A stretch of DNA of 64,000 bases from assembly GCF_014132355.1 (NCBI RefSeq), contig NZ_BLZO01000072.1:1-64000 (forward strand), written 5' to 3'. A program made the translations under genes and the position numbers. The notes beneath the pieces are model-generated. The model was not told the DNA's origin. It saw nothing but the letters and a program-made list of their open reading frames with translations, and did not search any database. This DNA is from Okeania sp. KiyG1. GTDB taxonomy: Bacteria; Cyanobacteriota; Cyanobacteriia; Cyanobacteriales; Microcoleaceae. Each line of letters begins with the position of its first letter. The stretch's first letter is position 1. Below, piece by piece: positions 1-64,000 of the stretch.

Positions 1-489
1 GATACCAAGAGGGAATAACGGTATATTCAGTGTTCTGTAATTCTGGGTCTTTTTGCCAGAGTTGATCGAGTAGTCTAAAGCTAGAACCGCTAGTACTGAT
101 AGAATATTGAGGATAAAGTGGCAGAATTACTAATCTTTCTATTTGGTCGCGCTTAATTCTAGCGAGAGCTTCTTCTGTAAAAGGATGCCAGTAACGCATT
201 CCTATATAAGTTTGAACTGTTAATCCTTTTTCTTCTAACTGTTTTTCGATCGCTAAACCTTGCTGTTCGGTAATGGATCTTAATGGAGAACCACCGCCAA
301 TTTCTTTATAATTTTCCTGAGACTTTTGAAAGCGTAGGGTGGAAATTAGCCATGCTAAAGGCTTTGCAACCAAGGAAAGGGCAAACGAATAATTTCTGGG
401 TCAGAAAATAAGTTGAATAGAAAGGGGCGAACATCTTCTAGTTGTTCTGGCCCACCTAAATTAAGTAATAAAACTCCAACACGACTCAT
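1..489 (-). CDS. hemH: Ferrochelatase, N-terminal part, with one frameshift
   Basis: Inserts ferrous iron into protoporphyrin IX, the last step of heme synthesis. Reading from the ATG at 489, the protein opens with the family N-terminus ([20 protein letters not shown]) and continues with [28 protein letters not shown] and [15 protein letters not shown], all typical ferrochelatase segments. The gene runs off the left edge, so only about 160 codons are visible. The frame breaks at the short T run at 363-365: one extra base would turn WLQSL-stop into [11 protein letters not shown], the expected sequence. A broken hemH would be expected to be lethal unless a second copy exists, so a base-calling error is the simplest reading. 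The family assignment is firm. Confidence 0.88.
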
Positions 490-594
490 TGTATTTACAA
501 GGCTCCCATTTTAATATTTGTTACTAAATTTAACATATTAATATTTTCTTAAGTATATTTTCCAAGGAGTTAAGAGTCAACTACTAGCCCAAAA

Positions 595-735
595 TTAACG
601 AAGTCAGAAGTCAGTAGGGGCGAATGGCCATTCGCCCGTACAGAAGTTATTTTTGTAACGGGGATTTGAGCAAGTCTCCAAAAATATTTCGCCAGTCAAG
701 GCGGGGTTGCGCGACCCAATTATTTTGATAAAATT
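595..735 (+). repeat. Dispersed composite repeat with GGCGAATGGCCATTCGCC hairpin
   Basis: The segment has a GAAGTCAGAAGTCAG tract, a GGCGAATGGCCATTCGCC palindrome, a TTATTTTTGTAACGGGGATT block and a second hairpin ending in GGTTGCGCGACCC. The same order recurs inverted at 28545-28680 and again at 36378-36740, where another element interrupts it. It sits between the divergent hemH and methyltransferase genes. The 490-816 interval holds no gene; 740-805 is a tandem array of a TTTTGACTTTTAAC-like unit. Confidence 0.75.
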
Positions 736-816
736 TATACACTTTTAATTTTTGACTTTTAACTTTTGACTTTTAATTTTTGACTTTTAACTTTTAACTT
801 TTGACTTATTAATCTC

Positions 817-1455
817 ATGGCAACAATTTTCAGAGACTGGAGCTACAAATATCAATGGTTATATGACGGTATTTCCCGTTTAGCAGCTCTTAGTGTTGGC
901 GGAGAAACTAAGTTTCGCCAACTAGCTTTACAAGGTTTAACTATTGGGCAAAATACTCAGATACTTGACCTTTGTTGTGGTAGTGGTCAAGCAACTAATT
1001 TTCTGGTTAAATACTCTCAAAATGTTACAGGATTAGATGCTTCTCCACTATCAATAAATAGAGCTAAAAAAAATGTACCATCGGCTAGATATGTAGAGGC
1101 ATTTGCTGAGGATATGCCATTCTCAAATAATCAATTTGATTTAGTACATACCAGTGCTGCTTTACATGAGATGAATTCTGAACAATTACGGCAAATTATC
1201 CAAGAAGTTTACCGCATTCTTAAACCAGGTGGTATTTTTACTTTTGTTGATTTTCATCGTCCGATAAATATTCTTTTTTGGCCTGGGTTTGCCATATTTT
1301 TATTGTTATTTGAAACTGAAACTTCTTGGGATTTTATTAATACAAATATATTGGAATTATTGAAAGAAGTAGGGTTTAATTTAGTAGATACTAACTCACC
1401 TAAACCTGTTTTATATGCTGGTGGTAGTCTGCAAGTAGTTCAAGTTCAAAAATAA
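817..1455 (+). CDS. Class I SAM-dependent methyltransferase
   Basis: A 212-residue Methyltransf_11/25-type enzyme. Motif I is ILDLCCGSGQATNFL (about residues 48-62), followed by the acidic loop VTGLDAS, motif II DLVHTSAALHEM and motif III/post III RILKPGGIFTFVDFH. The length fits a stand-alone small-molecule methyltransferase. The ATG at 817 is the first start after the tandem repeat upstream. No neighbour points to the substrate: hemH is divergent upstream and repeats follow. The fold assignment is strong and the substrate is unknown. Confidence 0.85.
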   Translation: MATIFRDWSYKYQWLYDGISRLAALSVGGETKFRQLALQGLTIGQNTQILDLCCGSGQATNFLVKYSQNVTGLDASPLSINRAKKNVPSARYVEAFAEDMPFSNNQFDLVHTSAALHEMNSEQLRQIIQEVYRILKPGGIFTFVDFHRPINILFWPGFAIFLLLFETETSWDFINTNILELLKEVGFNLVDTNSPKPVLYAGGSLQVVQVQK

Positions 1456-1467
1456 AGTTTCTGTAGG

Positions 1468-1520
1468 CATTTCCTACGGACTGCTGCGCAAACAGCGGTC
1501 AGCTATCAGCTATCAGCGCT
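1468..1520 (+). repeat. IS66-type MITE end fragment
   Basis: Resembles the GTAAGCATTTCCTGCGGA end family described at 6436-6692: a GTAGGCATTTCCTACGGA start, then CTGCTGCGCAAACAGC and AGCTATCAGC repeats. Only one end is present, so it is a degraded copy. Confidence 0.55.
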
Positions 1521-1554
1521 CAAGTTTGCTTTTTCTCAGATTGATTTAATCAAG

Positions 1555-2090
1555 GACCATTTCTACTTTCAAATTTACCGAAAAATTGTGGTATAAAGCC
1601 TCCCCTTTTAAGGGTATAAAAAGCGGTTGTAGCGCAGCTTCCCGGAGGGTGGGATGGCGTTTTGCTCCGCAACATGTAAAGCGGAGCGGCTCTGATAAGA
1701 GCGGGTCTCCTCGCCATATCCATGAGACCAAGAGAAGAAAAAATTTCATGATTAGTCAATCCTCTTCTTTTAACCCACATTCCGCACCACAAAATGTAGT
1801 AGAAAAAATAAGTCAAAAGTCATGCATTCAAAAGTAAGAAGTAAGAAGTAAGAAGTAAATTATAGTGGTCAATAGGAGTCAAGGATTCAGTAAGTGTTTA
1901 TGCTGCCATAAGTAATCTGAGAATTTGACTCTCGATTGAGGTAAATGAAGATAATTTATATAGTATAAATACCTAAGCAAGCTACGGATTTTATACTTAT
2001 TTTTATGTGACAAATTGAAGTGCGGAATGTGGGTTTTAAAGGAGAGGTAATTCTAAATTCGCGCATTCTAAATTCTAAATTCTTGAATTA
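1555..2090 (-). repeat. Dispersed intergenic repeat (AAAGCCTCCCCTT / AAAGGAGAGGTAAT family), interrupted
   Basis: Begins with ACCGAAAAATTGTGGTATAA and AAAGCCTCCCCTTTTAAGGG, contains a GGCGAGGAGACC-type hairpin region (1650-1725), and ends with AAAGGAGAGGTAATTCT at 2037-2055. Other copies lie at 9355-9570, 16806-16985, 35355-35500, 42074-42215, 47645-47800 and 50095-50395. This copy is split by a 260-bp element at 1774-2033. Short ORFs across it are artefacts of the repeat. Confidence 0.75.
1774..2033. mobile_element. MITE-like element with 14-bp TIR and 6-bp target duplication
   Basis: Perfect terminal inverted repeats CCCACATTCCGCAC (1774-1787) and GTGCGGAATGTGGG (2020-2033). The flanks are TTTTAA on both sides (1768-1773 and 2034-2039). 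In the intact host repeat at 50335 the uninterrupted TTTTAAAGGAGAGG is present once, which confirms an insertion. There is no ORF of transposase size, so the element is non-autonomous. Confidence 0.85.
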
Positions 2091-2339
2091 TCTTGGATTT
2101 TGATTACTCAGCAAAATAATTCCGATTCCCATCAATATCCAAGTTCCTTCAAAACCAACATTAATCCGGTGAGTTTTTTCTCTACTTAATAAATACTGAA
2201 ATTCTCTATCTGATAATTCAAAAGCAGATTGTGCAAGTTGTTGATTAGCTTCAGTTAACCGCATAAAATCTAATGCTCCCCAATAGGTGGAGATACCAAC
2301 AACAAAAATACCAATTCCTTTACCAAGTATGCGAAACAT
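2088..2339 (-). CDS. Small two-helix membrane protein, last and only complete unit of a tandem array
   Basis: An 83-residue protein of unknown function. Residues 6-23 (GKGIGIFVVGISTYWGAL) and about 67-78 (TWILMGIGIILL) are hydrophobic and probably span the membrane; the middle (EANQQLAQSAFELSDREF) is an amphipathic helix. It looks like the original gene: it alone carries the unique C-terminus RINVGFEGTW...SNQNPR, while the five upstream units repeat only its first 57 codons. Each unit ends at the next unit's ATG. No family is recognised. Confidence 0.6.
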   Translation of the reverse strand: MFRILGKGIGIFVVGISTYWGALDFMRLTEANQQLAQSAFELSDREFQYLLSREKTHRINVGFEGTWILMGIGIILLSNQNPR

Positions 2340-2851
2340 ATGAGTTTTTCTCTACTTAATAAATACTGAAATTCTCTATCTGATAATTCAAAAGCAGATT
2401 GTGCAAGTTGTTGATTAGCTTCAGTTAATCGCATAAAATCTAATGCTCCCCAATATGCAGAGATACCAACAACAAAAATACCAATTCCTGTACCAAATAT
2501 GCGAAACATATGAGTTTTTTCTCTACTTAATAAATACTGAAATTCTCTATCTGATAATTCAAAAGCAGATTGTGCAAGTTGTTGATTAGCTTCAGTTAAC
2601 CGCATAAAATCTAATGCTCCCCAATAGGTGGAGATACCAACAACAAAAATACCAATTCCTTTACCAAATATGCGAAACATATGAGTTTTTTCTCTACTTA
2701 ATAAATACTGAAATTCTCTATCTGATAATTCAAAAGCAGATTGTGCAAGTTGTTGATTAGCTTCAGTTAACCGCATAAAATCTAATGCTCCCCAATAGGT
2801 GGAGATACCAACAACAAAAATACCAATTCCTTTACCAAATATGCGAAACAT
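2270..2851 (-). CDS. Fused repeat ORF: three tandem copies of the small membrane protein N-terminus
   Basis: Three 57-residue copies (MFRIFGKGIGIFVVGIS...LLSREKTH) joined in frame because two of the unit junctions have six T in GAGTTTTTTCTC, giving 171-bp units. After the third copy a five-T junction (170-bp unit) changes frame and the reading ends a few dozen codons later in out-of-frame repeat sequence. Whether this long form is made, or each unit is started at its own ATG, cannot be told from sequence. No separate ribosome site is obvious in front of the internal ATGs. Confidence 0.35.
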   Translation of the reverse strand: MFRIFGKGIGIFVVGISTYWGALDFMRLTEANQQLAQSAFELSDREFQYLLSREKTHMFRIFGKGIGIFVVGISTYWGALDFMRLTEANQQLAQSAFELSDREFQYLLSREKTHMFRIFGTGIGIFVVGISAYWGALDFMRLTEANQQLAQSAFELSDREFQYLLSREKLICFAYLVKELVFLLLVSPPIGEH

Positions 2852-3192
2852 ATGAGTTTTTCTCTACTTAATAAATACTGAAATTCTCTATCTGATAATT
2901 CAAAAGCAGATTGTGCAAGTTGTTGATTAGCTTCAGTTAACCGCATAAAATCTAATGCTCCCCAATATGCAGAGATACCAACAACAAAAATACCAATTCC
3001 TTTACCAAATATGCGAAACATATGAGTTTTTTCTCTACTTAATAAATACTGAAATTCTCTATCTGATAATTCAAAAGCAGATTGTGCAAGTTGTTGATTA
3101 GCTTCAGTTAACCGCATAAAATCTAATGCTCCCCAATATGCAGAGATACCAACAACAAAAATACCAATTCCTGTACCAAATATGCGAAGCAT
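2782..3192 (-). CDS. Fused repeat ORF: first two copies of the small membrane protein N-terminus
   Basis: The promoter-proximal part of the array, starting MLRIFGTGIGIF with the first unit differing from the others at residue 2. Two units are in frame, then a five-T junction shifts the frame and the ORF ends in shifted repeat sequence (LICFAYLVKEL). The leader upstream of 3192 is not repeated, so this is probably where transcription and the first translation start lie. Confidence 0.35.
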   Translation of the reverse strand: MLRIFGTGIGIFVVGISAYWGALDFMRLTEANQQLAQSAFELSDREFQYLLSREKTHMFRIFGKGIGIFVVGISAYWGALDFMRLTEANQQLAQSAFELSDREFQYLLSREKLICFAYLVKELVFLLLVSPPIGEH

Positions 3193-3455
3193 AATTAACT
3201 GTTAAAATTATATATTTAGTTAACTTGAGTTCAATTCTGATTATAGTCAAAATTCCCAAAATATTACAACATTTGTTTTTGAGAATTAAAAGGTAGCAAA
3301 ATTTTTCACTGGATGAAATCTAGTTTATTCTGTCTGTTAAAATTTATCATAATATTGTAGTTTGTAGGGTGAGTAAAAAAATAAAATTTATTGTTCTCAG
3401 CCAAAAAATTACTACTATAAAAAAACATGAAAATGCCAAAACCAAAGGTTGAACA

Positions 3456-6232
3456 ATGAACAGAAAAAGTTTAAGTTGGTTTGAACCAGGTAAATCATTT
3501 CAAAACATTAGTGAATGGCTAGAAAAAGCTAAAAATAAAATTCGGATTGCTACAGTTTTTTTACTATCAAAGGATGGAATTTAATCCGTCGTTATACTAA
3601 AGGTAAACAAACCTATCTTTTAGTTGGTTTAGATGACCCAGGAGCACAACGAGCAAGAATGGCTCTAATTCAAGAAATAATGCGAGATTTACGGACAGGA
3701 TTAGATAAAGATAGAAGAAAAGCAGTTATTGACCTTGTAGAAAAAATACAATCTCAGGAATTTGAAATTGTTGATGCTAGAGCAGCAGACCATCACAACA
3801 AACTTTATATTTCCGATGGAGAAGCAGCAATTCAAACCTCTTCAAATCTGACAGGAAAAGGTCTTTTGGAACAGGTTGAAGGTGGGAATATTATTAAGAA
3901 TAAAATTGAAATTGCTGCTTTAGTTAGAGAATTTGACGATTACTTTAATAAAGCTCAAGATTTAACTCAAGAACTTCTAGAGATTTTATTGAAATGGTTG
4001 AAGTTTGATACACCGTGGGATATTTATCTCAAAACTATGTTGGCTTTTGAAAATATACAACCTCCTAAAACTCGTTACACAAAAAAACCAGTTTCTTATC
4101 AAATTGATATGATTGCCCAAACATTAAGGCAAATGCGAGACTTTAATGGTTCAATGATAGTTGCATCAACTGGATTAGGAAAAACTGTTGTTGCTGTTCA
4201 TGTAGCTATACATTTAAAAGAAGAAGATTTGATTGACAATGTAATGATTATAGGACCGAAGGCAGTTTCTAGTAATTGGCAAAAAGAAATGCGAGAAGCA
4301 GGAATTTATTGTGAATTTTTTGTGCAAAAAATATTTGATAAGAAAAGTTCTGACGATGCTCATAGACTAGGGGTATTTGAAGAAATTTTAGAAGAGGTTG
4401 AACAGCAACGTTGGTTACTAATTATTGATGAGAGTCACGAATTTAGAAACCGTCATAAACAAAACTTGTTTAATATGATCAAAAATCCTCCAGAACGAAA
4501 GGCTTTTACTAGACTTAGAAAGTTAGTAGAAAAAGATAATGTTAAAGTTTTACTTCTGACAGGTTCTCCTTATGCTAAAGATATTAACAATATTAATAAC
4601 CAACTCTATCTTCTACCTCATACAGCTAATAATCCCCACAAATTTGACTATTTTTTGAGTGTTTTACCAAGTCATAGAGATTTATTTCATGAAGAAACTA
4701 AAAGTGTAAAAGTCTGGTCTGTTGAAAACACAGATGAATTTATAGAACTTTCAGTAGTGAGTCAATTAACAACTCCTCACGTTGCTAAATATTATGGTCA
4801 AAAGGATGAACAAGGAACTTATATAAACTTCGGCGATGAAAAACGTTATATTCCTCATGTAGTTCTTCACACTATCAATTTTCCACTAATTTTTGAAGCT
4901 AAATTAACTGAAGCGATAACCCAAGGATATTTCAAAGTTAATTCTAGAAATCCTATGTTTAAAGATGTATTTAACAAATTAGTAAAAGTTTCTTGGGCAA
5001 GTTCTCCTTTAGCACTTCAAGGAACCCTAGAAAGTATTGCGGATACTCCAGGAGGAGACAATAGTTATAAACTTGGCAAGCTAAAATTTAGTTTTTCTCG
5101 TGAAGATAGAGAAGAAATTTTAAGACCAATCATTACTAAGCTTAAAAATTTGAATTACAGTAATGATATAAAAATCATGGCTTTATCAATTATTCTTGGA
5201 CAAGCATTAGAAAATCAGCAAAAAGTAATTATTTTTTCGGAAAGAAGAGCAACTGTTATTTATCTATGTCAGAAGCTGAAATTAATACTTCCTTCTTTAA
5301 AGATTGCAGCTACTATTGAAGAAAGTGAAAGTGAAGAAAAATTCAAGATGAAGGATAGTCGAGAAATTGAAAAAATGATTAAACAATTTGCTCCTCATGC
5401 TAACAAAAAAGATGACGAATATTCAGAAAATCATGAGGTTTTTATTTCTACAGATGCTCATGGTGTGGGTATAAATATGCAAGATGCCTCAGTTGTAATT
5501 AATTATGATATTGATTGGACTCCTATTGGACCAGTACAAAGAGCAGGGAGAATTTTACGTTTCTGGCACTTACCTCGTACTGTGGAAATTTACACTTTTG
5601 TACCAACACTTACTAATCAAAATAAACCAACGACAATTAATTATGATTTAGTAGAAATTCAAAAGCGATGGAAAAATTTAATGTCTCGCCATCAAGAATC
5701 AAAAAAAGTGATTGACTTGCCTGTTTTAACTACAGAGGTAACACAAGAAGTAAATGTTTCTGAAATGGCATCTCAAGTCACAATTAAATCTGGAGAAATG
5801 GATTTGAATGCTCTGGCAAATTTAGAAATTTCTCCTTATTATCAACATACTGCTAAACTACAGCAAAATCGAGATTATGCTGAGACTTTGGCAGATGATT
5901 TAATTAGTAGTAAATTATCTTCAGATAAAGAACCTTTACTTTATATGCTACTGTTTCATCAAAACAAATATCATGGTATTTTTTACAATCCTAATACTAA
6001 TAATTTGACTGAGCCTGAAATTGTCACAGTCTTAAATAAAATTGCTTGTGATGAAAATACCCCAACAGCTAATGTTAATTACGATGAAATAGAAGCTCTA
6101 AGCAATATTTGTCTTGAGCTTTGGTGTGAGAATAATCAAGTTTCTCCAGATGATGTCGAGCGAATTTGTACCTTGTATCTTAAACCAGAAAGTGAAGAGG
6201 ATAATTTAACAGAATTACTATTGAAAAATTAA
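3456..6232 (+). CDS. PLD-like nuclease fused to an SF2 (SNF2-like) helicase, one frameshift
   Basis: A predicted DNA-processing enzyme, probably anti-mobile-element. From the ATG at 3456 the protein begins MNRKSLSWFEPGKSF and meets a stop near 3592. Adding one T to the seven-T run at 3556-3562 joins it to the long frame (open through 3659) and restores about 925 residues. The N-terminal phospholipase D-like domain has HHNKLYISDG...TSSNLTG. The helicase core has Walker A ASTGLGKT, DEAH-box variant IDESHEF, TGSPYAKD (motif III-like) and motif VI QRAGRILRFW. The C-terminal 200 residues are not recognised. PLD-helicase fusions occur in restriction-like systems, but no methylase is adjacent. The architecture is well supported; the defence role is inference. 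Confidence 0.8.
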
Positions 6233-6338
6233 TCCAATTAATCAGTTGGATTCTTCAACAATTAGCATACTTTTTGTAAGTACTTCCTGCAGAATGCTGC
6301 GCAAACAGGTATTAGCGGTCATAACTATTAGTTGACTA

Positions 6339-6730
6339 ATACCAGTTTTATATGAGGTTGCATAGAATGATGAAATTCATTAAATCTATCTATCTTTATC
6401 TACGCTTACCTGCGGTCAATTATGCTTTAAATATTGTAAGCATTTCCTGCGGACTGCTGCGCAAACAGCTATTAGCAGTCAGCTATTCCTAGGTCATGCG
6501 GAGCAAACAGCTTTTTAATAAATGAAGTAAGCATTTGCTTAACTTCTACGACATTTTTAACCCATAAATTGAAGCACAAGAACAGCAAGCTTAAATTGTC
6601 CACTAAAATTAATAAAGCTGTTTGCGCAGCATTCCGTAGGAATAGCTGATAGCTGACTGCTGTTTGCGCAGCATTCCGCAGGAAATGCTTACTAAATATT
6701 ATTCTATGCAGCTTCATTTCAATTTGGTAT
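6339..6730. mobile_element. MITE with ATACCA ends and long imperfect TIR
   Basis: The left end ATACCAGTTTTATATGAGG continues into TTGCATAGAATG. The right end, read on the other strand, is ATACCAAATTGAAATGAAG followed by CTGCATAGAATA. This gives an imperfect inverted repeat of about 30 bp that survived insertion of the inner element. Related ATACCAATTT ends occur at 15870 and 16066. Confidence 0.6.
6436..6692. mobile_element. IS66-type MITE, 257 bp, with perfect 8-bp target duplication
   Basis: The ends are GTAAGCATTTCCTGCGGA and its inverse TCCGCAGGAAATGCTTAC, flanked by TAAATATT on both sides (6428-6435 and 6693-6700). The body contains CTGCTGCGCAAACAGC blocks in both orientations. IS66-family elements characteristically start with GTAA and make 8-bp duplications, so this is probably mobilised by an IS66-type transposase elsewhere. 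The short minus ORF across it is an artefact. Confidence 0.85.
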
Positions 6731-6916
6731 AACAGCTCTTTTATAAGAAGCACTGCTTAGGTATTAGCTTTTATTTATACTTTTAGTTTTCGCTTCATCT
6801 GTCCATACTAATTTACTGTCTAGCATACAATGATTTAATAACTAATGGCTGATAGCTGACTGCTAAATGCTGAATGCTTAGTACTTTTGATTAAATTAAA
6901 CATCAATTAACTAAAG

Positions 6917-8053
6917 ATGACCAACCAAGTTTTAATTATAGGTGGATATGGCAGAATTGGTAGTAGTGTTGCTAGAGATTTAGCTACTTATACTGACTCA
7001 GAAATTACTATTACCGGACGTAAACCAGAAGCAAATATCAAAGAAATTCCTATTCCTGGTGTTAAATATTTAGCTCTAGATTTAACAGACAAAGAAAGAG
7101 TGAAAAATATTATTCATTCCTACAGTAAATCTTCAGAAAATTTAGTAATTCATTGTGCAGGTCCATTTCATCATCGCGATACTAATGTTCTGAAAAATTG
7201 CATCGAAGCTGGTGTTAATTATGTTGATGTTAGTGACTATCGAGGGTTTACTCGTAAAGCTTTAGAATATTCTGGAGCTGCGAAAAAAGCTGGAGTTACA
7301 GCAATTATTAATACAGGAATTTTTCCCGGAATTTCTAATAGTTTGGCTCGTCAATCAGTAGAACAATTTGATGAACCAGAGGAAATACATTTAAGTTATG
7401 TCGTAGGTGGTTCCGGTGGAGCGGGAGTAACAGTTATGCGGACTACTTTTTTAGGTTTACAAAATTATTTTGATGCCTGGATAAATGGTAAATGGCAATC
7501 TATTAAACCTTATAGCGATCGCCAAGTTATTGATTTTCCTAAACCCTACGGAAAAATAGGTGTTTACTGGTTTGATATGCCAGAATGTTTGACTTTGCCG
7601 ACTTCTTTTCCGGTGAAAACTGTAACTACAAAGTTTGGTTCATTTCCCGATTTTTATAATCATCTGACTTGGATGACTGCTCATTTATTTCCTGTTAGTT
7701 GGTTAAATAATTCATCGGTAATAGAATTTTTGTCTCAAGTCAGTTATAAAATGACTCAATTTACAGATAAATATAGTGGTACTGGTGTCGCAATACAAGC
7801 GAAAGTTATTGGTAAAAAGTCAGGGAAAAAAGCTGATTTTTGCTCATCAATCATACATAAAGATACTGCAACTGTTACAGGTATTGGTGCTGGAGGTATT
7901 GCCGAATTAATTTTGTCTGGGAAATTGAATAAACCGGGTGTTTGGTCTGTGGAAAATAGTTTGTCTACAGAATTATTTGAAGAGGTAATGAAAAGTCGAG
8001 GATTTGTGAAAATATGTGGTGATAAGTCTGTGGTTTATCAACTGGAAAGTTAG
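6917..8053 (+). CDS. Saccharopine-dehydrogenase-like NAD(P)-binding oxidoreductase
   Basis: A 378-residue protein with an N-terminal Rossmann fold: VLIIGGYGRIGSSVARDLA (residues 5-23), then ITGRKPEA and LVIHCAGPFH, as in the Sacchrp_dh_NADP family. The middle (INTGIFPGISNSLARQSVEQ and VVGGSGGAGVTVMRTTFLG) matches the related uncharacterised enzymes that replace the lysine-pathway proteins. The C-terminus ends LFEEVMKSRGFVKICGDKSVVYQ. A copy of exactly this C-terminal segment recurs at 10141-10236. The start at 6917 follows repeat DNA. The substrate is unknown. Confidence 0.8.
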   Translation: MTNQVLIIGGYGRIGSSVARDLATYTDSEITITGRKPEANIKEIPIPGVKYLALDLTDKERVKNIIHSYSKSSENLVIHCAGPFHHRDTNVLKNCIEAGVNYVDVSDYRGFTRKALEYSGAAKKAGVTAIINTGIFPGISNSLARQSVEQFDEPEEIHLSYVVGGSGGAGVTVMRTTFLGLQNYFDAWINGKWQSIKPYSDRQVIDFPKPYGKIGVYWFDMPECLTLPTSFPVKTVTTKFGSFPDFYNHLTWMTAHLFPVSWLNNSSVIEFLSQVSYKMTQFTDKYSGTGVAIQAKVIGKKSGKKADFCSSIIHKDTATVTGIGAGGIAELILSGKLNKPGVWSVENSLSTELFEEVMKSRGFVKICGDKSVVYQLES

Positions 8054-8116
8054 GGATATTTCGGTATAATTAATATTGTTGTAAATTCACTAGCCAGAAA
8101 GCTAGTTTGTAGAACT

Positions 8117-9073
8117 ATGTATATCGACTTTAACAAGTATGACTATTCTTTGATAGATGAGAGTGAAAGAAGTCTATATATTGAGAGGGATAAAGCAGCA
8201 TATAGAGAAATTATTCTAGAATGGTTCAATAGTAAAGTTGATGAGATTGTTGAAAGAAAGTGGTTAATTGAAGATCTTCAATATTTAGCATCAGTAAGCG
8301 ATTTTATCAAACTTTTAAAAGAAGCAGAAAATTTATTTGAGCTTGGTTTTTATACTGGCTGTATTGCACTTACAAGTATTTCAGTTGAAGATTTTACCAA
8401 ATTTTTAGCTACTCAATTGGGAGTAGAAAAGTTGGTTGATAAAACTCAGTTTGAGAGAATAAAAGGTCTCAAAAAAGAAGGTCTGATTAAAGAAGATATT
8501 TATGATAGTCTAGATTTAATCAGAAAAATCAGAAATGATTGTCTACACTACAATCAATATTTCAATAAAAAAGCTAATGATGAATTAAAAAGTGATGCTA
8601 TAGAAGTTTTAAACTTATTCAAGAAAATTCTCCAAGAGTTGATTGGTTTTCCATCAACCCCAGAAGTAAAAATTGATAATTTTACGAAAGTTTTGGAGGA
8701 GGCAGCAAAGCAGTTTATGTCAGAAAATAATGAGTCTGTTAAAAACTTTGAGGACATGATATTAAAGCTGAGAAATGCGGCTTCAATTCTTCTGGGAATG
8801 CCTATAGCTTTTCATCCAGATATAAAAATAGTTATTTATTCAAGAGTTTATAAAGTCTGGGAAATCGATCTAGACATTAATCCTCCAGAAATTACCCTTG
8901 AAGATGTGACTAATAGCTTACCAGTTTTTGTGGACTTACAAGAAAAAGACAAACAACTTTTAGAAAGGGAAGGAATTAAAAAAGATGATATTATTCAGGC
9001 AAAAATTATATCGGAAGTGAGCAACACTGGTCAGACAGAAGCTTGGAAGTTTCTACACCTACGCAAGATGTGA
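8117..9073 (+). CDS. HEPN-like (DUF4145-type) protein of unknown role
   Basis: A 318-residue protein, mainly helical in its first 200 residues. Residues about 75-165 show a four-helix pattern ending RKIRNDCLHYNQ, which matches the R-x4-6-H element of HEPN/DUF4145 proteins, many of which are ribonucleases or bind such partners. The C-terminal part (ITLEDVTNSLPVFVDLQEKDKQLL...LHLRKM) is not recognised. It lies 63 bp after the oxidoreductase on the same strand, in a region bordered by two large nuclease-helicases, which suggests a conflict-related role. The HEPN assignment rests on one motif and predicted helices. Confidence 0.6.
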   Translation: MYIDFNKYDYSLIDESERSLYIERDKAAYREIILEWFNSKVDEIVERKWLIEDLQYLASVSDFIKLLKEAENLFELGFYTGCIALTSISVEDFTKFLATQLGVEKLVDKTQFERIKGLKKEGLIKEDIYDSLDLIRKIRNDCLHYNQYFNKKANDELKSDAIEVLNLFKKILQELIGFPSTPEVKIDNFTKVLEEAAKQFMSENNESVKNFEDMILKLRNAASILLGMPIAFHPDIKIVIYSRVYKVWEIDLDINPPEITLEDVTNSLPVFVDLQEKDKQLLEREGIKKDDIIQAKIISEVSNTGQTEAWKFLHLRKM

Positions 9074-9354
9074 ATTATGAATCAGAAAAAACTACTTGGC
9101 AAAACAATATCATATATGTACATTTAATGTATATTTCATATATATTTATACCGTAATTTAGTAGATTAAATCATTAGTTTAGTTCTTGTTTATCGGCATT
9201 TAGGACGGGTTTAATTACCAATCTTCTCGGACTTATAAATTATAGAATCTAATCTATCGTAACTTCTCCTTTAGAGATTGTGGCTAGGACATCTATAACT
9301 TTTGGCATTAAAATTTTCAAATCTACTAAACGATTTGAAGGTGCTTTTCAATAA

Positions 9355-9570
9355 TTGATAATTGATAATGGATAATTGATAATTACCTCTCCCTAAAAGG
9401 AAGAGGATTGAATAAAAGGAAAATTTTTTCTCTCTTGGTCGATTGGATATGGCGAGGAGACCTCGCCATCCCTCGACCGCTTGTTTCCCCTTGAAAGGGG
9501 AGGCTTTAAACCTAAATTATTTAATTATTTAATTATTTAATTCTTAATTCTTCGGTAAAACAATTACTGC
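9355..9570 (+). repeat. Dispersed intergenic repeat, AAAGGAGAGGTAAT family
   Basis: Starts with GATAATTGATAATT tandem units, then ATTACCTCTCCCTAAAAGGA, a GGCGAGGAGACCTCGCC hairpin (9451-9467), GGGGAGGCTTTAAACC and a TTATTTAATTATTTAATT tail. The orientation is opposite to the 1555-2090 copy. No gene is seen in 9074-9672. Confidence 0.75.
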
Positions 9571-9672
9571 AATATCGAACTGTGGTAAATATAATTGAAA
9601 TGATAAGTTGTGGTCAACTTTAATAAACACAATTTGATGTGTTTCTCCAAGAGCAAGAAAATAAAAATTATT

Positions 9673-9828
9673 ATGTCAGACCATCAAACCAGTTATACAA
9701 TTAACTCAATGCTAGGTCGCCTCTATTTAAAAAACGAGGTTTTTCAGTCATTAGACCTGGAAGCTCAACAATCTATTGTTAAAGATATTTTGAAAGAGTC
9801 ATACAATTCAGATGTCAATCTTGGTTAA
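9673..9828 (+). CDS. Small hypothetical protein, 51 residues
   Basis: Begins MSDHQTSYTINSMLGRLYLK at the ATG at 9673; the longer in-frame start at 9610 has no better support. Acidic C-terminal helix (LDLEAQQSIVKDILKES). No family is recognised. It may be coding because composition and codon use look like the neighbours, but it sits in a degenerate stretch between the HEPN-like gene and the gene remnants at 9840-10236. Confidence 0.4.
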   Translation: MSDHQTSYTINSMLGRLYLKNEVFQSLDLEAQQSIVKDILKESYNSDVNLG

Positions 9829-9839
9829 ATTTTGAGTAA

Positions 9840-10035
9840 TGAATGTTTTTCAACATACCAATAAACTGACGAAAAAAGAACAATTAGCACAATCTTTCAA
9901 ATCTGTTATTACTGTGGAAAAGTTAAAAATAATGTAGAAGATTATGGTGAAAAATATAATAGACAAGGTTTTTATCTAGATTGTGCTAATCAAGTATTGT
10001 CGGCAGATGAAATAGAGGAAAGAAAAGCAGATTAA
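9840..10035 (+). pseudogene. Possible remnant of a small zinc-ribbon protein
   Basis: One frame reads MNVFQHTNKLTKKEQLAQSF from 9840; a shifted frame from 9892 reads ICYYCGKVKNNVEDYGEKYN, then FYLDCANQVLSADEIEERKAD to a stop at 10033. The CYYCG and LDCANQ segments look like half zinc-binding sites. Two frames are needed, so this is probably a degraded gene. No family is assigned. Confidence 0.3.
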
Positions 10036-10140
10036 AAGTAAAAAAACTTTGTGTCAAATGTAAGCATTCAGCTGAATGGTTACTCTCAAATTGAGATATT
10101 TTAATATTGAATAATCAATTGATACATTCATTCAAAAGAA

Positions 10141-10236
10141 TCTTCATTATTATTTGAACGGGTAATGAAAAGTAGAGGATTTGTGAAAAATTATGGTGAA
10201 AAATCTGTGGTTTATCAGGTAGGAAATTCAATATAG
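10141..10236 (+). pseudogene. Duplicated 3' end of the saccharopine-dehydrogenase-like gene
   Basis: Thirty-one codons plus stop read SSLLFERVMKSRGFVKNYGE then KSVVYQVGNSI. The C-terminus of the 6917-8053 gene reads ELFEEVMKSRGFVKICGDKS VVYQLES. The match is strong at protein and DNA level (for example GTAATGAAAAGT and GGATTTGTGAAAA). Only the last part of the gene is present, so this is a truncated second copy. Confidence 0.8.
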
Positions 10237-10354
10237 GTTGATAGTTATATGACTATAATAACGATTTGGTATAAATTGAGTTATAATTTCTGATCGTAGG
10301 CGTATTGCATTAGGCTAAAAATCAAAATACTTAATTAACAAATAAATTATTATT

Positions 10355-13300
10355 ATGTCAACAAAAAAACTATCAGTTCGAGCTACCGATATTGCTGAAT
10401 ATATTCGTTATCAATCATGCGATCGCCGATTTAAGTTAAAATATAACGATTATGAATTTGCTAAAAAAGATATTCCTTTTTCTAACTTAATTTTTGCTAC
10501 TTCTTTAGACCCAGTGCTGGAAGAGGAAGGTCGAAGAAGAGAGAATGAATGGGAAACTTCGCTGCAAAAAGATAGCTTTCTTGACTTAACTAAAATGAGT
10601 CAGGACTCTGACCAAGAAAATCAACCAACTGAATGGAATGACTTTGTTGAAAAGCTGAAAAATTTGTCAGAAAAACAAAAAGCTTATGGACGAGAAATTT
10701 CGATAGAAGGCACTCTGGGAGAGTTTAATATTTATGGACAAATTGACTTTGTAGTTTTGCTCTGGGAAAACGATGAACCAAAATTACGATTAGTTGAAGG
10801 TAAAGCATCTAGAAAAGACCGGACTTATCATCAAGTACAGGTTGGTTTATATCAGATATTGGTACGTCAGTTAATAAGAAAAAATTCAATCAATATTTGT
10901 GGGATAAAACTCAAACCAGAAAATATAGAATGTGTTGTAGTTCGGATTGATGAAAATACTAATAAAAGTCAGGATATTATTAAATCTCCAGCCTTAAATC
11001 TAGATACGATAGAGACTGATATTAATCGTCTTTTAGCATCTGATGGCGTGTTAAAGCGGATAGTTGAAATGGACTTATCTGATTTAGATTATCAGCTAGA
11101 CCAAAAATGTAGTGACTGTACATTAAGCGTTCATTGTTTAGCTGAAAGTGCTAGAGAAAAACGTATAGAATTGTTAGGAATAGACTCATCAATTGTCAGG
11201 GTATTGCATAAGGTGGGTGTTAACAATCTTGATGATTTATCTGAACTTGATTTAGAAGGAACTCAAGCGATTGAAATTCAAAAAGATACAAGTTTTACAG
11301 AGAATTTAGAGTTACTTAAATTAAAAGCAAAAACTCGTAAACGGACTCTTCCTGATGGAAATTCTAATCCAGATACCTATGAAGTAGAAGCACTACCAAA
11401 ATATTCAGGTGAAAGTCAACTTCCCGAACATATTATTAATGGGGAAAGTCTGATTCGAGTATATCTTACCGTTGAATATGATTATGTCGAAAATAGGATA
11501 GGTGCCCTAGCAGCTCATGTTACTAAAAGTCAGGGAAAATTAGACCCAAAATTTGAGAAAAATGAAAATTGTAAATGGCAACCCGACCCTAAAATTAAGG
11601 AGTATATAGAAACAGGAAAAGATGACAACAATAAAACTGTTTACCAATCAAAAGAACTTGAAGGGAAAGATGTAATTAAGTTCAAAACATCGGCATGGAT
11701 GGGAGAATATAAGGAAGACAATGGTTCAGAAAAAGAGTTAATACAAGGATTTTTATTAGAATTAGTAGATACTATTGCCGAAGTTGCAGAAACAGAACAA
11801 GCTCCGATTCATTTTTATGTTTGGTCACGTCAGGAAATGACCCAATTAGTTGAAGGTTGTTCTCGCGTTAGTTCTCAACTTCTAAGTCATTTGCGGGAGT
11901 TACTTGGTTGTCGAGAAAGTTTAGAACAACTAATTTATTCTTGTCTTTATGATGAAGTAGATCGTCGTTATGCTTTGGGATGGACAGGAAGAGATTTAGC
12001 GGTTGTAACTTCCCTTAAATGGTTTGGCAGACGTTATCATTGGCGACGCAAAATTAACGGAAAAATTGTTAATTTAGATAGAGCTTTTTCTCAAGATATA
12101 TTTGACTTTAAAAATAATTTAGAGATAGAAAGTAATAATCAATGGGCTACTTCAAAATCAAATACTGACAATATTCGTAAACATCCTTTTGAAGTGAGAC
12201 TAAGATATTTTAATTCTTTTAGTGCAGCATATTGGCGTGCTTATTGGAGAAAACTTCCTGACCCTAATGACCCAAAAATTAAAGCCAAATTAAAAAAATC
12301 TATCGAACGTTACAACGAAGCACAAACACCAAATTATTTAAAAGAATATTTTCGCGCTCGTACTCATGCTATTAGGTGGGTTGAAGAGGGAATTAGACTG
12401 AAAAATTCCGAGATTAAAAAAGAATCTTTGACTATTGCTAATTTACCAGATTTTAATTTAGGTGTAGATAATGCTGCTCAAGCAGGAATAGATTTTCTCC
12501 GTTTAGACCAGCACGTTAAAGTAACAGATTGGATTGCTAATAATTTAGTTCCACCTATCTATCGTATTTCTTCAGGCCGAACAATACCTGTTAGAAATAT
12601 AGAGTCATATAATAATAGGTTAACAGCAGAAATTAATCTTGATGGATATAGTATTACTCCTGAACTTTTACAAGCTAATTGTACAATTGGTGAAGGTTCT
12701 TTTGTTAGGCTTAGTCCTTGTTATGAAAATCCACATAAAGGTCAAACAATTAATCAACTTTTGCGTGGTGGAAGTACCTGTATAGTAAATGAAATAAATT
12801 GGAATACTAAACAGATAGAACTATCTCCTATTTTTAGCCAGTCTGATAGGTATAGGTTATTTAGTAATTCTTATAGTAATAGAAATCAAGAACAAATTTT
12901 TCCAAATGCTACTCTTGATGAAAGTCCCTCAGATTTTATAGCTGGAAAAGTCGATGAAAAATTACAGAATACTCAAGGAAATCATGTTTGTCGATGGTTA
13001 GCTCCAGAAAACCCTAAAATTCCACCACAAATTACTCCTTTAGAAAATGATTTAGAAAAATATCAAAATTTTCTTAATTCCTTACCATTAGCAAATAATA
13101 AAAAGCTAGATGATAAGCAAATAGAAGCAATAATAAATGGATTAAAAACTAGGATTCAACTTTTACAAGGTCCACCAGGTACAGGTAAAACAGAAACAAC
13201 AGCGATCGCTACTTTTTTAAGAATTTTGGCACGAAGTTCTCCTGGAGATATTGTTCTTATTACTGCCCATACTCATCAAGCTGTAGATGAATTACTCTTA

Positions 13301-14551
13301 CGTCTAGGTCGCCTTTTACCTATTTTGAATCAACACGCTACTAATCTAAACTTAAACTTATCATCAATTCAACTAAGCAGAGTCGATCCTAAAAATAAAG
13401 AGGATTTTCAAAATACAAATGTTAATTCCTTCTCTTCTAAACCTTGTGTCAATAATGTTAATAAAATGCGCAAAAAGACAGTTTTAGTAATTGGAGGAAC
13501 AACCAATGCAATTTTAAAGATGGTTAATGAATTGAACCAAAGAAATAATTTTTTAAAAGATTATCCCCAAGGTTTTCAAACAACGACTCTTATTGTTGAT
13601 GAAGCAAGTATGATGGTATTTCCTAACTTTCTAGCATTAGCTACATTAGTCAAAAATGATGGTGAAATAATGTTAGCTGGAGACCATCGACAACTTACTC
13701 CCATTATTACCCATGATTGGGAAAATGAAGACCGCCCTCCTGTAGTATCTTACCAACCTTACGTTAGTGCATATCAGGCAATTCAAAACTTAAAAGAAAA
13801 CTCAGATACTCAAATTCCTGATACAGCAATATTATGTTCAGCTTTAAATTTTACCTTCCGTTTACCGCCAGTTATTCGCGAACTTATTGCACGTCTTTAT
13901 AGCAAGTTAGATAATATTCAATTACGAGGTAAAGAAAAAGATAAAAATATAGAATAAAAAGAAATAAATGGAACTTGGGAAAAACTTTTACAAGGAAATA
14001 GAGGTCTTTATCTTGTTCTTCATTCTGAGCGTAAGTCAAGACGTAGTAATCAAATAGAGGTAGAAATAATTAAACAAATTATTGATGCAGGTGGAGAAAT
14101 TACTGATGGAAGTATCGGAATTGTTACCCCACATCGTGCCCAAAGAACTCTACTTAAAACAGAGTTAGCAGATTATTATGAAAATGCTATTGATGTGATA
14201 GATACTGTAGAAAAATTCCAAGGTGGCGAACGTCCAAATATAATTGTTTCTGCTACAGCAAGCGACCCGTCTGCTATTAGTAAAAATGTCGAATTTATCC
14301 TGAATCTTAATCGCTCAAATGTAGCCTTTTCTAGAGTTCAAGAAAGATTAATAGTTGTTTGTTCTAAAACTATTTTAGATTATATTCCGGCAGAATTTGA
14401 ACATTACGAAGAAACAATGTTATGGAAATCTTTACGTTCCCAATGTTCAGAGCTTATTTTTACTGAAACTATTAATGAATATAAAGTAGAAGTTTTTACC
14501 CCTCCTTTAGAGCAAATAACTAAAAATTTAAATAATAAGGAAAGTCCATAA
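10355..14551 (+). CDS. RecB-like nuclease fused to an SF1 (Dna2/Upf1-type) helicase, with one in-frame TAA
   Basis: About 1,398 codons in one frame, broken only by TAA at 13955-13957; the frame continues without shift to 14551. The N-terminus (RATDIAEYIRYQSCDRRF) and the PD-(D/E)XK core QIDFVVL...LRLVEGKASRKD...HQVQVGLYQ match TM0106-type RecB-like nucleases, with cysteines QKCSDCTLSVHC. Helicase motifs: Walker A QGPPGTGKTETT, motif II LIVDEASMM, motif III LAGDHRQLTP, CSALNFTFRLPPVIRE, and after the stop IGIVTPHRAQRTLL, VEKFQGGERPNIIVSATASD and NLNRSNVAFSRVQERL. Motifs V and VI lie beyond the stop, so the truncated protein should be inactive. Likely DNA repair or defence; a large solitary gene. 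Confidence 0.82.
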
Positions 14552-14659
14552 TAGTGTTGTCAAAATAATAATAATTATTAGATGGTGTATTTTTCACAAA
14601 AGGTGGGAAATCTGTAGAATTGAACTATATAAAAATACTAATGGCTAATTTTCAACAAT

Positions 14660-14745
14660 TAATAACTAATAATTAACAATTACCTCTCCTTGAAAAGAAG
14701 AGGTAATTCTAAATTCTAAATTCTAAATTCTAAATTATTGAAGGC
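14660..14745 (+). repeat. Partial AAAGGAGAGGTAAT-family repeat
   Basis: AACAATTACCTCTCCTTGAA followed by AAGAAGAGGTAATTCT and a TTCTAAATTCTAAA tandem tail. It is a fragment of the family described at 1555-2090. The 14552-14816 interval contains no gene. Confidence 0.6.
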
Positions 14746-14816
14746 TAATTAATCTTCCTTTACTAATATTAGCCATTAGTACTGAAAACTTTGATACTCA
14801 AATACTACTAGCAACA

Positions 14817-14975
14817 TTATTCTGACTTAGCAGTAACTTTGCCTTCTTTGTGGGAGCGATCGCCTACTTTTTCTATCCAGTTAAATAACCGCTTTGAAAC
14901 TTTTAGTTTACCGTTAATAATTGTGTCAGATAAGACGATTGTGCTTGCCAATATGGAGATACAAATTATACTCAT
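14817..14975 (-). CDS. Small ORF divergent from the TetR gene, 52 residues
   Basis: Reads MSIICISILASTIVLSDTII then a basic tail GKLKVSKRLFNWIEK and VGDRSHKEGKVTAKSE. The first 20 residues could be a signal anchor. It overlaps a HIP1 site. Its position divergent to a TetR regulator, with a dyad between, makes it a candidate regulatory target. No family is known, and it could be non-coding. Confidence 0.35.
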   Translation of the reverse strand: MSIICISILASTIVLSDTIINGKLKVSKRLFNWIEKVGDRSHKEGKVTAKSE

Positions 14976-14995
14976 ATTACTAATTCTATACTTAG

Positions 14996-15010
14996 ACTAG
15001 ACCGTATAGT
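14996..15010. promoter_or_regulatory. Candidate TetR operator dyad
   Basis: ACTAGACCGTATAGT is a 15-bp dyad with one mismatched pair (arms ACTAGAC and ACTATAC). It lies between the divergent small ORF (start 14975) and the tetR start (15089), where autoregulatory TetR sites usually sit. Assignment is by position and symmetry only. Confidence 0.35.
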
Positions 15011-15088
15011 TTGATTATATTTATAATATATAACTAAAAGTTTGATAATGTCAACTCAGAAAGAAAAAAATCTCAAGGAAAAAAGCTA

Positions 15089-15706
15089 ATGACCAAAATC
15101 AAGAGGCTGAAAAAACACGGCCAGGGTGCTGTCAACAAAGCAGAACAAATATTAAGAGGAGCAATACCAGAATTTCTGAAGAATGGTTATGCTTGTACGA
15201 GTATGGACAAAGTAGCCAAAGCATCAGGGGTATCGAAACAGACACTATATAGTCATTTCACAGATAAAGAAGGATTATTCAAAGCCTTAGTCAAGCGAGT
15301 AGCTACCAAAAAATTTAATTTTGTCTGGTCACAACCACTTGAAGGAGAACCGGAACAAGTATTGCGCAATTTAGCGGATAGATTACTCACAGAAAATATT
15401 CATGATACTGAATATTTAGAATTTGTCAGATTAATTATTGCTGAGTCAGGAAAATATCCAGATTTATCCAAATTATTTTTAACTCAAATAGCAAAACCAG
15501 CAGTAGAAATTCTGACAAAATATTTGCAAGAACATCAAGAATTAAACCTTGACGATCCAGAAGCAACTGCTATAGTTTTTGTTGGTTCTTTAGTATATTT
15601 TATTCTGAATCAAAAAGTACTCCATGGTATGGAAGTAATGCCAATGGAAGCTAGCCCTTATATTGATAATTTAGTAGCTTTAATTTCTAGGAAAGACAGA
15701 AAATAG
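15089..15706 (+). CDS. TetR/AcrR-family transcriptional regulator
   Basis: A 205-residue regulator. The N-terminal helix-turn-helix is clear: ILRGAIPEFLKNGYACTSMD, then KVAKASGVSKQTLYSHFTDK EGLFKALV (about residues 22-70), the signature TetR DNA-binding domain. The C-terminal helical ligand domain includes LEFVRLIIAESGKYPDLSKL, similar to the TetR_C AefR-like group. It follows a short intergenic region shared with a divergent small ORF and a candidate operator, so autorepression is likely. Ligand and regulon are unknown. The next gene is 690 bp away past a MITE, so there is no operon. Confidence 0.87.
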   Translation: MTKIKRLKKHGQGAVNKAEQILRGAIPEFLKNGYACTSMDKVAKASGVSKQTLYSHFTDKEGLFKALVKRVATKKFNFVWSQPLEGEPEQVLRNLADRLLTENIHDTEYLEFVRLIIAESGKYPDLSKLFLTQIAKPAVEILTKYLQEHQELNLDDPEATAIVFVGSLVYFILNQKVLHGMEVMPMEASPYIDNLVALISRKDRK

Positions 15707-15773
15707 CGTTATGTGCAACTCAAAAGTTAAAAGTAATCTCTGAGAGAATTTTTCCTAAGAAAAGAGGGAGTTG

Positions 15774-16175
15774 GTAAGCATTCAGCAGTCAGCTATTAGC
15801 TATCAGCTTTATTAATTTTAAAGGAGGAAAAAGCAATTGAGAGATTTCAAATAATTAAAAGTATGTGTAATACCAATTTGAAAAAAGAATGTTACGAATA
15901 ATAAGTGCACTACCAAAAATTTGCAGGAAATGTTCCTTTGACAAAAAAGAGAATTTATGACCTAAAAACTGGTATTAAATCTATTCCCATACGACTCCTG
16001 ACTCCTGACTCCTGACTCCTAAGAAGTACCCTATCTATTTGTAGCAAACATTTATAAAATTGGTATAAGAGTACATTAGTTAACTTTAATAGTCTATCGA
16101 GCCACATAGTTCATAAAAAAGCTGTTTGCGTAGCATTCCGCAGGAAGAGCTGAACGCTAATAGCTGAATGCTTAC
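15774..16175. mobile_element. IS66-type MITE, 402 bp, 8-bp target duplication, with inner element
   Basis: The ends are GTAAGCATTCAGC and GCTGAATGCTTAC, flanked by GGGAGTTG at 15766-15773 and 16176-16183. The left end adjoins AGCTATTAGCTATCAGC and the right end contains GTTTGCGTAGCATTCCGC, the family blocks. ATACCAATTT ends at 15870 and 16066 suggest another MITE inserted within it. The right flank is a GGGAGTT heptamer array, so the duplication there could be partly coincidental. Confidence 0.75.
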
Positions 16176-16394
16176 GGGAGTTGGGAGTTGGGAGTTGGGG
16201 AAAACAATTCATAGTTTATGTACGATAATTAATTTGATTTTTTTATTATTGGAGATGTCTAATTAGCTAACAGGTAACAGGGAGACAAAAGGATTATATA
16301 AATCGGCAAAACCTATGTTTATGGCTTTAATCTTCACAGTAGTATAATTGTGCTAGTATAATTTTACTACTATTGTATTGTGTAAATTTAAAAT

Positions 16395-16856
16395 ATGCTT
16401 AAACTGAGTAATTATTATATGAAAGCTTATATTAAGCTAGAAGGAAATGCTACTAATGATGATTCTAAAAGTTTGAAGGAACTTGCTAATCTTATTAGGA
16501 AAGACTGCGACCTGTCTGTAGAAATTGAAGAAACAAAGCCAGAATCTGGAGGTAAAGATGGTGGTTTAGCAATAGCAATAGCGATCGCCTGATTGGCCGT
16601 AGCTACTATTCAAACTTTAATCTCTGTTTTCCAATACTGGCAATCAAAAAGACCTAAGTATTCTTTATTTATCACTTTTCATAGTCCAGCTCGGAAAGAA
16701 ACTTTATTGCTGGAAAGTTCATCAACACAAGAAATTCAAGAAATGATATCTCTACTGAAGTCTCAATCTTTCCCTAAGTATGAATATATCGAAGTTCAAA
16801 TATCAAAACATCATTCAACAATGAATAATTATTCATTATTAATTATTCATTATTAA
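16395..16856 (+). CDS. EACC1-like effector-associated protein, interrupted by one in-frame TGA
   Basis: The reading frame is continuous except for TGA at 16590-16592, right after a HIP1 site. The protein from 16419 starts MKAYIKLEGNATNDDSKSLK ELANLIRKD, matching the start of effector-associated constant component 1 proteins (short beta-alpha domain, GxxxxDxxSL). This is followed by a hydrophobic stretch split by the stop (GLAIAIAIA, then LAVATIQTLISVF) and a soluble tail (KYSLFITFHSPARKETLLLE). EACC1 proteins accompany caspase or trypsin effectors in predicted conflict systems; here a caspase gene follows 130 bp downstream. The last 15 or so codons come from an AT-rich repeat. The ATG at 16395 is a longer alternative start. 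Confidence 0.6.
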
Positions 16857-16985
16857 TTATTCATTATTAATTATTAATTATTCATTACCTCTCCTTGAAA
16901 AGAAGAGGATTGACTCAAAGGAAAAACTTTTTCTTTTTTCCCCTTAAAAGGGGAGGCTTTAGACCACAATTTATCAGTAAAGAAC
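16806..16985 (+). repeat. Dispersed intergenic repeat between EACC1-like and caspase genes
   Basis: An ATTATTCATTATTA tandem tract, then ATTACCTCTCCTTGAAAAG, GGGGAGGCTTTAGACC and ACAATTTATCAGTAAAG. It is a copy of the 1555-2090 family in the opposite orientation. It overlaps the 3' end of the upstream gene and fills the gap to the caspase start, so co-transcription across it is possible but unproven. Confidence 0.7.
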
Positions 16986-16986
16986 A

Positions 16987-18516
16987 ATGTCAGAAGACCT
17001 TCCAAAAAGAATTGCTTTAGTCTTGAATTCCTTAACTGGTGAAGAACTCAAAGGAGGAAAACAAGATGTTTCCAGAGTTTACTCTATTCTGACAGTTCCA
17101 CAAAAGGGGATGTGTCTAGATAGTGGATCTACAGCAGTATACGACTGTGAAAGTAGAGGCAGCTTTGAAAAAATTTTGAGGTCTATTCTCAAAGGTTGGA
17201 ATATCAAAACTCAGCTAGTATTCTACTTTTCAGGACATGGAGATATTAGGAATTATCTGTATTGTCTAAAAATGGGGTTGGATAATTCAGAGTGGTATCC
17301 GTTCAAAAATTTAATGAATGAGTTAGACTTAGCAGGAGTTAGACGTGCCATTATTATTCTTGATGCTTGTCATAGTGGAGCTGCTCTTGAAGGAAGCAAA
17401 AGTTTAGGTAATAATATGTTTAACTCTATAAAATATGATATTCCTCAAGGAATTACTATTATTGCTTCGTCTCTAGAGACTCAACAAAGTAAAGAACTAC
17501 CGGATGGTTCGTCCGGAGTGTTCACCGAGATTTTTTGCACGGGTATTGAAACAAGTCTTGATGGAAAAGGAACAAATGATGGAAAAATTTATGTTGAAGA
17601 TATTGTTAGTTATATTAATCATAAATTAGAAACAGAAGAACAATACTCAAAATTTGTGCAACGTTCAGTGTTTTCTCTAGATAGAGCTGAGAAAAAAATT
17701 TGGATTGCTAAAGGGAAAAAGAGGGAAAATTCTACAGCTTTACATAGTCAAGATTCTCTAGAGAATGAAATAGAGAAAATAGTTCAGAAATACGTTACTA
17801 AGTTTGTTCAAAGTCAAGGTAATAGGACTAATTATCGGGTTGCTGACTTAACTAAATTTGTTAAAGATAATGTTCAGAATGAAGTTGGTGCATATATTGA
17901 CTTAAAGCTAGAGAAGGAGCTTAAACACTTTCCTAATGCTACTCTAACTCCTACTCCCCCTCCTCCGCAACGACAGTCGAGTTTAAATTGGCGAACAGCA
18001 GCTATCATTAGCGGTGTAATTGGAGTATTGAACTTAGCTGGTTTGGTTTTAAGTAACTATCAAAATCAACAACTCAATCAGATTTTTGTAATAGAACCAA
18101 CACCTACACCATCTCAGCTACCACTAGAGGTATCTATTTCACAGGAGAAAGCTGTTAATTTGCTTCGGAAATACTTAGAAACAAAAAAAGTAATGTTTGC
18201 TCCACCCTATAATCGTCAAATTCTTGCTGAAATAGGCACTAGCGAGTTCTATAAAAAAGCAACTGGTACAATAGATTGGTTGCAAAGCAATGGTGCATAC
18301 TATCGTTATAATGTACAAAAGATTGAAAGTGTTGAGGAGTTTATTTCACAGGGTAACGTAGCAACAATTAAAGTAAATCTAACGGAAGATTACACCCTTA
18401 ATAATTCGGACGGTTCAATTGACAGAAGTAGTAAGAATTTTAAAACTATAACAGTGATCTACAACATAAGACTGATTAATGGAAACCCGAAAATTTATGA
18501 CTCTAAAATAATTTAA
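16987..18516 (+). CDS. Membrane-anchored caspase-like (C14/metacaspase-type) protease with ARC6-IMS-like C-terminus
   Basis: A 509-residue protein. Residues 1-235 form a caspase p20-like domain: catalytic His in FYFSGHGD (H84) and catalytic Cys in ILDACHSGAA (C128), both intact. A linker with coiled character (about 250-310) and a proline run (TPTPPPPQ) lead to one transmembrane helix near 335-355 (AAIISGVIGVLNLAGLVLS). The C-terminal 130 residues (VSISQEKAVNLLRKYLETKK ... GTIDWLQSNGAYYRY) resemble the DUF4101/ARC6 intermembrane-space-like domain found in many cyanobacterial membrane proteins. With the EACC1-like gene upstream it forms a predicted suicide or conflict module. The protease assignment is firm; trigger and substrate are unknown. 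Confidence 0.85.
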   Translation: MSEDLPKRIALVLNSLTGEELKGGKQDVSRVYSILTVPQKGMCLDSGSTAVYDCESRGSFEKILRSILKGWNIKTQLVFYFSGHGDIRNYLYCLKMGLDNSEWYPFKNLMNELDLAGVRRAIIILDACHSGAALEGSKSLGNNMFNSIKYDIPQGITIIASSLETQQSKELPDGSSGVFTEIFCTGIETSLDGKGTNDGKIYVEDIVSYINHKLETEEQYSKFVQRSVFSLDRAEKKIWIAKGKKRENSTALHSQDSLENEIEKIVQKYVTKFVQSQGNRTNYRVADLTKFVKDNVQNEVGAYIDLKLEKELKHFPNATLTPTPPPPQRQSSLNWRTAAIISGVIGVLNLAGLVLSNYQNQQLNQIFVIEPTPTPSQLPLEVSISQEKAVNLLRKYLETKKVMFAPPYNRQILAEIGTSEFYKKATGTIDWLQSNGAYYRYNVQKIESVEEFISQGNVATIKVNLTEDYTLNNSDGSIDRSSKNFKTITVIYNIRLINGNPKIYDSKII

Positions 18517-18699
18517 TAAAAATGAATTTGTTTAAAAACTGAGAAATTTTAGTTTAAAAACGGTTAAAGTTTATCCTAAATGCTGTTTCTGTTGCTATAA
18601 TAATCGTTTTGTTTGGAATGGTAGTCCTACAGTTTTTACCTGAAAATTCGTCATTTGATATCATATATACAGCATATTTCGGGCAAATGATGTACAGGG

Positions 18700-18890
18700 T
18701 AAATGGTGAAAACCATGTAGCGTGGGCATCTTGCCTGCGTTTAGGCATCTTGCCCGCGATGGGTGTACCTCACCAAGGTGGAATCCGCTGTATAATTAGG
18801 TCGAAAAGTCGTCATTGCAATGAGAGGAAGCAATATTGCACAACCCCTGAGATTGCTTCCTTCCACGGAGTGACCGTCCCAATGACTTAG
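18700..18890. repeat. Palindromic repeat cluster (TCTTGCCCGC and GTCATTGC families)
   Basis: Holds GGCATCTTGCCTGCG/GGCATCTTGCCCGCG units (a relative is at 28290) and a hairpin whose arms are GTCATTGCAATGAGAGGAAG and, on return, ATTGCTTCCTTCC...CCCAATGAC. Apparent ORFs here follow the repeats and are not genes. The 18517-18915 interval is otherwise empty. Confidence 0.6.
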
Positions 18891-18915
18891 AAGAACTAAT
18901 TATCAGGATTTGATG

Positions 18916-19085
18916 TCAGTGGGATATTGACATCCTCTCCGGCCTAAAGGCGCGGAGATTCCTACCGAGCCGAAGCTCCTCGGCGGGTTGACGTCTCACG
19001 GGCTGTTGCACCCACCCTCTTGCTCCTCCCGGGAGGGGATGGGGTGGGTTACGCTTGCCTCCACGTCCGTTTAGTGTCTCGGACT
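18916..19085 (-). ncRNA. Candidate omega (guide) RNA region overlapping the tnpB 3' end
   Basis: The 3' end of TnpB genes is usually also the guide-RNA scaffold. Here the minus strand has consecutive hairpins: CCGAGGAGCTTCGGCTCGG near 18970 and CTCCGCGCCTTTAGGCCGG near 18945, ending GGAGAGGATGTCAATATCCC. Structure and position fit; the repeat inserted at about 19015-19045 would disturb the scaffold. The boundaries are guesses. Confidence 0.3.
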
Positions 19086-19919
19086 GCCCGCCCGCGACTA
19101 ATATATTTATTGCTGCATTCTCGTCTCTATCATGTTTTGCACCACAGTTTAGACACTCCCATTCTCGCACCTGAAGGTCTAATTTTCCACCTTTAAACCC
19201 ACAGCATGAGCATACTTGGGATGTTGGCTCAAGGGCGACTAATGACTCTAAAATCACGACCATATTTTTCTGCTTTTCCTTCTAGGAATGTTCTGAAAGT
19301 TCTCCAACCTAAATCTGATATTGCTCTGGATAATTTACGGTTCTTAATCATACCAGAAACGTTTAAATCTTCTAAAACAACTGTTTGGTTTTCACGAATT
19401 ATTTTAGTAGATAATTTATGCAGAAAATCTGTCCTTGTATCTTTCAGTTTACCATGGAACTTAGCCACTCTAGCCCGTGCTTTTTCATACCTTTTAGACC
19501 CCTTAGTTTTCTTAGATAATGACTTACTTAACTTTCGGTACTTTTTAATACGTTTTTTCAATGGTTTAGGAGCATCAACCTTCGTACCATCGCTAAATGT
19601 AGCAAAGGTTTTAATACCTAAATCTATACCTACTGAATTATCAGTTTTAGGTAAGATTTCCGGTTGTATTTCTACTACAAAACTCAGAAAATACCTGTTA
19701 GCTGAATCTTTAATTACTGTTACGGAGCTAGGCTCACTAGGCAACTCTCTTGACCAAATAGTTTTCAGCCTTCCAATCTTAGCTAAATAAACTTTATGCT
19801 GGCTAACTTTAAACCCACCTTTTGTAAACCTAGCAGTTTGCTTTGACTTTCTACTTTTAAATTTAGGAGGTCTAACAGGTCTACCTTTTCTCTTGCCTTG
19901 AGTTGATTTAAAAAAGTTT

Positions 19920-19947
19920 GTAGGGGCGAACGGCCGTTCGCCCCTAC
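19920..19947. repeat. 28-bp perfect palindrome inserted in frame in tnpB
   Basis: A self-complementary sequence beginning GTAGGGGCGAACGG. It is the same family as the hairpins at 613-640, 28450, 28635, 36955 and 62808, but here perfect and within a coding frame. The reading frame is kept across it. Confidence 0.85.
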
Positions 19948-20511
19948 GGTTTAAATCATTCAATGATTGCTGCAATGGTATGTTAGAAACCTCTGACAAC
20001 CATTCTCTTTCTTCAGTCTTTTTAGCTTTAGTAATAAAAAGCTTTTGTAGTTCTGAATTAGTAGATTTCTTTTCTCCTGATTTATACCTCTGTTGGCAGT
20101 AAGCTAGACTATCATTCACTCGCCACACGGACACAGCCAAATAGCTTGGCTAATCGGTATTTTTGTCCCAGCGTTGGATAGATACGATACTTAAATCTAG
20201 CTTTCATAATTTGACTCTTCAACTAACAACAAGGTAACATATTTATTGAAAAAATAAACTAAAAAGTCGCCCTAGAAGGGCGAGGCTTGAGACCCATTTT
20301 TTCGGTCAATTCATAGTCCAACCTAACTTAGCTCTATAATAGCGATCGCCTACAATTATAATCACAGCACTTAGGCAAGTACTCTATAGATTATACTAAA
20401 GAATGTATAATTGTGTATAATATTGTCGAATTATTTGACTTCAGTATTTAGCCCGATTAAATTATTCATTATCCTACAAACAAAAAGTAACACTTAAGGA
20501 CAAGCAAAAAA

Positions 20512-21900
20512 ATGACTACACCAATTGTCGCCTTACAACAACCAAAAGATATCTCTCTAGGAGAAATAGAAGAAGAATTAAGTAAAATTTGGCTTAGTCA
20601 AAATGGAGGAAAAGCAGCACCCATTGCCACCAGAGCTGCTACCTTTAGTATGGTAATTTACGAACCAGAAGAATTCCAACAATTACTGGGGGGATTAGGA
20701 TTCTATGAAGGCCCCATTGATGGCATTCATGGGCCACAAACTAGGGATGGAATTAGAAATGCACAAAAGACATATCAACTGCCAATCACGGGTAGAGTAG
20801 ACCCCAACACCCTAGCCAAATTGCGCGAGGAATTTGCTAAACAACCAGAAGACCGACAAAAAATCGCAAACATTAATGTTAGAGGATTTAGTCTAGCAGA
20901 CGCGATCGCAGCTCAAAACCCCTGTCGTATAGTTACTCTGTGCCCAAATATTGGGGAAGAAGATACAGGGGTAACAGCTCAAGTATCTGCCTACTGTCCA
21001 ATTCAGAAGCAAAGTACCTCAAATCTAGTTTGTAGTGAATATGTCACCCTACGGGGAACCAAATCAGCAATGGAAAGGGTAGGTGAAACGGTAACATCAT
21101 TAATGATTCCCGATCTACCCAAATTTGTATGGTGGAAAGCAACTCCCAACACAGACCAGGAATTATTTCGGAGTTTGTGTGAGAGCAGTAACTGTATAAT
21201 TATGGACTCCTGTTACTTTTCCGATCCAGAATCAGAGTTTTTAAAGATGCAGGAATTGATTGACAAAGAAACCTATATTTCCGATCTAAATTGGCATCGT
21301 CTTTCAGCTTGGCAAGAATTAACTGCTGCTACTTTTGACCCTCCCCAACGAAGAGCAGCTTTATGGGAAGTTGACACTATTACACTTGACTATGAAAAAG
21401 GAAATGCTGCTCAAGCACTAATGTTTTTAGGTTGGTTTGCTAGTCGTCTTGATTGGAAACCAGTTTCTTATGCAGAAGTGGGTGGTGACTACGATCTTAC
21501 TCATATAAAATTTTATGGGCAAAATAATCAAGAAATTGTTGCCGAATTAGCAGCTATTCCTACTGCTGACTTTGGTGAAATTCCTGGAGACTTAGTTGGT
21601 GTGCGTTTGGGTTCGACTAATCCGGATGCTGATATTAATTGTTGTACAATTTTGTGTTCTGAAACTACTGGTTGTATGCGTTTAGAATCTGGCGGTAAGG
21701 CGCAGTCTTGTCTGACGGAGCAGGTAACAGCATTAACCGATCAGAAGGCAGAAGCGTTGATGGCACAACAGTTACAACGTTGGGGAAGGGATGTTTTATA
21801 TGAGGAAAGTTTAGAAATGACAGCACAGATACTGAAGTTAAATGGGAAAGAGGAATCAGGAGTCAACCCACCCCTAACCCCTCCTGGGAGGGGAAGTTAG
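20512..21900 (+). CDS. opcA: Glucose-6-phosphate dehydrogenase assembly protein OpcA
   Basis: OpcA activates and helps assemble glucose-6-phosphate dehydrogenase, the entry enzyme of the oxidative pentose phosphate pathway used by cyanobacteria in the dark. The 462-residue protein starts MTTPIVALQQPKDISLGEIE. Residues about 50-110 (FQQLLGGLGFYEGPIDGIHG ... TGRVDPNTL) are a peptidoglycan-binding-like domain common in cyanobacterial OpcA; the rest is the OpcA core (RIVTLCPN, LPKFVWWKATP, NCIIMDSCYF, RLGSTNPDADINCCTILCSE). zwf, the usual upstream neighbour, is absent: a decayed TnpB copy lies there. The last dozen residues (GVNPPLTPPGRGS) are encoded by a dispersed GGGAGGGG repeat. Confidence 0.93.
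   Translation: MTTPIVALQQPKDISLGEIEEELSKIWLSQNGGKAAPIATRAATFSMVIYEPEEFQQLLGGLGFYEGPIDGIHGPQTRDGIRNAQKTYQLPITGRVDPNTLAKLREEFAKQPEDRQKIANINVRGFSLADAIAAQNPCRIVTLCPNIGEEDTGVTAQVSAYCPIQKQSTSNLVCSEYVTLRGTKSAMERVGETVTSLMIPDLPKFVWWKATPNTDQELFRSLCESSNCIIMDSCYFSDPESEFLKMQELIDKETYISDLNWHRLSAWQELTAATFDPPQRRAALWEVDTITLDYEKGNAAQALMFLGWFASRLDWKPVSYAEVGGDYDLTHIKFYGQNNQEIVAELAAIPTADFGEIPGDLVGVRLGSTNPDADINCCTILCSETTGCMRLESGGKAQSCLTEQVTALTDQKAEALMAQQLQRWGRDVLYEESLEMTAQILKLNGKEESGVNPPLTPPGRGS
21862..21897. repeat. CCCCTCCTGGGAGGGG palindromic repeat at the opcA 3' end
   Basis: CAACCCACCCCTAACCCCTC followed by CTGGGAGGGG. The same unit occurs at 22473-22502, 35280-35330, 51085-51180 and, disguised, inside both tnpB copies (about 19015-19045 and 52890-52935). 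Here it supplies coding sequence and a stop. Confidence 0.75.
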
Positions 21901-22177
21901 GAGTCAGGAGTAAATGTTTAGAAGGATATTTCAACCCCTCCGCGTACCTTCCGGTTTATAGAAACCGGGGGTTTAAACCCAGAGCTGCTAAAAGCTGTTA
22001 AACGAAAAATAGTTCAAAACCTGGGCGTGTTTATCTAAATTTAATGTTGAGCAATTAATTTAATGTGAAACTCGCCCCTACCCGATGCAACATTTTAGGC
22101 GTGTCACGCTACTACTAATAGCGTTCATGGGTAAGTCCTATACACTTTAAATTATGTAGGGTGCGAAGGGTGTTATA

Positions 22178-22323
22178 TCATGTCCGGTTGAACAGTTATA
22201 AATAAACTACTCATAATTCAGAATTTAGAATTCAGAATTTAGAATTTAGAATTTAGAATTTAGGAGGGAAGAAAGAAGAAAAGAAAGAGAAAGTTTTTTG
22301 ATCACGCTCTTATCCGGACATGA
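22178..22323. mobile_element. MITE with TCATGTCCGG ends, TA-flanked
   Basis: The ends TCATGTCCGG (22178) and CCGGACATGA (ending 22323) are flanked by TA on both sides, as for IS630/mariner-type insertions. The interior carries TTCAGAATTTAGAA tandem units. A second copy with TCATGTCTGG ends is at 55714-55892. The remainder of 21901-22585 is repeat DNA with no gene. Confidence 0.7.
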
Positions 22324-22585
22324 TATTATATAGAATCAGGCTATATAATCAGGACTTACCCACTGACAATAGATATAGGGTTTTGGTGTGTTACGCTAGC
22401 GCTAACACACCCTACAGTCCAGTAGGGACGTTGCATACAACTAAAATTCTTATATTTTCAGCCTTTTATTCCCCTCCTGGGAGGGGTTAGGGGTGGGTTG
22501 CCTGTTGCCTTCCGGAGCTGTTGCCTGTTGCCTGCGCACAGCGCTATAACTGATAACTGATAACTGTTCTAGAGGAGTGTAATTA

Positions 22586-24846
22586 ATGAGTGAAGTCCGT
22601 AACTGGTTGAAAAGTATTCCTGCTCAAGACAAAAAAACTGCTGTTCAAATGAAAGTTGGGGAGTTATTAGAAGCTGGAAATTTTCAACAGTTATATCAAT
22701 ATCTAATAGATTTTGATTTTATTAAAGCTAAAATTGCTGTGGATGACCTACAGGTATTAATAGAAGATTATAATTCAATATTACATCCTTCAAAACCCTC
22801 AGATATAAATGCTCAACAAATAGAGACTTTGAGATTAATTCAAGGAGTATTTCGTCTATCGGAAGATATTATCAAACAAGATAAAAAACAACTAATAGAA
22901 CAACTTTGGAGTCGTTTAGTCGGTATTGATAATCCAGATATTAAAAAATTATTAGAGCGGGCAAAAAAAAGTAGAAGAACTGCTTGGTTGCGTCCTTTAG
23001 TTCCTACTTTCCCACCCCCCGATACAGAATTAATTCGTACTATCAAAGGTCATACAGCAGTTATCAATGCTGTAGTAGTTACAACGGATAATCAATACAT
23101 AATTTCTGGTGCTAGAGATAATCAAATTAAAGTGTGGAATCTGGAAACAGGAAAAGAACAATTTACTCTCACTGGTCATAAAAAAAGAAGTCACATCATT
23201 AGCAGTAACATCTGATAGAAAACTACTTATTTCAGCCTCAGCAGATGAAACAATAAAAATTTGGGATTTAATCGAAAAAAAAACCAATAATTACCCTAAA
23301 TAGACATGATGCACCAGTAACTTCAGTAGTTATTACACCAGACGAAAAAGAATTTATTTCTAGTTCTGATGATGGTACTATTAAAATCTGGAATCTAGAA
23401 ACAGGGGAACTTCTTCACTCTATTAAAGCCCATAAAGCAGAAGTAAAATCTGTCACAATTACACAGGATGGAAAAAAAATAATTTCAGCTTCCTTTGACA
23501 AAACTATCAAAGTTTGGAGTCGAAAAACAAGGAAATTAATTAAGACACTTAAAGGTCATACTGCAGAAGTTGAAGGAGCAGCAGTTACGCCAGATGGAAA
23601 GCGAGTTATTGGGTACGACCTCGATGGAGAATGGGAGTTCTTGTTCGGTTGGATTTATGTTTGGGATATAAAAACAGGAGAACAAATATTTCAATTATCT
23701 GGTCATGATAGTGTAGTTGAATCTGTAGCAGTAACCCCTGATGGTAAACACTTAGTTTCTGCATCTGGTGATTCAACAATTAAAGTTTGGGATTTAGAAA
23801 CAGGAAAAGAAATTGCTACTTTTAGAGACCATCGTCATTATGTAAATGATATTGTCATTACAAAGGATGGTAAACTGGCAATTTCTTGTGGTTCTGAGGC
23901 TAGTATAAAAGTTTGGGATTTAACAAAAGTTTGGGAAAAAAATCGAGTAAATTATACTCCTATTGGTCATCCAGAAGAGGTCGATGCTGTTGCTATTGCT
24001 CCTAATGGTAAATGGGCAATTTCTGCTGGTTGTGACTTTAGATTAAAAGTCTGGGATTTAACAAATTTTTCTGAAGTTTGTACTATAGAAGTAGAAGGCT
24101 TTAAAGTAGTACGTTGTTTTGCAATAACTCCAGATAGTAAACAGATATTTCTTGGTTTTAGCAGTACAGAACCTAGTACTGAAATCAGAAAAATGAAATG
24201 TCGTAATCCCAGAACTAAACAAGAAACATTTGCTTTTTTATCCCCTTTACATTTAGGGAATTTTATGGTAGTAACTCCAGAAGGTGAAGCTCTTATTTCT
24301 GGATATTGGGGAAACCGTGGAATGAAGATTTGGGATTTAGAATTAAAGCAAGAAGTTGGCTATTTAGGAGGTCATGAAGAGGAGGTATCTTGTATAGCAA
24401 TAAGTCCTGATGGTAAGTATGTAATTTCAGGTTCTCACGATACAAATGTCATGGTTTGGGATTTAGAAACAGAAGAAAGAATTTTGGTTTTGACTGGTCA
24501 TGATGACTTCGTTAATTCTGTGGCAGTGACTCCTGATAATAAATATGTTATTTCAGGTTCTTATGATCATGATGTGAGAGTTTGGGAGTTGGAAACAGGG
24601 GATAAAGTTGGTGTGTTCAGAGGTCATGAAAGAATTGTATTAGATGTTGTAGGATTAGCAAATAGTCGAGCTATCTCTGCTTCGGAAGATAAGACTTTGA
24701 AATTGTGGGATTTAAAAACTAAGAAGGCGATCGCTACTTTTATCGGAAGTAGTGGGTTCAAACGTTGCGCAGTTGGACCGGATGGAAGAACTATTGTTGC
24801 TGGTGATTATTTTGGGAGATTACATTTTTTGTATTTAGAAGGGTGA
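22586..24846 (+). CDS. WD40-repeat protein related to STAND sensors, two frameshifts
   Basis: Starts MSEVRNWLKSIPAQDKKTAV. Residues 30-150 resemble the winged-helix-to-propeller region of cyanobacterial NB-ARC/WD40 proteins (FDFIKAKIAVDDLQVLIEDY; RLIQGVFRLSEDII; WLRPLVPTFPPPDTELIRTI), but no NTPase precedes it. At least a dozen WD40 repeats follow (GHTAVINAVVVTTDNQYIIS ... IKVWDLETGKE). Two one-base insertions in A runs (23180-23186 and 23275-23283) break the frame; removing one A from each gives one gene of about 750 codons in the frame of the long 3' part. It may be a sensor that works with a separate effector. RBS GAGGAG lies just before the start. Confidence 0.8.
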
Positions 24847-25318
24847 ATCAGAAGGAAGAAGGAAGAAGGAAGAGGGAAGAGGGAAGAAGTCCAGTAGTCC
24901 AGTAGTCCAGTAGTGGAGTGGCACACCCAAAATGGTGCATTAGTAGGGGCGGGTTCCGCGTTAAGTTAATGGTGTTACCCACGACTGAATAAACCCGCCC
25001 CCGCCCCAATAATCTAATGCATAAAATTAGCTGTGTCGGTCCAGTAGGGTGTGTTAGCGTTTGCGCAGCATTCCGCAGGAAAGTGTAACGCACCGCAAAA
25101 TAGTAGACCGAAACAACTAAAATGGTGCGTTATATCCTTGGGTTGGGGGCGGGTTTACAAGATAATTTGTCACACCATTAATTTAACGCGAAACCCGTCT
25201 GGGTTGGGGGCGGGTTTACAAGATAATTTGTCACACTATTAATTTAACGCGAAACCCGCCCCTACTATTGCACTATTTTAGGCGTGTCACGCCACTACAA
25301 AATTTACTACTTGAAAAT
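24847..25318. repeat. Repeat-filled intergenic region with GGGGCGGGTT units
   Basis: GGAAGAAGGAAGA and GTCCAGTAGTCCAGTAGT tandem tracts, then several copies of a unit containing GGGGCGGGTT, a TTAAGTTAATGGTG or TTAATTTAACGCGAAACCCG core, and GCGTGTCACGCCACTAC. The same unit recurs at 22035-22115 and 38150-38330. No gene is seen. Confidence 0.7.
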
Positions 25319-28072
25319 TTACTGTTGTTGTTGACTTGCTGCTTCCGACTGAGCAACTGCTGCAGCAAATTCTGGATTTTTTTGTAGGTCTTCTGGAACT
25401 TCTCTTGCTTCATGTAAACCGACAGTATTTGACCATTTAGTTTTCTTATCCCATGTGATAACGCCCCTCTGTGAGTCTACTGAGCTTGCTACGAATGCGG
25501 TCGGCACGAGTGAGCTTGTCACGAATGAGGTCAGCATCACTAAGGTTGCCAGCACTGAGGTCAGCACTTCTGAGGTCAGCACTTGTGAGGTAGGCATTAT
25601 TGAGGTCGGCACCACTAAGAAAACTACCTACTATTTCCCAAAAAGCAACATCCTTAAGGCACCGACTATAACCAATGATTTGCAGTAGTCTTGTTCGATC
25701 AAAATCTTCACTATCAGGTTTACCGCAAGGATAAAAATGCAACTGCTCCCGCAACCCCTCCTGAGACTGTCCATAACGATGCAACTCAAACAACAAAATC
25801 ATCACATTCAACCCCGTATAAATATCCACCCGACGTTGCCCAGACTCAATACCCCACTGCCACAACTGCCTCGTCTTTTTCTGAGGTAAAACTTCCTCCC
25901 TTTCCTCAATAAACTTCCCATCACACCAGTCTAGATAAAACCCATACAACCGCTCAAACAAGACCACCAACTCAACCTCACTTTTCACCAACAACGCCAT
26001 CAAATATTCCACAACCTCCACAGTCAGACTGCCATAACCAAATAGATCGTAAACCCGCCACTCAAATTCCTCATCAGATACTGCATAAGTCTTACGTCGC
26101 TTCCCAGTTTTCTCCGTCAAATCTTCCAGACTTTCCACCATCCGTTTTGCACAGAGAAACTCACCAAAACTCTTGTGGAAAAACTCCACCGAATTTTCCG
26201 CCTTTGCTGCCGACTTCAAATAAAACGCAGCTAAAGCATTTTTCAATCCATCCTCTCGCTTATTTTGCCGAGCATTCTCAATTAAATCCTGCAACTCCTT
26301 GTATCCCTGTTTCACCAGTCGGTCTTCAATCATTTTTATTGCAGCATATTCTCCTCCAGACTGCACCACACATAACCCTGCTTCTGCCAACAAAATTTCT
26401 AAATCTTCTGGCTCCAACTTCGTAATTTTCGGATTAAGATTTTTACCCTCTTCTACTCGCTGTTTTTCCAGCACCCATTCCAATGCTTGCTCATAGACTG
26501 AGACTTTTGCCCCACCAGTATCAGCATTAGCAAACATCTCTACTTTTAACTGCTTATCCCGGTGCATTGCAGCGAGCAAATACAACAAAAGTGGTTCTCG
26601 TGCCAATTCCTTAACCTGCTCCGGACATTTTTGACTCTGCAAAAATTCGCGAAACTTTTCTGTTTCCTCTTGCGCAACAATAGTCTGCCACTTCTCAAAC
26701 CAGCGTTGCTGAATTTCGTCACCCATGGGCAAAATACTCACCCGCTCTAAATTAGGAGGCATCAACCTTTCAATTCCATAAAGTGCCAATGGTCTTCCAG
26801 TAATTAAAACCCGATGACCGCGCTCCTTATTTTCTGCTGCCTGTTTCTGAAACTGTGCCACCTGGTCTAAAAACACTTTTAACTCATTACTTGCACCGCG
26901 CTCCAACAACAATTCATCAAACCCATCCAGCAAAAACAGAAACCGAGTATTGTGGTCTGTCAACCAACCACTATCGCTAGTAACAAAATCTCTACCCACT
27001 GCATTAGCTAGAGTCTCATCAATATTTGCTGCAAAATTTCTCACATCCCGCAACCGAATTAAAATCGGTGTATATATAGGATGTAATTCCCGGCGCACCC
27101 AGTCAGCAAACATTCGGCAAAATACACTTTTTCCTCTTCCTGGTCCTGCTTGAATAAATAACACCTGTTTGTCTTTTTTTTCATCCAACAAAATTGTTTT
27201 TGCCCACTCTTCAATATTCTGGGGTGTTGCTGTTTGTTCAATCTTCCCATCGGAGTTGACAGTTTTTACTTCCAGTGGCACATAAATTTCTCGAAAAGTG
27301 AATTTTTCATCAAATACTTCTTCGTCTGGTTTAGTAGCAATATTCTTCTCTAAATATTTGTCAATACTCCTATAAATTTCCAAATTTCCTTGCCACCCAT
27401 ATCCATAAATTCCGGCTAATTTTTTAGCATGGTCTTTCACCTCTACCACAGCTTCTTTCATATAACGGTGGGTATTGCGAGAAATTCTTTCGGCAACAAT
27501 TTTAGCTTGATTTTCAGCTAAACCAGATTCTTTAAAACGTTCAATCAAAATTTCATCAAACTTTTCCCTCAAAGGTGAATCATAGAAACAAATTAAAGTA
27601 TCCTTAGCATCTCGGTCATTAAAATTAATTTCTTCATCCAATTTTTTATTTGTTTTTGTACCGACTCCGAAGCCTCAGTTTCTGTCAGCCTATTTTTAAT
27701 TTTTGGATTGTCTATAAAGAAATGTCTAATACTTTCTAAATAAGCCACCTGAGCCACCAATTGTACTTCATCTTCTAAACTTGGCTCTTTACGAGTTTTT
27801 TCAATAATAAAAGTAATAATTCCAGTTGCAATAGGCAAAAAAGGTAAACCCGCTCCGGCAACTTTTCCCAGGGGAGAATTTAACACATCCAAAACAGAAT
27901 CAATATTTTCAATAAAAGGTTTTAACTCTTTAGCATCCTTATTTTCTTGTAGAGCTTTTGCTATTTCCAAAACCGCCTTACCAGACTCAACTCCACCTTT
28001 AACAGTTTCAGATAAATTCAATTCTATTTCTGTGTTGAGAACTCGCCAAATATTCCGCCAGAGTTTAGCCAT
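25319..28072 (-). CDS. NACHT NTPase with C-terminal pentapeptide repeats (STAND protein), two frameshifts
   Basis: A predicted signal-transduction NTPase of the kind used in bacterial anti-phage immunity. The N-terminal reading MAKLWRNIWRVLNTEIELNL ... ESVQKQIK runs from 28072; one extra base in the T run at 27642-27647 (plus strand) fuses it to KLDEEINFNDRDAKDTL. The NACHT core has Walker A IQAGPGRGKSVF, Walker B RFLFLLDGFDEL and sensor LITGRPLALYG. A helical middle (EFFHKSFGEFLCAKRMVESL, the typical post-NACHT motif) leads to pentapeptide repeats (SGADLNNAYLTSADLRSADL). A second shift near 25473-25484 moves the frame to the expected tail SQRGVITWDKKTKW...AREVPEDLQKN, ending at 25319. The restored length is about 917 residues. 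Confidence 0.82.
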
Positions 28073-28144
28073 AGTTAATATTTCCTCCTTTAAATTTTGC
28101 TCAATATATTTGTATATCTACAGTTTGATTTCTGTAAATTCCTG

Positions 28145-28600
28145 ATGTTACAGCGGTTTTCAGGTCAATGAACCACAGTAGGGGCGAATGGCATTTGCTA
28201 ACGCAAAGCTCCGCTAACGCCCTTATAGGTTTTTGGTTATGACGATGTGGTTTATCAATCTGAAAAGGGCTGTCAAAAAATTGTTTGTAGTGCGGGCGTC
28301 TTGCTCGCGATGAGTTTATTTCACTAAATGGGTAAGGGCAAATGACCATTTACTAACGCAAAGCTGCTGCTAATGCCAATACAATATAGGGCGAATGCCA
28401 TTTCCTAAGGTCATGCTCCGCAAACGCCCCTACAGATGGTGGTTTAACAGTATAGGGCGAATGCCATTCGCCCCTACAGATGGTGGTTAAACAGTCAATT
28501 TGCGTAATTCCTGTCTTAATTTGTAGCACTCCCGTATCAAAAAAAAATAATATGGGTCGCGCAACCCCGCCTTTTAAGGCGCAATATTTTTGGAGCGGTG
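28145..28600. repeat. Repeat cluster with GGCGAATGCCATTCGCC hairpins
   Basis: Several GGCGAATGCCATTCGCCCC-type hairpins, some split by CTAACGCAAAGCTCCGCTAA inserts, two copies of CCTACAGATGGTGGTT, and the inverted composite repeat also found at 595-735. A 64-90-residue minus ORF here follows the repeats and is not a gene. Confidence 0.65.
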
Positions 28601-28601
28601 C

Positions 28602-30956
28602 TTAAGTCCCCCTTACAAAAATAACTTCATAGGGCGAATGCCATTCGCCCCTACTGACTTCTGACTTCGTTAACACTCTACCAATAATTCTACTTTCAGA
28701 ATATTCCTGCTGTAACGCCTGCAAACAAGCACTCGCTGACTCCGCAGGTACAGCAGCAAGCAACCCCCCAGAAGTCTGTGGATCAAACAACAATGGATAA
28801 AGAACATGGGTACTTATCTGCTCCGAATTTTGAATTGATGCAGACATCCGCAGATTTTCCGGATACAAAGAACTAAAAATACCTTGCTGCAAAATTTCTG
28901 CCACTCCAGGCAATACAGAAATTGCCTCCATTTCCAATTCCACAGCAACTTGAGAAGCTTTCACCATTTCCAGCAAATGTCCTACTAATCCAAATCCCGT
29001 CACATCCGTACAAGCAGTCGCACCGTATTCCAATAACAATTTGGCAGCATTCTGATTTGAAACCAACATTGATTCAATTGCACTTTCAATCCAACGTCCC
29101 TTTGCACGCAAACGCATATCCGCAGCAAATAACACCCCCGTCCCCAACGCTTTCGTCAATATCAACACATCTCCCGACTGCATCCCACTGTTGTACAATA
29201 GTTTCTCCGAAAATGCTAAACCATTGCAAGTAAGACCAAAAGCTAATTCTGCTCCCTCAGTTGTATGACCTCCCATCAAAACAGCACCTGCTTGATTAAG
29301 AATTTCCGTTGCTCCTAATAACAATTGATATAAATCATCCTCTTGTTTAATAGATGAAGCATAAGGAATAGTAGCGATCGCTAAAGCACTTTGAGGTGTT
29401 GCTCCCATAGCAAATAAATCGCTCAAACAATGATTCGCCGTTATTTTTCCCAATAAATAGGGGTCATCCACCAATGCCGGAAAATAATCAATTGTCTGCA
29501 CCATCACCTTATCTGTTGGCACCCTAACTACTGCAGCATCATCAGGGGTATTTATACCAATTAAAATATCATCCCTCTGTGTTTGCTGTTGAATACGGTG
29601 CAGCACCTTCTCCAAAACCTTACTGCCTACTTTTGCTCCACAACCAGCACAGTGCATAATTTCGGAATCTTTCCTCCTTCTACTCTTCCCTTTCCCAGAA
29701 GAGGGATAGCTTCTACCTTCCATCTTCAGGTTAGTAAACTTATCCATAAATTTGCGGTCAATGTGGTCTTTCCAACGCCAAAGTAAAGACTCAGGACCAA
29801 ATCCCATTTTGCCACGAGAAGCGATCGCTCGTTGGTCTCCAGTGCCAATTAAAATCAGGAATTTTTTCTGAGGTATAAACGACTTTAGGGGTTTTCTATG
29901 GAGAGCGCGTTGCAAATTTTCCAATAAGGGTTTTCCTTGTCGTACTGCAAAAACTCCAGCTTTTGGTCGTGAATGGTTAACCATTGTTGCCACATCTCCC
30001 GCAGCAAAAACTTGTGGATGAGAAATTGACTGTAGTTTGTCATTGACTAAAATAAAGCCACTGGCGTCTGTTGCTAACCCCGCTGTTTGTAACCAAGGTG
30101 CAGCAGATGCTTGAGTTACCCAAAACAGAATATCGCATTCTATTTGTAATCCCGAATTACACTCAATAATTTTGGGTGCAAAGTCTGGAATTTTCCGCTC
30201 ATTCATCGGTGCATCCGAGGCAAAATCACTGTCTTGCCTATCCTTACTTTTCACCCCAGTAACATTTTCTTCTAAATGCAATACCACACCACGACTTTTC
30301 AGAATTTTCTCAACTTGTTTTCCCACCCAACGATGGCGTCCGGGTAATAGTCTTGTAGTGCGATGAAACAGATGCAACTCCAGGTTATTAGTAGGTTGTC
30401 TAGCATTCTGATAGATATTGTGGAGATGACTTTGTACTGCAAATGCTAACTCCACACCTCCGACACCACCTCCAACTATTCCGATACGGATTTTTTGTTC
30501 TGGTAACTGAGCAACTGTTGCTGTTATCTGATGCCAATAGGTGAGAAATTTTGATATGGGTTTGACAGGAAGAGTATATTCTATTGCCCCCGGTACAGTT
30601 AAGCTAGCGGGAGTACTACCAATATCAATGGATAGTACATCAAAATTTACAGGTGGACGGTTAGCACAAATTACCTGATTTTTTTCCAAGTCTAAACCAA
30701 TAGCGCGGTCTACAAATATTCTAGCTCCGGCAAATTTTGCTAGAGGACGCAGGTCAATATGACATTGGTCGAAGGTATATAAACCTGCCACATATCCAGG
30801 CAACATCCCAGAATAAGGAGTATGATATACATCTGTAATTAGAGTTAATCTTACTCCTGGTATAGGGTTCATCGCAAAATCTTTAATGGCGATCGCGTGG
30901 CTATGACCGCCGCCTATTAGCACTAGGTCTGTTTCTGTTGGTGTGGATAATTTCAT
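28602..30956 (-). CDS. selD: Selenide, water dikinase fused to an FAD/NAD(P) oxidoreductase
   Basis: SelD makes selenophosphate from selenide and ATP for selenium-modified tRNA or selenoproteins. Residues 1-400 are a pyridine-nucleotide-disulfide oxidoreductase (NDH-2-like): DLVLIGGGHSHAIAI, IGIVGGGVGGVELAFAVQSH, and FAAGDVATM. From about residue 435 the SelD domain follows with HCAGCGAKVGSKVLEKVLHR (catalytic Cys/Lys region), NTPDDAAVV, TADVTGFGLVGH-like CTDVTGFGLVGHLLEM and FDPQTSGGLLAAV. This fusion is common in cyanobacteria. The last 20 or so residues (SEVSRGEWHSPYEVIFVRGT) are encoded by a dispersed repeat rather than SelD sequence. It starts ATG at 30956, alone between repeats. Confidence 0.92.
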   Translation of the reverse strand: MKLSTPTETDLVLIGGGHSHAIAIKDFAMNPIPGVRLTLITDVYHTPYSGMLPGYVAGLYTFDQCHIDLRPLAKFAGARIFVDRAIGLDLEKNQVICANRPPVNFDVLSIDIGSTPASLTVPGAIEYTLPVKPISKFLTYWHQITATVAQLPEQKIRIGIVGGGVGGVELAFAVQSHLHNIYQNARQPTNNLELHLFHRTTRLLPGRHRWVGKQVEKILKSRGVVLHLEENVTGVKSKDRQDSDFASDAPMNERKIPDFAPKIIECNSGLQIECDILFWVTQASAAPWLQTAGLATDASGFILVNDKLQSISHPQVFAAGDVATMVNHSRPKAGVFAVRQGKPLLENLQRALHRKPLKSFIPQKKFLILIGTGDQRAIASRGKMGFGPESLLWRWKDHIDRKFMDKFTNLKMEGRSYPSSGKGKSRRRKDSEIMHCAGCGAKVGSKVLEKVLHRIQQQTQRDDILIGINTPDDAAVVRVPTDKVMVQTIDYFPALVDDPYLLGKITANHCLSDLFAMGATPQSALAIATIPYASSIKQEDDLYQLLLGATEILNQAGAVLMGGHTTEGAELAFGLTCNGLAFSEKLLYNSGMQSGDVLILTKALGTGVLFAADMRLRAKGRWIESAIESMLVSNQNAAKLLLEYGATACTDVTGFGLVGHLLEMVKASQVAVELEMEAISVLPGVAEILQQGIFSSLYPENLRMSASIQNSEQISTHVLYPLLFDPQTSGGLLAAVPAESASACLQALQQEYSESRIIGRVLTKSEVSRGEWHSPYEVIFVRGT

Positions 30957-31206
30957 TATTAATAATATTTAGTTATAGTATTAGTAAGGAAGAAGTAAGA
31001 AAGAAGAGAGAAGAAGTAATAAACAAATCAAAACGAAAGGCAAAATAATCGAAATAGGTAGATTCTAGGATTGTAGTGGTTATTTTTAGGCATAATTTTC
31101 AGCCTTTTTTTTGTAGCATTATTTATTTATAATTGGTATAATTAAAATTTAAAAAAGTAGATAAAAATGATAAAAATAGTGAGTTCAAGTTAAGCTTATA
31201 TCGAGC

Positions 31207-31660
31207 ATAAAACCCAAGATTATTCCTTTAAGAAAATATCTGATAAGAAGATATCTGAAAAGTTTTTTGATACTGAACTTTGCCCCCTAGCCCCCAACTT
31301 TGGGGGGAACAAGAATCAATTTGCTTGCTCTAGTCCCCCAATTTTGGGGGATTTAGGGGGCATCGACTATAAAACCCAAGATTATTCCTTTAAGAAGATA
31401 TCTGAAAAGTTTTTGATAGTGAATTTTGCCCCCTAGCCCCCAACTTTGGGGGAACAAGAATCAATTTGCTTGCTCTAGTCCCCCAATTTTGGGGGATTTA
31501 GGGGGCATCGACTATAAAACCCAAGATTATTTCTTTAAGAAGATATCTGAAAAGTTTTTTGATAGTGAATTTTGCCCCCCTAGCCCCCCAACTTTGGGGG
31601 GAATAAGAGTCAATTTACTTGCTCTAGTCCCCCAAAATTGGGGGATTTAGGGGGCTTAGA
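31207..31660. repeat. Three tandem units of 145-162 bp with CCCCCAATTTTGGGGG hairpins
   Basis: Units begin with ATAAAACCCAAGATTATT at 31207, 31369 and 31514. Each has CCCCCTAGCCCCCAACTTTG, then TTGCTTGCTCTAG and a CCCCCAATTTTGGGGGATTT hairpin. Similar CCCCCAATTTTGGGG hairpins are at 41005-41070 and 49790-49840. Apparent ORFs here follow the repeats. No gene is seen in 30957-31825. Confidence 0.85.
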
Positions 31661-31825
31661 TGTAGCATATTGGACTTCTCATACAACCTCTAAATTGAAA
31701 AATCAAATATCAGTAGTAAAACTGATTTTCTATATCATATATATGAAGCATTAAATCTTCATAAGTGGATAATTTATTTGAATTTCCGATCTATTAGGTA
31801 ATAAAAAATGGGAATTAGAGTTGGT

Positions 31826-31869
31826 AAAAAATAGAAATTCTTGGACAGACTACTATTTCTGCCCAAGAA
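31826..31869 (-). terminator. Rho-independent terminator of the intron-split gene
   Basis: On the minus strand, stem TTCTTGGGCAG / CTGTCCAAGAA with a loop of about 9 nt, followed by TTTCTATTTTTT. It lies 60 bp after the 3' exon stop at 31931. Confidence 0.75.
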
Positions 31870-31930
31870 ATACAATAAATTATCAAAAATTGAAAAATTA
31901 AAACATTCTATCGCTACTGCGATCGCCTAC

Positions 31931-34598
31931 TTAGTGGGCACAACCATTGTTAAACTAAGCCAGTTTGTTACCAAACCGACTCGTCTTCAGAACCGGACAT
32001 GAGACTTTCACCTCATCCGGCTCCTCTCTTGAATGCCCTTTGTCATAGGCACATCCCTTCCTTAGTGCCAGCATATCGTCAACCCATAAATAACCTTCAG
32101 GTAAATCCTGTGACTTTGGCGCATGAATATGTCTTTTTATCTAAGGCAGTTTTAGTCTCGTGGCAGTGTCGGTGCAACAGTTGTTTATTCTTATATGTGT
32201 TGTCACCACCTTCAGACCTTGGTTTTATATGGTCAACTTCCATAAGGTCAGTTGGTCTAAAAGTTAGTCCACAAGATGCACATTTATTCTTCTGCTGTTT
32301 TAACAGCGTTGTGACTTCTTTCCTTACGCCTGGATATTTACCGATTCTATTGCCCCAATAAGTCCACTTGCCGTCATAGGGTGATGCAGTACTTTTCACT
32401 TTGGTGTGCCTTGTAATAGGTACATCTGTGTGTAGGTTCAGTACATATTCGCCATCGTTAAGTGTCCAATTTCTGGTTTTCTTAATTTTGGGGAAATATT
32501 TTTCTTTGACCCAACTGGCAGGCTTATTTGGATGCCTTCTACTCACCCATCTCCATAATCTTTTCCATAAGAGCATATCCAGTTTAGTGAATATCTCTCT
32601 ACTGACTACGGTTGAAAAGTAGTTAGCCCATCCCCTTATTATCGGATTTAATTTGGCTATTAGTGCCTTTGTTGGTGCAGTTTTATGAGTATCACATATT
32701 TCTGCCAGTTTCCGATAATGGGTTTTAATACTCTTGGAGGATGGCTTGATTAGTGTTTTGAAACCTTGTTTAGTTGACTTTACCTTGTATTGCCTGATGT
32801 TGAATCCTAGAAAGTCAAATCCGGTCTTAGTTCCTTCATATTTCTCTAGGGTGTGGGCAATTCTAGTTTTTTCTGGTTTTAGTTCTAATCCTATTTGGTT
32901 TAACCATTCCTGTATTACGGTCTTTGCTTGCAGGACTACTTTGATGTCTTCATGTAGGATTACAAAGTCATCTGCATAACGTATTATAGATAGGCTTTGA
33001 CATTTGTATATTTTTGCCATACTTTTTCCATTGAGATATCTCAACGGAAGTTCTTCAGCAAATTTCATTAGCCTTTCTTCCATACCGTGTAGGGCGATGT
33101 TTGCTAGCAGGGGTGATATGACCCCTCCCTGTGGTGTACCTTCCACAGTTTCTAGGAATTGATTGTTGTCAAATACTCCGGACTTCAACCATTGTTTGAT
33201 TAATTGCCTGTATGGAGATATTCCAATTTTCCCTAGTAGTGCATCATGGTTAATTTGATCAAAACATTTGGATATGTCAGCATCTAGCACATATTTTGGT
33301 TTACGGTTGATGCTGCTAAAGATAGCTTCGATGGCATCATGTGCTGACCTCCGGAAAAGACCATAGCTATTAGGTTCAAAACGTGCTTCCCACTCTGGTT
33401 CCATACCTAACTTGACCAGGGTTTGTAACGCTCTGTCGTACATTGTGGGAATGCCTAGAGGACGTTTCTCATCTTTTCCTGGTTTTGGTATCCAGACTCT
33501 GCGGGTTGGGCTTGCTTTGAGAGGGCGTGTTCTTAGTATGTCAACCAAGTTAAGTCTTTGTATGGGTGTCAGGTTTTTGATTCCATCTACCCCGGCGGTC
33601 TTCTTACCCTGGTTGTCTTGTGTTACGCGCCTAACAGCTAGCAACCTTGCGTAGTAACTTTTTGTCAGAAGTCTTTGATATTTGCGCATCTTGCGGAGTT
33701 CGCCACGACTGGATGCTTTGTAAATCAATTTTTGTAGTTTGAATACATATTTTTCTACCTTCTTCCAATCTATGTCCTTCCACTTGAGTGTTGGGTTAAT
33801 AGATGCTTGTGAGGGTATATCGTATGTATCCCATACCACACTTGAGAATGGTTTAGGAGACCCTAATTTATTCTTTAGTATCTTGGCTTTATTCATTACT
33901 AATCATTGCTTTACACTACATTCAACAGTGGACACGTCTGCATTTTGTGCTTTTTGTCCAATCCTACTCTTCCTTTGACCTGCAACTTTTGTGCAGATTG
34001 ACCTTGAATGGCTTCCTAAGTTCTCGACCTATATTCTTAGGTGTCAAAGAGAGGTTTCCTCGTTCCCTTATACCTTTATGACGACTGACTTAGTGGGGCA
34101 AAATCTCCCGGAGGGTTCAGCATGGTTGTTAATAATTCCCCAAGGAATGGAACTTTCATTGACCCTCTGACTTTCGTCCTACATTCCATAGCTACCTTTG
34201 GAATGGTTTGATTTAACGAGAGTTTAATTGCCTTTCTGTTCGTCCACATATCAGTCTCTGCTAGCGGTATCGTTCCTGGTAACTGGTATTGTTCCGCATT
34301 TAGACCAGCTTCACGGATTGATGTTCAGTCTCTACCGTGTGGCCTACACTGTCAACCCAACAACAAGGCGGTAGGAATCTCACCTACAAGGCTATAAGAG
34401 TTTTTCAAACCGGAATTGTTCATTCCATGTATTTGGCTTGAAAGGCTTGCTATACCTACCTTACGGCGGTTTTTACTAGCCAACGAGTCGCACTCCATGA
34501 TAATCATCAGTATCATAAAATCCATTCTTAGTGCCAAAGAATAGACAACCAACAGTAAACAACACAGTTAATCCAATTAAAATTAATTTGATATCCAT
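31931..34598 (-). CDS. Small single-span membrane protein (40 residues) split by a group II intron
   Basis: Exon 1 is 34598-34494 (35 codons, MDIKLILIGLTVLFTVGCLF then FGTKNGFYDTDDYHG) and exon 2 is 31948-31931 (NGCAH and stop). Together they give a 40-residue protein with one transmembrane helix and a polar tail. A good AAAGGAG site precedes the ATG. The tail pattern NGFYDTDDYHGNG is, as I recall, that of small conserved cyanobacterial membrane proteins, possibly an NDH-1 subunit such as NdhP, but I cannot confirm this. Expression requires RNA splicing of the intron at 31949-34493. The start is 18 bp from the divergent glycosylase start at 34617. Confidence 0.75.
31990..32023 (-). ncRNA. Group II intron domain V
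   Basis: On the minus strand this reads GAGCCGGATGAGGTGAAAGT then CTCATGTCCGGTTC: a 34-nt hairpin with GAAA loop and the conserved bulged stem of the catalytic core. It confirms that the element is a ribozyme and fixes the intron orientation. Confidence 0.9.
32097..33896 (-). CDS. ltrA: Group II intron reverse transcriptase/maturase with HNH endonuclease
   Basis: A 599-residue intron-encoded protein. The reverse transcriptase core has GVDGIKNLTPIQRL, RRVWIPKPGKDEKRPLGIPT, FEPNSYGLFRRSAHDAIEAI, GTPQGGVISPLLANIALHG and the catalytic IRYADDFVILHED. The maturase (X) domain follows (TRIAHTLEKYEGTKTGFDFL; WANYFSTVVSREIF), and the C-terminus has an HNH nuclease with zinc cysteines (CASCGLTFRPTDLMEVDHIK ... 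LLHRHCHETK). All catalytic residues are present and there is no frameshift, so the intron may be active in splicing and retrohoming. Confidence 0.95.
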   Translation of the reverse strand: MNKAKILKNKLGSPKPFSSVVWDTYDIPSQASINPTLKWKDIDWKKVEKYVFKLQKLIYKASSRGELRKMRKYQRLLTKSYYARLLAVRRVTQDNQGKKTAGVDGIKNLTPIQRLNLVDILRTRPLKASPTRRVWIPKPGKDEKRPLGIPTMYDRALQTLVKLGMEPEWEARFEPNSYGLFRRSAHDAIEAIFSSINRKPKYVLDADISKCFDQINHDALLGKIGISPYRQLIKQWLKSGVFDNNQFLETVEGTPQGGVISPLLANIALHGMEERLMKFAEELPLRYLNGKSMAKIYKCQSLSIIRYADDFVILHEDIKVVLQAKTVIQEWLNQIGLELKPEKTRIAHTLEKYEGTKTGFDFLGFNIRQYKVKSTKQGFKTLIKPSSKSIKTHYRKLAEICDTHKTAPTKALIAKLNPIIRGWANYFSTVVSREIFTKLDMLLWKRLWRWVSRRHPNKPASWVKEKYFPKIKKTRNWTLNDGEYVLNLHTDVPITRHTKVKSTASPYDGKWTYWGNRIGKYPGVRKEVTTLLKQQKNKCASCGLTFRPTDLMEVDHIKPRSEGGDNTYKNKQLLHRHCHETKTALDKKTYSCAKVTGFT

Positions 34599-34616
34599 AA
34601 TGACAAGCTCCTTTAT

Positions 34617-35234
34617 ATGAATTTAATTCAAACAAACAAAATTATAGACAATACTTGGCTAGAACGCCCATCACCCGAAGTTGCCCCAGATTTAGTAGGC
34701 TGTACTTTAGTGCGACAGATGTCCAATGACAAAATTATCCGTAGCACCATCGTAGAAACCGAAGCTTATGCACCAGGAGACCCTGCTTGTCACGCTTATC
34801 GTAGTCGTACTTCACGAAATGACGTGATGTTTGGCCCTCCAGGAATGAGCTACGTTTACTTCATTTACGGAATGTACCACTGTTTAAATATTGTGACAGA
34901 TGCAGATGGGGTTCCCAGTGCTGTCTTAATTAGAGCTTTACAATTGGAATCTGTCCCAGATTGGTTATGGGAATATATCCCAAAACAAAAATCAAAACCT
35001 AAAATTTCTCGTCTTGCTGCTGGCCCAGGTAAGCTTTGTCGTTTACTGGATATTGACCTGAGTTTGAATGGTTCACCTCTGGGAGTGGGAGAACCTATGT
35101 GGTTGGAACATCCCACGAAACAATTTCAGGAAGATTTGCAAATAGTACAAACAACTCGTATTGGCATTACAAAAGGGACTGAATTACCGTGGCGGTGGTA
35201 TTTGGCAAACTGTGATGCTGTGTCTAAAATTTAA
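34617..35234 (+). CDS. DNA-3-methyladenine glycosylase (AAG/MPG family)
   Basis: Removes alkylated purines and hypoxanthine from DNA as the first step of base excision repair. The 205-residue protein has the AAG signature throughout: LVRQMSNDKIIRSTIVETEA YAPGDPACHAY, FGPPGMSYVYFIYGMYHCLN, PSAVLIRALQLE, LAAGPGKLCRLLDIDLSLNG and TTRIGITKGTELPWRWYL. The catalytic Glu is in VETEAY and the tyrosine wedge in YFIYGMYH. It starts ATG at 34617, only 18 bp from the divergent intron-split gene, so the promoter must overlap that gene's start. There is no operon partner downstream. Confidence 0.93.
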   Translation: MNLIQTNKIIDNTWLERPSPEVAPDLVGCTLVRQMSNDKIIRSTIVETEAYAPGDPACHAYRSRTSRNDVMFGPPGMSYVYFIYGMYHCLNIVTDADGVPSAVLIRALQLESVPDWLWEYIPKQKSKPKISRLAAGPGKLCRLLDIDLSLNGSPLGVGEPMWLEHPTKQFQEDLQIVQTTRIGITKGTELPWRWYLANCDAVSKI

Positions 35235-35510
<276 letters not shown>

Positions 35511-35657
35511 GATTTTTATGCCCAACTATGAGCCTAAAATACTAACTTTTTGAGCGTTTTAGACGTGATATCAGGCACTTTTTAAAGGTTCCAAAAAGGC
35601 ACTTGTTTTTATATGTCAATGCTTTTAGATTTAATCAGCAAGCCCTAAATAAAAATT

Positions 35658-36380
35658 ATGAGAATTTTAAAACAATCTCCATCACTACAACAAGCTTTTC
35701 AAGCAAAAATTCAGGAAAAAATTTCTGACAATAGACAAGAAGTGAAACAAGATTTAGGTGGTGGTTTATTTGGAGAAATTGGCGCTGGTTTTTTTCAGTT
35801 TAAACAATTTAGAAACCAAATAAAAGGCAACTTAGGCGAGACTTTTTTATCATTATTACTCATGTCACTACCTGACAATTGGGTAATGTTTAAAAATGCT
35901 TTAATTCCCACAAAATCTAGAAACATTACAGAAATTGACCTTTTAATTATTGGCAATGCAGGTGCTTTTTTAGTAGAAGTCAAAACTTGGAAAGGTTCAT
36001 TTTCTGCTAATCAAGATAAATGGAAAAGACGAGAAGGAGCAAAGTGGGTTCCCTTAGAAAATAGCCCTACTTCTCAAAGTATATATCACAAAAAAATGTT
36101 TGAAAATTGGATTATGCCTCAAGTTTCTGGTTTCCCTGAAAATTTTATATTTGCTCCTGTTGTTTTTCCTGTAGCAAAATGGATTGGTACAACTAATTGT
36201 TCTGTGCCTGTATTACACGGTTTTCAAGAACTAACACAGATGTTACAGCAATATCCTAAATGTTTAACAAATGAACAAGTTTTAATAATTAGTAAATTAG
36301 TTGAAAATTGCGATATTTCAGATATTCCTAAACCTTCTACAAAACCAAAGCCTATTTTACGAAAATCTTCGGGTCTTTAA
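35658..36380 (+). CDS. NERD-domain (nuclease-related) protein
   Basis: A 240-residue protein. A NERD domain spans about residues 55-165: KGNLGETFLSLLLMSLPDNW, TEIDLLIIGNAGAFLVEVKT WKG, with the acidic E/D...E-x-K pattern of the PD-(D/E)XK superfamily. NERD proteins are predicted DNA- or RNA-processing enzymes, often associated with mobile elements. The N-terminal 40 residues look like a basic amphipathic helix. The stop codon overlaps the start of a dispersed GAAGTCAG repeat. Function unknown. Confidence 0.8.
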   Translation: MRILKQSPSLQQAFQAKIQEKISDNRQEVKQDLGGGLFGEIGAGFFQFKQFRNQIKGNLGETFLSLLLMSLPDNWVMFKNALIPTKSRNITEIDLLIIGNAGAFLVEVKTWKGSFSANQDKWKRREGAKWVPLENSPTSQSIYHKKMFENWIMPQVSGFPENFIFAPVVFPVAKWIGTTNCSVPVLHGFQELTQMLQQYPKCLTNEQVLIISKLVENCDISDIPKPSTKPKPILRKSSGL

Positions 36381-36740
36381 CGAAGTCAGAAGTCAGAAGT
36401 CAGAAGTCAGAAGTTATTTTTGTAACGGAGATTTGAGCTTCACTCCAAAAATATTTCGCCTTAAAAGGCCTAAGCATTCAGCTATTAACTATCAACTAGC
36501 CTCCTGCGGAGGAACTGCGTTAACAGCAAAAAGACTCTCTCATATAGGATAGTGTTTAAATTAATATAGACTTTAAGGGCAAGGGAGACAACTTTTGTAA
36601 TAAGAGAATTAATAAAGCTTTTATCGTCAAGTAAAAGCAATAGCTGATAGCTGATAGCTGATGGCTGACGGCTGTTTGGGCAGCAGTCCGTAGGAAATGC
36701 TTACTAAAAGGCGGGATTACGCGACCCAATTATTTTGATA
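36378..36740 (+). repeat. Dispersed composite repeat, interrupted by a MITE
   Basis: GAAGTCAGAAGTCAG, TTATTTTTGTAACGGAGATT and CGCCTTAAAAGGC, then after the insertion GCGGGATTACGCGACCCAAT and TATTTTGATAA. The parts match 595-735 except for the insertion at 36470-36704. Confidence 0.8.
36470..36704. mobile_element. IS66-type MITE, 235 bp, with perfect 8-bp duplication inside another repeat
   Basis: The ends CTAAGCATTCAGC and GGAAATGCTTAC are flanked by TAAAAGGC at 36462-36469 and 36705-36712. The uninterrupted host (CCTTAAAAGGCGGGG, see complement of 28575) has this sequence once, proving the insertion. The interior has AGCTGATAGCTGATAGCTGA units. The rest of 36741-37069 shows a GGCGAATGCCATTCGCC hairpin (36955) and no gene. 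Confidence 0.88.
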
Positions 36741-37069
36741 ATTCTTAATAAGAAAAACTGCTGCAAATTTTTCTACTCTACTAAAGAGCAGTCCACTTTT
36801 TTACCTAAAAATGATTCAAATATCAAGTAAAAATTAGCCATATAATATTTTGGGCCGATAACTTTTGTGAACAAAGTATAGCACTACGCAAATAGGGCGC
36901 GGACATTTATAAATGCTCAAAGTTAGTCAGGGATTACTTCTGACTTCTCTAAGGGCGAATGCCATTCGCCCCTACTGACTTCTGACTTGCGCGTAGCGCT
37001 ATATGTGCAACTTACCCAGAATTGTTCTAATCTATATTATGTACTCAATAATTAATATAGAGTTGTAAT

Positions 37070-37591
37070 ATGCCCAGAACTCAACGAAATGATAACTTCA
37101 TTGACAAATCATTTACGGTCATGGCAGATTTGATTTTGAAGCTGCTACCAACAAATAATCAAGCTAAAGAGGCTTTTGCTTATTATCGTGATGGAATGTC
37201 GGCACAGGGTGATGGTGAATATGCTGAGGCATTAGACAATTATTATGAAGCTTTGAATTTAGAAAATGACCCTAATGACCGGAGTTATATTCTTTATAAT
37301 ATAGGTTTAATTCATGCTAGTAATGGCGAACACGATAAAGCAATAGAATACTATCACCAAGCTTTAGAAAATAATCCGAGAATGCCTCAAGCTTTAAATA
37401 ATATTGCTGTGATTTTCCACTACAGAGGGGATCAGGCGAAAGAAAAAGGTTCGTCAGAAGAAGCAGATGGTTGGTTTGATAAAGCGGCAGAATATTGGCA
37501 ACAGGCAATAAGTTTAGCTCCTAATAATTATATTGAAGCTCAAAACTGGTTGAAAACTACTGGGCGGTCAACTAAAGATGTATTTTTCTAA
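37070..37591 (+). CDS. ycf3: Photosystem I assembly protein Ycf3
   Basis: A thylakoid-associated chaperone required for assembly of photosystem I. The 173-residue length is exactly usual for the family. The N-terminus [20 protein letters not shown] is characteristic, and three TPR repeats follow ([70 protein letters not shown]). The C-terminus [20 protein letters not shown] also fits. No neighbour is functionally linked; a MITE follows directly. Confidence 0.97.
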
Positions 37592-37594
37592 ATA

Positions 37595-37734
37595 TAGCAA
37601 TTTCCATACTGGTGAGGTACAAAATTCTTTGGTTTTAGGGAGTAGGGAGTAGGGAGTAGGGAGTAGTAAGTCTGGTTCCGTAGAAACCGATAAAGAAGAA
37701 AAACAACTGTACCTCATTAGCTTGGGAAACGCTA
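37595..37734. mobile_element. MITE, 140 bp, long imperfect TIR, TA-flanked
   Basis: The left end TAGCAATTTCCATACTGGTG then AGGTACA, and the right end read inverted TAGCGTTTCCCAAGCTAATG then AGGTACA, form an inverted repeat of about 27 bp. TA flanks both ends (37593 and 37735). The interior holds a GGAGTAGGGAGTAGG heptamer array. It lies between ycf3 and gatC. Confidence 0.75.
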
Positions 37735-37775
37735 TATAGTTAATTTCAGAGTTTTAAAAAGAGGAAAATTTACTA

Positions 37776-38066
37776 ATGATTGACAGCGAACAAGTCCGTA
37801 AAGTTGCACATTTAGCTAGATTAAAACTTAACTCAGAAGAAGAGGAAAAATTTACGACTCAGTTAAGTAGCATTTTGGATTATTTTGAGCAGTTGAGTGA
37901 ATTAGATACAGAGAAAGTACGTCCTACTACTAGGGTAATTGATGTTAGTAATATCACTCGTAATGATAATTTGGAAGAGTTTCCAAATAGAGAAGAAATT
38001 CTCTCCTGCGCTCCAGAGCAAGATGGAGACTTTTTTAGAGTTCCTAAAATTATGAGCGAAGAATAA
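37776..38066 (+). CDS. gatC: Asp/Glu-tRNA(Asn/Gln) amidotransferase subunit C
   Basis: Small subunit of the GatCAB complex that converts misacylated Glu-tRNA(Gln) to Gln-tRNA(Gln), essential in cyanobacteria. The 96-residue protein has the full family pattern: [45 protein letters not shown] and FFRVPKIM at the end. AAAGAGGAAAA precedes the ATG at 37776. gatA and gatB are not in the window, as is common because cyanobacterial gat genes are often dispersed. Confidence 0.95.
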
Positions 38067-38084
38067 TATAGTAGGGAAGTAAGC

Positions 38085-38330
38085 ATTTCCTGCGGAATGC
38101 TGCGCAAACAGCAGTCAGCTATCAGCTATCAGCTTTATATCTAGATGGTGCGTTACATTTCATTAACGCACCCTACTGGACTACTGGACTGACACAGCTT
38201 AAATGGTGCATTAGATTATTGGGGCGGGGGCGGGTTTACTCAGTCGTGGGTGACACCATTAACTTAACGCGGAACCCGCCCCTACTATTGCACCATTTTA
38301 GGTTTGTCACGCTACTACTGGACTCCTACA
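38085..38330. repeat. IS66-type MITE fragment followed by GGGGCGGGTT repeat
   Basis: GTAAGCATTTCCTGCGGAAT and AGCTATCAGCTATCAGC (38088-38135), then a CTACTGGACTACTGGACT tract, GGGGCGGGGGCGGGTTTACT and GACACCATTAACTTAACGCG as at 24954-25030, ending near the stop of the next minus gene. Confidence 0.65.
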
Positions 38331-39343
38331 GGACTACCAAAAAACGTTGCAAAACGGCGTAACACCAAATATTCCCAACTAAAAATCGAATACCCATAGC
38401 CTTGTTGCTTAACTGCTTCAACCTGTTTTTGTACTGTATTAATTGAGAAAGGAACAACATTCCAGACTGCTGAGAGACCAACTCCAACTGGCACATAATA
38501 AGAAGCAGTGTAAATACCAGAATTTGATAAACTTGCTATTACCGCTTCTGGTGTTGGACGATAAACCTGCAACACTATTTCATCTACTATTCCTTGTTCC
38601 ACCCACCACAACCAATCTTGATTGTATTTCGAGACAGCAAAGTTGTAAGGATTAGGGGAAACGCTAACCACCATTTGAGGATTTTTCGCTTTAATATGAC
38701 TATACACCTTTTGGGTGAAGCTGGTTAATGCCTGACGTCGATCGCTACTACCAAAAGCTGTAGGAACAGCCCAATGATCGTCTAATTGAATTCCCTCTAA
38801 CTCTTTGACTTTGAGAATATCATCTATGTTACCTAAGATATATTCTTGAACTTCTGGATCAGCTGGATCTAGCCAGACATTTCCATCTTCTACAGTTTCC
38901 CCTGCTACTGTTTTGAGCAACCAATCTGGATGTTCCTGAACAATAGCATTTCCAGGATTAAGCATCAGACCGTATTCAAACCAGGCATAAGGTTTTAATC
39001 CTTGACGCCTAGATTCTTGGGCCGCCGCTTTGAGAGGATTAGTCAAAGGAGGACGTAATAGAAAGTGAGTAGAACTGTGAGAAGTCGGGTAGAGGGTTCC
39101 TTTTAAGCCATAAACACTGAAGTAAATACGATCGTATCCTGAGAGAGAAATATGATGTAGGATTTCATCTAAGAATGTGGTATGATGTAGAAATGCTGTT
39201 GCAACATTAGTCAGCCAAATTCCCTGCATCTTTTCTTTAACTACAGGAGAACGAGAAGGCGCATGATGAGTCGCTACCAACAATAAACAAACCCCTATGG
39301 CGATGGGTAACCATCTGAAGAACTTTTTGATGATTCTTTTCAT
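38315..39343 (-). CDS. GHL10 (DUF187-type) glycosyl-hydrolase-like protein, exported
   Basis: A 342-residue protein with an N-terminal membrane anchor or signal (RWLPIAIGVCLLLVATHHAP). The rest is a TIM-barrel of the GHL10 family: MQGIWLTNVATAFL, YDRIYFSVYGLKGTLYP, LKPYAWFEYGLMLNPGNAIV, DWLLKTVAGETVEDGNVWLD PADPEVQEYI, LEGIQLDDHW and VSVSPNPYNFAV. The conserved acidic residues are in LEGIQLDDHW and in the barrel end. Likely acts on cell wall or extracellular polysaccharide; the substrate is unproven. Its 3' end touches a repeat. Confidence 0.85.
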   Translation of the reverse strand: MKRIIKKFFRWLPIAIGVCLLLVATHHAPSRSPVVKEKMQGIWLTNVATAFLHHTTFLDEILHHISLSGYDRIYFSVYGLKGTLYPTSHSSTHFLLRPPLTNPLKAAAQESRRQGLKPYAWFEYGLMLNPGNAIVQEHPDWLLKTVAGETVEDGNVWLDPADPEVQEYILGNIDDILKVKELEGIQLDDHWAVPTAFGSSDRRQALTSFTQKVYSHIKAKNPQMVVSVSPNPYNFAVSKYNQDWLWWVEQGIVDEIVLQVYRPTPEAVIASLSNSGIYTASYYVPVGVGLSAVWNVVPFSINTVQKQVEAVKQQGYGYSIFSWEYLVLRRFATFFGSPVGVQ

Positions 39344-39473
39344 TAGACATCTCCAGAAACTAAGTTTTACTCTTAATTACAAAGGTTTGAGACGAATTTT
39401 CGGAGAATTCTATTTTGAAGTTAAGTTTTTTGGTTTTCCTGCTCGCTAACGTGTGAAGATATATATATTTTTT

Positions 39474-39525
39474 CTTCCCACACCCCCCACACTCCCCACA
39501 CTCCCCACACTCCCCACACTAATTC
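39474..39525. repeat. CCCCACACT short tandem array
   Basis: About five consecutive CTCCCCACA units downstream of the hom gene and upstream of the hydrolase gene start. It is simple sequence with no evident function. Confidence 0.7.
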
Positions 39526-39559
39526 ATCCTGCACATAAGCAACGCCATTTTTTTTATTT

Positions 39560-40864
39560 CTACAACACCCTCAATACACTGGGAATACTATCGATCGCAT
39601 CTAATGATTGAATTTCCTCTAATGCTTGCCGGAAGTTGCCTTCTTTTACATCATGGGTGACAACCACTATTTCTGCTAGTTGATCGTGTATTCCTGTTTG
39701 CACTACAGATTCTAAACTTACATCATGACTGCCAAAACAAGTACCCAGTTCACCAATAACACCAGGGTTGTCTTTTGTCAGGAAACGAGCATAAAATCTG
39801 GTGACAAGTTCTGCCATTGATGCTGTTTCACAATAATGTTGATGGGTACAACTTAATAAAGGGTGGGGAATAGGTTCGGTTTCTGTTTGTAGAATAGCAG
39901 CAATACTCATAATATCCGAAACAACTGCACTCGCTGTGGGACCTGAACCTGCACCAGGCCCGAAAAACATTACTTGTCCGATGGGTTCTCCTTCTACTAG
40001 AATGGCGTTGTAAACATCATTTATGCTAGCGAGGGGGTGAGTTTTGGGCACGAGAGTAGGATGTACTCTTAGTTGGAGTTTGTCTGTGGTGGAGTTAATA
40101 CTGTTGGGGTTGCATTTGGCGATCGCTAATAATTTGATGGCAAAATCTAGTCTGTCAGCGTAGGCAATATCCGCCGCCGTTACTTGACGAATACCTTCGC
40201 AATGAATATCTTCTAATTTAATTAAACCGCCAAAAGCGAGAGAAGCCAAAATTGCGATTTTATCTTTCGCATCTAACCCATCTACATCTGCAGTGGGGTC
40301 AGCTTCTGCATAACCTAAATTTTGAGCATCAGCAAGAACATCCGCAAAGTCTGCTCCCTCTTTTTGCATTCTGGTGAGGATGTAGTTGGTTGTCCCGTTA
40401 ATGATGCCGATAACCGAATGAATACGATTTACTCCAAGAGATTCTTTGAGGGGTTGAATAACAGGTATACCGCCACCCACTGCTGCTTCTAACATGACGT
40501 AAACACCTTTTTCATTCGCTGCATCAAAAATTTCTGGACCGTAGCGAGAAATAACAGCTTTGTTAGCGGTGACGACGTGTTTGCCATGGGCAATAGCTTT
40601 GAGAATTAGGCTTCTTGCCGGTTCCAACCCACCGATAAGTTCTACTATAATATCTATATTTGAGTCAGTAGCGATCGCTTCTAAATCTGTTGTTAAAATA
40701 TCTGAAGATAGATTAATATCTCTGGTTTTGGAGATATCGCGTACTCCCACTCGATGTATTTCCAATTCCTGAATTAAAGGATGACGACCTTTTGGAGATA
40801 GCAAAATTTTTGCTGTCCCTATACCTACTGTACCTAATCCCAACAAACCAATTTTGAATCCCAC
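39560..40864 (-). CDS. hom: Homoserine dehydrogenase
   Basis: Reduces aspartate semialdehyde to homoserine, the branch to threonine and methionine. The 434-residue protein has the NAD(P) fold (IGLLGLGTVGIGTAKILLS), HVVTANKAVISRYG, AAVGGGIPVIQPLKESLG, IGIINGTTNYILTRM, the family signature LGYAEADPTADVDGLDAKDK IAILASLAFG, FFGPGAGSGPTASAVVSDIM and a C-terminal ACT domain (TRFYARFLTKDNPGVIGELG; EIVVVTHDVKEGNFRQALEE), which gives threonine feedback control. It starts at GTG 40864; the Gly-Leu-Gly segment begins directly, so no longer start is needed. It stands alone. Confidence 0.95.
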   Translation of the reverse strand: MGFKIGLLGLGTVGIGTAKILLSPKGRHPLIQELEIHRVGVRDISKTRDINLSSDILTTDLEAIATDSNIDIIVELIGGLEPARSLILKAIAHGKHVVTANKAVISRYGPEIFDAANEKGVYVMLEAAVGGGIPVIQPLKESLGVNRIHSVIGIINGTTNYILTRMQKEGADFADVLADAQNLGYAEADPTADVDGLDAKDKIAILASLAFGGLIKLEDIHCEGIRQVTAADIAYADRLDFAIKLLAIAKCNPNSINSTTDKLQLRVHPTLVPKTHPLASINDVYNAILVEGEPIGQVMFFGPGAGSGPTASAVVSDIMSIAAILQTETEPIPHPLLSCTHQHYCETASMAELVTRFYARFLTKDNPGVIGELGTCFGSHDVSLESVVQTGIHDQLAEIVVVTHDVKEGNFRQALEEIQSLDAIDSIPSVLRVL

Positions 40865-40936
40865 GATTGTTAACCCATAATGAATTAAATATTTTGAGCA
40901 AGGTTCAGCTATTATAGCTGAATACTATTCTAATAT

Positions 40937-41184
40937 TATAGCAGAAGGAAGAAGAAAGAAGGAAAAATTTTGGCGTTGCTGATTCTGGGTATGATGCAGA
41001 GCTACCCTAACCCCCCAATTTTGGGGGGAATAAAACTCTAAAAGTCCCCCAATTTTGGGGATTTAGGGGCTTGAGCAGAACCAAACAATCGCGCACTCAT
41101 ACTTCAATTCAGCAACGCCAAAATTTTACGTTGTCTAAGTTTTAAGCTGTCGATCTGTCCGCGCCCTTTTCTTCGACTGCTATA
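40937..41184. mobile_element. MITE with TATAGCAG ends, hosting a second element
   Basis: The ends TATAGCAGAAGG and CGACTGCTATA have the TA target at each edge, as for IS630-type MITEs. Related copies occur at 53216-53340 (inside a tnpB) and 55985-56080. The core ACGTTGTCTAAGTTTTAAGC matches those copies. Another element is inserted at 40972-41119. Confidence 0.7.
40972..41119. mobile_element. MITE with GGCGTTGCTGA ends, AAAATTTT duplication
   Basis: The left end GGCGTTGCTGATTCTGGG and the right end TTCAATTCAGCAACGCC flank a CCCCCAATTTTGGGG hairpin. AAAATTTT is present on both sides; in the related host copies (for example 55990-56020) the sequence is not duplicated, so this is an 8-bp target duplication, although it is itself palindromic. 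A longer relative is at 49759-49997. Confidence 0.72.
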
Positions 41185-41241
41185 ATAAATCGAACAAAAA
41201 ATAGTCTTTTTGGGAAAAATATTCCGTTGGAAAAATGTTTA

Positions 41242-42074
41242 ATGAATCAACTTAACTTAAATAATTACAAACAAGAAATAGCAGACTTATATACTCGCAG
41301 AAGCGATAAATATGATAATAGTGATTGGCACTGGAGAATTGCTAATCGTTTAGTTGAATATGGGCAAGTAAATGCTGGTCAACAAATTTTAGATCTTGCT
41401 ACAGGAACAGGTCATTGTGCAATTGCCACTGCTAAATTAGTGGGCAGTTCAGGTAAAGTAATTGGCATTGATATTGCACCTGGAATGATTGCTCAAGCCC
41501 AAAAAAAAGCGAATATTCTGGGTCTAAATAATCTAGAATTTTTACTAGCTGATGCTGAAAATATTGATTTTCCTGAAAATAATTTTGAGAGGATTTTTTG
41601 CGCATCTGCATTTATTTGGATGTCCGATCTAGTTAAGTCTCTGCTTCTTTGGCGTAAATTTCTCAAACCTGGAGGAATTATGGGAATTCAAGCTTTTGCT
41701 GAAACTGCTTTTGTTGGTGGAGTTATTACACAAAATATTCTGAAAAATATGGTATTTCATATTTAATGAGTCAGCCAACTGGAACAGTTGAAAAATGTCA
41801 AAAATTACTTGATAAAGCTAGTCTTGAGTTAATTGAAATTAAAGTTGAACAAGATGGTAATTATATTAGTTTAGAGTCAGCAAAAAAAATGTGGGCTGGA
41901 AAATATCATCCTGCACCCGGACAATACCCTCACCCTTTATCAAAGCTTTCAACAGAGCAATTGAATCAAGCTAAATTAGAGTTTGAAAATGAATTAAAAT
42001 CCTTACAAACTGACCAAGGTATTTGGAATGACATTACGACTTTTTATATATATGGTCGGAAACCAAAGGTCTAG
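41242..42074 (+). CDS. SAM-dependent methyltransferase, one frameshift
   Basis: UbiE/COQ5-like methyltransferase. Motif I ILDLATGTGHCAIATAKLVG and the following VIGIDIAPGMIAQAQKK are clear, with LADAENIDFPENNFERIFCA (motif II) and LKPGGIMGIQAFAE. Reading stops at 41766 because the A run at 41743-41747 is one base short; adding an A gives QNILKKYGISYLMSQPTG and joins the C-terminal part to 42074 (about 277 residues). The ATG at 41242 is preferred over the TTG at 41227. The substrate is unknown. The break is either a sequencing error or a recent inactivation. Confidence 0.8.
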
Positions 42075-42215
42075 ATTTTTCAACAATTAATAATTAATAA
42101 TTAATAATTAATAATTACCTCTCCTTTAAAATAATAGGATTGGCTCAAAGGAAAATTTTTCTTTTTCTCCCCTTAAAAGAGGAGGCTTTAAACCACAATT
42201 TTTCGGCAAAATAAA
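42074..42215 (+). repeat. Dispersed intergenic repeat copy
   Basis: TTCAACAATTAATAATTAAT tandem units, ATTACCTCTCCTTTAAA, CCCCTTAAAAGAGGAGGC and ACCACAATTTTTCGGC. It is a full copy of the family at 1555-2090. In 42216-42890 I see no gene, only AT-rich sequence. Confidence 0.8.
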
Positions 42216-42890
42216 TTGGGAGTTTTCAATAAATTGAATACCTTTCAAAATACTGTAATTGAAGTGAGTAAAATTTGCAAGTTTTTTTTTATATGATTAT
42301 AACTATTATGGAATAATTTTCATGAGGATTCAGGATATTTTTGCTCTCTATATTTCAATTTTTATTTTACTATAAGCAAGCAGTAGTGTTGACAAGCAAG
42401 GAGAAAGTGAAAAATTAATTTTTAGGTTACTAATTTACATACTAACTGGAGAGTACAAAGTTATGCAAAAAAACGATTTGTTTTGAAGACTGAAAGTATT
42501 ACTGGAAAAGGCTTACAGTACTTACAGCTGTGAATAAAGAGTTTTTAACCTTTAGATCGCTGAAAGCCTTAGCTACCAATAGTTATTCCAAGAACTTTGC
42601 ACTGTCTAGATACTAATATGAAATGGGAAAAATAATGCTACGGAAGCTCCCCCTTTAACCTTCCTTCAAAAGCGGGAGACTGCTTAAAAAAAGGGTAAAT
42701 ATGTATAGCAGTCACCATTACTGTATTTGATATATCAAAAACTTAAACTTAGACAATGCAATATTTTTTCTTTTTCTCCTAGATAACTAAATCCTTCTTC
42801 CCTCTTGCTTCTTCCTTCTTCCTTGCAAACTTAACTCAAGTTTATTAACCCATTTTTTTATCAAAAGTCTTACAAAAATATCGGATAAAA

Positions 42891-44225
42891 ATGAATCAAA
42901 ATATTAACATCTCAGGAATCAGAGGCTCATTTATAGATTTTGTTGCAGACCCATTTTACTATCCAGAATTAGAAACCGTTCGTTATATCCATGATGGTTT
43001 AATGATTATCTCCGGAGGCATAATTCAAGAACTAGGAAACTACGACAAATTAAAACCTAAATATCCTGACATTCCTATTACTTCTTATCCAGGAATGATA
43101 ATTTTACCAGGATTTATCGATATTCATATCCATTATCCCCAAACAGAAATAATTGCCTCCTCTAGCAAACAACTTTTGGAATGGTTAGATAAATATACTT
43201 TCCCTGTAGAAGGAAAATTTCAAGATAAAACCTATGCTCAAAAAATAGCATCCTTTTTTCTCGACCAATTACTAAAAAATGGTACGACAAGTGCCTTAGT
43301 TTTAACCACAGTTTATCCTCAGTCAGTTGATGCCTTATTTGAAGCAGCGGAACTACGAAATATGCGGATAATTGCTGGTAAAATGCTCATGGACCGGAAT
43401 GCTCCAGATTATTTATTGGATACTCCAGAAACTAGCTACGAAGATAGCAAAAACTTGATTAAAAAATGGCATGGAAAAGGCAGACTTCTATACGCTATTA
43501 CTCCCAGATTTGCCATTACTTCTACCCCCGAACAACTACATCTAGCTGGTGTTCTCAAACAAGAATTTCCAGATGTTTATATACATACACATTTATCTGA
43601 ACAAAAATCTGAAATTGAGAAAGTTGCCCAACTTTTTCCTAATAATAAAGACTATTTAGATGTTTATGAAAAGTTTAGTTTAGTTAGTAATAAATCAATT
43701 TTCGCCCACGGTATTTATCTCAGTGATTCTGAATTTAATCGACTCTCACAAGCAGATTCAACTATTGCATTTTGTCCGACTTCAAATCTATTTTTAGGCA
43801 GCGGTTTATTTCAACTACACACAGCAAAATCTCAACAAACTCCAGTGAAAGTTGGTTTAGGTACAGATGTGGGAGGTGGAACTAGCTTTTCAATATTTCA
43901 AACTATGAACGATGCTTATAAAATTTCTCAATTACAAGAGCAAAATTTATCTTCTTTAAAAGCTTTTTATCTGGCTACTTTAGGAGGAGCAAAATCTCTA
44001 TCTCTGGAACATAAAATTGGCAATTTTGATGTAGGAAAAGAAGTAGATTTAGTTGTGCTAGATACCAGAGTAACTCCGTTGTTAAAGCTGCGTAATTCTC
44101 GAAATAATTCCGATTTATTAACTGACATTATTGATGAATTATTTACCCTGATTATTTTGGGAGATGAACGAGTAGTTCAAGCTACTTATGTAGCAGGAAA
44201 TTTAGTTTATGAACATAAAATATAG
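42891..44225 (+). CDS. guaD: Guanine deaminase
   Basis: Amidohydrolase that converts guanine to xanthine in purine recycling. The 444-residue protein has the metal site FIDIHIHYPQTEIIASS, the deaminase segment NGTTSALVLTTVYPQSVDAL FEAA, the DRNAPDYLLD loop typical of guanine deaminases, YAITPRFAITSTPEQL, THLSEQKSEIEKV, AHGIYLSDSEF and the metal Asp in VGLGTDVGGGTSFSIFQTMN. The C-terminus ends VAGNLVYEHKI. It has its own upstream region and convergent orientation with the next gene. Confidence 0.93.
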   Translation: MNQNINISGIRGSFIDFVADPFYYPELETVRYIHDGLMIISGGIIQELGNYDKLKPKYPDIPITSYPGMIILPGFIDIHIHYPQTEIIASSSKQLLEWLDKYTFPVEGKFQDKTYAQKIASFFLDQLLKNGTTSALVLTTVYPQSVDALFEAAELRNMRIIAGKMLMDRNAPDYLLDTPETSYEDSKNLIKKWHGKGRLLYAITPRFAITSTPEQLHLAGVLKQEFPDVYIHTHLSEQKSEIEKVAQLFPNNKDYLDVYEKFSLVSNKSIFAHGIYLSDSEFNRLSQADSTIAFCPTSNLFLGSGLFQLHTAKSQQTPVKVGLGTDVGGGTSFSIFQTMNDAYKISQLQEQNLSSLKAFYLATLGGAKSLSLEHKIGNFDVGKEVDLVVLDTRVTPLLKLRNSRNNSDLLTDIIDELFTLIILGDERVVQATYVAGNLVYEHKI

Positions 44226-44269
44226 CAATTCTCATATTTATACTTGAACAAAATGCAGGACTACCAAAT

Positions 44270-45250
44270 TTATATTCTGTTATCAGTAATCATTAAATCT
44301 GTGATTAAAGGTAAATGATCTGAACCTATATTTTTACCACTTTTTATTTTGACAACCCTAATATTTTGACTTACCAAACAATGGTCTATTGGAATAGATA
44401 ATAACGGGATGAAGCTTGGCCAAGTGGGAATCATACCAAAGCCTGTTCGTGCATTATACAGTCCAGAATTACGAATCAACTCTTTGTAATATGGAGACCA
44501 CATCGTTATATTCAAATCCCCAATGACTACAATTGAGCTTTTCTGACTTGCTACATAACTGGCAATTTCTGATAGTTGTTTATTCCTCAAATTAAACTTA
44601 TATTTTCCAATACTCCAAGTAGGATGGGTTGCTAATATTGAGAGAGTTTGTCCCTGAATCTCAACTTGGGTACTTACGGTTTTTCTTCCTCCTCCTAAAT
44701 CTTGTATCGATGTATTTTTTAGAGGTATCTTGCTATAAACTGCTATTCCCAAATTTATATTTTTACCGAAAGCAATTTGTGGATCTTGATGAATCACCGA
44801 ATAAGAATAATCTTGTTGTAAAAGTTCTAATTTTTCTGCCCAAGCATCAGTCACTTCTATAAATATGGCTACATCGGGATTTTCTTCTTTGACTTCAGAG
44901 ATTAATCGCTTATACTGTTGGTTCATATAGAAGACATTCGCTTCCAAAAATCTGATTTTTTGAACGCTCCCATCTTTGATTATATTTCGGGAAATATAAA
45001 ACGGCATTACTTCTAACAAATTAATCGTCAGGCAGAATAAACTAATCAGCAACCAGAGAGAATTGCCAACCCATAAAAAAAACGATATCCCCAACAAGCT
45101 AAGAAATGTATATTGGATTTTAAAATGGCAGGTTAGTTCGAGCAGAAAATGAAACTTCCCTAAATAACTTGCCAGAGAACATAGAGTCACTAAAACGATG
45201 GTAATGACAAAAATCAAGTATAGTAGTTTTTCTATCCCCAAAATATCCAT
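44270..45250 (-). CDS. Membrane-anchored endonuclease/exonuclease/phosphatase-family protein
   Basis: A 326-residue protein. Two to three hydrophobic segments occupy residues 5-85 (LLYLIFVITIVLVTLCSLAS; FLSLLGISFFLWVGNSLWLL). From residue 100 there is an EEP domain: RFLEANVFYMNQQYKRLISE, VAIFIEVTDAWAEKL, ILATHPTWSIG, SIVVIGDLNITMWSPYYKEL and GSDHLPLITDL. The catalytic GDLN and SDH motifs are present. Such proteins are called EEP family or yafD-like; the natural substrate is unknown (nucleic acid or phosphoester). Confidence 0.88.
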   Translation of the reverse strand: MDILGIEKLLYLIFVITIVLVTLCSLASYLGKFHFLLELTCHFKIQYTFLSLLGISFFLWVGNSLWLLISLFCLTINLLEVMPFYISRNIIKDGSVQKIRFLEANVFYMNQQYKRLISEVKEENPDVAIFIEVTDAWAEKLELLQQDYSYSVIHQDPQIAFGKNINLGIAVYSKIPLKNTSIQDLGGGRKTVSTQVEIQGQTLSILATHPTWSIGKYKFNLRNKQLSEIASYVASQKSSIVVIGDLNITMWSPYYKELIRNSGLYNARTGFGMIPTWPSFIPLLSIPIDHCLVSQNIRVVKIKSGKNIGSDHLPLITDLMITDNRI

Positions 45251-45355
45251 AAGACTTTCCTGTTAATAAGTTAATTAAAGAGATCCAAGATTAAATTAGC
45301 AAGCAAGAGTAGTTCTATATAGAATCCGGTTATGAAGTTTTGAGATTCAAAATAA

Positions 45356-47602
45356 TCATCTTTTGTGCAACAAAGCAAGGGATTCATACAAATATTCTAA
45401 TTTAGCAGAAACATCTGGAGGTTTAGCCGTAAAATGAATATAAAAATTTCCATTTCCTGCTTTTTTCTCTAAAACCTTGCCATAAATATCCTCACTTTCT
45501 ACCCCATCCCAGATCAAATTCAGCTTAATATTAATCAAAGCTGGTGGCAGATAATCTTTTGTTTGCATACCCTGAATTTCTGCTTCTTTTTCTGATAGTT
45601 TTACTAAACTTCCTTTTTGCAAACAATCACCGACATTTTTACCATCTAAAACTACATAATGTAAAGATATTGGTTCTTGAAGTGATAGATAATGTTCTTC
45701 TTCTTTTCTCAAAAATAAATTATATTTACCATCAATACCAGCAACATCATAAATAGTAATTGGTTTTTTAACTCCTTTCGGCATTACTTCTTTTTGATCG
45801 TTAATTTTAATTATCGGCCCCACTTCTTTCAAAGTTGTTTCAGAAATTAAAACTTGACCACCTGTAGTATAAGATTCAATCCGATAAGTTAAATTTACCT
45901 GACTGCCTACAACACCATATTTTGTCCGTTTATCAGAGCCAATATTACCAACAACAACCTCTCCTGTATTAATACCAATTCCCATTTCTAATGGTGGTAA
46001 ACCCCATTCTTTCATCTGTTTATTGACAGGTTCCATTGCTAATTGCATATCAATAGCACAAGCAATAGCTCTTACCGGGTCGTCTTCTCTAGTTATAGGA
46101 GCACCGAATAAAACCAAAATTCCATCCCCCATAAACTCATCAATAGTTCCCTGATACTTAGTAATTACATCTGCCATATATCCCAGATAAAAGTTAAGAA
46201 TTTTCACAACTTCTTCTGGTGTTACACGTTCTGATGTAGCAGTAAATCCTCTTAAATCGGAAGTTAAAATAGTGATTTTTCGGCGTTCGCCTCCTAATCT
46301 TAATCCTTCAGGACTTTCTAATAAAGTCGCCACTACTTCATCAGTTAAATAACGACCAAAAGTTTTGCGAATATCTTGTGCAGTACGAGCAATATAAGTT
46401 GTAATTGTAACTGCTGATGCACTCAGACCTAAAAACGCTGGAATTACTGGCAACCACAAATTCCAAACAAAAGCAGTATAGGTGCTAGCGAATAAAACTA
46501 CACCTGCAGCGAACATTGTCAATACTTTCCAAATAGAAAAATAGCTAACACCACCAGCAGTACGCCATTTCCAGGTTGTCGCTGCTCCCACCAAAGACCA
46601 GAATAAAATCCACACCCACTCAAGAGGTTCTGCCCAAATCTTAATTAGAGGACGACCATCGGTAGCAGAACTAATTAGTTGACTGATGAGATTAGCATGA
46701 ACTTCTACCCCACTCATGGGTTCTAGAGTTTTAATTAAGTTACTACTGTGGGGGGTAGAAAATAAATCATTAAAGCCTTCACTGACTGCTCCAATCAAGA
46801 TGATGCGATCGCGGCCCCAATCAGGCGGCACTCTGTCTTTGAGAATATCCATCATGGAAACAATATCAAAGTAGCGACTCGGACCCCGGTAGTTTAGAAG
46901 CATGAGATAACCACCTGCATCTGCTCTGATATAACCACCATCATTAGCTTCAAATGGCTCTATTATTGTCTTCCCTAACTGAAATTTGTCACCATCAATT
47001 TTCTCAAGACTAATACTCAAATTGTGTAAGTAACGCAAAGCAACATGAGAAGCAAAACTCCAGACATTTTCTCCGTTTTGCAGCGTGACATATAAATAAC
47101 CTCGTCGAATTTTTTTATCTGGGTCTACCTTTACATCATTAGCACCTGCTTGATTATTAGCTTCCAGAGCTGGTGGTGCTTCTATTACATCATTTTGCCT
47201 TTCCCCCACTACTTTTTTAATTCCTACCAAGTTGGAGGTAGACTCGAATATTTTCACTAAGTCCTGATGGCCAGGCTCTACAGGTAAGTCTCGATAAATG
47301 TCTAGACCAATAACTTTTGGCTCCATTGCTTTTAATTTATTCAGCAATTTAGCGTAAATAGCGTCAGGAAAAATTGGTTGCCCGACTGCTCTGACATCAT
47401 CTTCATTTATACCTACAATGACGATACGATTGTCTGGACTCTCCAAAGGCCGCCATCGCATATATTGGTCATAAGTTGCCCATTCCCAAGCTTGTAGTAA
47501 GCCAAGAAAACGTAGTAGGATTACTAACCCTGTGATGCTGGGGGCGGTAATCCATACACCATACCACTGAGAAAAAAAATTCTGGCATTTATTCCATAAC
47601 AT
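45356..47602 (-). CDS. CHASE2-domain adenylate/guanylate cyclase
   Basis: A membrane receptor making a cyclic nucleotide second messenger. After a first transmembrane segment (ITGLVILLRFLGLLQAWEW) there is an extracellular CHASE2 domain (QYMRWRPLESPDNRIVIVGI NEDD; VIGLDIYRDLPVEPG; DRIILIGAVSEGFNDLFSTP), then three hydrophobic segments (about residues 335-420) and a class III cyclase domain: ILTSDLRGFTATSERVTPEE (metal Asp), IDEFMGDGILVLFGAP and VGSQVNLTYRIES. The C-terminal 110 residues look like a PilZ-like beta domain. The ATG at 47602 is chosen; the TTG at 47653 lies in a repeat. Gene order gives no clue to the target. Confidence 0.9.
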   Translation of the reverse strand: MLWNKCQNFFSQWYGVWITAPSITGLVILLRFLGLLQAWEWATYDQYMRWRPLESPDNRIVIVGINEDDVRAVGQPIFPDAIYAKLLNKLKAMEPKVIGLDIYRDLPVEPGHQDLVKIFESTSNLVGIKKVVGERQNDVIEAPPALEANNQAGANDVKVDPDKKIRRGYLYVTLQNGENVWSFASHVALRYLHNLSISLEKIDGDKFQLGKTIIEPFEANDGGYIRADAGGYLMLLNYRGPSRYFDIVSMMDILKDRVPPDWGRDRIILIGAVSEGFNDLFSTPHSSNLIKTLEPMSGVEVHANLISQLISSATDGRPLIKIWAEPLEWVWILFWSLVGAATTWKWRTAGGVSYFSIWKVLTMFAAGVVLFASTYTAFVWNLWLPVIPAFLGLSASAVTITTYIARTAQDIRKTFGRYLTDEVVATLLESPEGLRLGGERRKITILTSDLRGFTATSERVTPEEVVKILNFYLGYMADVITKYQGTIDEFMGDGILVLFGAPITREDDPVRAIACAIDMQLAMEPVNKQMKEWGLPPLEMGIGINTGEVVVGNIGSDKRTKYGVVGSQVNLTYRIESYTTGGQVLISETTLKEVGPIIKINDQKEVMPKGVKKPITIYDVAGIDGKYNLFLRKEEEHYLSLQEPISLHYVVLDGKNVGDCLQKGSLVKLSEKEAEIQGMQTKDYLPPALINIKLNLIWDGVESEDIYGKVLEKKAGNGNFYIHFTAKPPDVSAKLEYLYESLALLHKR

Positions 47603-47644
47603 TTGTGTTAGCTGCTTTGTAGAAATTAAAAGTTTTTGGGGGTA

Positions 47645-47800
47645 GTTCAACAATTAATAATTAATAATTAATAATTAATAATTAACAATTACCTCTCCTT
47701 GAAAACGGATAGGATTGACTAATCATGAAAGTTTTTTCTTGTTTCTCCTTTAAACGAGAGGCTTTAAACCTTAATTATGGGGTAAAAAAAACAGAGCGAT
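47645..47800 (+). repeat. Dispersed intergenic repeat upstream of the cyclase gene
   Basis: CAACAATTAATAATTAATAA tandem units, ATTACCTCTCCTTGAAAACG, TTTAAACGAGAGGCTTTAAA and AATTATGGGGTAAAA. It overlaps the region where the cyclase promoter and alternative TTG start would lie. Confidence 0.75.
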
Positions 47801-47886
47801 TTGCTCGCCTTCACCATAAAATCAATGTGATAGTAGTGTACCAGACTCAACTTAGTTACTGACAGCTATTTCAATGCTAACTTAAT

Positions 47887-48630
47887 TTATTCTTCTATTT
47901 GACAGCAGGGTGCAAAGGGTTCAGAAGCAATCTCTTGTAATCCGACTGATGTTAGTAATTCTTCCCACTCTGTCGGGTTAGAATCGCGTAACTCGGCCAC
48001 AGTAGCGATCGTTTCATTCCAAATCCTTGCTTTTGCATATATTTCTGCTTGTTCCAGGGGACTAGCGTTTTTTAAGCTATTTTCTAAGTCTGAACTGATT
48101 TCTACTTTTTTGATAGTTCCTTCAACATATGGGTAACCACTGCGATCCCATTCATCTTCACCTTCATTACAAATCATTACAAATGCCCAAGTATATTCTT
48201 TATTGGTTGTCAGACTTATATTTTTTGGCAGGGTAAGTTTCACAATACCAGAAGTCTCGGAAATATCTAATTCAGTTAAATAGATGCTCTTACCTGATGA
48301 TTTATCAGTTATTTCAAATTCTGCTGACTTTGCTTTGTGTTCGGGAACATACAGGAAAAATTTGGGGTTATTAGCAACTGTTGTTACGACATTATCTCCT
48401 GGCATTAAGGCTGTCAATTTGATTTCACCACGAGTACAGGGGTCTCCACGAGTACCTGCACCTCTTGTTTCTTCTGAACTTGGCCTTTGTGGCCCAGAAG
48501 GAAATTTTACACTAATCAGCAATTCTGCGGTTGACTGTGCTTGTACTAGATGCACCCCTGAAAAAGTTACAATTATTGGGGATGTCGCTAAAGCCAAAAG
48601 TCCCCAAAACTTTATATTTTGCCTCCCCAT
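47887..48630 (-). CDS. DUF928-domain exported protein
   Basis: A 247-residue protein with a signal peptide (GLLALATSPIIVTFSGVHLV QAQ) and the DUF928 pattern found in many cyanobacteria: GAGTRGDPC, LTALMPGDNVVTTVANNPKF FLYVP, EFEITDKSSGKSIYLTELD and YTWAFVMICNEGEDEWDRSG YPYVEGTI. The C-terminal helices (LEQAEIYAKARIWNETIATV) are also typical. DUF928 genes often sit next to CHASE2 proteins in cyanobacteria, as here, hinting at a shared pathway, but the function is unknown. Confidence 0.9.
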   Translation of the reverse strand: MGRQNIKFWGLLALATSPIIVTFSGVHLVQAQSTAELLISVKFPSGPQRPSSEETRGAGTRGDPCTRGEIKLTALMPGDNVVTTVANNPKFFLYVPEHKAKSAEFEITDKSSGKSIYLTELDISETSGIVKLTLPKNISLTTNKEYTWAFVMICNEGEDEWDRSGYPYVEGTIKKVEISSDLENSLKNASPLEQAEIYAKARIWNETIATVAELRDSNPTEWEELLTSVGLQEIASEPFAPCCQIEE

Positions 48631-48984
48631 AATTTATTATATCTCCTTTTTTGATATTTTCACTATACCTGTAATCCTAACATACCTCTAAATCAGTTTT
48701 TATCGGTGTCTTAATTTACTTCAAACTTTCCCTTCTACGAGATAGTTTTTCTTGATTCTCGGGTAATTTTATATAGCGTTTATTCTTGGAATTAGGTAAA
48801 AATTTTGATTTTTAGGGAACAGAGAATCTAGAAATGTATCATACACATCGCGTATTTTTTGGAAAATTATTATATTTACCGAAATTCGATTTGATATATT
48901 TGATATATAAGTAAGGGTAAATAACAGCTTGACATAATCTATGATTATCTAGTATAAAGCGTTAAATTTAGCTATGGCGGTCAG

Positions 48985-49108
48985 TTTGCTCCGCAACGCT
49001 GGCGCGTTTCGCGCTAGCGTTGCGTTGCGCCAGCTTTGCGTTGCGCCAGCTTTGCGTTGCGCCAGCTTTGCGAAGCAAAAGCAAAAGCAAAAGCAAACGA
49101 CCGTGACA
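48985..49108 (+). repeat. GC-rich tandem repeat element, forward copy
   Basis: Starts with a GCGCGTTTCGCGC-type palindrome, then three units of TTGCGCCAGCTTTGCG and a GCAAAAGCAAAAGCAAAAGC tract ending AAACGACCG. The same element, with two units, lies inverted at 50143-50230. The ORF over it has no protein-like composition. Confidence 0.85.
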
Positions 49109-49199
49109 GCCTGTGGACTGGACAGGCGCCGACGTTGCCAGATAGAAACAGGAATAGAACAGGCTATCTATAGATAATCATAGATTTATATAGATAATC

Positions 49200-49758
49200 G
49201 TAGGTTTCTAAGAACGGATAGGTAAACTGATGAAACATAATCATCAAGCAAAATAAGATAGAACAACATTTAGGAAAATCTTGATTTGTTGGTGTAGCTA
49301 CCATTTGAATCAGTTAACTAGCTATCAGCATTTCAGCACCCTAAAAGCTTGGGTTGGACCTCCCGACTTCGAGCAAGTCGCTCCTGTTTTCAAAGCAGTC
49401 GATCGCCTCCTTTGAAAAAGCTGGCAAGGGTTGCATTCTGGAACGGAAACACTGATTGCTGACTACTTCTTTAACTGATGAGCGATCGATAACATCTTTA
49501 AATATTGAGTTAATTAACAATATCTCACAAAAATTTTCAACAATAGTCCGTTTTTTAGGGGATGCATGATCGAAGTTATTAGTGATTTATACACACAAAA
49601 ATTGTCTACTTATCCGGCCTCTGTTTCTAAATAGTCCCAACTTGATGAAAAGATAGTTAAGGTACTCTATATGAATACAGTTTTTTATTTAGGCTAAGTA
49701 TATACTCTAGCTTAAGGGTGGCAATGCTAAAGTTATTTTCCTTGAAGTGAAAAACGGT
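49200..49758. other. Gene-free AT-rich region
   Basis: No ORF, RNA or repeat family is recognised. Only short dyads and an AGGCGATCGACTGC-like stretch around 49390-49420 stand out. Confidence 0.5.
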
Positions 49759-49997
49759 GGTGTTGATGATTCTGGGTATGATGCAAGCCCCCCTAGCCCC
49801 CCACCCATTGGGGGGAATAAAACTCTAAAAGTCCCCTTTTATTAATCCCCCTCCCGTCCGCCTTTTTGATCCCCCTCCCGTCCCCCGCAGGATCGGGGGA
49901 AGCCAGAGGATGTTTCGCTTTTTGTTGAATGGTGGACCAGAGGGGGCGAAGGCGAGAACCAAACAATCGCGCATTCATACTTCAATTCAGCAACGCC
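49759..49997. repeat. Long relative of the GGCGTTGCTGA element
   Basis: GGTGTTGATGATTCTGGGTA at the left and TTCAATTCAGCAACGCC at the right match the 40972-41119 element. The interior is expanded with CCCCCTCCCGTCC units. The left end has decayed (GGTGTTGATGA for GGCGTTGCTGA). Confidence 0.65.
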
Positions 49998-50094
49998 AAA
50001 ATGGTAAATACTTTTCACATATTCTCTGAGCTTAGGCTAGTAATTATTACTCAAAGCCATTGAGATTTTGAGTCTGTAGATCGAGCAACCTGAT

Positions 50095-50395
50095 ATTTAC
50101 CGAAAAATTGTGGTTTAAAGCCTCCTCTTTTAAGGGGATAAAAGCGGTCGTTTGCTTTTGCTTTTGTTTCGCAAAGCTGGCGCAACGCAAAGCTGGCGCA
50201 ACGCAACGCTGACGCGTTTCGCGTCAGCGGAACGGAGTTCTATCTTTGGAGCTTACCGTAGGATGGGATGGCGAGGAAACCTGCACCATATCCAATCGAG
50301 CAACAGAAGAAAAATTTTCCTTTTAGTCAATCCTATCCGTTTTAAAGGAGAGGTAATTGTTAATTACTAATTATTAATTATTAATTGTTGAAAGT
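50095..50395 (-). repeat. Dispersed intergenic repeat interrupted by the GC-rich element
   Basis: ACCGAAAAATTGTGGTTTAA and AAAGCCTCCTCTTTTAAGGG, then the inverted GC-rich element (50143-50230), GGGATGGCGAGGAAACC, and AAAGGAGAGGTAATTGTTAA ATTATTAATTGTTGAA. It belongs to the same family as 1555-2090. Confidence 0.8.
50143..50230 (-). repeat. GC-rich tandem repeat element, inverted copy
   Basis: Reverse complement of 48985-49108 with two instead of three CGCAAAGCTGGCGCAA units, bounded by CGGTCGTTTGCTTTTGC and GACGCGTTTCGCGTC. Confidence 0.85.
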
Positions 50396-51483
50396 AGCAG
50401 ATTTAAGAAAGAGGTAGTATGACTATTTCATTATTAAAACAACTCAATTTGATTTCTTTTATACCTATATTCTTAATAATATTTTTTGAGTATCCTTCTT
50501 TGTCAAAAATTACACTCAAAAATTATCAGATAATGAAGCCAACAATATATTAAAACTAAACAAGCCTCAATCTACTAAACCGCAAAATCAACCTCCTAAT
50601 AAATATCTAAAAATAGAATAGAAGTATCTGAAGATGGATGTATAACTAAGAACTTGAGGTTGAGAAATGGTATGAAGATTAAAATCAGACAAAATTGTAA
50701 TTAAGTGAAAGTTTAAAAAATAAGCTTTGAAAAAGGAGTCAGTTATCAGTTATCAGTACCTCCTACTGTTTGCGTAGCATGACCTAGGAAAGCAGGAGGC
50801 AAGAAAATACTGAAGTTTATCTTCTCAGAGAAAAAAAATTTTCCCTACTGCCTCAATTCTCTTCTTTTCAAGGAGAGGTAATAATTAATTAGGGTTTGCT
50901 GATTAAATCTAAAAACATTGATATCTAAAGCTAGAGCGTATTTTTTAGTTGAAAAAAGTCCAAGCTTAATGGTCGTAATGGTTCAAAAAATTAGCATTTT
51001 AGGCGGCTTTGTTGCACAGAATAATCCCTTGATTATTCTTCCTCCTACCTCCTAATTAATTCCCATTTATCCTGTCTCCCCCTCCCCTCCTGGGAGGGGT
51101 TAGGGTGGGTTGGGAGGGGAGGGGTTAGGGGTGGGTTGTCTACTGTCTTCCCCTCCTCCTGGGAGGGGCGAGGGTGGGTTGTCTCCTACCCTTACCCATA
51201 AGACTTTTTCAGCAAACCCTAATTATTAATTATTAATTGTTGAACGGTGATTATTAAAGTATGGAATTAAAGTATGGAAAATTAAAATAATCCTCTGGCA
51301 ACAGCAATTTCAAAAAGCAAGACTTAACAGTAAATTCAAGTAGGCAATAAACCTTTTTAAGGCTAATGTTGTTGGTATCCAAAAAATAATTAAATATTTT
51401 AAATACTACCCATTTTGACTTGCCGTTAGAATTAGAATATATTTATTGACTGCAATATCCTAATTCAGCAAGGTAATGCAACT
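50396..51483. repeat. Gene-poor region with IS66-type fragment and GGGAGGGG units
   Basis: No gene is recognised. 50740-50800 has AGTTATCAGTTATCAGT and CTGTTTGCGTAGCATGACC (IS66-type MITE fragment); 50850-50885 has TTTCAAGGAGAGGTAAT (intergenic family); 51085-51180 has four CCTCCTGGGAGGGG-type units. The last 100 bp before 51484 would hold the pilT promoter. Confidence 0.55.
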
Positions 51484-52779
51484 ATGACACAAACACCACC
51501 ACCTCGTCCCCCAGCACCTCGTCCTCCTGGAAGCCGTGGTTTACCGCGTCCCCCAGCTCCACCTAGTCCACCAGCAGCAAGAAGACCGCCAACATCTCCT
51601 CCACCTTCTTCCGCTCCACCAGCATCATCAACATCTGTTTCTCAACAAATAATTCCTCCAACGGAAACCGCACCAGTACCTCAAATACCAACTCCCGGTG
51701 GTCCACAACTGGGTTCTGGACAAATACCACTGACAGATATTGTCCGGCGAGCTAATGAAGAAGGTGTTTCAGATGTTCATCTAGGGGTGAAAGAAGTACC
51801 ACGGTTCCGCAAACGTGGAGACCTTCTACCCCTTGAATATCCAGAAACTGATTTGAACACCTTTATGTTTTGGTTGCGAGAAATTCTTACAGATGAAGAA
51901 ATTCGTGCATTCCAAGAAAATCTTGACTTTGATGGTGCTGCTGACTTGGGTTTTGTACGGATTAGGATTAGTTTGTTTGACTCTCTTGCAGGTCCAGCCA
52001 TGGTTTTACGACTGATTGGGTCTAAAATCCTGACGATGGAGCAACTTAAATTGCCAGAAGTCTTTAAGAAAGTCTGTCATTACCATAAAGGGTTAATTTT
52101 GGTGACCGGACCTACAGGTTCTGGTAAGTCCACCACCATGGCAGCGATGATTGATTTTATGAACAGTACTTTTCCTTATCATGTCATCACTATCGAAGAC
52201 CCTGTGGAATTTGTCCATGAAAGCCGAAAATGTTTGATCAAGCACCGGGAAGTAGGTAGACATACTCTAAAATTCTTCAATGCTCTTAAAGGTGCTCTCC
52301 GTCAAGACCCTGACTTAATGTTAGTAGGGGAAATTCGAGATAAGGAAACGGTGGGAATTGCTATTAAAGCTGCTTCTACAGGACACTTGGTAATGGGAAC
52401 ATTACACACCAACAGTGCCATCAAGACTCTGACTCGTATTTTGGATATGTTTTCTGCTGAGGAGCAACCAGCGATTAAATTAGCTCTTTCAGAAATTCTG
52501 GTAGCAATTATTGCTCAGTTGTTGTGCAAAACTACTGATGGTAAGCGAGCAGCTTTCCATGACATTTTGATTAATACTGATGTAGTTAAGGAATATATTG
52601 TTAAAGACCAGTATGAGGAAATTAACCAAATTATGCTCAAAGATACTTATGAAGGTATGACTACCATGAATAGGTCTTTGTTTGATCTTTATCAAGAAGG
52701 TCGAATAACAGAAGAAACAGCAATAGACCAGTCTCCCTTCCCAAATGAAATGGCTCAGATTTTACGAGGTAGAATTTGA
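51484..52779 (+). CDS. pilT: Type IV pilus retraction ATPase (PilT family) with proline-rich N-terminus
   Basis: Powers pilus retraction for twitching motility and DNA uptake at the inner membrane. The 431-residue protein begins with an unusual 75-residue proline-rich leader (PPPRPPAPRPPGSRG ...). The PilT core follows: DIVRRANEEGVSDVHLGV, Walker A VTGPTGSGKSTT, Asp box ITIEDPVEFVH, Walker B DPDLMLVGEIRD and the His box GHLVMGTLHTNSAIKTLTRI. The retraction signature AIRNLIRE is not present in standard form, so assignment as PilT rather than another pilus ATPase is by overall similarity. A damaged TnpB copy begins directly after the stop. Confidence 0.87.
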   Translation: MTQTPPPRPPAPRPPGSRGLPRPPAPPSPPAARRPPTSPPPSSAPPASSTSVSQQIIPPTETAPVPQIPTPGGPQLGSGQIPLTDIVRRANEEGVSDVHLGVKEVPRFRKRGDLLPLEYPETDLNTFMFWLREILTDEEIRAFQENLDFDGAADLGFVRIRISLFDSLAGPAMVLRLIGSKILTMEQLKLPEVFKKVCHYHKGLILVTGPTGSGKSTTMAAMIDFMNSTFPYHVITIEDPVEFVHESRKCLIKHREVGRHTLKFFNALKGALRQDPDLMLVGEIRDKETVGIAIKAASTGHLVMGTLHTNSAIKTLTRILDMFSAEEQPAIKLALSEILVAIIAQLLCKTTDGKRAAFHDILINTDVVKEYIVKDQYEEINQIMLKDTYEGMTTMNRSLFDLYQEGRITEETAIDQSPFPNEMAQILRGRI

Positions 52780-54370
52780 CATACTCCCAACATTGCGCAT
52801 GGCGCGACAACGCGGGATTCTTCAGCCAGAGAAGCTCTGACCGCAGTTTTAACAGAGGTGATGTCTTCCCCCTGCGTTGATAACAATCCAACCCACCCCC
52901 ATCCCCTCCCGGGAGGGGAGCTAGAGGGGTGGGTGAGTTATAGTCCCTATCTAGTTCTTGTCCGCATTTAGGACATGAATGCCTTTCATGTCGCGGAGCG
53001 AAACGCTCTGATAAGCTTTTAGGGACTTTACTTAAGCATTCCCAACAATGTTGAGATGTACCTTTTGGGTCTACGCGTGATAATTATCTTGCCAAGTTTC
53101 CAAGGGACATATTCTAAGACTTGAACAAACTTACCAAAAGCTGCATCCTGCAAGGACTTATTTAGTCCTGACTTCGCCGATTGACCGTTGGGTAAGAACT
53201 GGCCATTATGGCAGAAGAAAGAAGGAAGAAGGAAGAAGGAAGAAGGAAAAGTATTACATTGTCTGAGTTTTAAGTTTTTGATCTGTCCTAACCTTTGCTT
53301 CGACTGCTATATCGCTGATTTTTGCTTTGCAACGTCTAACTAAAGAAGCTATCTGTAGGTCTTCAAGGAATATTACCTGACAATCACGCTCACAAATGAT
53401 AAGCAAGTTTGAATTGCCAGTCTAACCTTTGTCTAGCTATTAATTGATGCAGTTTAGCTATTTTGCACTTGAGAATCTTCCAAGATCGGGAATGTTTTCG
53501 TTTCTTAGCCAATCTAACCTGGAGTTTAGACAATCGATACTCAGATTTTCTAAAGAACTTGGGAACTTCTATAAACTCACCATCACTGGTAACAGCATAG
53601 TGCAACAATCCTAAATCAATACATCCATGAGTTTTCTTTAGTGGGTTGAATTTCTGCAACCTCTAATGCTACAGTCTTATCTTCTATTGTTAAGCTGATA
53701 TACCAACCATCAGCTTCACGGATTACTGTTCCGGTTTTAACCTTGAATCCTCTTGGTATTGAGCGATTGTAGACAAAAGGAACTAAGCCTATTTTTGGTA
53801 AATTGATACAATAACGACCGTTAGCATTTTTAACAATATTGGTATTTGATAGCTGAGGATAACTGAACGAGTTATAGTAATGCTTCCCTTTGAATTTAGG
53901 TCTCCCACTGGTTTTACCGTTTTTGTCAGGTAAGGCACAACTTATCCATAGTAGTTTGTACACGCTGGATAACATCTTGTAGCACTTGAGAGTGCATAGA
54001 CTTATACTCAGGAAATAGCTTTTTGGTTTGTACTAAATCTGCTAGTTGAACAGTTTCCCACACAACATAACCATTTATTATATTTGGATGCCTATCGCCT
54101 TTCTTTGTTACTGGATTACCATCGCCGTCTTTTTTTCTACCGTCCCTTGTTTGTATTCTAAACTCTGGGATATGCATGATAAATCTTTTCTACAGGAACT
54201 ACTGAAACGTTAAGTGGGCAAGCGTTTACTGGTGTCCGTGTGGCTTCAAACCAATTCATCCTTTGAGCTAAACGGTAGTTATATTGCTTTCGGGCTAATT
54301 CCAACCAATTAGCTATAATTACCGTTTGGCTTTTCTGTGGTTTGAGCTTGTACTTATATTTCAGTAGCAT
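52780..54370 (-). pseudogene. tnpB: IS200/IS605-type TnpB, disrupted in several places
   Basis: Reading from 54370 the protein starts MLLKYKYKLKPQKSQTVIIA NWLELARKQYNYRL, and continues in other frames with WETVQLADLVQTKKLFPEYK, GRPKFKGKHYYNSFSYP, CIDLGLLHYAVTSDGEF (RuvC Asp region, shifted), VIFLEDLQIASLVRRCKAK (Glu region), NGQSAKSGLNKSLQDAAFGK and the zinc ribbon DPKGTSQHCWECLSKV...HSCPKCGQELDRDYN, ending SPLLKLRSELLWLKNPALSR. A TA-type MITE (about 53216-53340) is inserted after RRCKAK, and a GGGAGGGG repeat (52890-52935) sits after the zinc ribbon. It is inactive. No TnpA is nearby. Confidence 0.85.
53216..53340. mobile_element. TATAGCAG-type MITE inserted in tnpB
   Basis: GGCAGAAGAAAGAAGGAAGA, ATTACATTGTCTGAGTTTTA, TTTTTGATCTGTCC and TTCGACTGCTATA correspond to the element at 40937-41184 without its inner insertion. 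It separates the coding segments on either side of the TnpB Glu region. Confidence 0.65.
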
Positions 54371-54894
54371 GATGTAGTATCGACCTTTATATCTACGTTA
54401 TCTATCATAACAACTGTTTTGATTTATAGCTGTGGTAGTGCCAGTGTTCCAGTGCTAAAGGAGTGCATAGAAAATCAGGCAAACCGCACACATAACACCC
54501 GACTTTCTCGTAGGGCGCTGAATTAAAAATTACAGCGCGGGACTTTTCCCCAGGAAAGTTAAAAAGATTGTGAAGTTTTAAATTTTAAGGTCTCTAGATG
54601 AACTAGAGTATAAGTGAAGGGTACAGTTTGAAGTTAAGCTAATGCCTTAATTAGCTATCAGCTTTTAGCATTCAGCTACCCTCCCAAGTCGGAACTGCGT
54701 TAACAGCTTTTTGCAGCTCTAGGTTAAAATCCCCTGCAACTATTGTATTGCGCAGGATTGTTGAGTAGGGTTTGAAATTCCCTTCTCGCACGTTCAAAAA
54801 AATAATCTTGCTGAGTGCTGAGTGCTGAGTGCTCAACGCTTCTTTAACCAGTCGAGTTTAATGAAAAAACTCTAAAGTCTGTAGTCGATCCTAA
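54371..54894. other. Intergenic region with IS605-type left-end sequence and MITE fragment
   Basis: 54371-54530 probably holds the left end of the TnpB element (several small hairpins). A dyad promoter-like site is at 54592-54608. 54650-54725 has AGCTATCAGCTTTTAGCATT and AACTGCGTTAACAGC, an IS66-type MITE fragment, and 54810-54840 has GCTGAGTGCTGAGTGCTGAG. No gene is seen. Confidence 0.5.
54592..54608 (+). promoter_or_regulatory. Orphan MerR-class promoter dyad
   Basis: CTCTAG-ATGAA-CTAGAG is a perfect dyad lying between TTAAGG and TATAAG, separated by 18 bp, the stretched spacing typical of MerR-family promoters. No MerR gene or obvious target follows: a MITE fragment begins about 50 bp on. 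Confidence 0.4.
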
Positions 54895-55683
54895 TTGATT
54901 TTCTTGAAACCAGATCCAGTAAAATTCCCCCTGTTGTTCAAGGGTATTGCCTTGTTTACACCTGGGGGGGATTTAATTTATTGTATAGACCCAAGTAAAC
55001 AAAATCGATGGCATCTACACCTCTGTGTAGAGCTACAAGAAATATTGGGGTTATCTGAACCACCTCATTTCTTGATACCAGGATACACTGCAACTATTGA
55101 TAAATGGTTAGACCCTCGCACTCAAGAAGTCCAAATCTCTGCTGAAGCTTATGCTCCTGTTTTAAGATATCAAATATTACTTAATGCCATTTTTAAGACT
55201 GATAACTTGATTTGGCAACCTGCTCCTTGGTCAGAGGAATTTTGTAATCCAATGGTAATTTCTACTTATTATGACCAGTTTTCTCAACTCTGGGAAAATC
55301 ATGACCTTGTTGTACATCTTGAGCAGCAAGAGTTTAATCTGGACTCAACTCCAGAGGAAGTTTTGACTTCCAGTCTCGATCTACAACTAGAAAAACCAGA
55401 AGTTCAAGGGTATGTTCTTCGGTTATTTGTATCGGGTAATAGTATTGGCACTGAGCGGGCTCTGAAGAGTCTCCACCAAATATTAGAACAGTCTCTTTCT
55501 CATCCTTATACTTTGAAGGTAATAGATGTGTTGCAACATCCCGAACAAGCTGAAGCAGATCAAATTACTGCTACTCCTACCTTGATTAGGGTTTGGCCTC
55601 TACCTGTGCGGAGAATTGTTGGGGAATTTAATGATGTGGAAAAAATTCTTACGTTGTTGGAAGCTAATAATTACAGATTTTAA
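54895..55683 (+). CDS. KaiB-family (circadian clock KaiB-like) protein with extra N-terminal domain
   Basis: A 262-residue protein. Residues about 175-260 (VQGYVLRLFVSGNSIGTERA LKSLHQIL; HPYTLKVIDVLQHPEQAEAD; ITATPTLIRVWPLPVRRIVG) are a thioredoxin-like KaiB domain with the characteristic LFVSG start and TPTLI segment. The N-terminal 170 residues (LFKGIALFTPGGDLIYCIDP; RWHLHLCVELQEILGLSEPP) form a conserved cyanobacterial domain of unknown role. It is not the clock protein KaiB itself, which is about 100 residues. It starts at TTG 54895 or 54904 because TAA is immediately upstream and no ATG is available. It stands alone. Confidence 0.85.
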   Translation: MIFLKPDPVKFPLLFKGIALFTPGGDLIYCIDPSKQNRWHLHLCVELQEILGLSEPPHFLIPGYTATIDKWLDPRTQEVQISAEAYAPVLRYQILLNAIFKTDNLIWQPAPWSEEFCNPMVISTYYDQFSQLWENHDLVVHLEQQEFNLDSTPEEVLTSSLDLQLEKPEVQGYVLRLFVSGNSIGTERALKSLHQILEQSLSHPYTLKVIDVLQHPEQAEADQITATPTLIRVWPLPVRRIVGEFNDVEKILTLLEANNYRF

Positions 55684-55713
55684 ATGTTAGATTTTTAGCA
55701 TTTGGTAGTAATA

Positions 55714-55892
55714 TCATGTCTGGTGGAAGGAAGGCAGAAGGCAGAAGGTTTTTTTCCCATTGCTACCTTATTTTATACAATAAAGATTTTACAGGACATT
55801 ATATCAGAACTCAGAACTCAGGAGTGAAGAAGAGGGGGTTTTAAGGTATAAGGAAGAAAAAGTTTTTTTGTCATGCTTTTATCCAGACATGA
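55714..55892. mobile_element. MITE with TCATGTCTGG ends, TA-flanked
   Basis: TCATGTCTGG at the left and CCAGACATGA at the right, TA on both sides. The second copy of the family is at 22178-22323. The interior carries AGGCAGAAGGCAGAAGG and ACTCAGAACTCAG tandem units, different from the first copy. Confidence 0.7.
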
Positions 55893-55984
55893 TATCTAAT
55901 CCGGTTAAACATGGTTAAGTCTTTAGGAATCAGTTAGGGGAGCTGTCGGTAGGGCGACGTACGGGAGGAAAAAGAATCACAAAG

Positions 55985-56080
55985 ATTTAAAAGCTTAAAA
56001 CTCAGACAACGTAAGATTTTTCCTTCTTCCTTCTTCCTTCTTCCTTCTTCCTTCTTCCTTCTTCCTTCTGCTATAAACAG
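55985..56080. repeat. TATAGCAG-type MITE copy overlapping the NHL gene stop
   Basis: AAAACTCAGACAACGTAAGA, a CTTCCTTCTTCCTT array and TTCTGCTATA. It is the same family as 40937-41184, in inverse orientation. The TATAG of its end supplies the TAG stop of the minus-strand NHL gene at 56071-56073. Confidence 0.65.
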
Positions 56081-57579
56081 ACATCAGGAGCGCACAAACC
56101 TGGAAAATTTACGGTTGTGACTTCCAAGGTATCTAGCTCAACTTTGCGGATAATACAATTATTTGTATCTGCAATAAATAAATGTTGCGCGATCGCACTT
56201 AATCCTGATGGCTCAAAAAATTGACAATTAATACCTTGTCCATCTTGATGACCAGTGGTGCCATTTCCTAACATGGTAAGGCATAAACCTGCGTGATATT
56301 CTACCCGCTTAATTTTGTGATTATAGGTATCAGCAACCCATACATAATTTTGGGTATATTCTATTCCCAAACAGTGTTGTAGCAAAACTTCTGAACCTTG
56401 GCCATCTTTGTCGCCAAAGCCAAATAGTCCTCCACTACCACAAATAGTCCGCACTTGCGGATGCTCATTAATACCTACTGCTCGAATAGAGCTAATTTCA
56501 CTATCTGCCACAAATAATTCATTGCCATCCGTACTAATACCGCTAGGTTGAGCAAAAGCAGATTCTGTCAGAGAGCCATCTACACAAGCTTCTGCACCAG
56601 TCCCTGCATAAGTGCTAATCATCCCAGTATCCAGTTGCAACAGCCAAATTTGATGGGAACCTGCCATAGCAATAAAGATGCGATCGCCTATCTTGTCCAC
56701 ATCCCAAGGTGAATTAAGTTTAGTTTCTCTAGCAACTCCACTATGAGATGCAATTTGATAACTTTTTTCTCCAGTACCTGCAATAGTTTCCACCTGCTGA
56801 GTTCTAAAATCAATTTTGCGTAAAGCATGATTTTCTGTATCGGCAACATATAGAATTTGATTCTTGGCATCAAAAGTCATACCTTGGGGAGCAAAAAATT
56901 GAGCTTCAGAAAATGAACCATTAATTAATCCTGCTTTCCCAGTACCAATAATGTGCAAAACTTCTCCCTCAAGAGTACTAACAACAATACGATGATGTCC
57001 TGAGTCGGCGACAAATAATTGATTAGTATCACTATCAGCAAGAACTTTACCTGGAAAAGCTAAAGGTGTAGTCACAGGTTGCTTTTGCTTTTCTAGAATT
57101 GAGCTAACTTCACTAAAATTAATAGTACCTTTGTCTTGATGTTCTTCTATCAATTTACCAATAATTTCATCCAAGACATCACGTTTACCTTCACCAGAAA
57201 CAGACCCCACTATATACCCTTCTGGATCGATAATTTTGAAAGTCGGCCATGCACGAACAGCATATTGTTGCCAAACTCTCGATCCACTGTCCACTAAAAC
57301 AGGATGTCCAATATCGTAGCGGAGGATAGCTTGGCGGACATTTTCCAATTCTTTTTCATTCTCGAATTTTGCTGAGTGGACACCAATAATAGTCAGGCTA
57401 TCTGGATATTTTTGTTCTAGGAATTCTAGGTCTGGTAGAACGTGGAGGCAATTAATGCAACAGTAAGTCCAGAAGTCGAGGATAACCACTCGTCCTTTTA
57501 GAGATTCGAGGGACAGTGGTTTGTCTGTATTTAGCCAGGGATAATTTTGGGGCAGTTTAGGCGCTCTGATACGGGACAT
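56071..57579 (-). CDS. Thioredoxin-like/NHL-repeat protein (NHLRC2-type)
   Basis: A 502-residue protein. Residues 1-150 are a TlpA/AhpC-type thioredoxin domain with redox Cys in FWTYCCINCLHVLPDLEFLE and IIGVHSAKFENEKELENVRQ. Residues 165-495 are six NHL/beta-propeller blades (LADSDTNQLFVADSGHHRIV; LYVADTENHALRKIDF; TYAGTGAEACVDGSLTESAF; VWVADTYNHKIKRVEY). This matches the family of human NHLRC2. There is no signal peptide, so it is cytoplasmic; the function is probably redox or scaffold. It starts ATG at 57579 and is a lone gene. Confidence 0.92.
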   Translation of the reverse strand: MSRIRAPKLPQNYPWLNTDKPLSLESLKGRVVILDFWTYCCINCLHVLPDLEFLEQKYPDSLTIIGVHSAKFENEKELENVRQAILRYDIGHPVLVDSGSRVWQQYAVRAWPTFKIIDPEGYIVGSVSGEGKRDVLDEIIGKLIEEHQDKGTINFSEVSSILEKQKQPVTTPLAFPGKVLADSDTNQLFVADSGHHRIVVSTLEGEVLHIIGTGKAGLINGSFSEAQFFAPQGMTFDAKNQILYVADTENHALRKIDFRTQQVETIAGTGEKSYQIASHSGVARETKLNSPWDVDKIGDRIFIAMAGSHQIWLLQLDTGMISTYAGTGAEACVDGSLTESAFAQPSGISTDGNELFVADSEISSIRAVGINEHPQVRTICGSGGLFGFGDKDGQGSEVLLQHCLGIEYTQNYVWVADTYNHKIKRVEYHAGLCLTMLGNGTTGHQDGQGINCQFFEPSGLSAIAQHLFIADTNNCIIRKVELDTLEVTTVNFPGLCAPDVCL

Positions 57580-57843
57580 ATATATTGGCTCGGTAATAGT
57601 AAAAGTTGGTGCTTATCTAAATTTAACGAAGTCTGAGGGTCTTGTTTGATTAAGGTAATATTTTTACTCCTACATTTCTGCAGGGTCCAATCTTCAACTG
57701 ATCAGAAAATACGCTCGCTGTTAAATCCAAAACGGCGGGCGCATTATTATCAGCTATATTAGATATTATTTTTTAATTTTTATTTATTTAACAGAAGTCA
57801 ACCTTGTATTTGAGTTAATTTTGATGTCGCTCTATTTTCTAAA

Positions 57844-57925
57844 CTGAACACTTTGAATAGAAAAATGAACAGAAAGTGAACAATTTAATAAAAAAGTGAA
57901 CAGATAAGTGAGCAGAAAAATGAGC
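57844..57925. promoter_or_regulatory. Six TGAACA/TGAGCA hexamers upstream of the PEP-CTERM gene
   Basis: TGARCA occurs at 57844, 57865, 57876, 57896, 57908 and 57920, spacing 21, 11, 20, 12, 12 bp, close to the helical repeat. It lies 65-147 bp before the ATG at 57991. Such phased repeats suggest binding of a regulator, though a decayed tandem repeat is possible. Confidence 0.4.
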
Positions 57926-57990
57926 AACCACTGTGGAATTACTGTGAGATTATTAGTAAAGTAAAGTTATTCTGAATTAAAGTTTAAAAT

Positions 57991-58840
57991 ATGGAATTTC
58001 AAAATTCCTCAAATCATTGTAATCAGTTACTAAAAAAAGTTATTTTCTTCACTTTAAGCTTAAGTAGTTCGATCTGTATAGCTGGTGAGGCAAAGGCAGC
58101 AAGTTTCTTAGCAGAAATTAATAATTTTAATCTTACAATGCCTGACGCTATAACCAACAAATTTGGATTTACTTTAAGTACAGGAACAGAAAGAAATACT
58201 GCACCCAGAGGTGATAGAAATTTCTTTGGAGATGCTTTTGCTGACTATAATAAATTTACGGTTTCAGGTCCAGATCCTATCCCTCCAGTTGAAAGACAAA
58301 TTACAGGGGGGAGCTGCCTTTGGTGATGCAGGACCTTCTTCAGGTTTCTCCGAAGCTTATTCACAAGCAATGCTTTTTGGTAGATTGGGTAATCCAACAG
58401 GCCGAGATGGATTCCCACCAGCTGAAGATATACCACTAACATTTGATTTGAGCTTTAGTTATAATTTAAGTGCTGTAGCAAATAATTTGGCATTTGAAGA
58501 TGCTTCTGCTGGTTATGAAGTTAGTGTAGATGGATTCGGTACTCCCGATGCAGCTTGTGCGCCTTTAAGCCTTAATATTGACGCTAACGACGCTCAAAAT
58601 GGTAATGTTACTTGTACTTTCTCCACAATTCTGGAAGCAGATGAATTTCGAGATTTTGATATTCAAGTCAAAGTATTTGGTAATGCCGTAGCAGTTGATA
58701 TGCCTCCTGTTCCTATTTTTCCTATATTAGTTCCACCTGATATTGTAGCAACACCTGAACCAATATCAACCATAAGTCTCGTTTCCCTTGGAATTCTTGG
58801 AGCAGGTGCGACTTTAAAACGCAAATTCAAACGCCTATAA
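57991..58840 (+). CDS. PEP-CTERM exported protein, one frameshift
   Basis: Signal peptide (VIFFTLSLSSSICIAGEAKA) followed by a secreted domain, and a C-terminal PEP-CTERM sorting tag (ATPEPISTISLVSLGILGAG then TLKRKFKRL), so it is sorted by an exosortase and associated with extracellular polymer. The frame breaks at the six-G run 58306-58311: five G gives ITGGAAFGDAGPSSGF and one protein of about 282 residues. Two Cys pairs (AACAPLSLN; NVTCTF) may form a disulfide. The specific function is unknown. Confidence 0.85.
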
Positions 58841-58986
58841 TTTCTCTTTTTTTAAAACCGAGAAGAATGAAGAAGACCTCTTGGAAAGTGCAGTTCTCAA
58901 TAGTGATTCTTAATGCTTATTGATGCCATTGTAGAACTCCCCACTTAAAATAGTGGCGCTAACGCGTCACCATTTTCTATAGCTAT

Positions 58987-59127
58987 TAGACTTGTCACTA
59001 AATAGAGGAAAAAAATTCCTCCAACCTAGACAGAGCAATAATTCTAAGGCATTTTAGTTTCCAATGGCTACAATCCTTGTAGAACAAGGTTTTTGGGAAT
59101 TTTTTAAGTTATAAAGTGACAAGTCTA
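58987..59127. mobile_element. MITE-like element with TAGACTTGTCACT ends
   Basis: A perfect 13-bp inverted repeat, TAGACTTGTCACT and AGTGACAAGTCTA, 141 bp overall. No duplication is convincing. It lies between the PEP-CTERM gene and a small minus gene. There is no ORF inside. Confidence 0.6.
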
Positions 59128-59174
59128 TTATTTTATTCAAATAATTTTCATTTTCCCTTTTAATCTATTATGTC

Positions 59175-59426
59175 TTAATAATCAAATCCCGTTCTCCACC
59201 ATTCACGATTGGCAGGCTCGGTCGGGAACGGTGTCGCTATTTCTGCATCTCCTAGTTTTTTTGCCCAATAGGGAATTTGACCGTAGATGCTTTTTAAGAA
59301 AGCACCATCAAGGTATTTCACATAAGAATCAAGAGATTGTGCAACATCTCCTCCTTGTTCATAAATTTCCCATTCTTGTGTAAAGCGATCAAATAAATCA
59401 AAAGTCTCATTTCCTGAAGTTTCCAT
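59175..59426 (-). CDS. Small conserved-looking hypothetical protein, 83 residues
   Basis: Starts METSGNETFDLFDRFTQEWE and ends REWWRTGFDY. Acidic, with several aromatic residues (YVKYLDGAFLKSIYGQIPYW). AAGGA lies about 11 bp before the ATG. Composition looks protein-like and not repeat-derived. I do not recognise the family. It is downstream of a MITE and convergent with nothing. Confidence 0.55.
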   Translation of the reverse strand: METSGNETFDLFDRFTQEWEIYEQGGDVAQSLDSYVKYLDGAFLKSIYGQIPYWAKKLGDAEIATPFPTEPANREWWRTGFDY

Positions 59427-59683
59427 ATATCTAGATGTCCTTGTACTTCTTTGAAATCAACTTCAGAATTTTAATATAAGTAGAAAGTTAAGTGTCTGAT
59501 AAGGACGATCGCTTAATTAGGCTAAAACTAGAGAAGCTGTATTTTAGTGCCAACTCACTTGTAACGCAGTCTATGAGTAAACTTAAGCATAGCCAATTCC
59601 CTTCTGATCCTAAAAAAATGAGCGCATTATTGTCAGCTATAACACACTCAACCATTCGCCCACTCCCAACTCCCTAATAAATA

Positions 59684-62600
59684 TCAAACAGATAACATAA
59701 TTTGAGAACCTTGAGGGGTTTTACTAACTTCAATTCGTGCCTGAAAAGCTTCTTTAAAATGAGGAATATGAGTCACAGTCAAAATACAAGAAAAATCAGA
59801 AGAAATGGCATTAATAGCTGCAATTAATCTGTCGCATCCTTCAGCATCTTGAGTGCCAAATCCTTCATCAATAATTAGCAGTTGTAATGCAGTTCCAGAA
59901 CGCTGTGCCAACAATTTTGACAATGCTAAACGGATAGCAAAGTTAACTCTAAAAGCTTCTCCACCGGAATAAGTTTCATAAGGTCTTGTTCCTTGAGTGT
60001 CTGCAATTAAAATATCCAAAGTATCTATCCATTTGCTATTTTTTTTACTCCCTTTTGTAGCTTTTTGAGTCACAAATTGAATGTGTAATTGATTACCACT
60101 TAATCTTGCTAAAATCTGATTTGTTTCAGCTTCTAATTGTGGCAAAATATTTTCAATCATTAGCGCTTGAATACCTTTTTTCCCAAAAGCTAAAGATAAT
60201 TCTTGATAAACTCGATATTGCCTTTTAGCAGTTTTTAATTGCTCTAATTGTTCATGGGTTTGAACTTTCAATTTCTCTAAATGTTGTAATTGCTGTTGCA
60301 CTTTTCCTAAACTTCCCAACTTTTCATCTAACTGCCGACGACGGTCTTGAATTTTTTTATCTAAAAATAGAATCTTTTCATCGGCATCAGGAGTTTGTTC
60401 TAACTGTTGATTTAAAGTTAAAATCTGGCTTTTAATTCCTGCTAAATCTTGTTGCTGATTTTCGATAACTTCCTTCAATTCATTAATTCGTTTTAATAGT
60501 TGGGGATATTGTTTTTGAGCCTGACATAATTTTTCCACACGAGTTAACCAAAATTGTGTTTTTCTCAATTCAGACCTCACACAATTATGTTCTTCTAAAT
60601 CATATCCAATTTCAGCAATTTCTCTCTCAATCATAATAATTTGCTGTTGTACATGAGAAGTTTGTTTTTGTTGCTCCAACTCCTGCTTTAAACTAACTAT
60701 TTGCTCTTCAATTTCTGGCAGATGAACCCTAATTTTCCCCAACTTTGTCTCTGCATCTTTAATCTGACCATACTTAATTTCTGCCCACCTTAATTTCTTC
60801 TCTTCTTGTCTAGCTAAACTATGACTCCGGTCATCATAATTAAGCTGTTTAATTTTTTCCTCTAAAATGCTAAGTTCAGCATATAAATTAGCTGCAAAAT
60901 CTCCCGTCTGTAGCGATCGCTCTACCTGTGTCACTTCCTTTACTAACTCTTGCAACAAAGTTTCATCTTTACCAATATTATCTAACTGCGCTTGTAAACT
61001 ACCTCGACATTCCCGCAACTCATCATATTTCTCTAACTCTCCCTCTATTTGCCGATATTCGGTTCTCAAAACCTGAATTTCCCGCTCAGAAATAGCTAGT
61101 TGTTCCCGTGCAACCCATAATAAGTCTCTAATTTCCTTTTGCTGACTCTGATGTTTGTCCACGACTAAATTCCAGTGATGTTCATCCAGGGGGCGATCGC
61201 ATAATGGACAAGGTGGGTACTCTGTCACTCCTATTTCAATATTATCGGTACCTTTATTTAATAATTTCAACTTTTGGTCTAACTCAGTCAGTCTAGTTTC
61301 GTAGTCTTTTTTATTACGAACTAAACGTTCGAGAAAATGATGTCTTTCCTGTCCCTTCTCCTGTACCCGTCGCAGATAAACTCGCTTATTATCTAATTTA
61401 GAAATTTCTTCTACTACTTCCTGTAATGCTGCTTGTAGTTGAGGTTGCTTTTGCAGTTGAGTTTTTCTGAGTTGCTGCACTCTAGAATTGAGTTCTTCCA
61501 AACGAGCGCTCAAACGTGCTTGCTCCCGTTCCAGTTCAGTTTGTAATTTTTGGCGTTGTTGCTGTAGTGGGGTAACTTCCACCTGTAACTTATCTAGTTC
61601 ATTTAATTTTGTTCTGGCAGTTTGCAGTTGTGTCAGAGCAGTTTCAATATCAGCACGCTTACTCAAAATATCCAAATTTTCTTGTTCCTGTTGTTTTAGA
61701 GAATTTAACTGTGCTTGATGTTGCTGAATTTTGTTTTGTACTTCTTGGAGTTGTTGACGTTGTTTTTCCTGGAGTTGTTGACGCTGGTTCAGAGCATTTT
61801 GATGGGTTCTAAATTTTGCAGATAAACTCTCTTCGGTAGTTTGCAAGTTTTGGAAATGAGCATATCCAGCTTTAATTTCATCTTCCTGTTCTAAAACTGC
61901 TAATAGTTCGTCTTGTTGTTGTTGGGTAGTTTTGAGTTCCTGTTGGAGGCGATAACATTCTTGCACCAGTTTGTCATATTGTTGTTGTTGTCCGTGCAGT
62001 AGTTTTTCCCAGGTTAGACGATGGTTTTGTTGAGTTTGCAGTTGTTTTAGTCGTTCTTTATCACATTCTTGTTGTTGCTGGAGTTGAGTAAGGGTAGTTT
62101 GGAGATGAGTCTGTTGTTTAGCGATCGCTTCTTTTTGTTCGAGTTGCTTTTGGTTTACTTCTAAGGTCTGTTCGAGTAATTCCACTTTAGCTTTAAATTG
62201 TCGAGCAGTATCTTTAGCTTTTTCTCCCAGGGTGTCATATTGGTCAAGTTTGAGGAGGTTGGCGAGAATTTCTTTCCGTTCATTAGGACGTTTGAGCATA
62301 AATTCATCTGCTCTACCTTGACGCAGATATGCTGAGTTCACGAATGTTTCATAGTCGAGTTTGAGATGTTGGATAATAGTTTGTTGGGTTGCACGGACGC
62401 CTTTTTGAGTAAGACTTTTAAACCGGGAACCAGTGCTAATTTGAAATTCTAGAGTAGCTGAACTACCCCGACGACGACCACGAATTACACGGTAGACGTT
62501 ACCGTTGCTGCTAAAGGTGAAGTCTACTCGTACTTCCTTTTCTCCCAGACTGATAATATCATCTTCAGTAGCGGCACGACTATTTCCCCACACTGACCAG

Positions 62601-62734
62601 GCGATCGCTTCTAATAGAGAAGATTTTCCTGCACCATTTGGTCCGCAAATACAAGCAGTATGCAGACCCGTAAAATCTAGAGTTGCTTCCTGATAGCTGA
62701 GGAAATTTTTTAGTTTCAATTTTTGAGGAATCAT
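59684..62734 (-). CDS. sbcC: DNA repair exonuclease subunit SbcC (Rad50-like ATPase)
   Basis: SbcC forms with SbcD a nuclease that opens hairpins and blocked DNA ends. The 1,016-residue protein starts with the ABC ATPase N-lobe: SYQEATLDFTGLHTACICGP NGAGKSSLLEAI. Long coiled coils flank the zinc hook YPPCPLCDRPLDEHHW (CPLC). The C-lobe has the signature ETYSGGEAFRVNFAIRLALS and Walker B LQLLIIDEGFGTQDAEG with D-loop. Length is normal. sbcD is not in the window. Many palindromic and inverted repeats in this genome are expected substrates of this enzyme, which is a general remark, not evidence for a link. Confidence 0.96.
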   Translation of the reverse strand: MIPQKLKLKNFLSYQEATLDFTGLHTACICGPNGAGKSSLLEAIAWSVWGNSRAATEDDIISLGEKEVRVDFTFSSNGNVYRVIRGRRRGSSATLEFQISTGSRFKSLTQKGVRATQQTIIQHLKLDYETFVNSAYLRQGRADEFMLKRPNERKEILANLLKLDQYDTLGEKAKDTARQFKAKVELLEQTLEVNQKQLEQKEAIAKQQTHLQTTLTQLQQQQECDKERLKQLQTQQNHRLTWEKLLHGQQQQYDKLVQECYRLQQELKTTQQQQDELLAVLEQEDEIKAGYAHFQNLQTTEESLSAKFRTHQNALNQRQQLQEKQRQQLQEVQNKIQQHQAQLNSLKQQEQENLDILSKRADIETALTQLQTARTKLNELDKLQVEVTPLQQQRQKLQTELEREQARLSARLEELNSRVQQLRKTQLQKQPQLQAALQEVVEEISKLDNKRVYLRRVQEKGQERHHFLERLVRNKKDYETRLTELDQKLKLLNKGTDNIEIGVTEYPPCPLCDRPLDEHHWNLVVDKHQSQQKEIRDLLWVAREQLAISEREIQVLRTEYRQIEGELEKYDELRECRGSLQAQLDNIGKDETLLQELVKEVTQVERSLQTGDFAANLYAELSILEEKIKQLNYDDRSHSLARQEEKKLRWAEIKYGQIKDAETKLGKIRVHLPEIEEQIVSLKQELEQQKQTSHVQQQIIMIEREIAEIGYDLEEHNCVRSELRKTQFWLTRVEKLCQAQKQYPQLLKRINELKEVIENQQQDLAGIKSQILTLNQQLEQTPDADEKILFLDKKIQDRRRQLDEKLGSLGKVQQQLQHLEKLKVQTHEQLEQLKTAKRQYRVYQELSLAFGKKGIQALMIENILPQLEAETNQILARLSGNQLHIQFVTQKATKGSKKNSKWIDTLDILIADTQGTRPYETYSGGEAFRVNFAIRLALSKLLAQRSGTALQLLIIDEGFGTQDAEGCDRLIAAINAISSDFSCILTVTHIPHFKEAFQARIEVSKTPQGSQIMLSV

Positions 62735-63320
62735 TTTGTTATCGCACTTTTAGTTGTCAAGATTTATTAAACAGGACTTACACAAATTCACCTTGAAAAC
62801 ACCATCTGTAGGGGCGAATGGCATTCGCCCTCACTTGATTTAGTGTTCGTGCGTAAGTCCTGACTAAAATAATGTTTCACTGAGTTTTGTTTTAACTAAT
62901 TTGGTTGATGTTAATTTACCTAGTTTTTGCTTTCTTTTCTAGGTTATTTTGTATACAACAAATATATTAGTTTGGTTAAATTTTTCACATTTTACATTAG
63001 CACAAAAAAATAACTATTGTGCTTAGGTTTCTATCTACAAATATAAATTCTTGAGTTTCCTATGGTAGACTTAATCTAATTTTTTCTATATTTGGTGTGA
63101 TTAATTTCTTGTTAACGCTATATATAAATTTTCTAGCGGTGGCGATCGCTAAAAGCTGATTTATAAATTTATCCCGTATCTTGAGTAGGGGAGTGGGGGA
63201 GTGAGGGAGTAGGGGAGTGGGGGAGAAGTAAACATCAGAATAATTGATGCTAACCAGGGTGCTAATTATTAACAAATCGCTAAAAGTTGATTTATAAAAT
63301 TGACTAATTTTTGTAGTAAT
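62735..63320. repeat. Intergenic region with GGCGAATGGCATTCGCC hairpin and tandem tracts
   Basis: A GTAGGGGCGAATGGCATTCG hairpin at 62808-62834, a GGGAGTGGGGGAGTGAGGGA tandem tract at 63187-63225 and a HIP1 site at 63143. No gene is seen; a minus ORF at 63060-63275 follows the repeats. Confidence 0.6.
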
Positions 63321-64000
63321 TCACATGACACGATGAATCCCTTCTACATAGAAATCTTTGAGACGTTCATCAAAACCAGTAAAATCAGGTTCACTACTTA
63401 GAGGAATTCGTAGTAATTCAATTTTTTCTTCATCAGAACTTCCTGTAATTTTATCAGAAGGATTGATAATTCCTAGTAAAATTACTTCATTTCCTGTTAA
63501 GTACCCTTCAAATGCGGGAGAAAAGAATTCATTTAAAAAATCATAAGATACGTTAATACCCCCTCCATAAAACAGACCTACAGATGTATATCTAAATCTG
63601 AAATTTTCCCAGTCGTGGTATATGCGTGATGTATCTGCTCTTCCTTTATCTGCAACATAAAAATCAGAACTAATCTCTGGGACTATACGCTCAACAATCT
63701 TAAAAACTTCACTAATAATTTTATGAGAAATATCTTGAAATAACTTCTTTTCTACATTACTTGATACTTTGTATCTAATCTGTTCTAATAAAACTTCAGT
63801 TTGATTAGGGTCTTGATTTTCTGATTCTACAATATTTATTAAAGTATTTCTAAGTGCAGGAATAGACTGCCAACGAGTATCTATTCTATATTCAAAAGCT
63901 CTATCAAAAACTCTATTGATTTTAGATAGTATGTGTTGGGGTAAAATTGATAAATTTTGTTGAATTTCTTGCCTCTGATTCTGATGTGGTTTATTTCCTC
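63321..64000 (-). CDS. Unknown protein, C-terminal part, running off the right edge
   Basis: Open in one frame from the window end to the TGA at 63321-63323: about 226 codons. Text includes ILPQHILSKINRVFDRAFEY, WQSIPALRNTLINIVES, SDFYVADKGRADTSRIYHDW and EGYLTGNEVILLGIINPSDK. No catalytic motif is visible. It may be a signalling or regulatory protein whose N-terminus lies outside. Real coding is likely because codon use is consistent and long. Confidence 0.75.
   Translation of the reverse strand, partial: GNKPHQNQRQEIQQNLSILPQHILSKINRVFDRAFEYRIDTRWQSIPALRNTLINIVESENQDPNQTEVLLEQIRYKVSSNVEKKLFQDISHKIISEVFKIVERIVPEISSDFYVADKGRADTSRIYHDWENFRFRYTSVGLFYGGGINVSYDFLNEFFSPAFEGYLTGNEVILLGIINPSDKITGSSDEEKIELLRIPLSSEPDFTGFDERLKDFYVEGIHRVM

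Follow-up and report, generated by a model that had tools for sequence, protein, structure and literature searches.

The ndhP locus and its intron

The window analysed here is a 64,000 nucleotide stretch of Okeania sp. KiyG1 DNA (contig NZ_BLZO01000072.1), and on its minus strand lies a gene of 40 codons that a group II intron enters between codons 35 and 36, with five codons left before the gene ends (Table 1). The intron starts with GTGCGACT and terminates in AGTTTAAC, and its ends (GTGCG...AC) agree with the group II rule of 5' GUGYG and 3' AY. The terminal 77 nt match the Rfam model Intron_gpII (RF00029) at 58.2 bits and a part of the same segment matches RF04357, the plastid ndhA-ndhB domain V model, at 65.9 bits, each above its gathering score; the domain V/VI region folds as two hairpins with a z of −5.9. 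The intron encoded protein (IEP) is intact, with the RVT_N, RVT_1, GIIM and HNH domains of Pfam and the YADD motif, and scores 338 bits with the NCBIfam group II reverse transcriptase/maturase model TIGR04416 (cut-off 300). Comparison with the sister copies C28, C71 and C61 of the same genome gives a dN/dS of 0.14-0.15, these three having an open reading frame long enough for the filter and the other eight copies scanned having shorter ones. Domain V/VI, the end motifs, the pairing with the exon and the reverse transcriptase/maturase all mark the element as a group II intron, and the initial annotation, which had an intron with intact maturase splitting a 40-codon gene five codons before its end, was exact in its coordinates.

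Table 1. Features of the split ndhP gene and its intron, in window positions
Feature	Position	Strand	Remarks
ndhP exon 1	34598-34494	-	105 nt, codons 1-35; joined protein matches NdhP, the sole NdhP match in the genome
ndhP exon 2	31948-31931	-	codons 36-40 (NGCAH) and stop; joined CDS equals the intron-free ndhP of congener G326
Group II intron	34493-31949	-	2545 nt; end motifs, Rfam match and flank alignments
First 18 nt of intron	34493-34476	-	GTGCGACTCGTTGGCTAG; frame-0 stop ending the unspliced product
EBS2	34208-34214	-	AAAUCA (intron nt 280-285) or AAUCAA (281-286); 5/6 with IBS2 at either offset
EBS1	34141-34146	-	UCCUUG, intron nt 348-353; pairs 5/6 with IBS1 CAUGGA at 34499-34494
IEP (reverse transcriptase/maturase/HNH)	32097-33896	-	599 aa; Pfam, TIGR04416, dN/dS
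Domains V and VI of ribozyme	31949-32025	-	RF00029, RF04357, fold z
Possible terminator of ndhP transcript	31869-31838	-	hairpin scan alone, near shuffled rate

The ribosome-binding site of ndhP is intact (AAGGAG, its last base 9 nt upstream of the ATG), as the initial annotation had it. Two terminator-like hairpins lie downstream of the stop codon, the longer having 12 pairs, and these speak only weakly for the normal terminator once proposed there because the hairpin scan gives 3 sites against 2.2 in shuffles. A promoter scan of the locus is uninformative, with 7 sites against 8.8 in shuffles. Between 31400 and 31660 of the window, downstream of ndhP, imperfect repeats lie about 145 nt apart with, by eye, CCCCCTAG...GGGGG-like ends.

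As an observation on the IEP in other copies, five sister copies of this genome (L082, L085, L087, L048 and L049) have a common disruption of the YADD motif, TATGAGTC as against TATGCTGATGA elsewhere, and differ from one another in the rest of their sequence, the window copy being intact. The disruption occurs in 0/78 loci of other genomes, of which 37 have the intact motif by exact pattern, and it is either a shared inactivation or an assembly artefact.

The host gene and its conservation

Residues 2-40 of the joined protein align to residues 6-44 of the NdhP chain 6khi_P among PDB sequences (E=8.8e-15), the match to NdhP chain 6hum_P has E=4.1e-14, and both alignments reach the final residue of the chain. 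Judged by these PDB sequence matches the split gene is ndhP, encoding subunit P of NDH-1L, and the identity as an NDH-1 small subunit suggested in the initial annotation was right. NCBIfam gives no match to the 40-residue protein and Pfam nothing above cut-off; its sole match below cut-off, SPC25, at 14.2 bits where 24.3 are needed, is taken as chance. NDH-1L requires NdhP in Thermosynechococcus elongatus, as stated in PMC4131877, and PMC6992706 locates NdhP beside NdhD in the distal membrane arm of the complex. The split gene is the one copy of ndhP found, a search at E up to 10 returning no second copy from an assembly that is 92.36% complete.

Removing 31949-34493 joins 35 and five codons, as had been proposed, into a reading frame identical at 123/123 bases to the uninterrupted ndhP of congener G326 (locus L010). 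The gene is unsplit and of the same length in 5/5 congeners examined, and the alignments of the joined flanks cross the junction unbroken in all five; around ndhP the three longest pieces aligned between G326 and the window are 89-96% identical and the shorter ones 81% upward. More widely, NdhP homologues, for which the initial annotation had asked, are detected at E<=0.1 in 382 of the 389 genomes sampled from the order, among which at least G308 and G347 are doubtful. Within the family 58 of 62 genomes give good matches, 57 over residues 1-40 and the window's own alone over 1-35, while two give no match and two (G347, G308) a weak one. In G308, of the sister genus and 99% complete in 1510 contigs, the best match covers residues 8-29 (E=0.068), and its missing convincing ndhP is a gap, a loss or another interruption. 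The tail encoded by exon 2 is NG[CS]AH in 29/29 relatives where the gene was recovered by pattern (NGSAH 21, NGCAH 8; 30 were fetched and L026 was missed).

The empty sites of the five congeners would fit an insertion of the intron, with precise loss also conceivable. No full-length donor more than 82% identical to the ndhP intron was found in this genome's assembly, and the nearest partial copy is 84% identical over 914 query bases. Measured against G326 by the identity of the exons, the insertion seems a recent one, and therefore an intact exon 2 says little by itself on selection for splicing.

Fit of the exon-binding sequences

Recognition of the exon 1 end is probably accounted for by EBS1, which in the ndhP copy has one mismatch to IBS1, and by EBS2 at either of two offsets. 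Over the ten copies that could be aligned (C84 and C24 being too divergent) EBS1 and IBS1 form 51 of 60 pairs, a score reached by 0/1000 shuffles with a shuffle maximum of 50, and for EBS2 the score is reached by 10/1000 and 0/1000 shuffles at the two offsets. When all 12 copies are used and slip is disallowed the EBS1 region is again the top column, scoring 56 where the runner-up scores 43. Five or six of six positions pair in each of the eight sense copies, and three and four in the two antisense copies, for which splicing is not required, an ordering with a chance of 1 in 45 by plain counting. Whether the introns picked sites that suited them or were adapted to their sites later, on both accounts the pairing works.

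Related introns in this and other genomes

At least 44 domain V/VI matches occur in the genome, at least 39 of them over the Rfam family cut-off, these being lower bounds with 150 of 531 first-look candidates scored. Fifteen matches, that of the ndhP intron included, have the common 3' end GCTTAGTTTAAC, and for 12 of these both ends were found. Ten of the 12 are in sense orientation within a reading frame that is restored on removal (phase 0 in 7/10) and two lie antisense inside long frames, C61 in one of 599 aa and C88 in one of 218 aa, which inspection by eye suggests to be an NB-ARC-type ATPase and a dynamin-type GTPase respectively. That introns in bacterial coding genes are usually selected against, as the initial annotation put it, holds for bacteria in general according to PMC4424553, which has their group II introns mostly outside housekeeping genes, but in this genome ten of the 12 two-ended copies of the family sit in sense in rejoining frames. 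Beside NdhP there are nine sense hosts, and Pfam names seven, Rib_5-P_isom_A (RpiA), AhpC-TSA, Aconitase_C, His_Phos_1, HIT, DUF2288 and OrfB_IS605, the two hosts without a Pfam match including that of C24. The Aconitase_C host is presumably LeuD.

The search for second copies and empty sites covered two of these nine hosts, rpiA and leuD. The rpiA gene is found in this genome solely as two pieces, 1-113 and 112-237, split mid-gene and with no intact copy found. Matches to rpiA break at the same residue in two congeners and two sister-genus genomes (G297, G314, G285 and G308; in G308 the pieces are on two contigs, and in G297 the second match continues to residue 93 through a stop), and the gene is whole in three other congeners (G326, G250 and G305). 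At their rpiA loci two congeners and one genome of the sister genus match, without a difference across 3.4 kb, records named Okeania sp. SIO3B5, SIO2C9 and SIO3I5, which places the window in the group known as Okeania at NCBI. The leuD gene is in two pieces in this genome alone and whole in 7/7 relatives. C24 (L090) is 2285 nt long, with domain V/VI at contig positions 67937-68013, and aligns with the ndhP intron in short pieces alone; it lies nine codons before the end of an orthologue of Tery_4732, which is precisely where the Trichodesmium gene has its host intron.

Two further arrangements were seen among the group II introns of this genome. At 900-1000 of L060 (G000:C47) one intron 3' end is followed by a single base and then by another 5' end (A|GTGCGACTCGTTAGG), and this is a nested or a tandem pair of introns near a contig end. 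Loci L069-L073 (G000 C31, C60, C109, C142 and C171) carry another group II intron in copies about 89-95% alike, each followed by AACCACGGCA, and represent one repeated target hit in five places.

A maturase scan of other genomes found 140 relatives, and the best 80 of the 140 were kept; they make up 78 loci, and 63 of these come from records named Okeania, Trichodesmium or Hydrocoleum. The introns of Okeania and of Trichodesmium are closely similar. In 49 of the 78 loci both ends could be located, and the remaining 29 were excluded because they ran into a contig end or had divergent end motifs. At 42 distinct survey sites a sense frame of at least 80 aa crosses the junction in 31 and an antisense frame in three, and at 150 aa these become 28 and 0. 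Hosts named by eye include HisH, DnaG, RecF, ThyX, DnaN, nucleoside diphosphate kinase and ribosomal protein S2. In L099 (Okeania sp. SIO3I5, junction 2903/5450) an intron of the family splits a Complex1_30kDa gene, which we take to be ndhJ, with a single codon left before the stop codon; this would make it a second gene for an NDH-1 subunit that is interrupted at its far 3' end.

Probable splicing and the alternatives to it

The unspliced ndhP frame is also exactly 40 codons long, because the intron opens with five sense codons (V R L V G) and a TAG stop, and unspliced RNA is thus predicted to yield the 35 native residues followed by VRLVG. Since such a product keeps 35/40 native residues, partial function may be possible with no splicing at all, and the claim that the gene stays functional only if splicing works is best kept as likely and not as strict.

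Very probably a putatively mobile, maturase-encoding group II intron sits in sense in the single-copy ndhP and is excised from the pre-mRNA to give the normal 40-residue NdhP. Having inserted in sense, it would fold within the pre-mRNA and keep the end of exon 1 in place through EBS1 and EBS2, its own maturase or that of a sister copy may assist, and excision would join the 35 and five codons into the normal protein; where splicing failed, translation would stop after VRLVG and leave the native residues with a changed tail. Both the splicing of this copy and a dependence of NDH-1L upon it are inferred.

That the intron splices poorly or never, the cell using the 35 native residues with VRLVG and tolerating the change because it is near the 3' end, is unlikely. 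Such a reading draws on the unspliced frame ending at intron codon 6 and on two other members of the family near 3' ends, C24 at nine codons and the NdhJ-like L099 at one, but it sits badly with an NG[CS]AH tail kept in every recovered relative, with a sister copy that splits rpiA in the middle where no intact rpiA was found, and with exon-binding sequences that fit the ndhP site. It is much less probable again that ndhP is dying in this lineage or strain with the insertion being neutral: the exons are those of G326 base for base, the ribosome-binding site is intact and 57 of 62 family genomes have a full-length NdhP match, set against which are the absence of the insertion from 5/5 congeners and the doubtful NdhP match that is all G308 has. 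The draft state of the assembly, 198 contigs rich in intron copies, might also have allowed a repeat-derived intron to be wrongly joined into ndhP. Such a chimera is rejected as barely credible, because congeners align with the flanking DNA on either side, no other full-length copy resembles the intron closely (at most 82% identical, with the one partial copy at 84% over 914 bases), and the in silico splice yields the exact empty site.

Insertion phase and the early stop

Combining the 12 copies of this genome with 43 survey sites after removal of repeats gives 55 sites, in which sense frames were taken at 80 aa or more for the survey and by hand for the ten own copies, ndhP included. Phase 0 is found in 33 of the 42 sense insertions, and in 33/33 of these a stop stands at intron codon 6 or 7, in two sequence types (TAG at codon 6, TAA at codon 7). 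The four copies with no such stop (C24, L153, L156 and L170) all lie outside phase 0 (Fisher P = 0.02); in three of the four the 5' end motif is altered as well. The stricter count over distinct survey sites gives 25/31 in phase 0. The P values given in this section overstate the case, because the copies share ancestry, the same gene in two species accounts for some of the sites, and by eye the region looks like part of an RNA stem.

Whether the phase bias merely follows from the choice of target was considered as well. A target matrix made from the 22 non-phase-0 sites gives an expectation of 0.38-0.42 for phase 0 within coding DNA, which falls short of both 33/42 and 25/31 (25/31 against about 0.42, P = 1e-5). 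With all 55 sites in the matrix the prediction rises to 0.77-0.88, a circular figure because most sites are phase 0, and on that account a target-sequence cause keeps some plausibility. Outgroup introns (52-56% IEP identity) include some with an early frame-0 stop and some with none within 57 nt, these introns being few and their ends uncertain. Tentatively, the family may be built for life inside translated genes, with phase-0 insertion and a frame-0 stop within the first 18-21 nt ejecting the ribosome before the ribozyme core, such that hosts like ndhP would stay spliceable. The pattern is a lead and not a result. Among the matches listed for the open literature, by titles and abstract starts, nothing was on point for intron phase or stop codons in bacterial group II introns.

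Relation to known introns

The closest parallel by position is the twintron of Tery_4732 in Trichodesmium erythraeum, which PMC4649490 reports to splice in vivo by RT-PCR; the paper also gives 17 as the number of group II introns with documented in vivo splicing in that organism. Its host intron T.e.I7, like the ndhP intron, lies in a small conserved cyanobacterial gene, in that case nine codons before the end, and differs in its host gene and in carrying an inner intron (PMC4649490). The same source states that the twintron location was not found outside Trichodesmium; C24, at this site in the orthologous gene, means that an intron does occur there in Okeania, although at 2285 nt C24 seems too short for an inner intron like that of T.e.I7, to which it is likened by position alone. 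CL and ML introns were already noted in cyanobacterial housekeeping genes (PMC4424553), and the CL type described there and in PMC8919778 resembles the ndhP intron in its reverse transcriptase/maturase and housekeeping hosts, a likeness of kind and not a class placement. With such introns known and with splicing reported for Tery_4732, the ndhP case belongs to a known kind; no cyanobacterial group II intron with ndhP as its host was found in the open literature searched.

Two other comparisons concern position and host. The groEL gene of Azotobacter has an intron in its stop codon, and by description this resembles the ndhP intron in interrupting an important gene of a bacterium at its very 3' end, the host being another. 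Plastid group II introns are old and mostly lack an IEP. Those of chloroplast ndhA and ndhB resemble the ndhP intron in the domain V that RF04357 recognises and in interrupting NDH genes in sense. They differ from the ndhP intron, whose IEP is complete and whose site is empty in congeners, and a shared descent of the insertion does not follow from the domain V match. With empty sites in close relatives, a single genus allows a direct comparison of how a selfish retroelement turns into an obligatory intron of a gene, a transition known mainly from organelles. A maturase-bearing intron in a gene of a photosynthetic complex, with sisters in rpiA and leuD, makes a pattern that is more chloroplast-like than bacterial.
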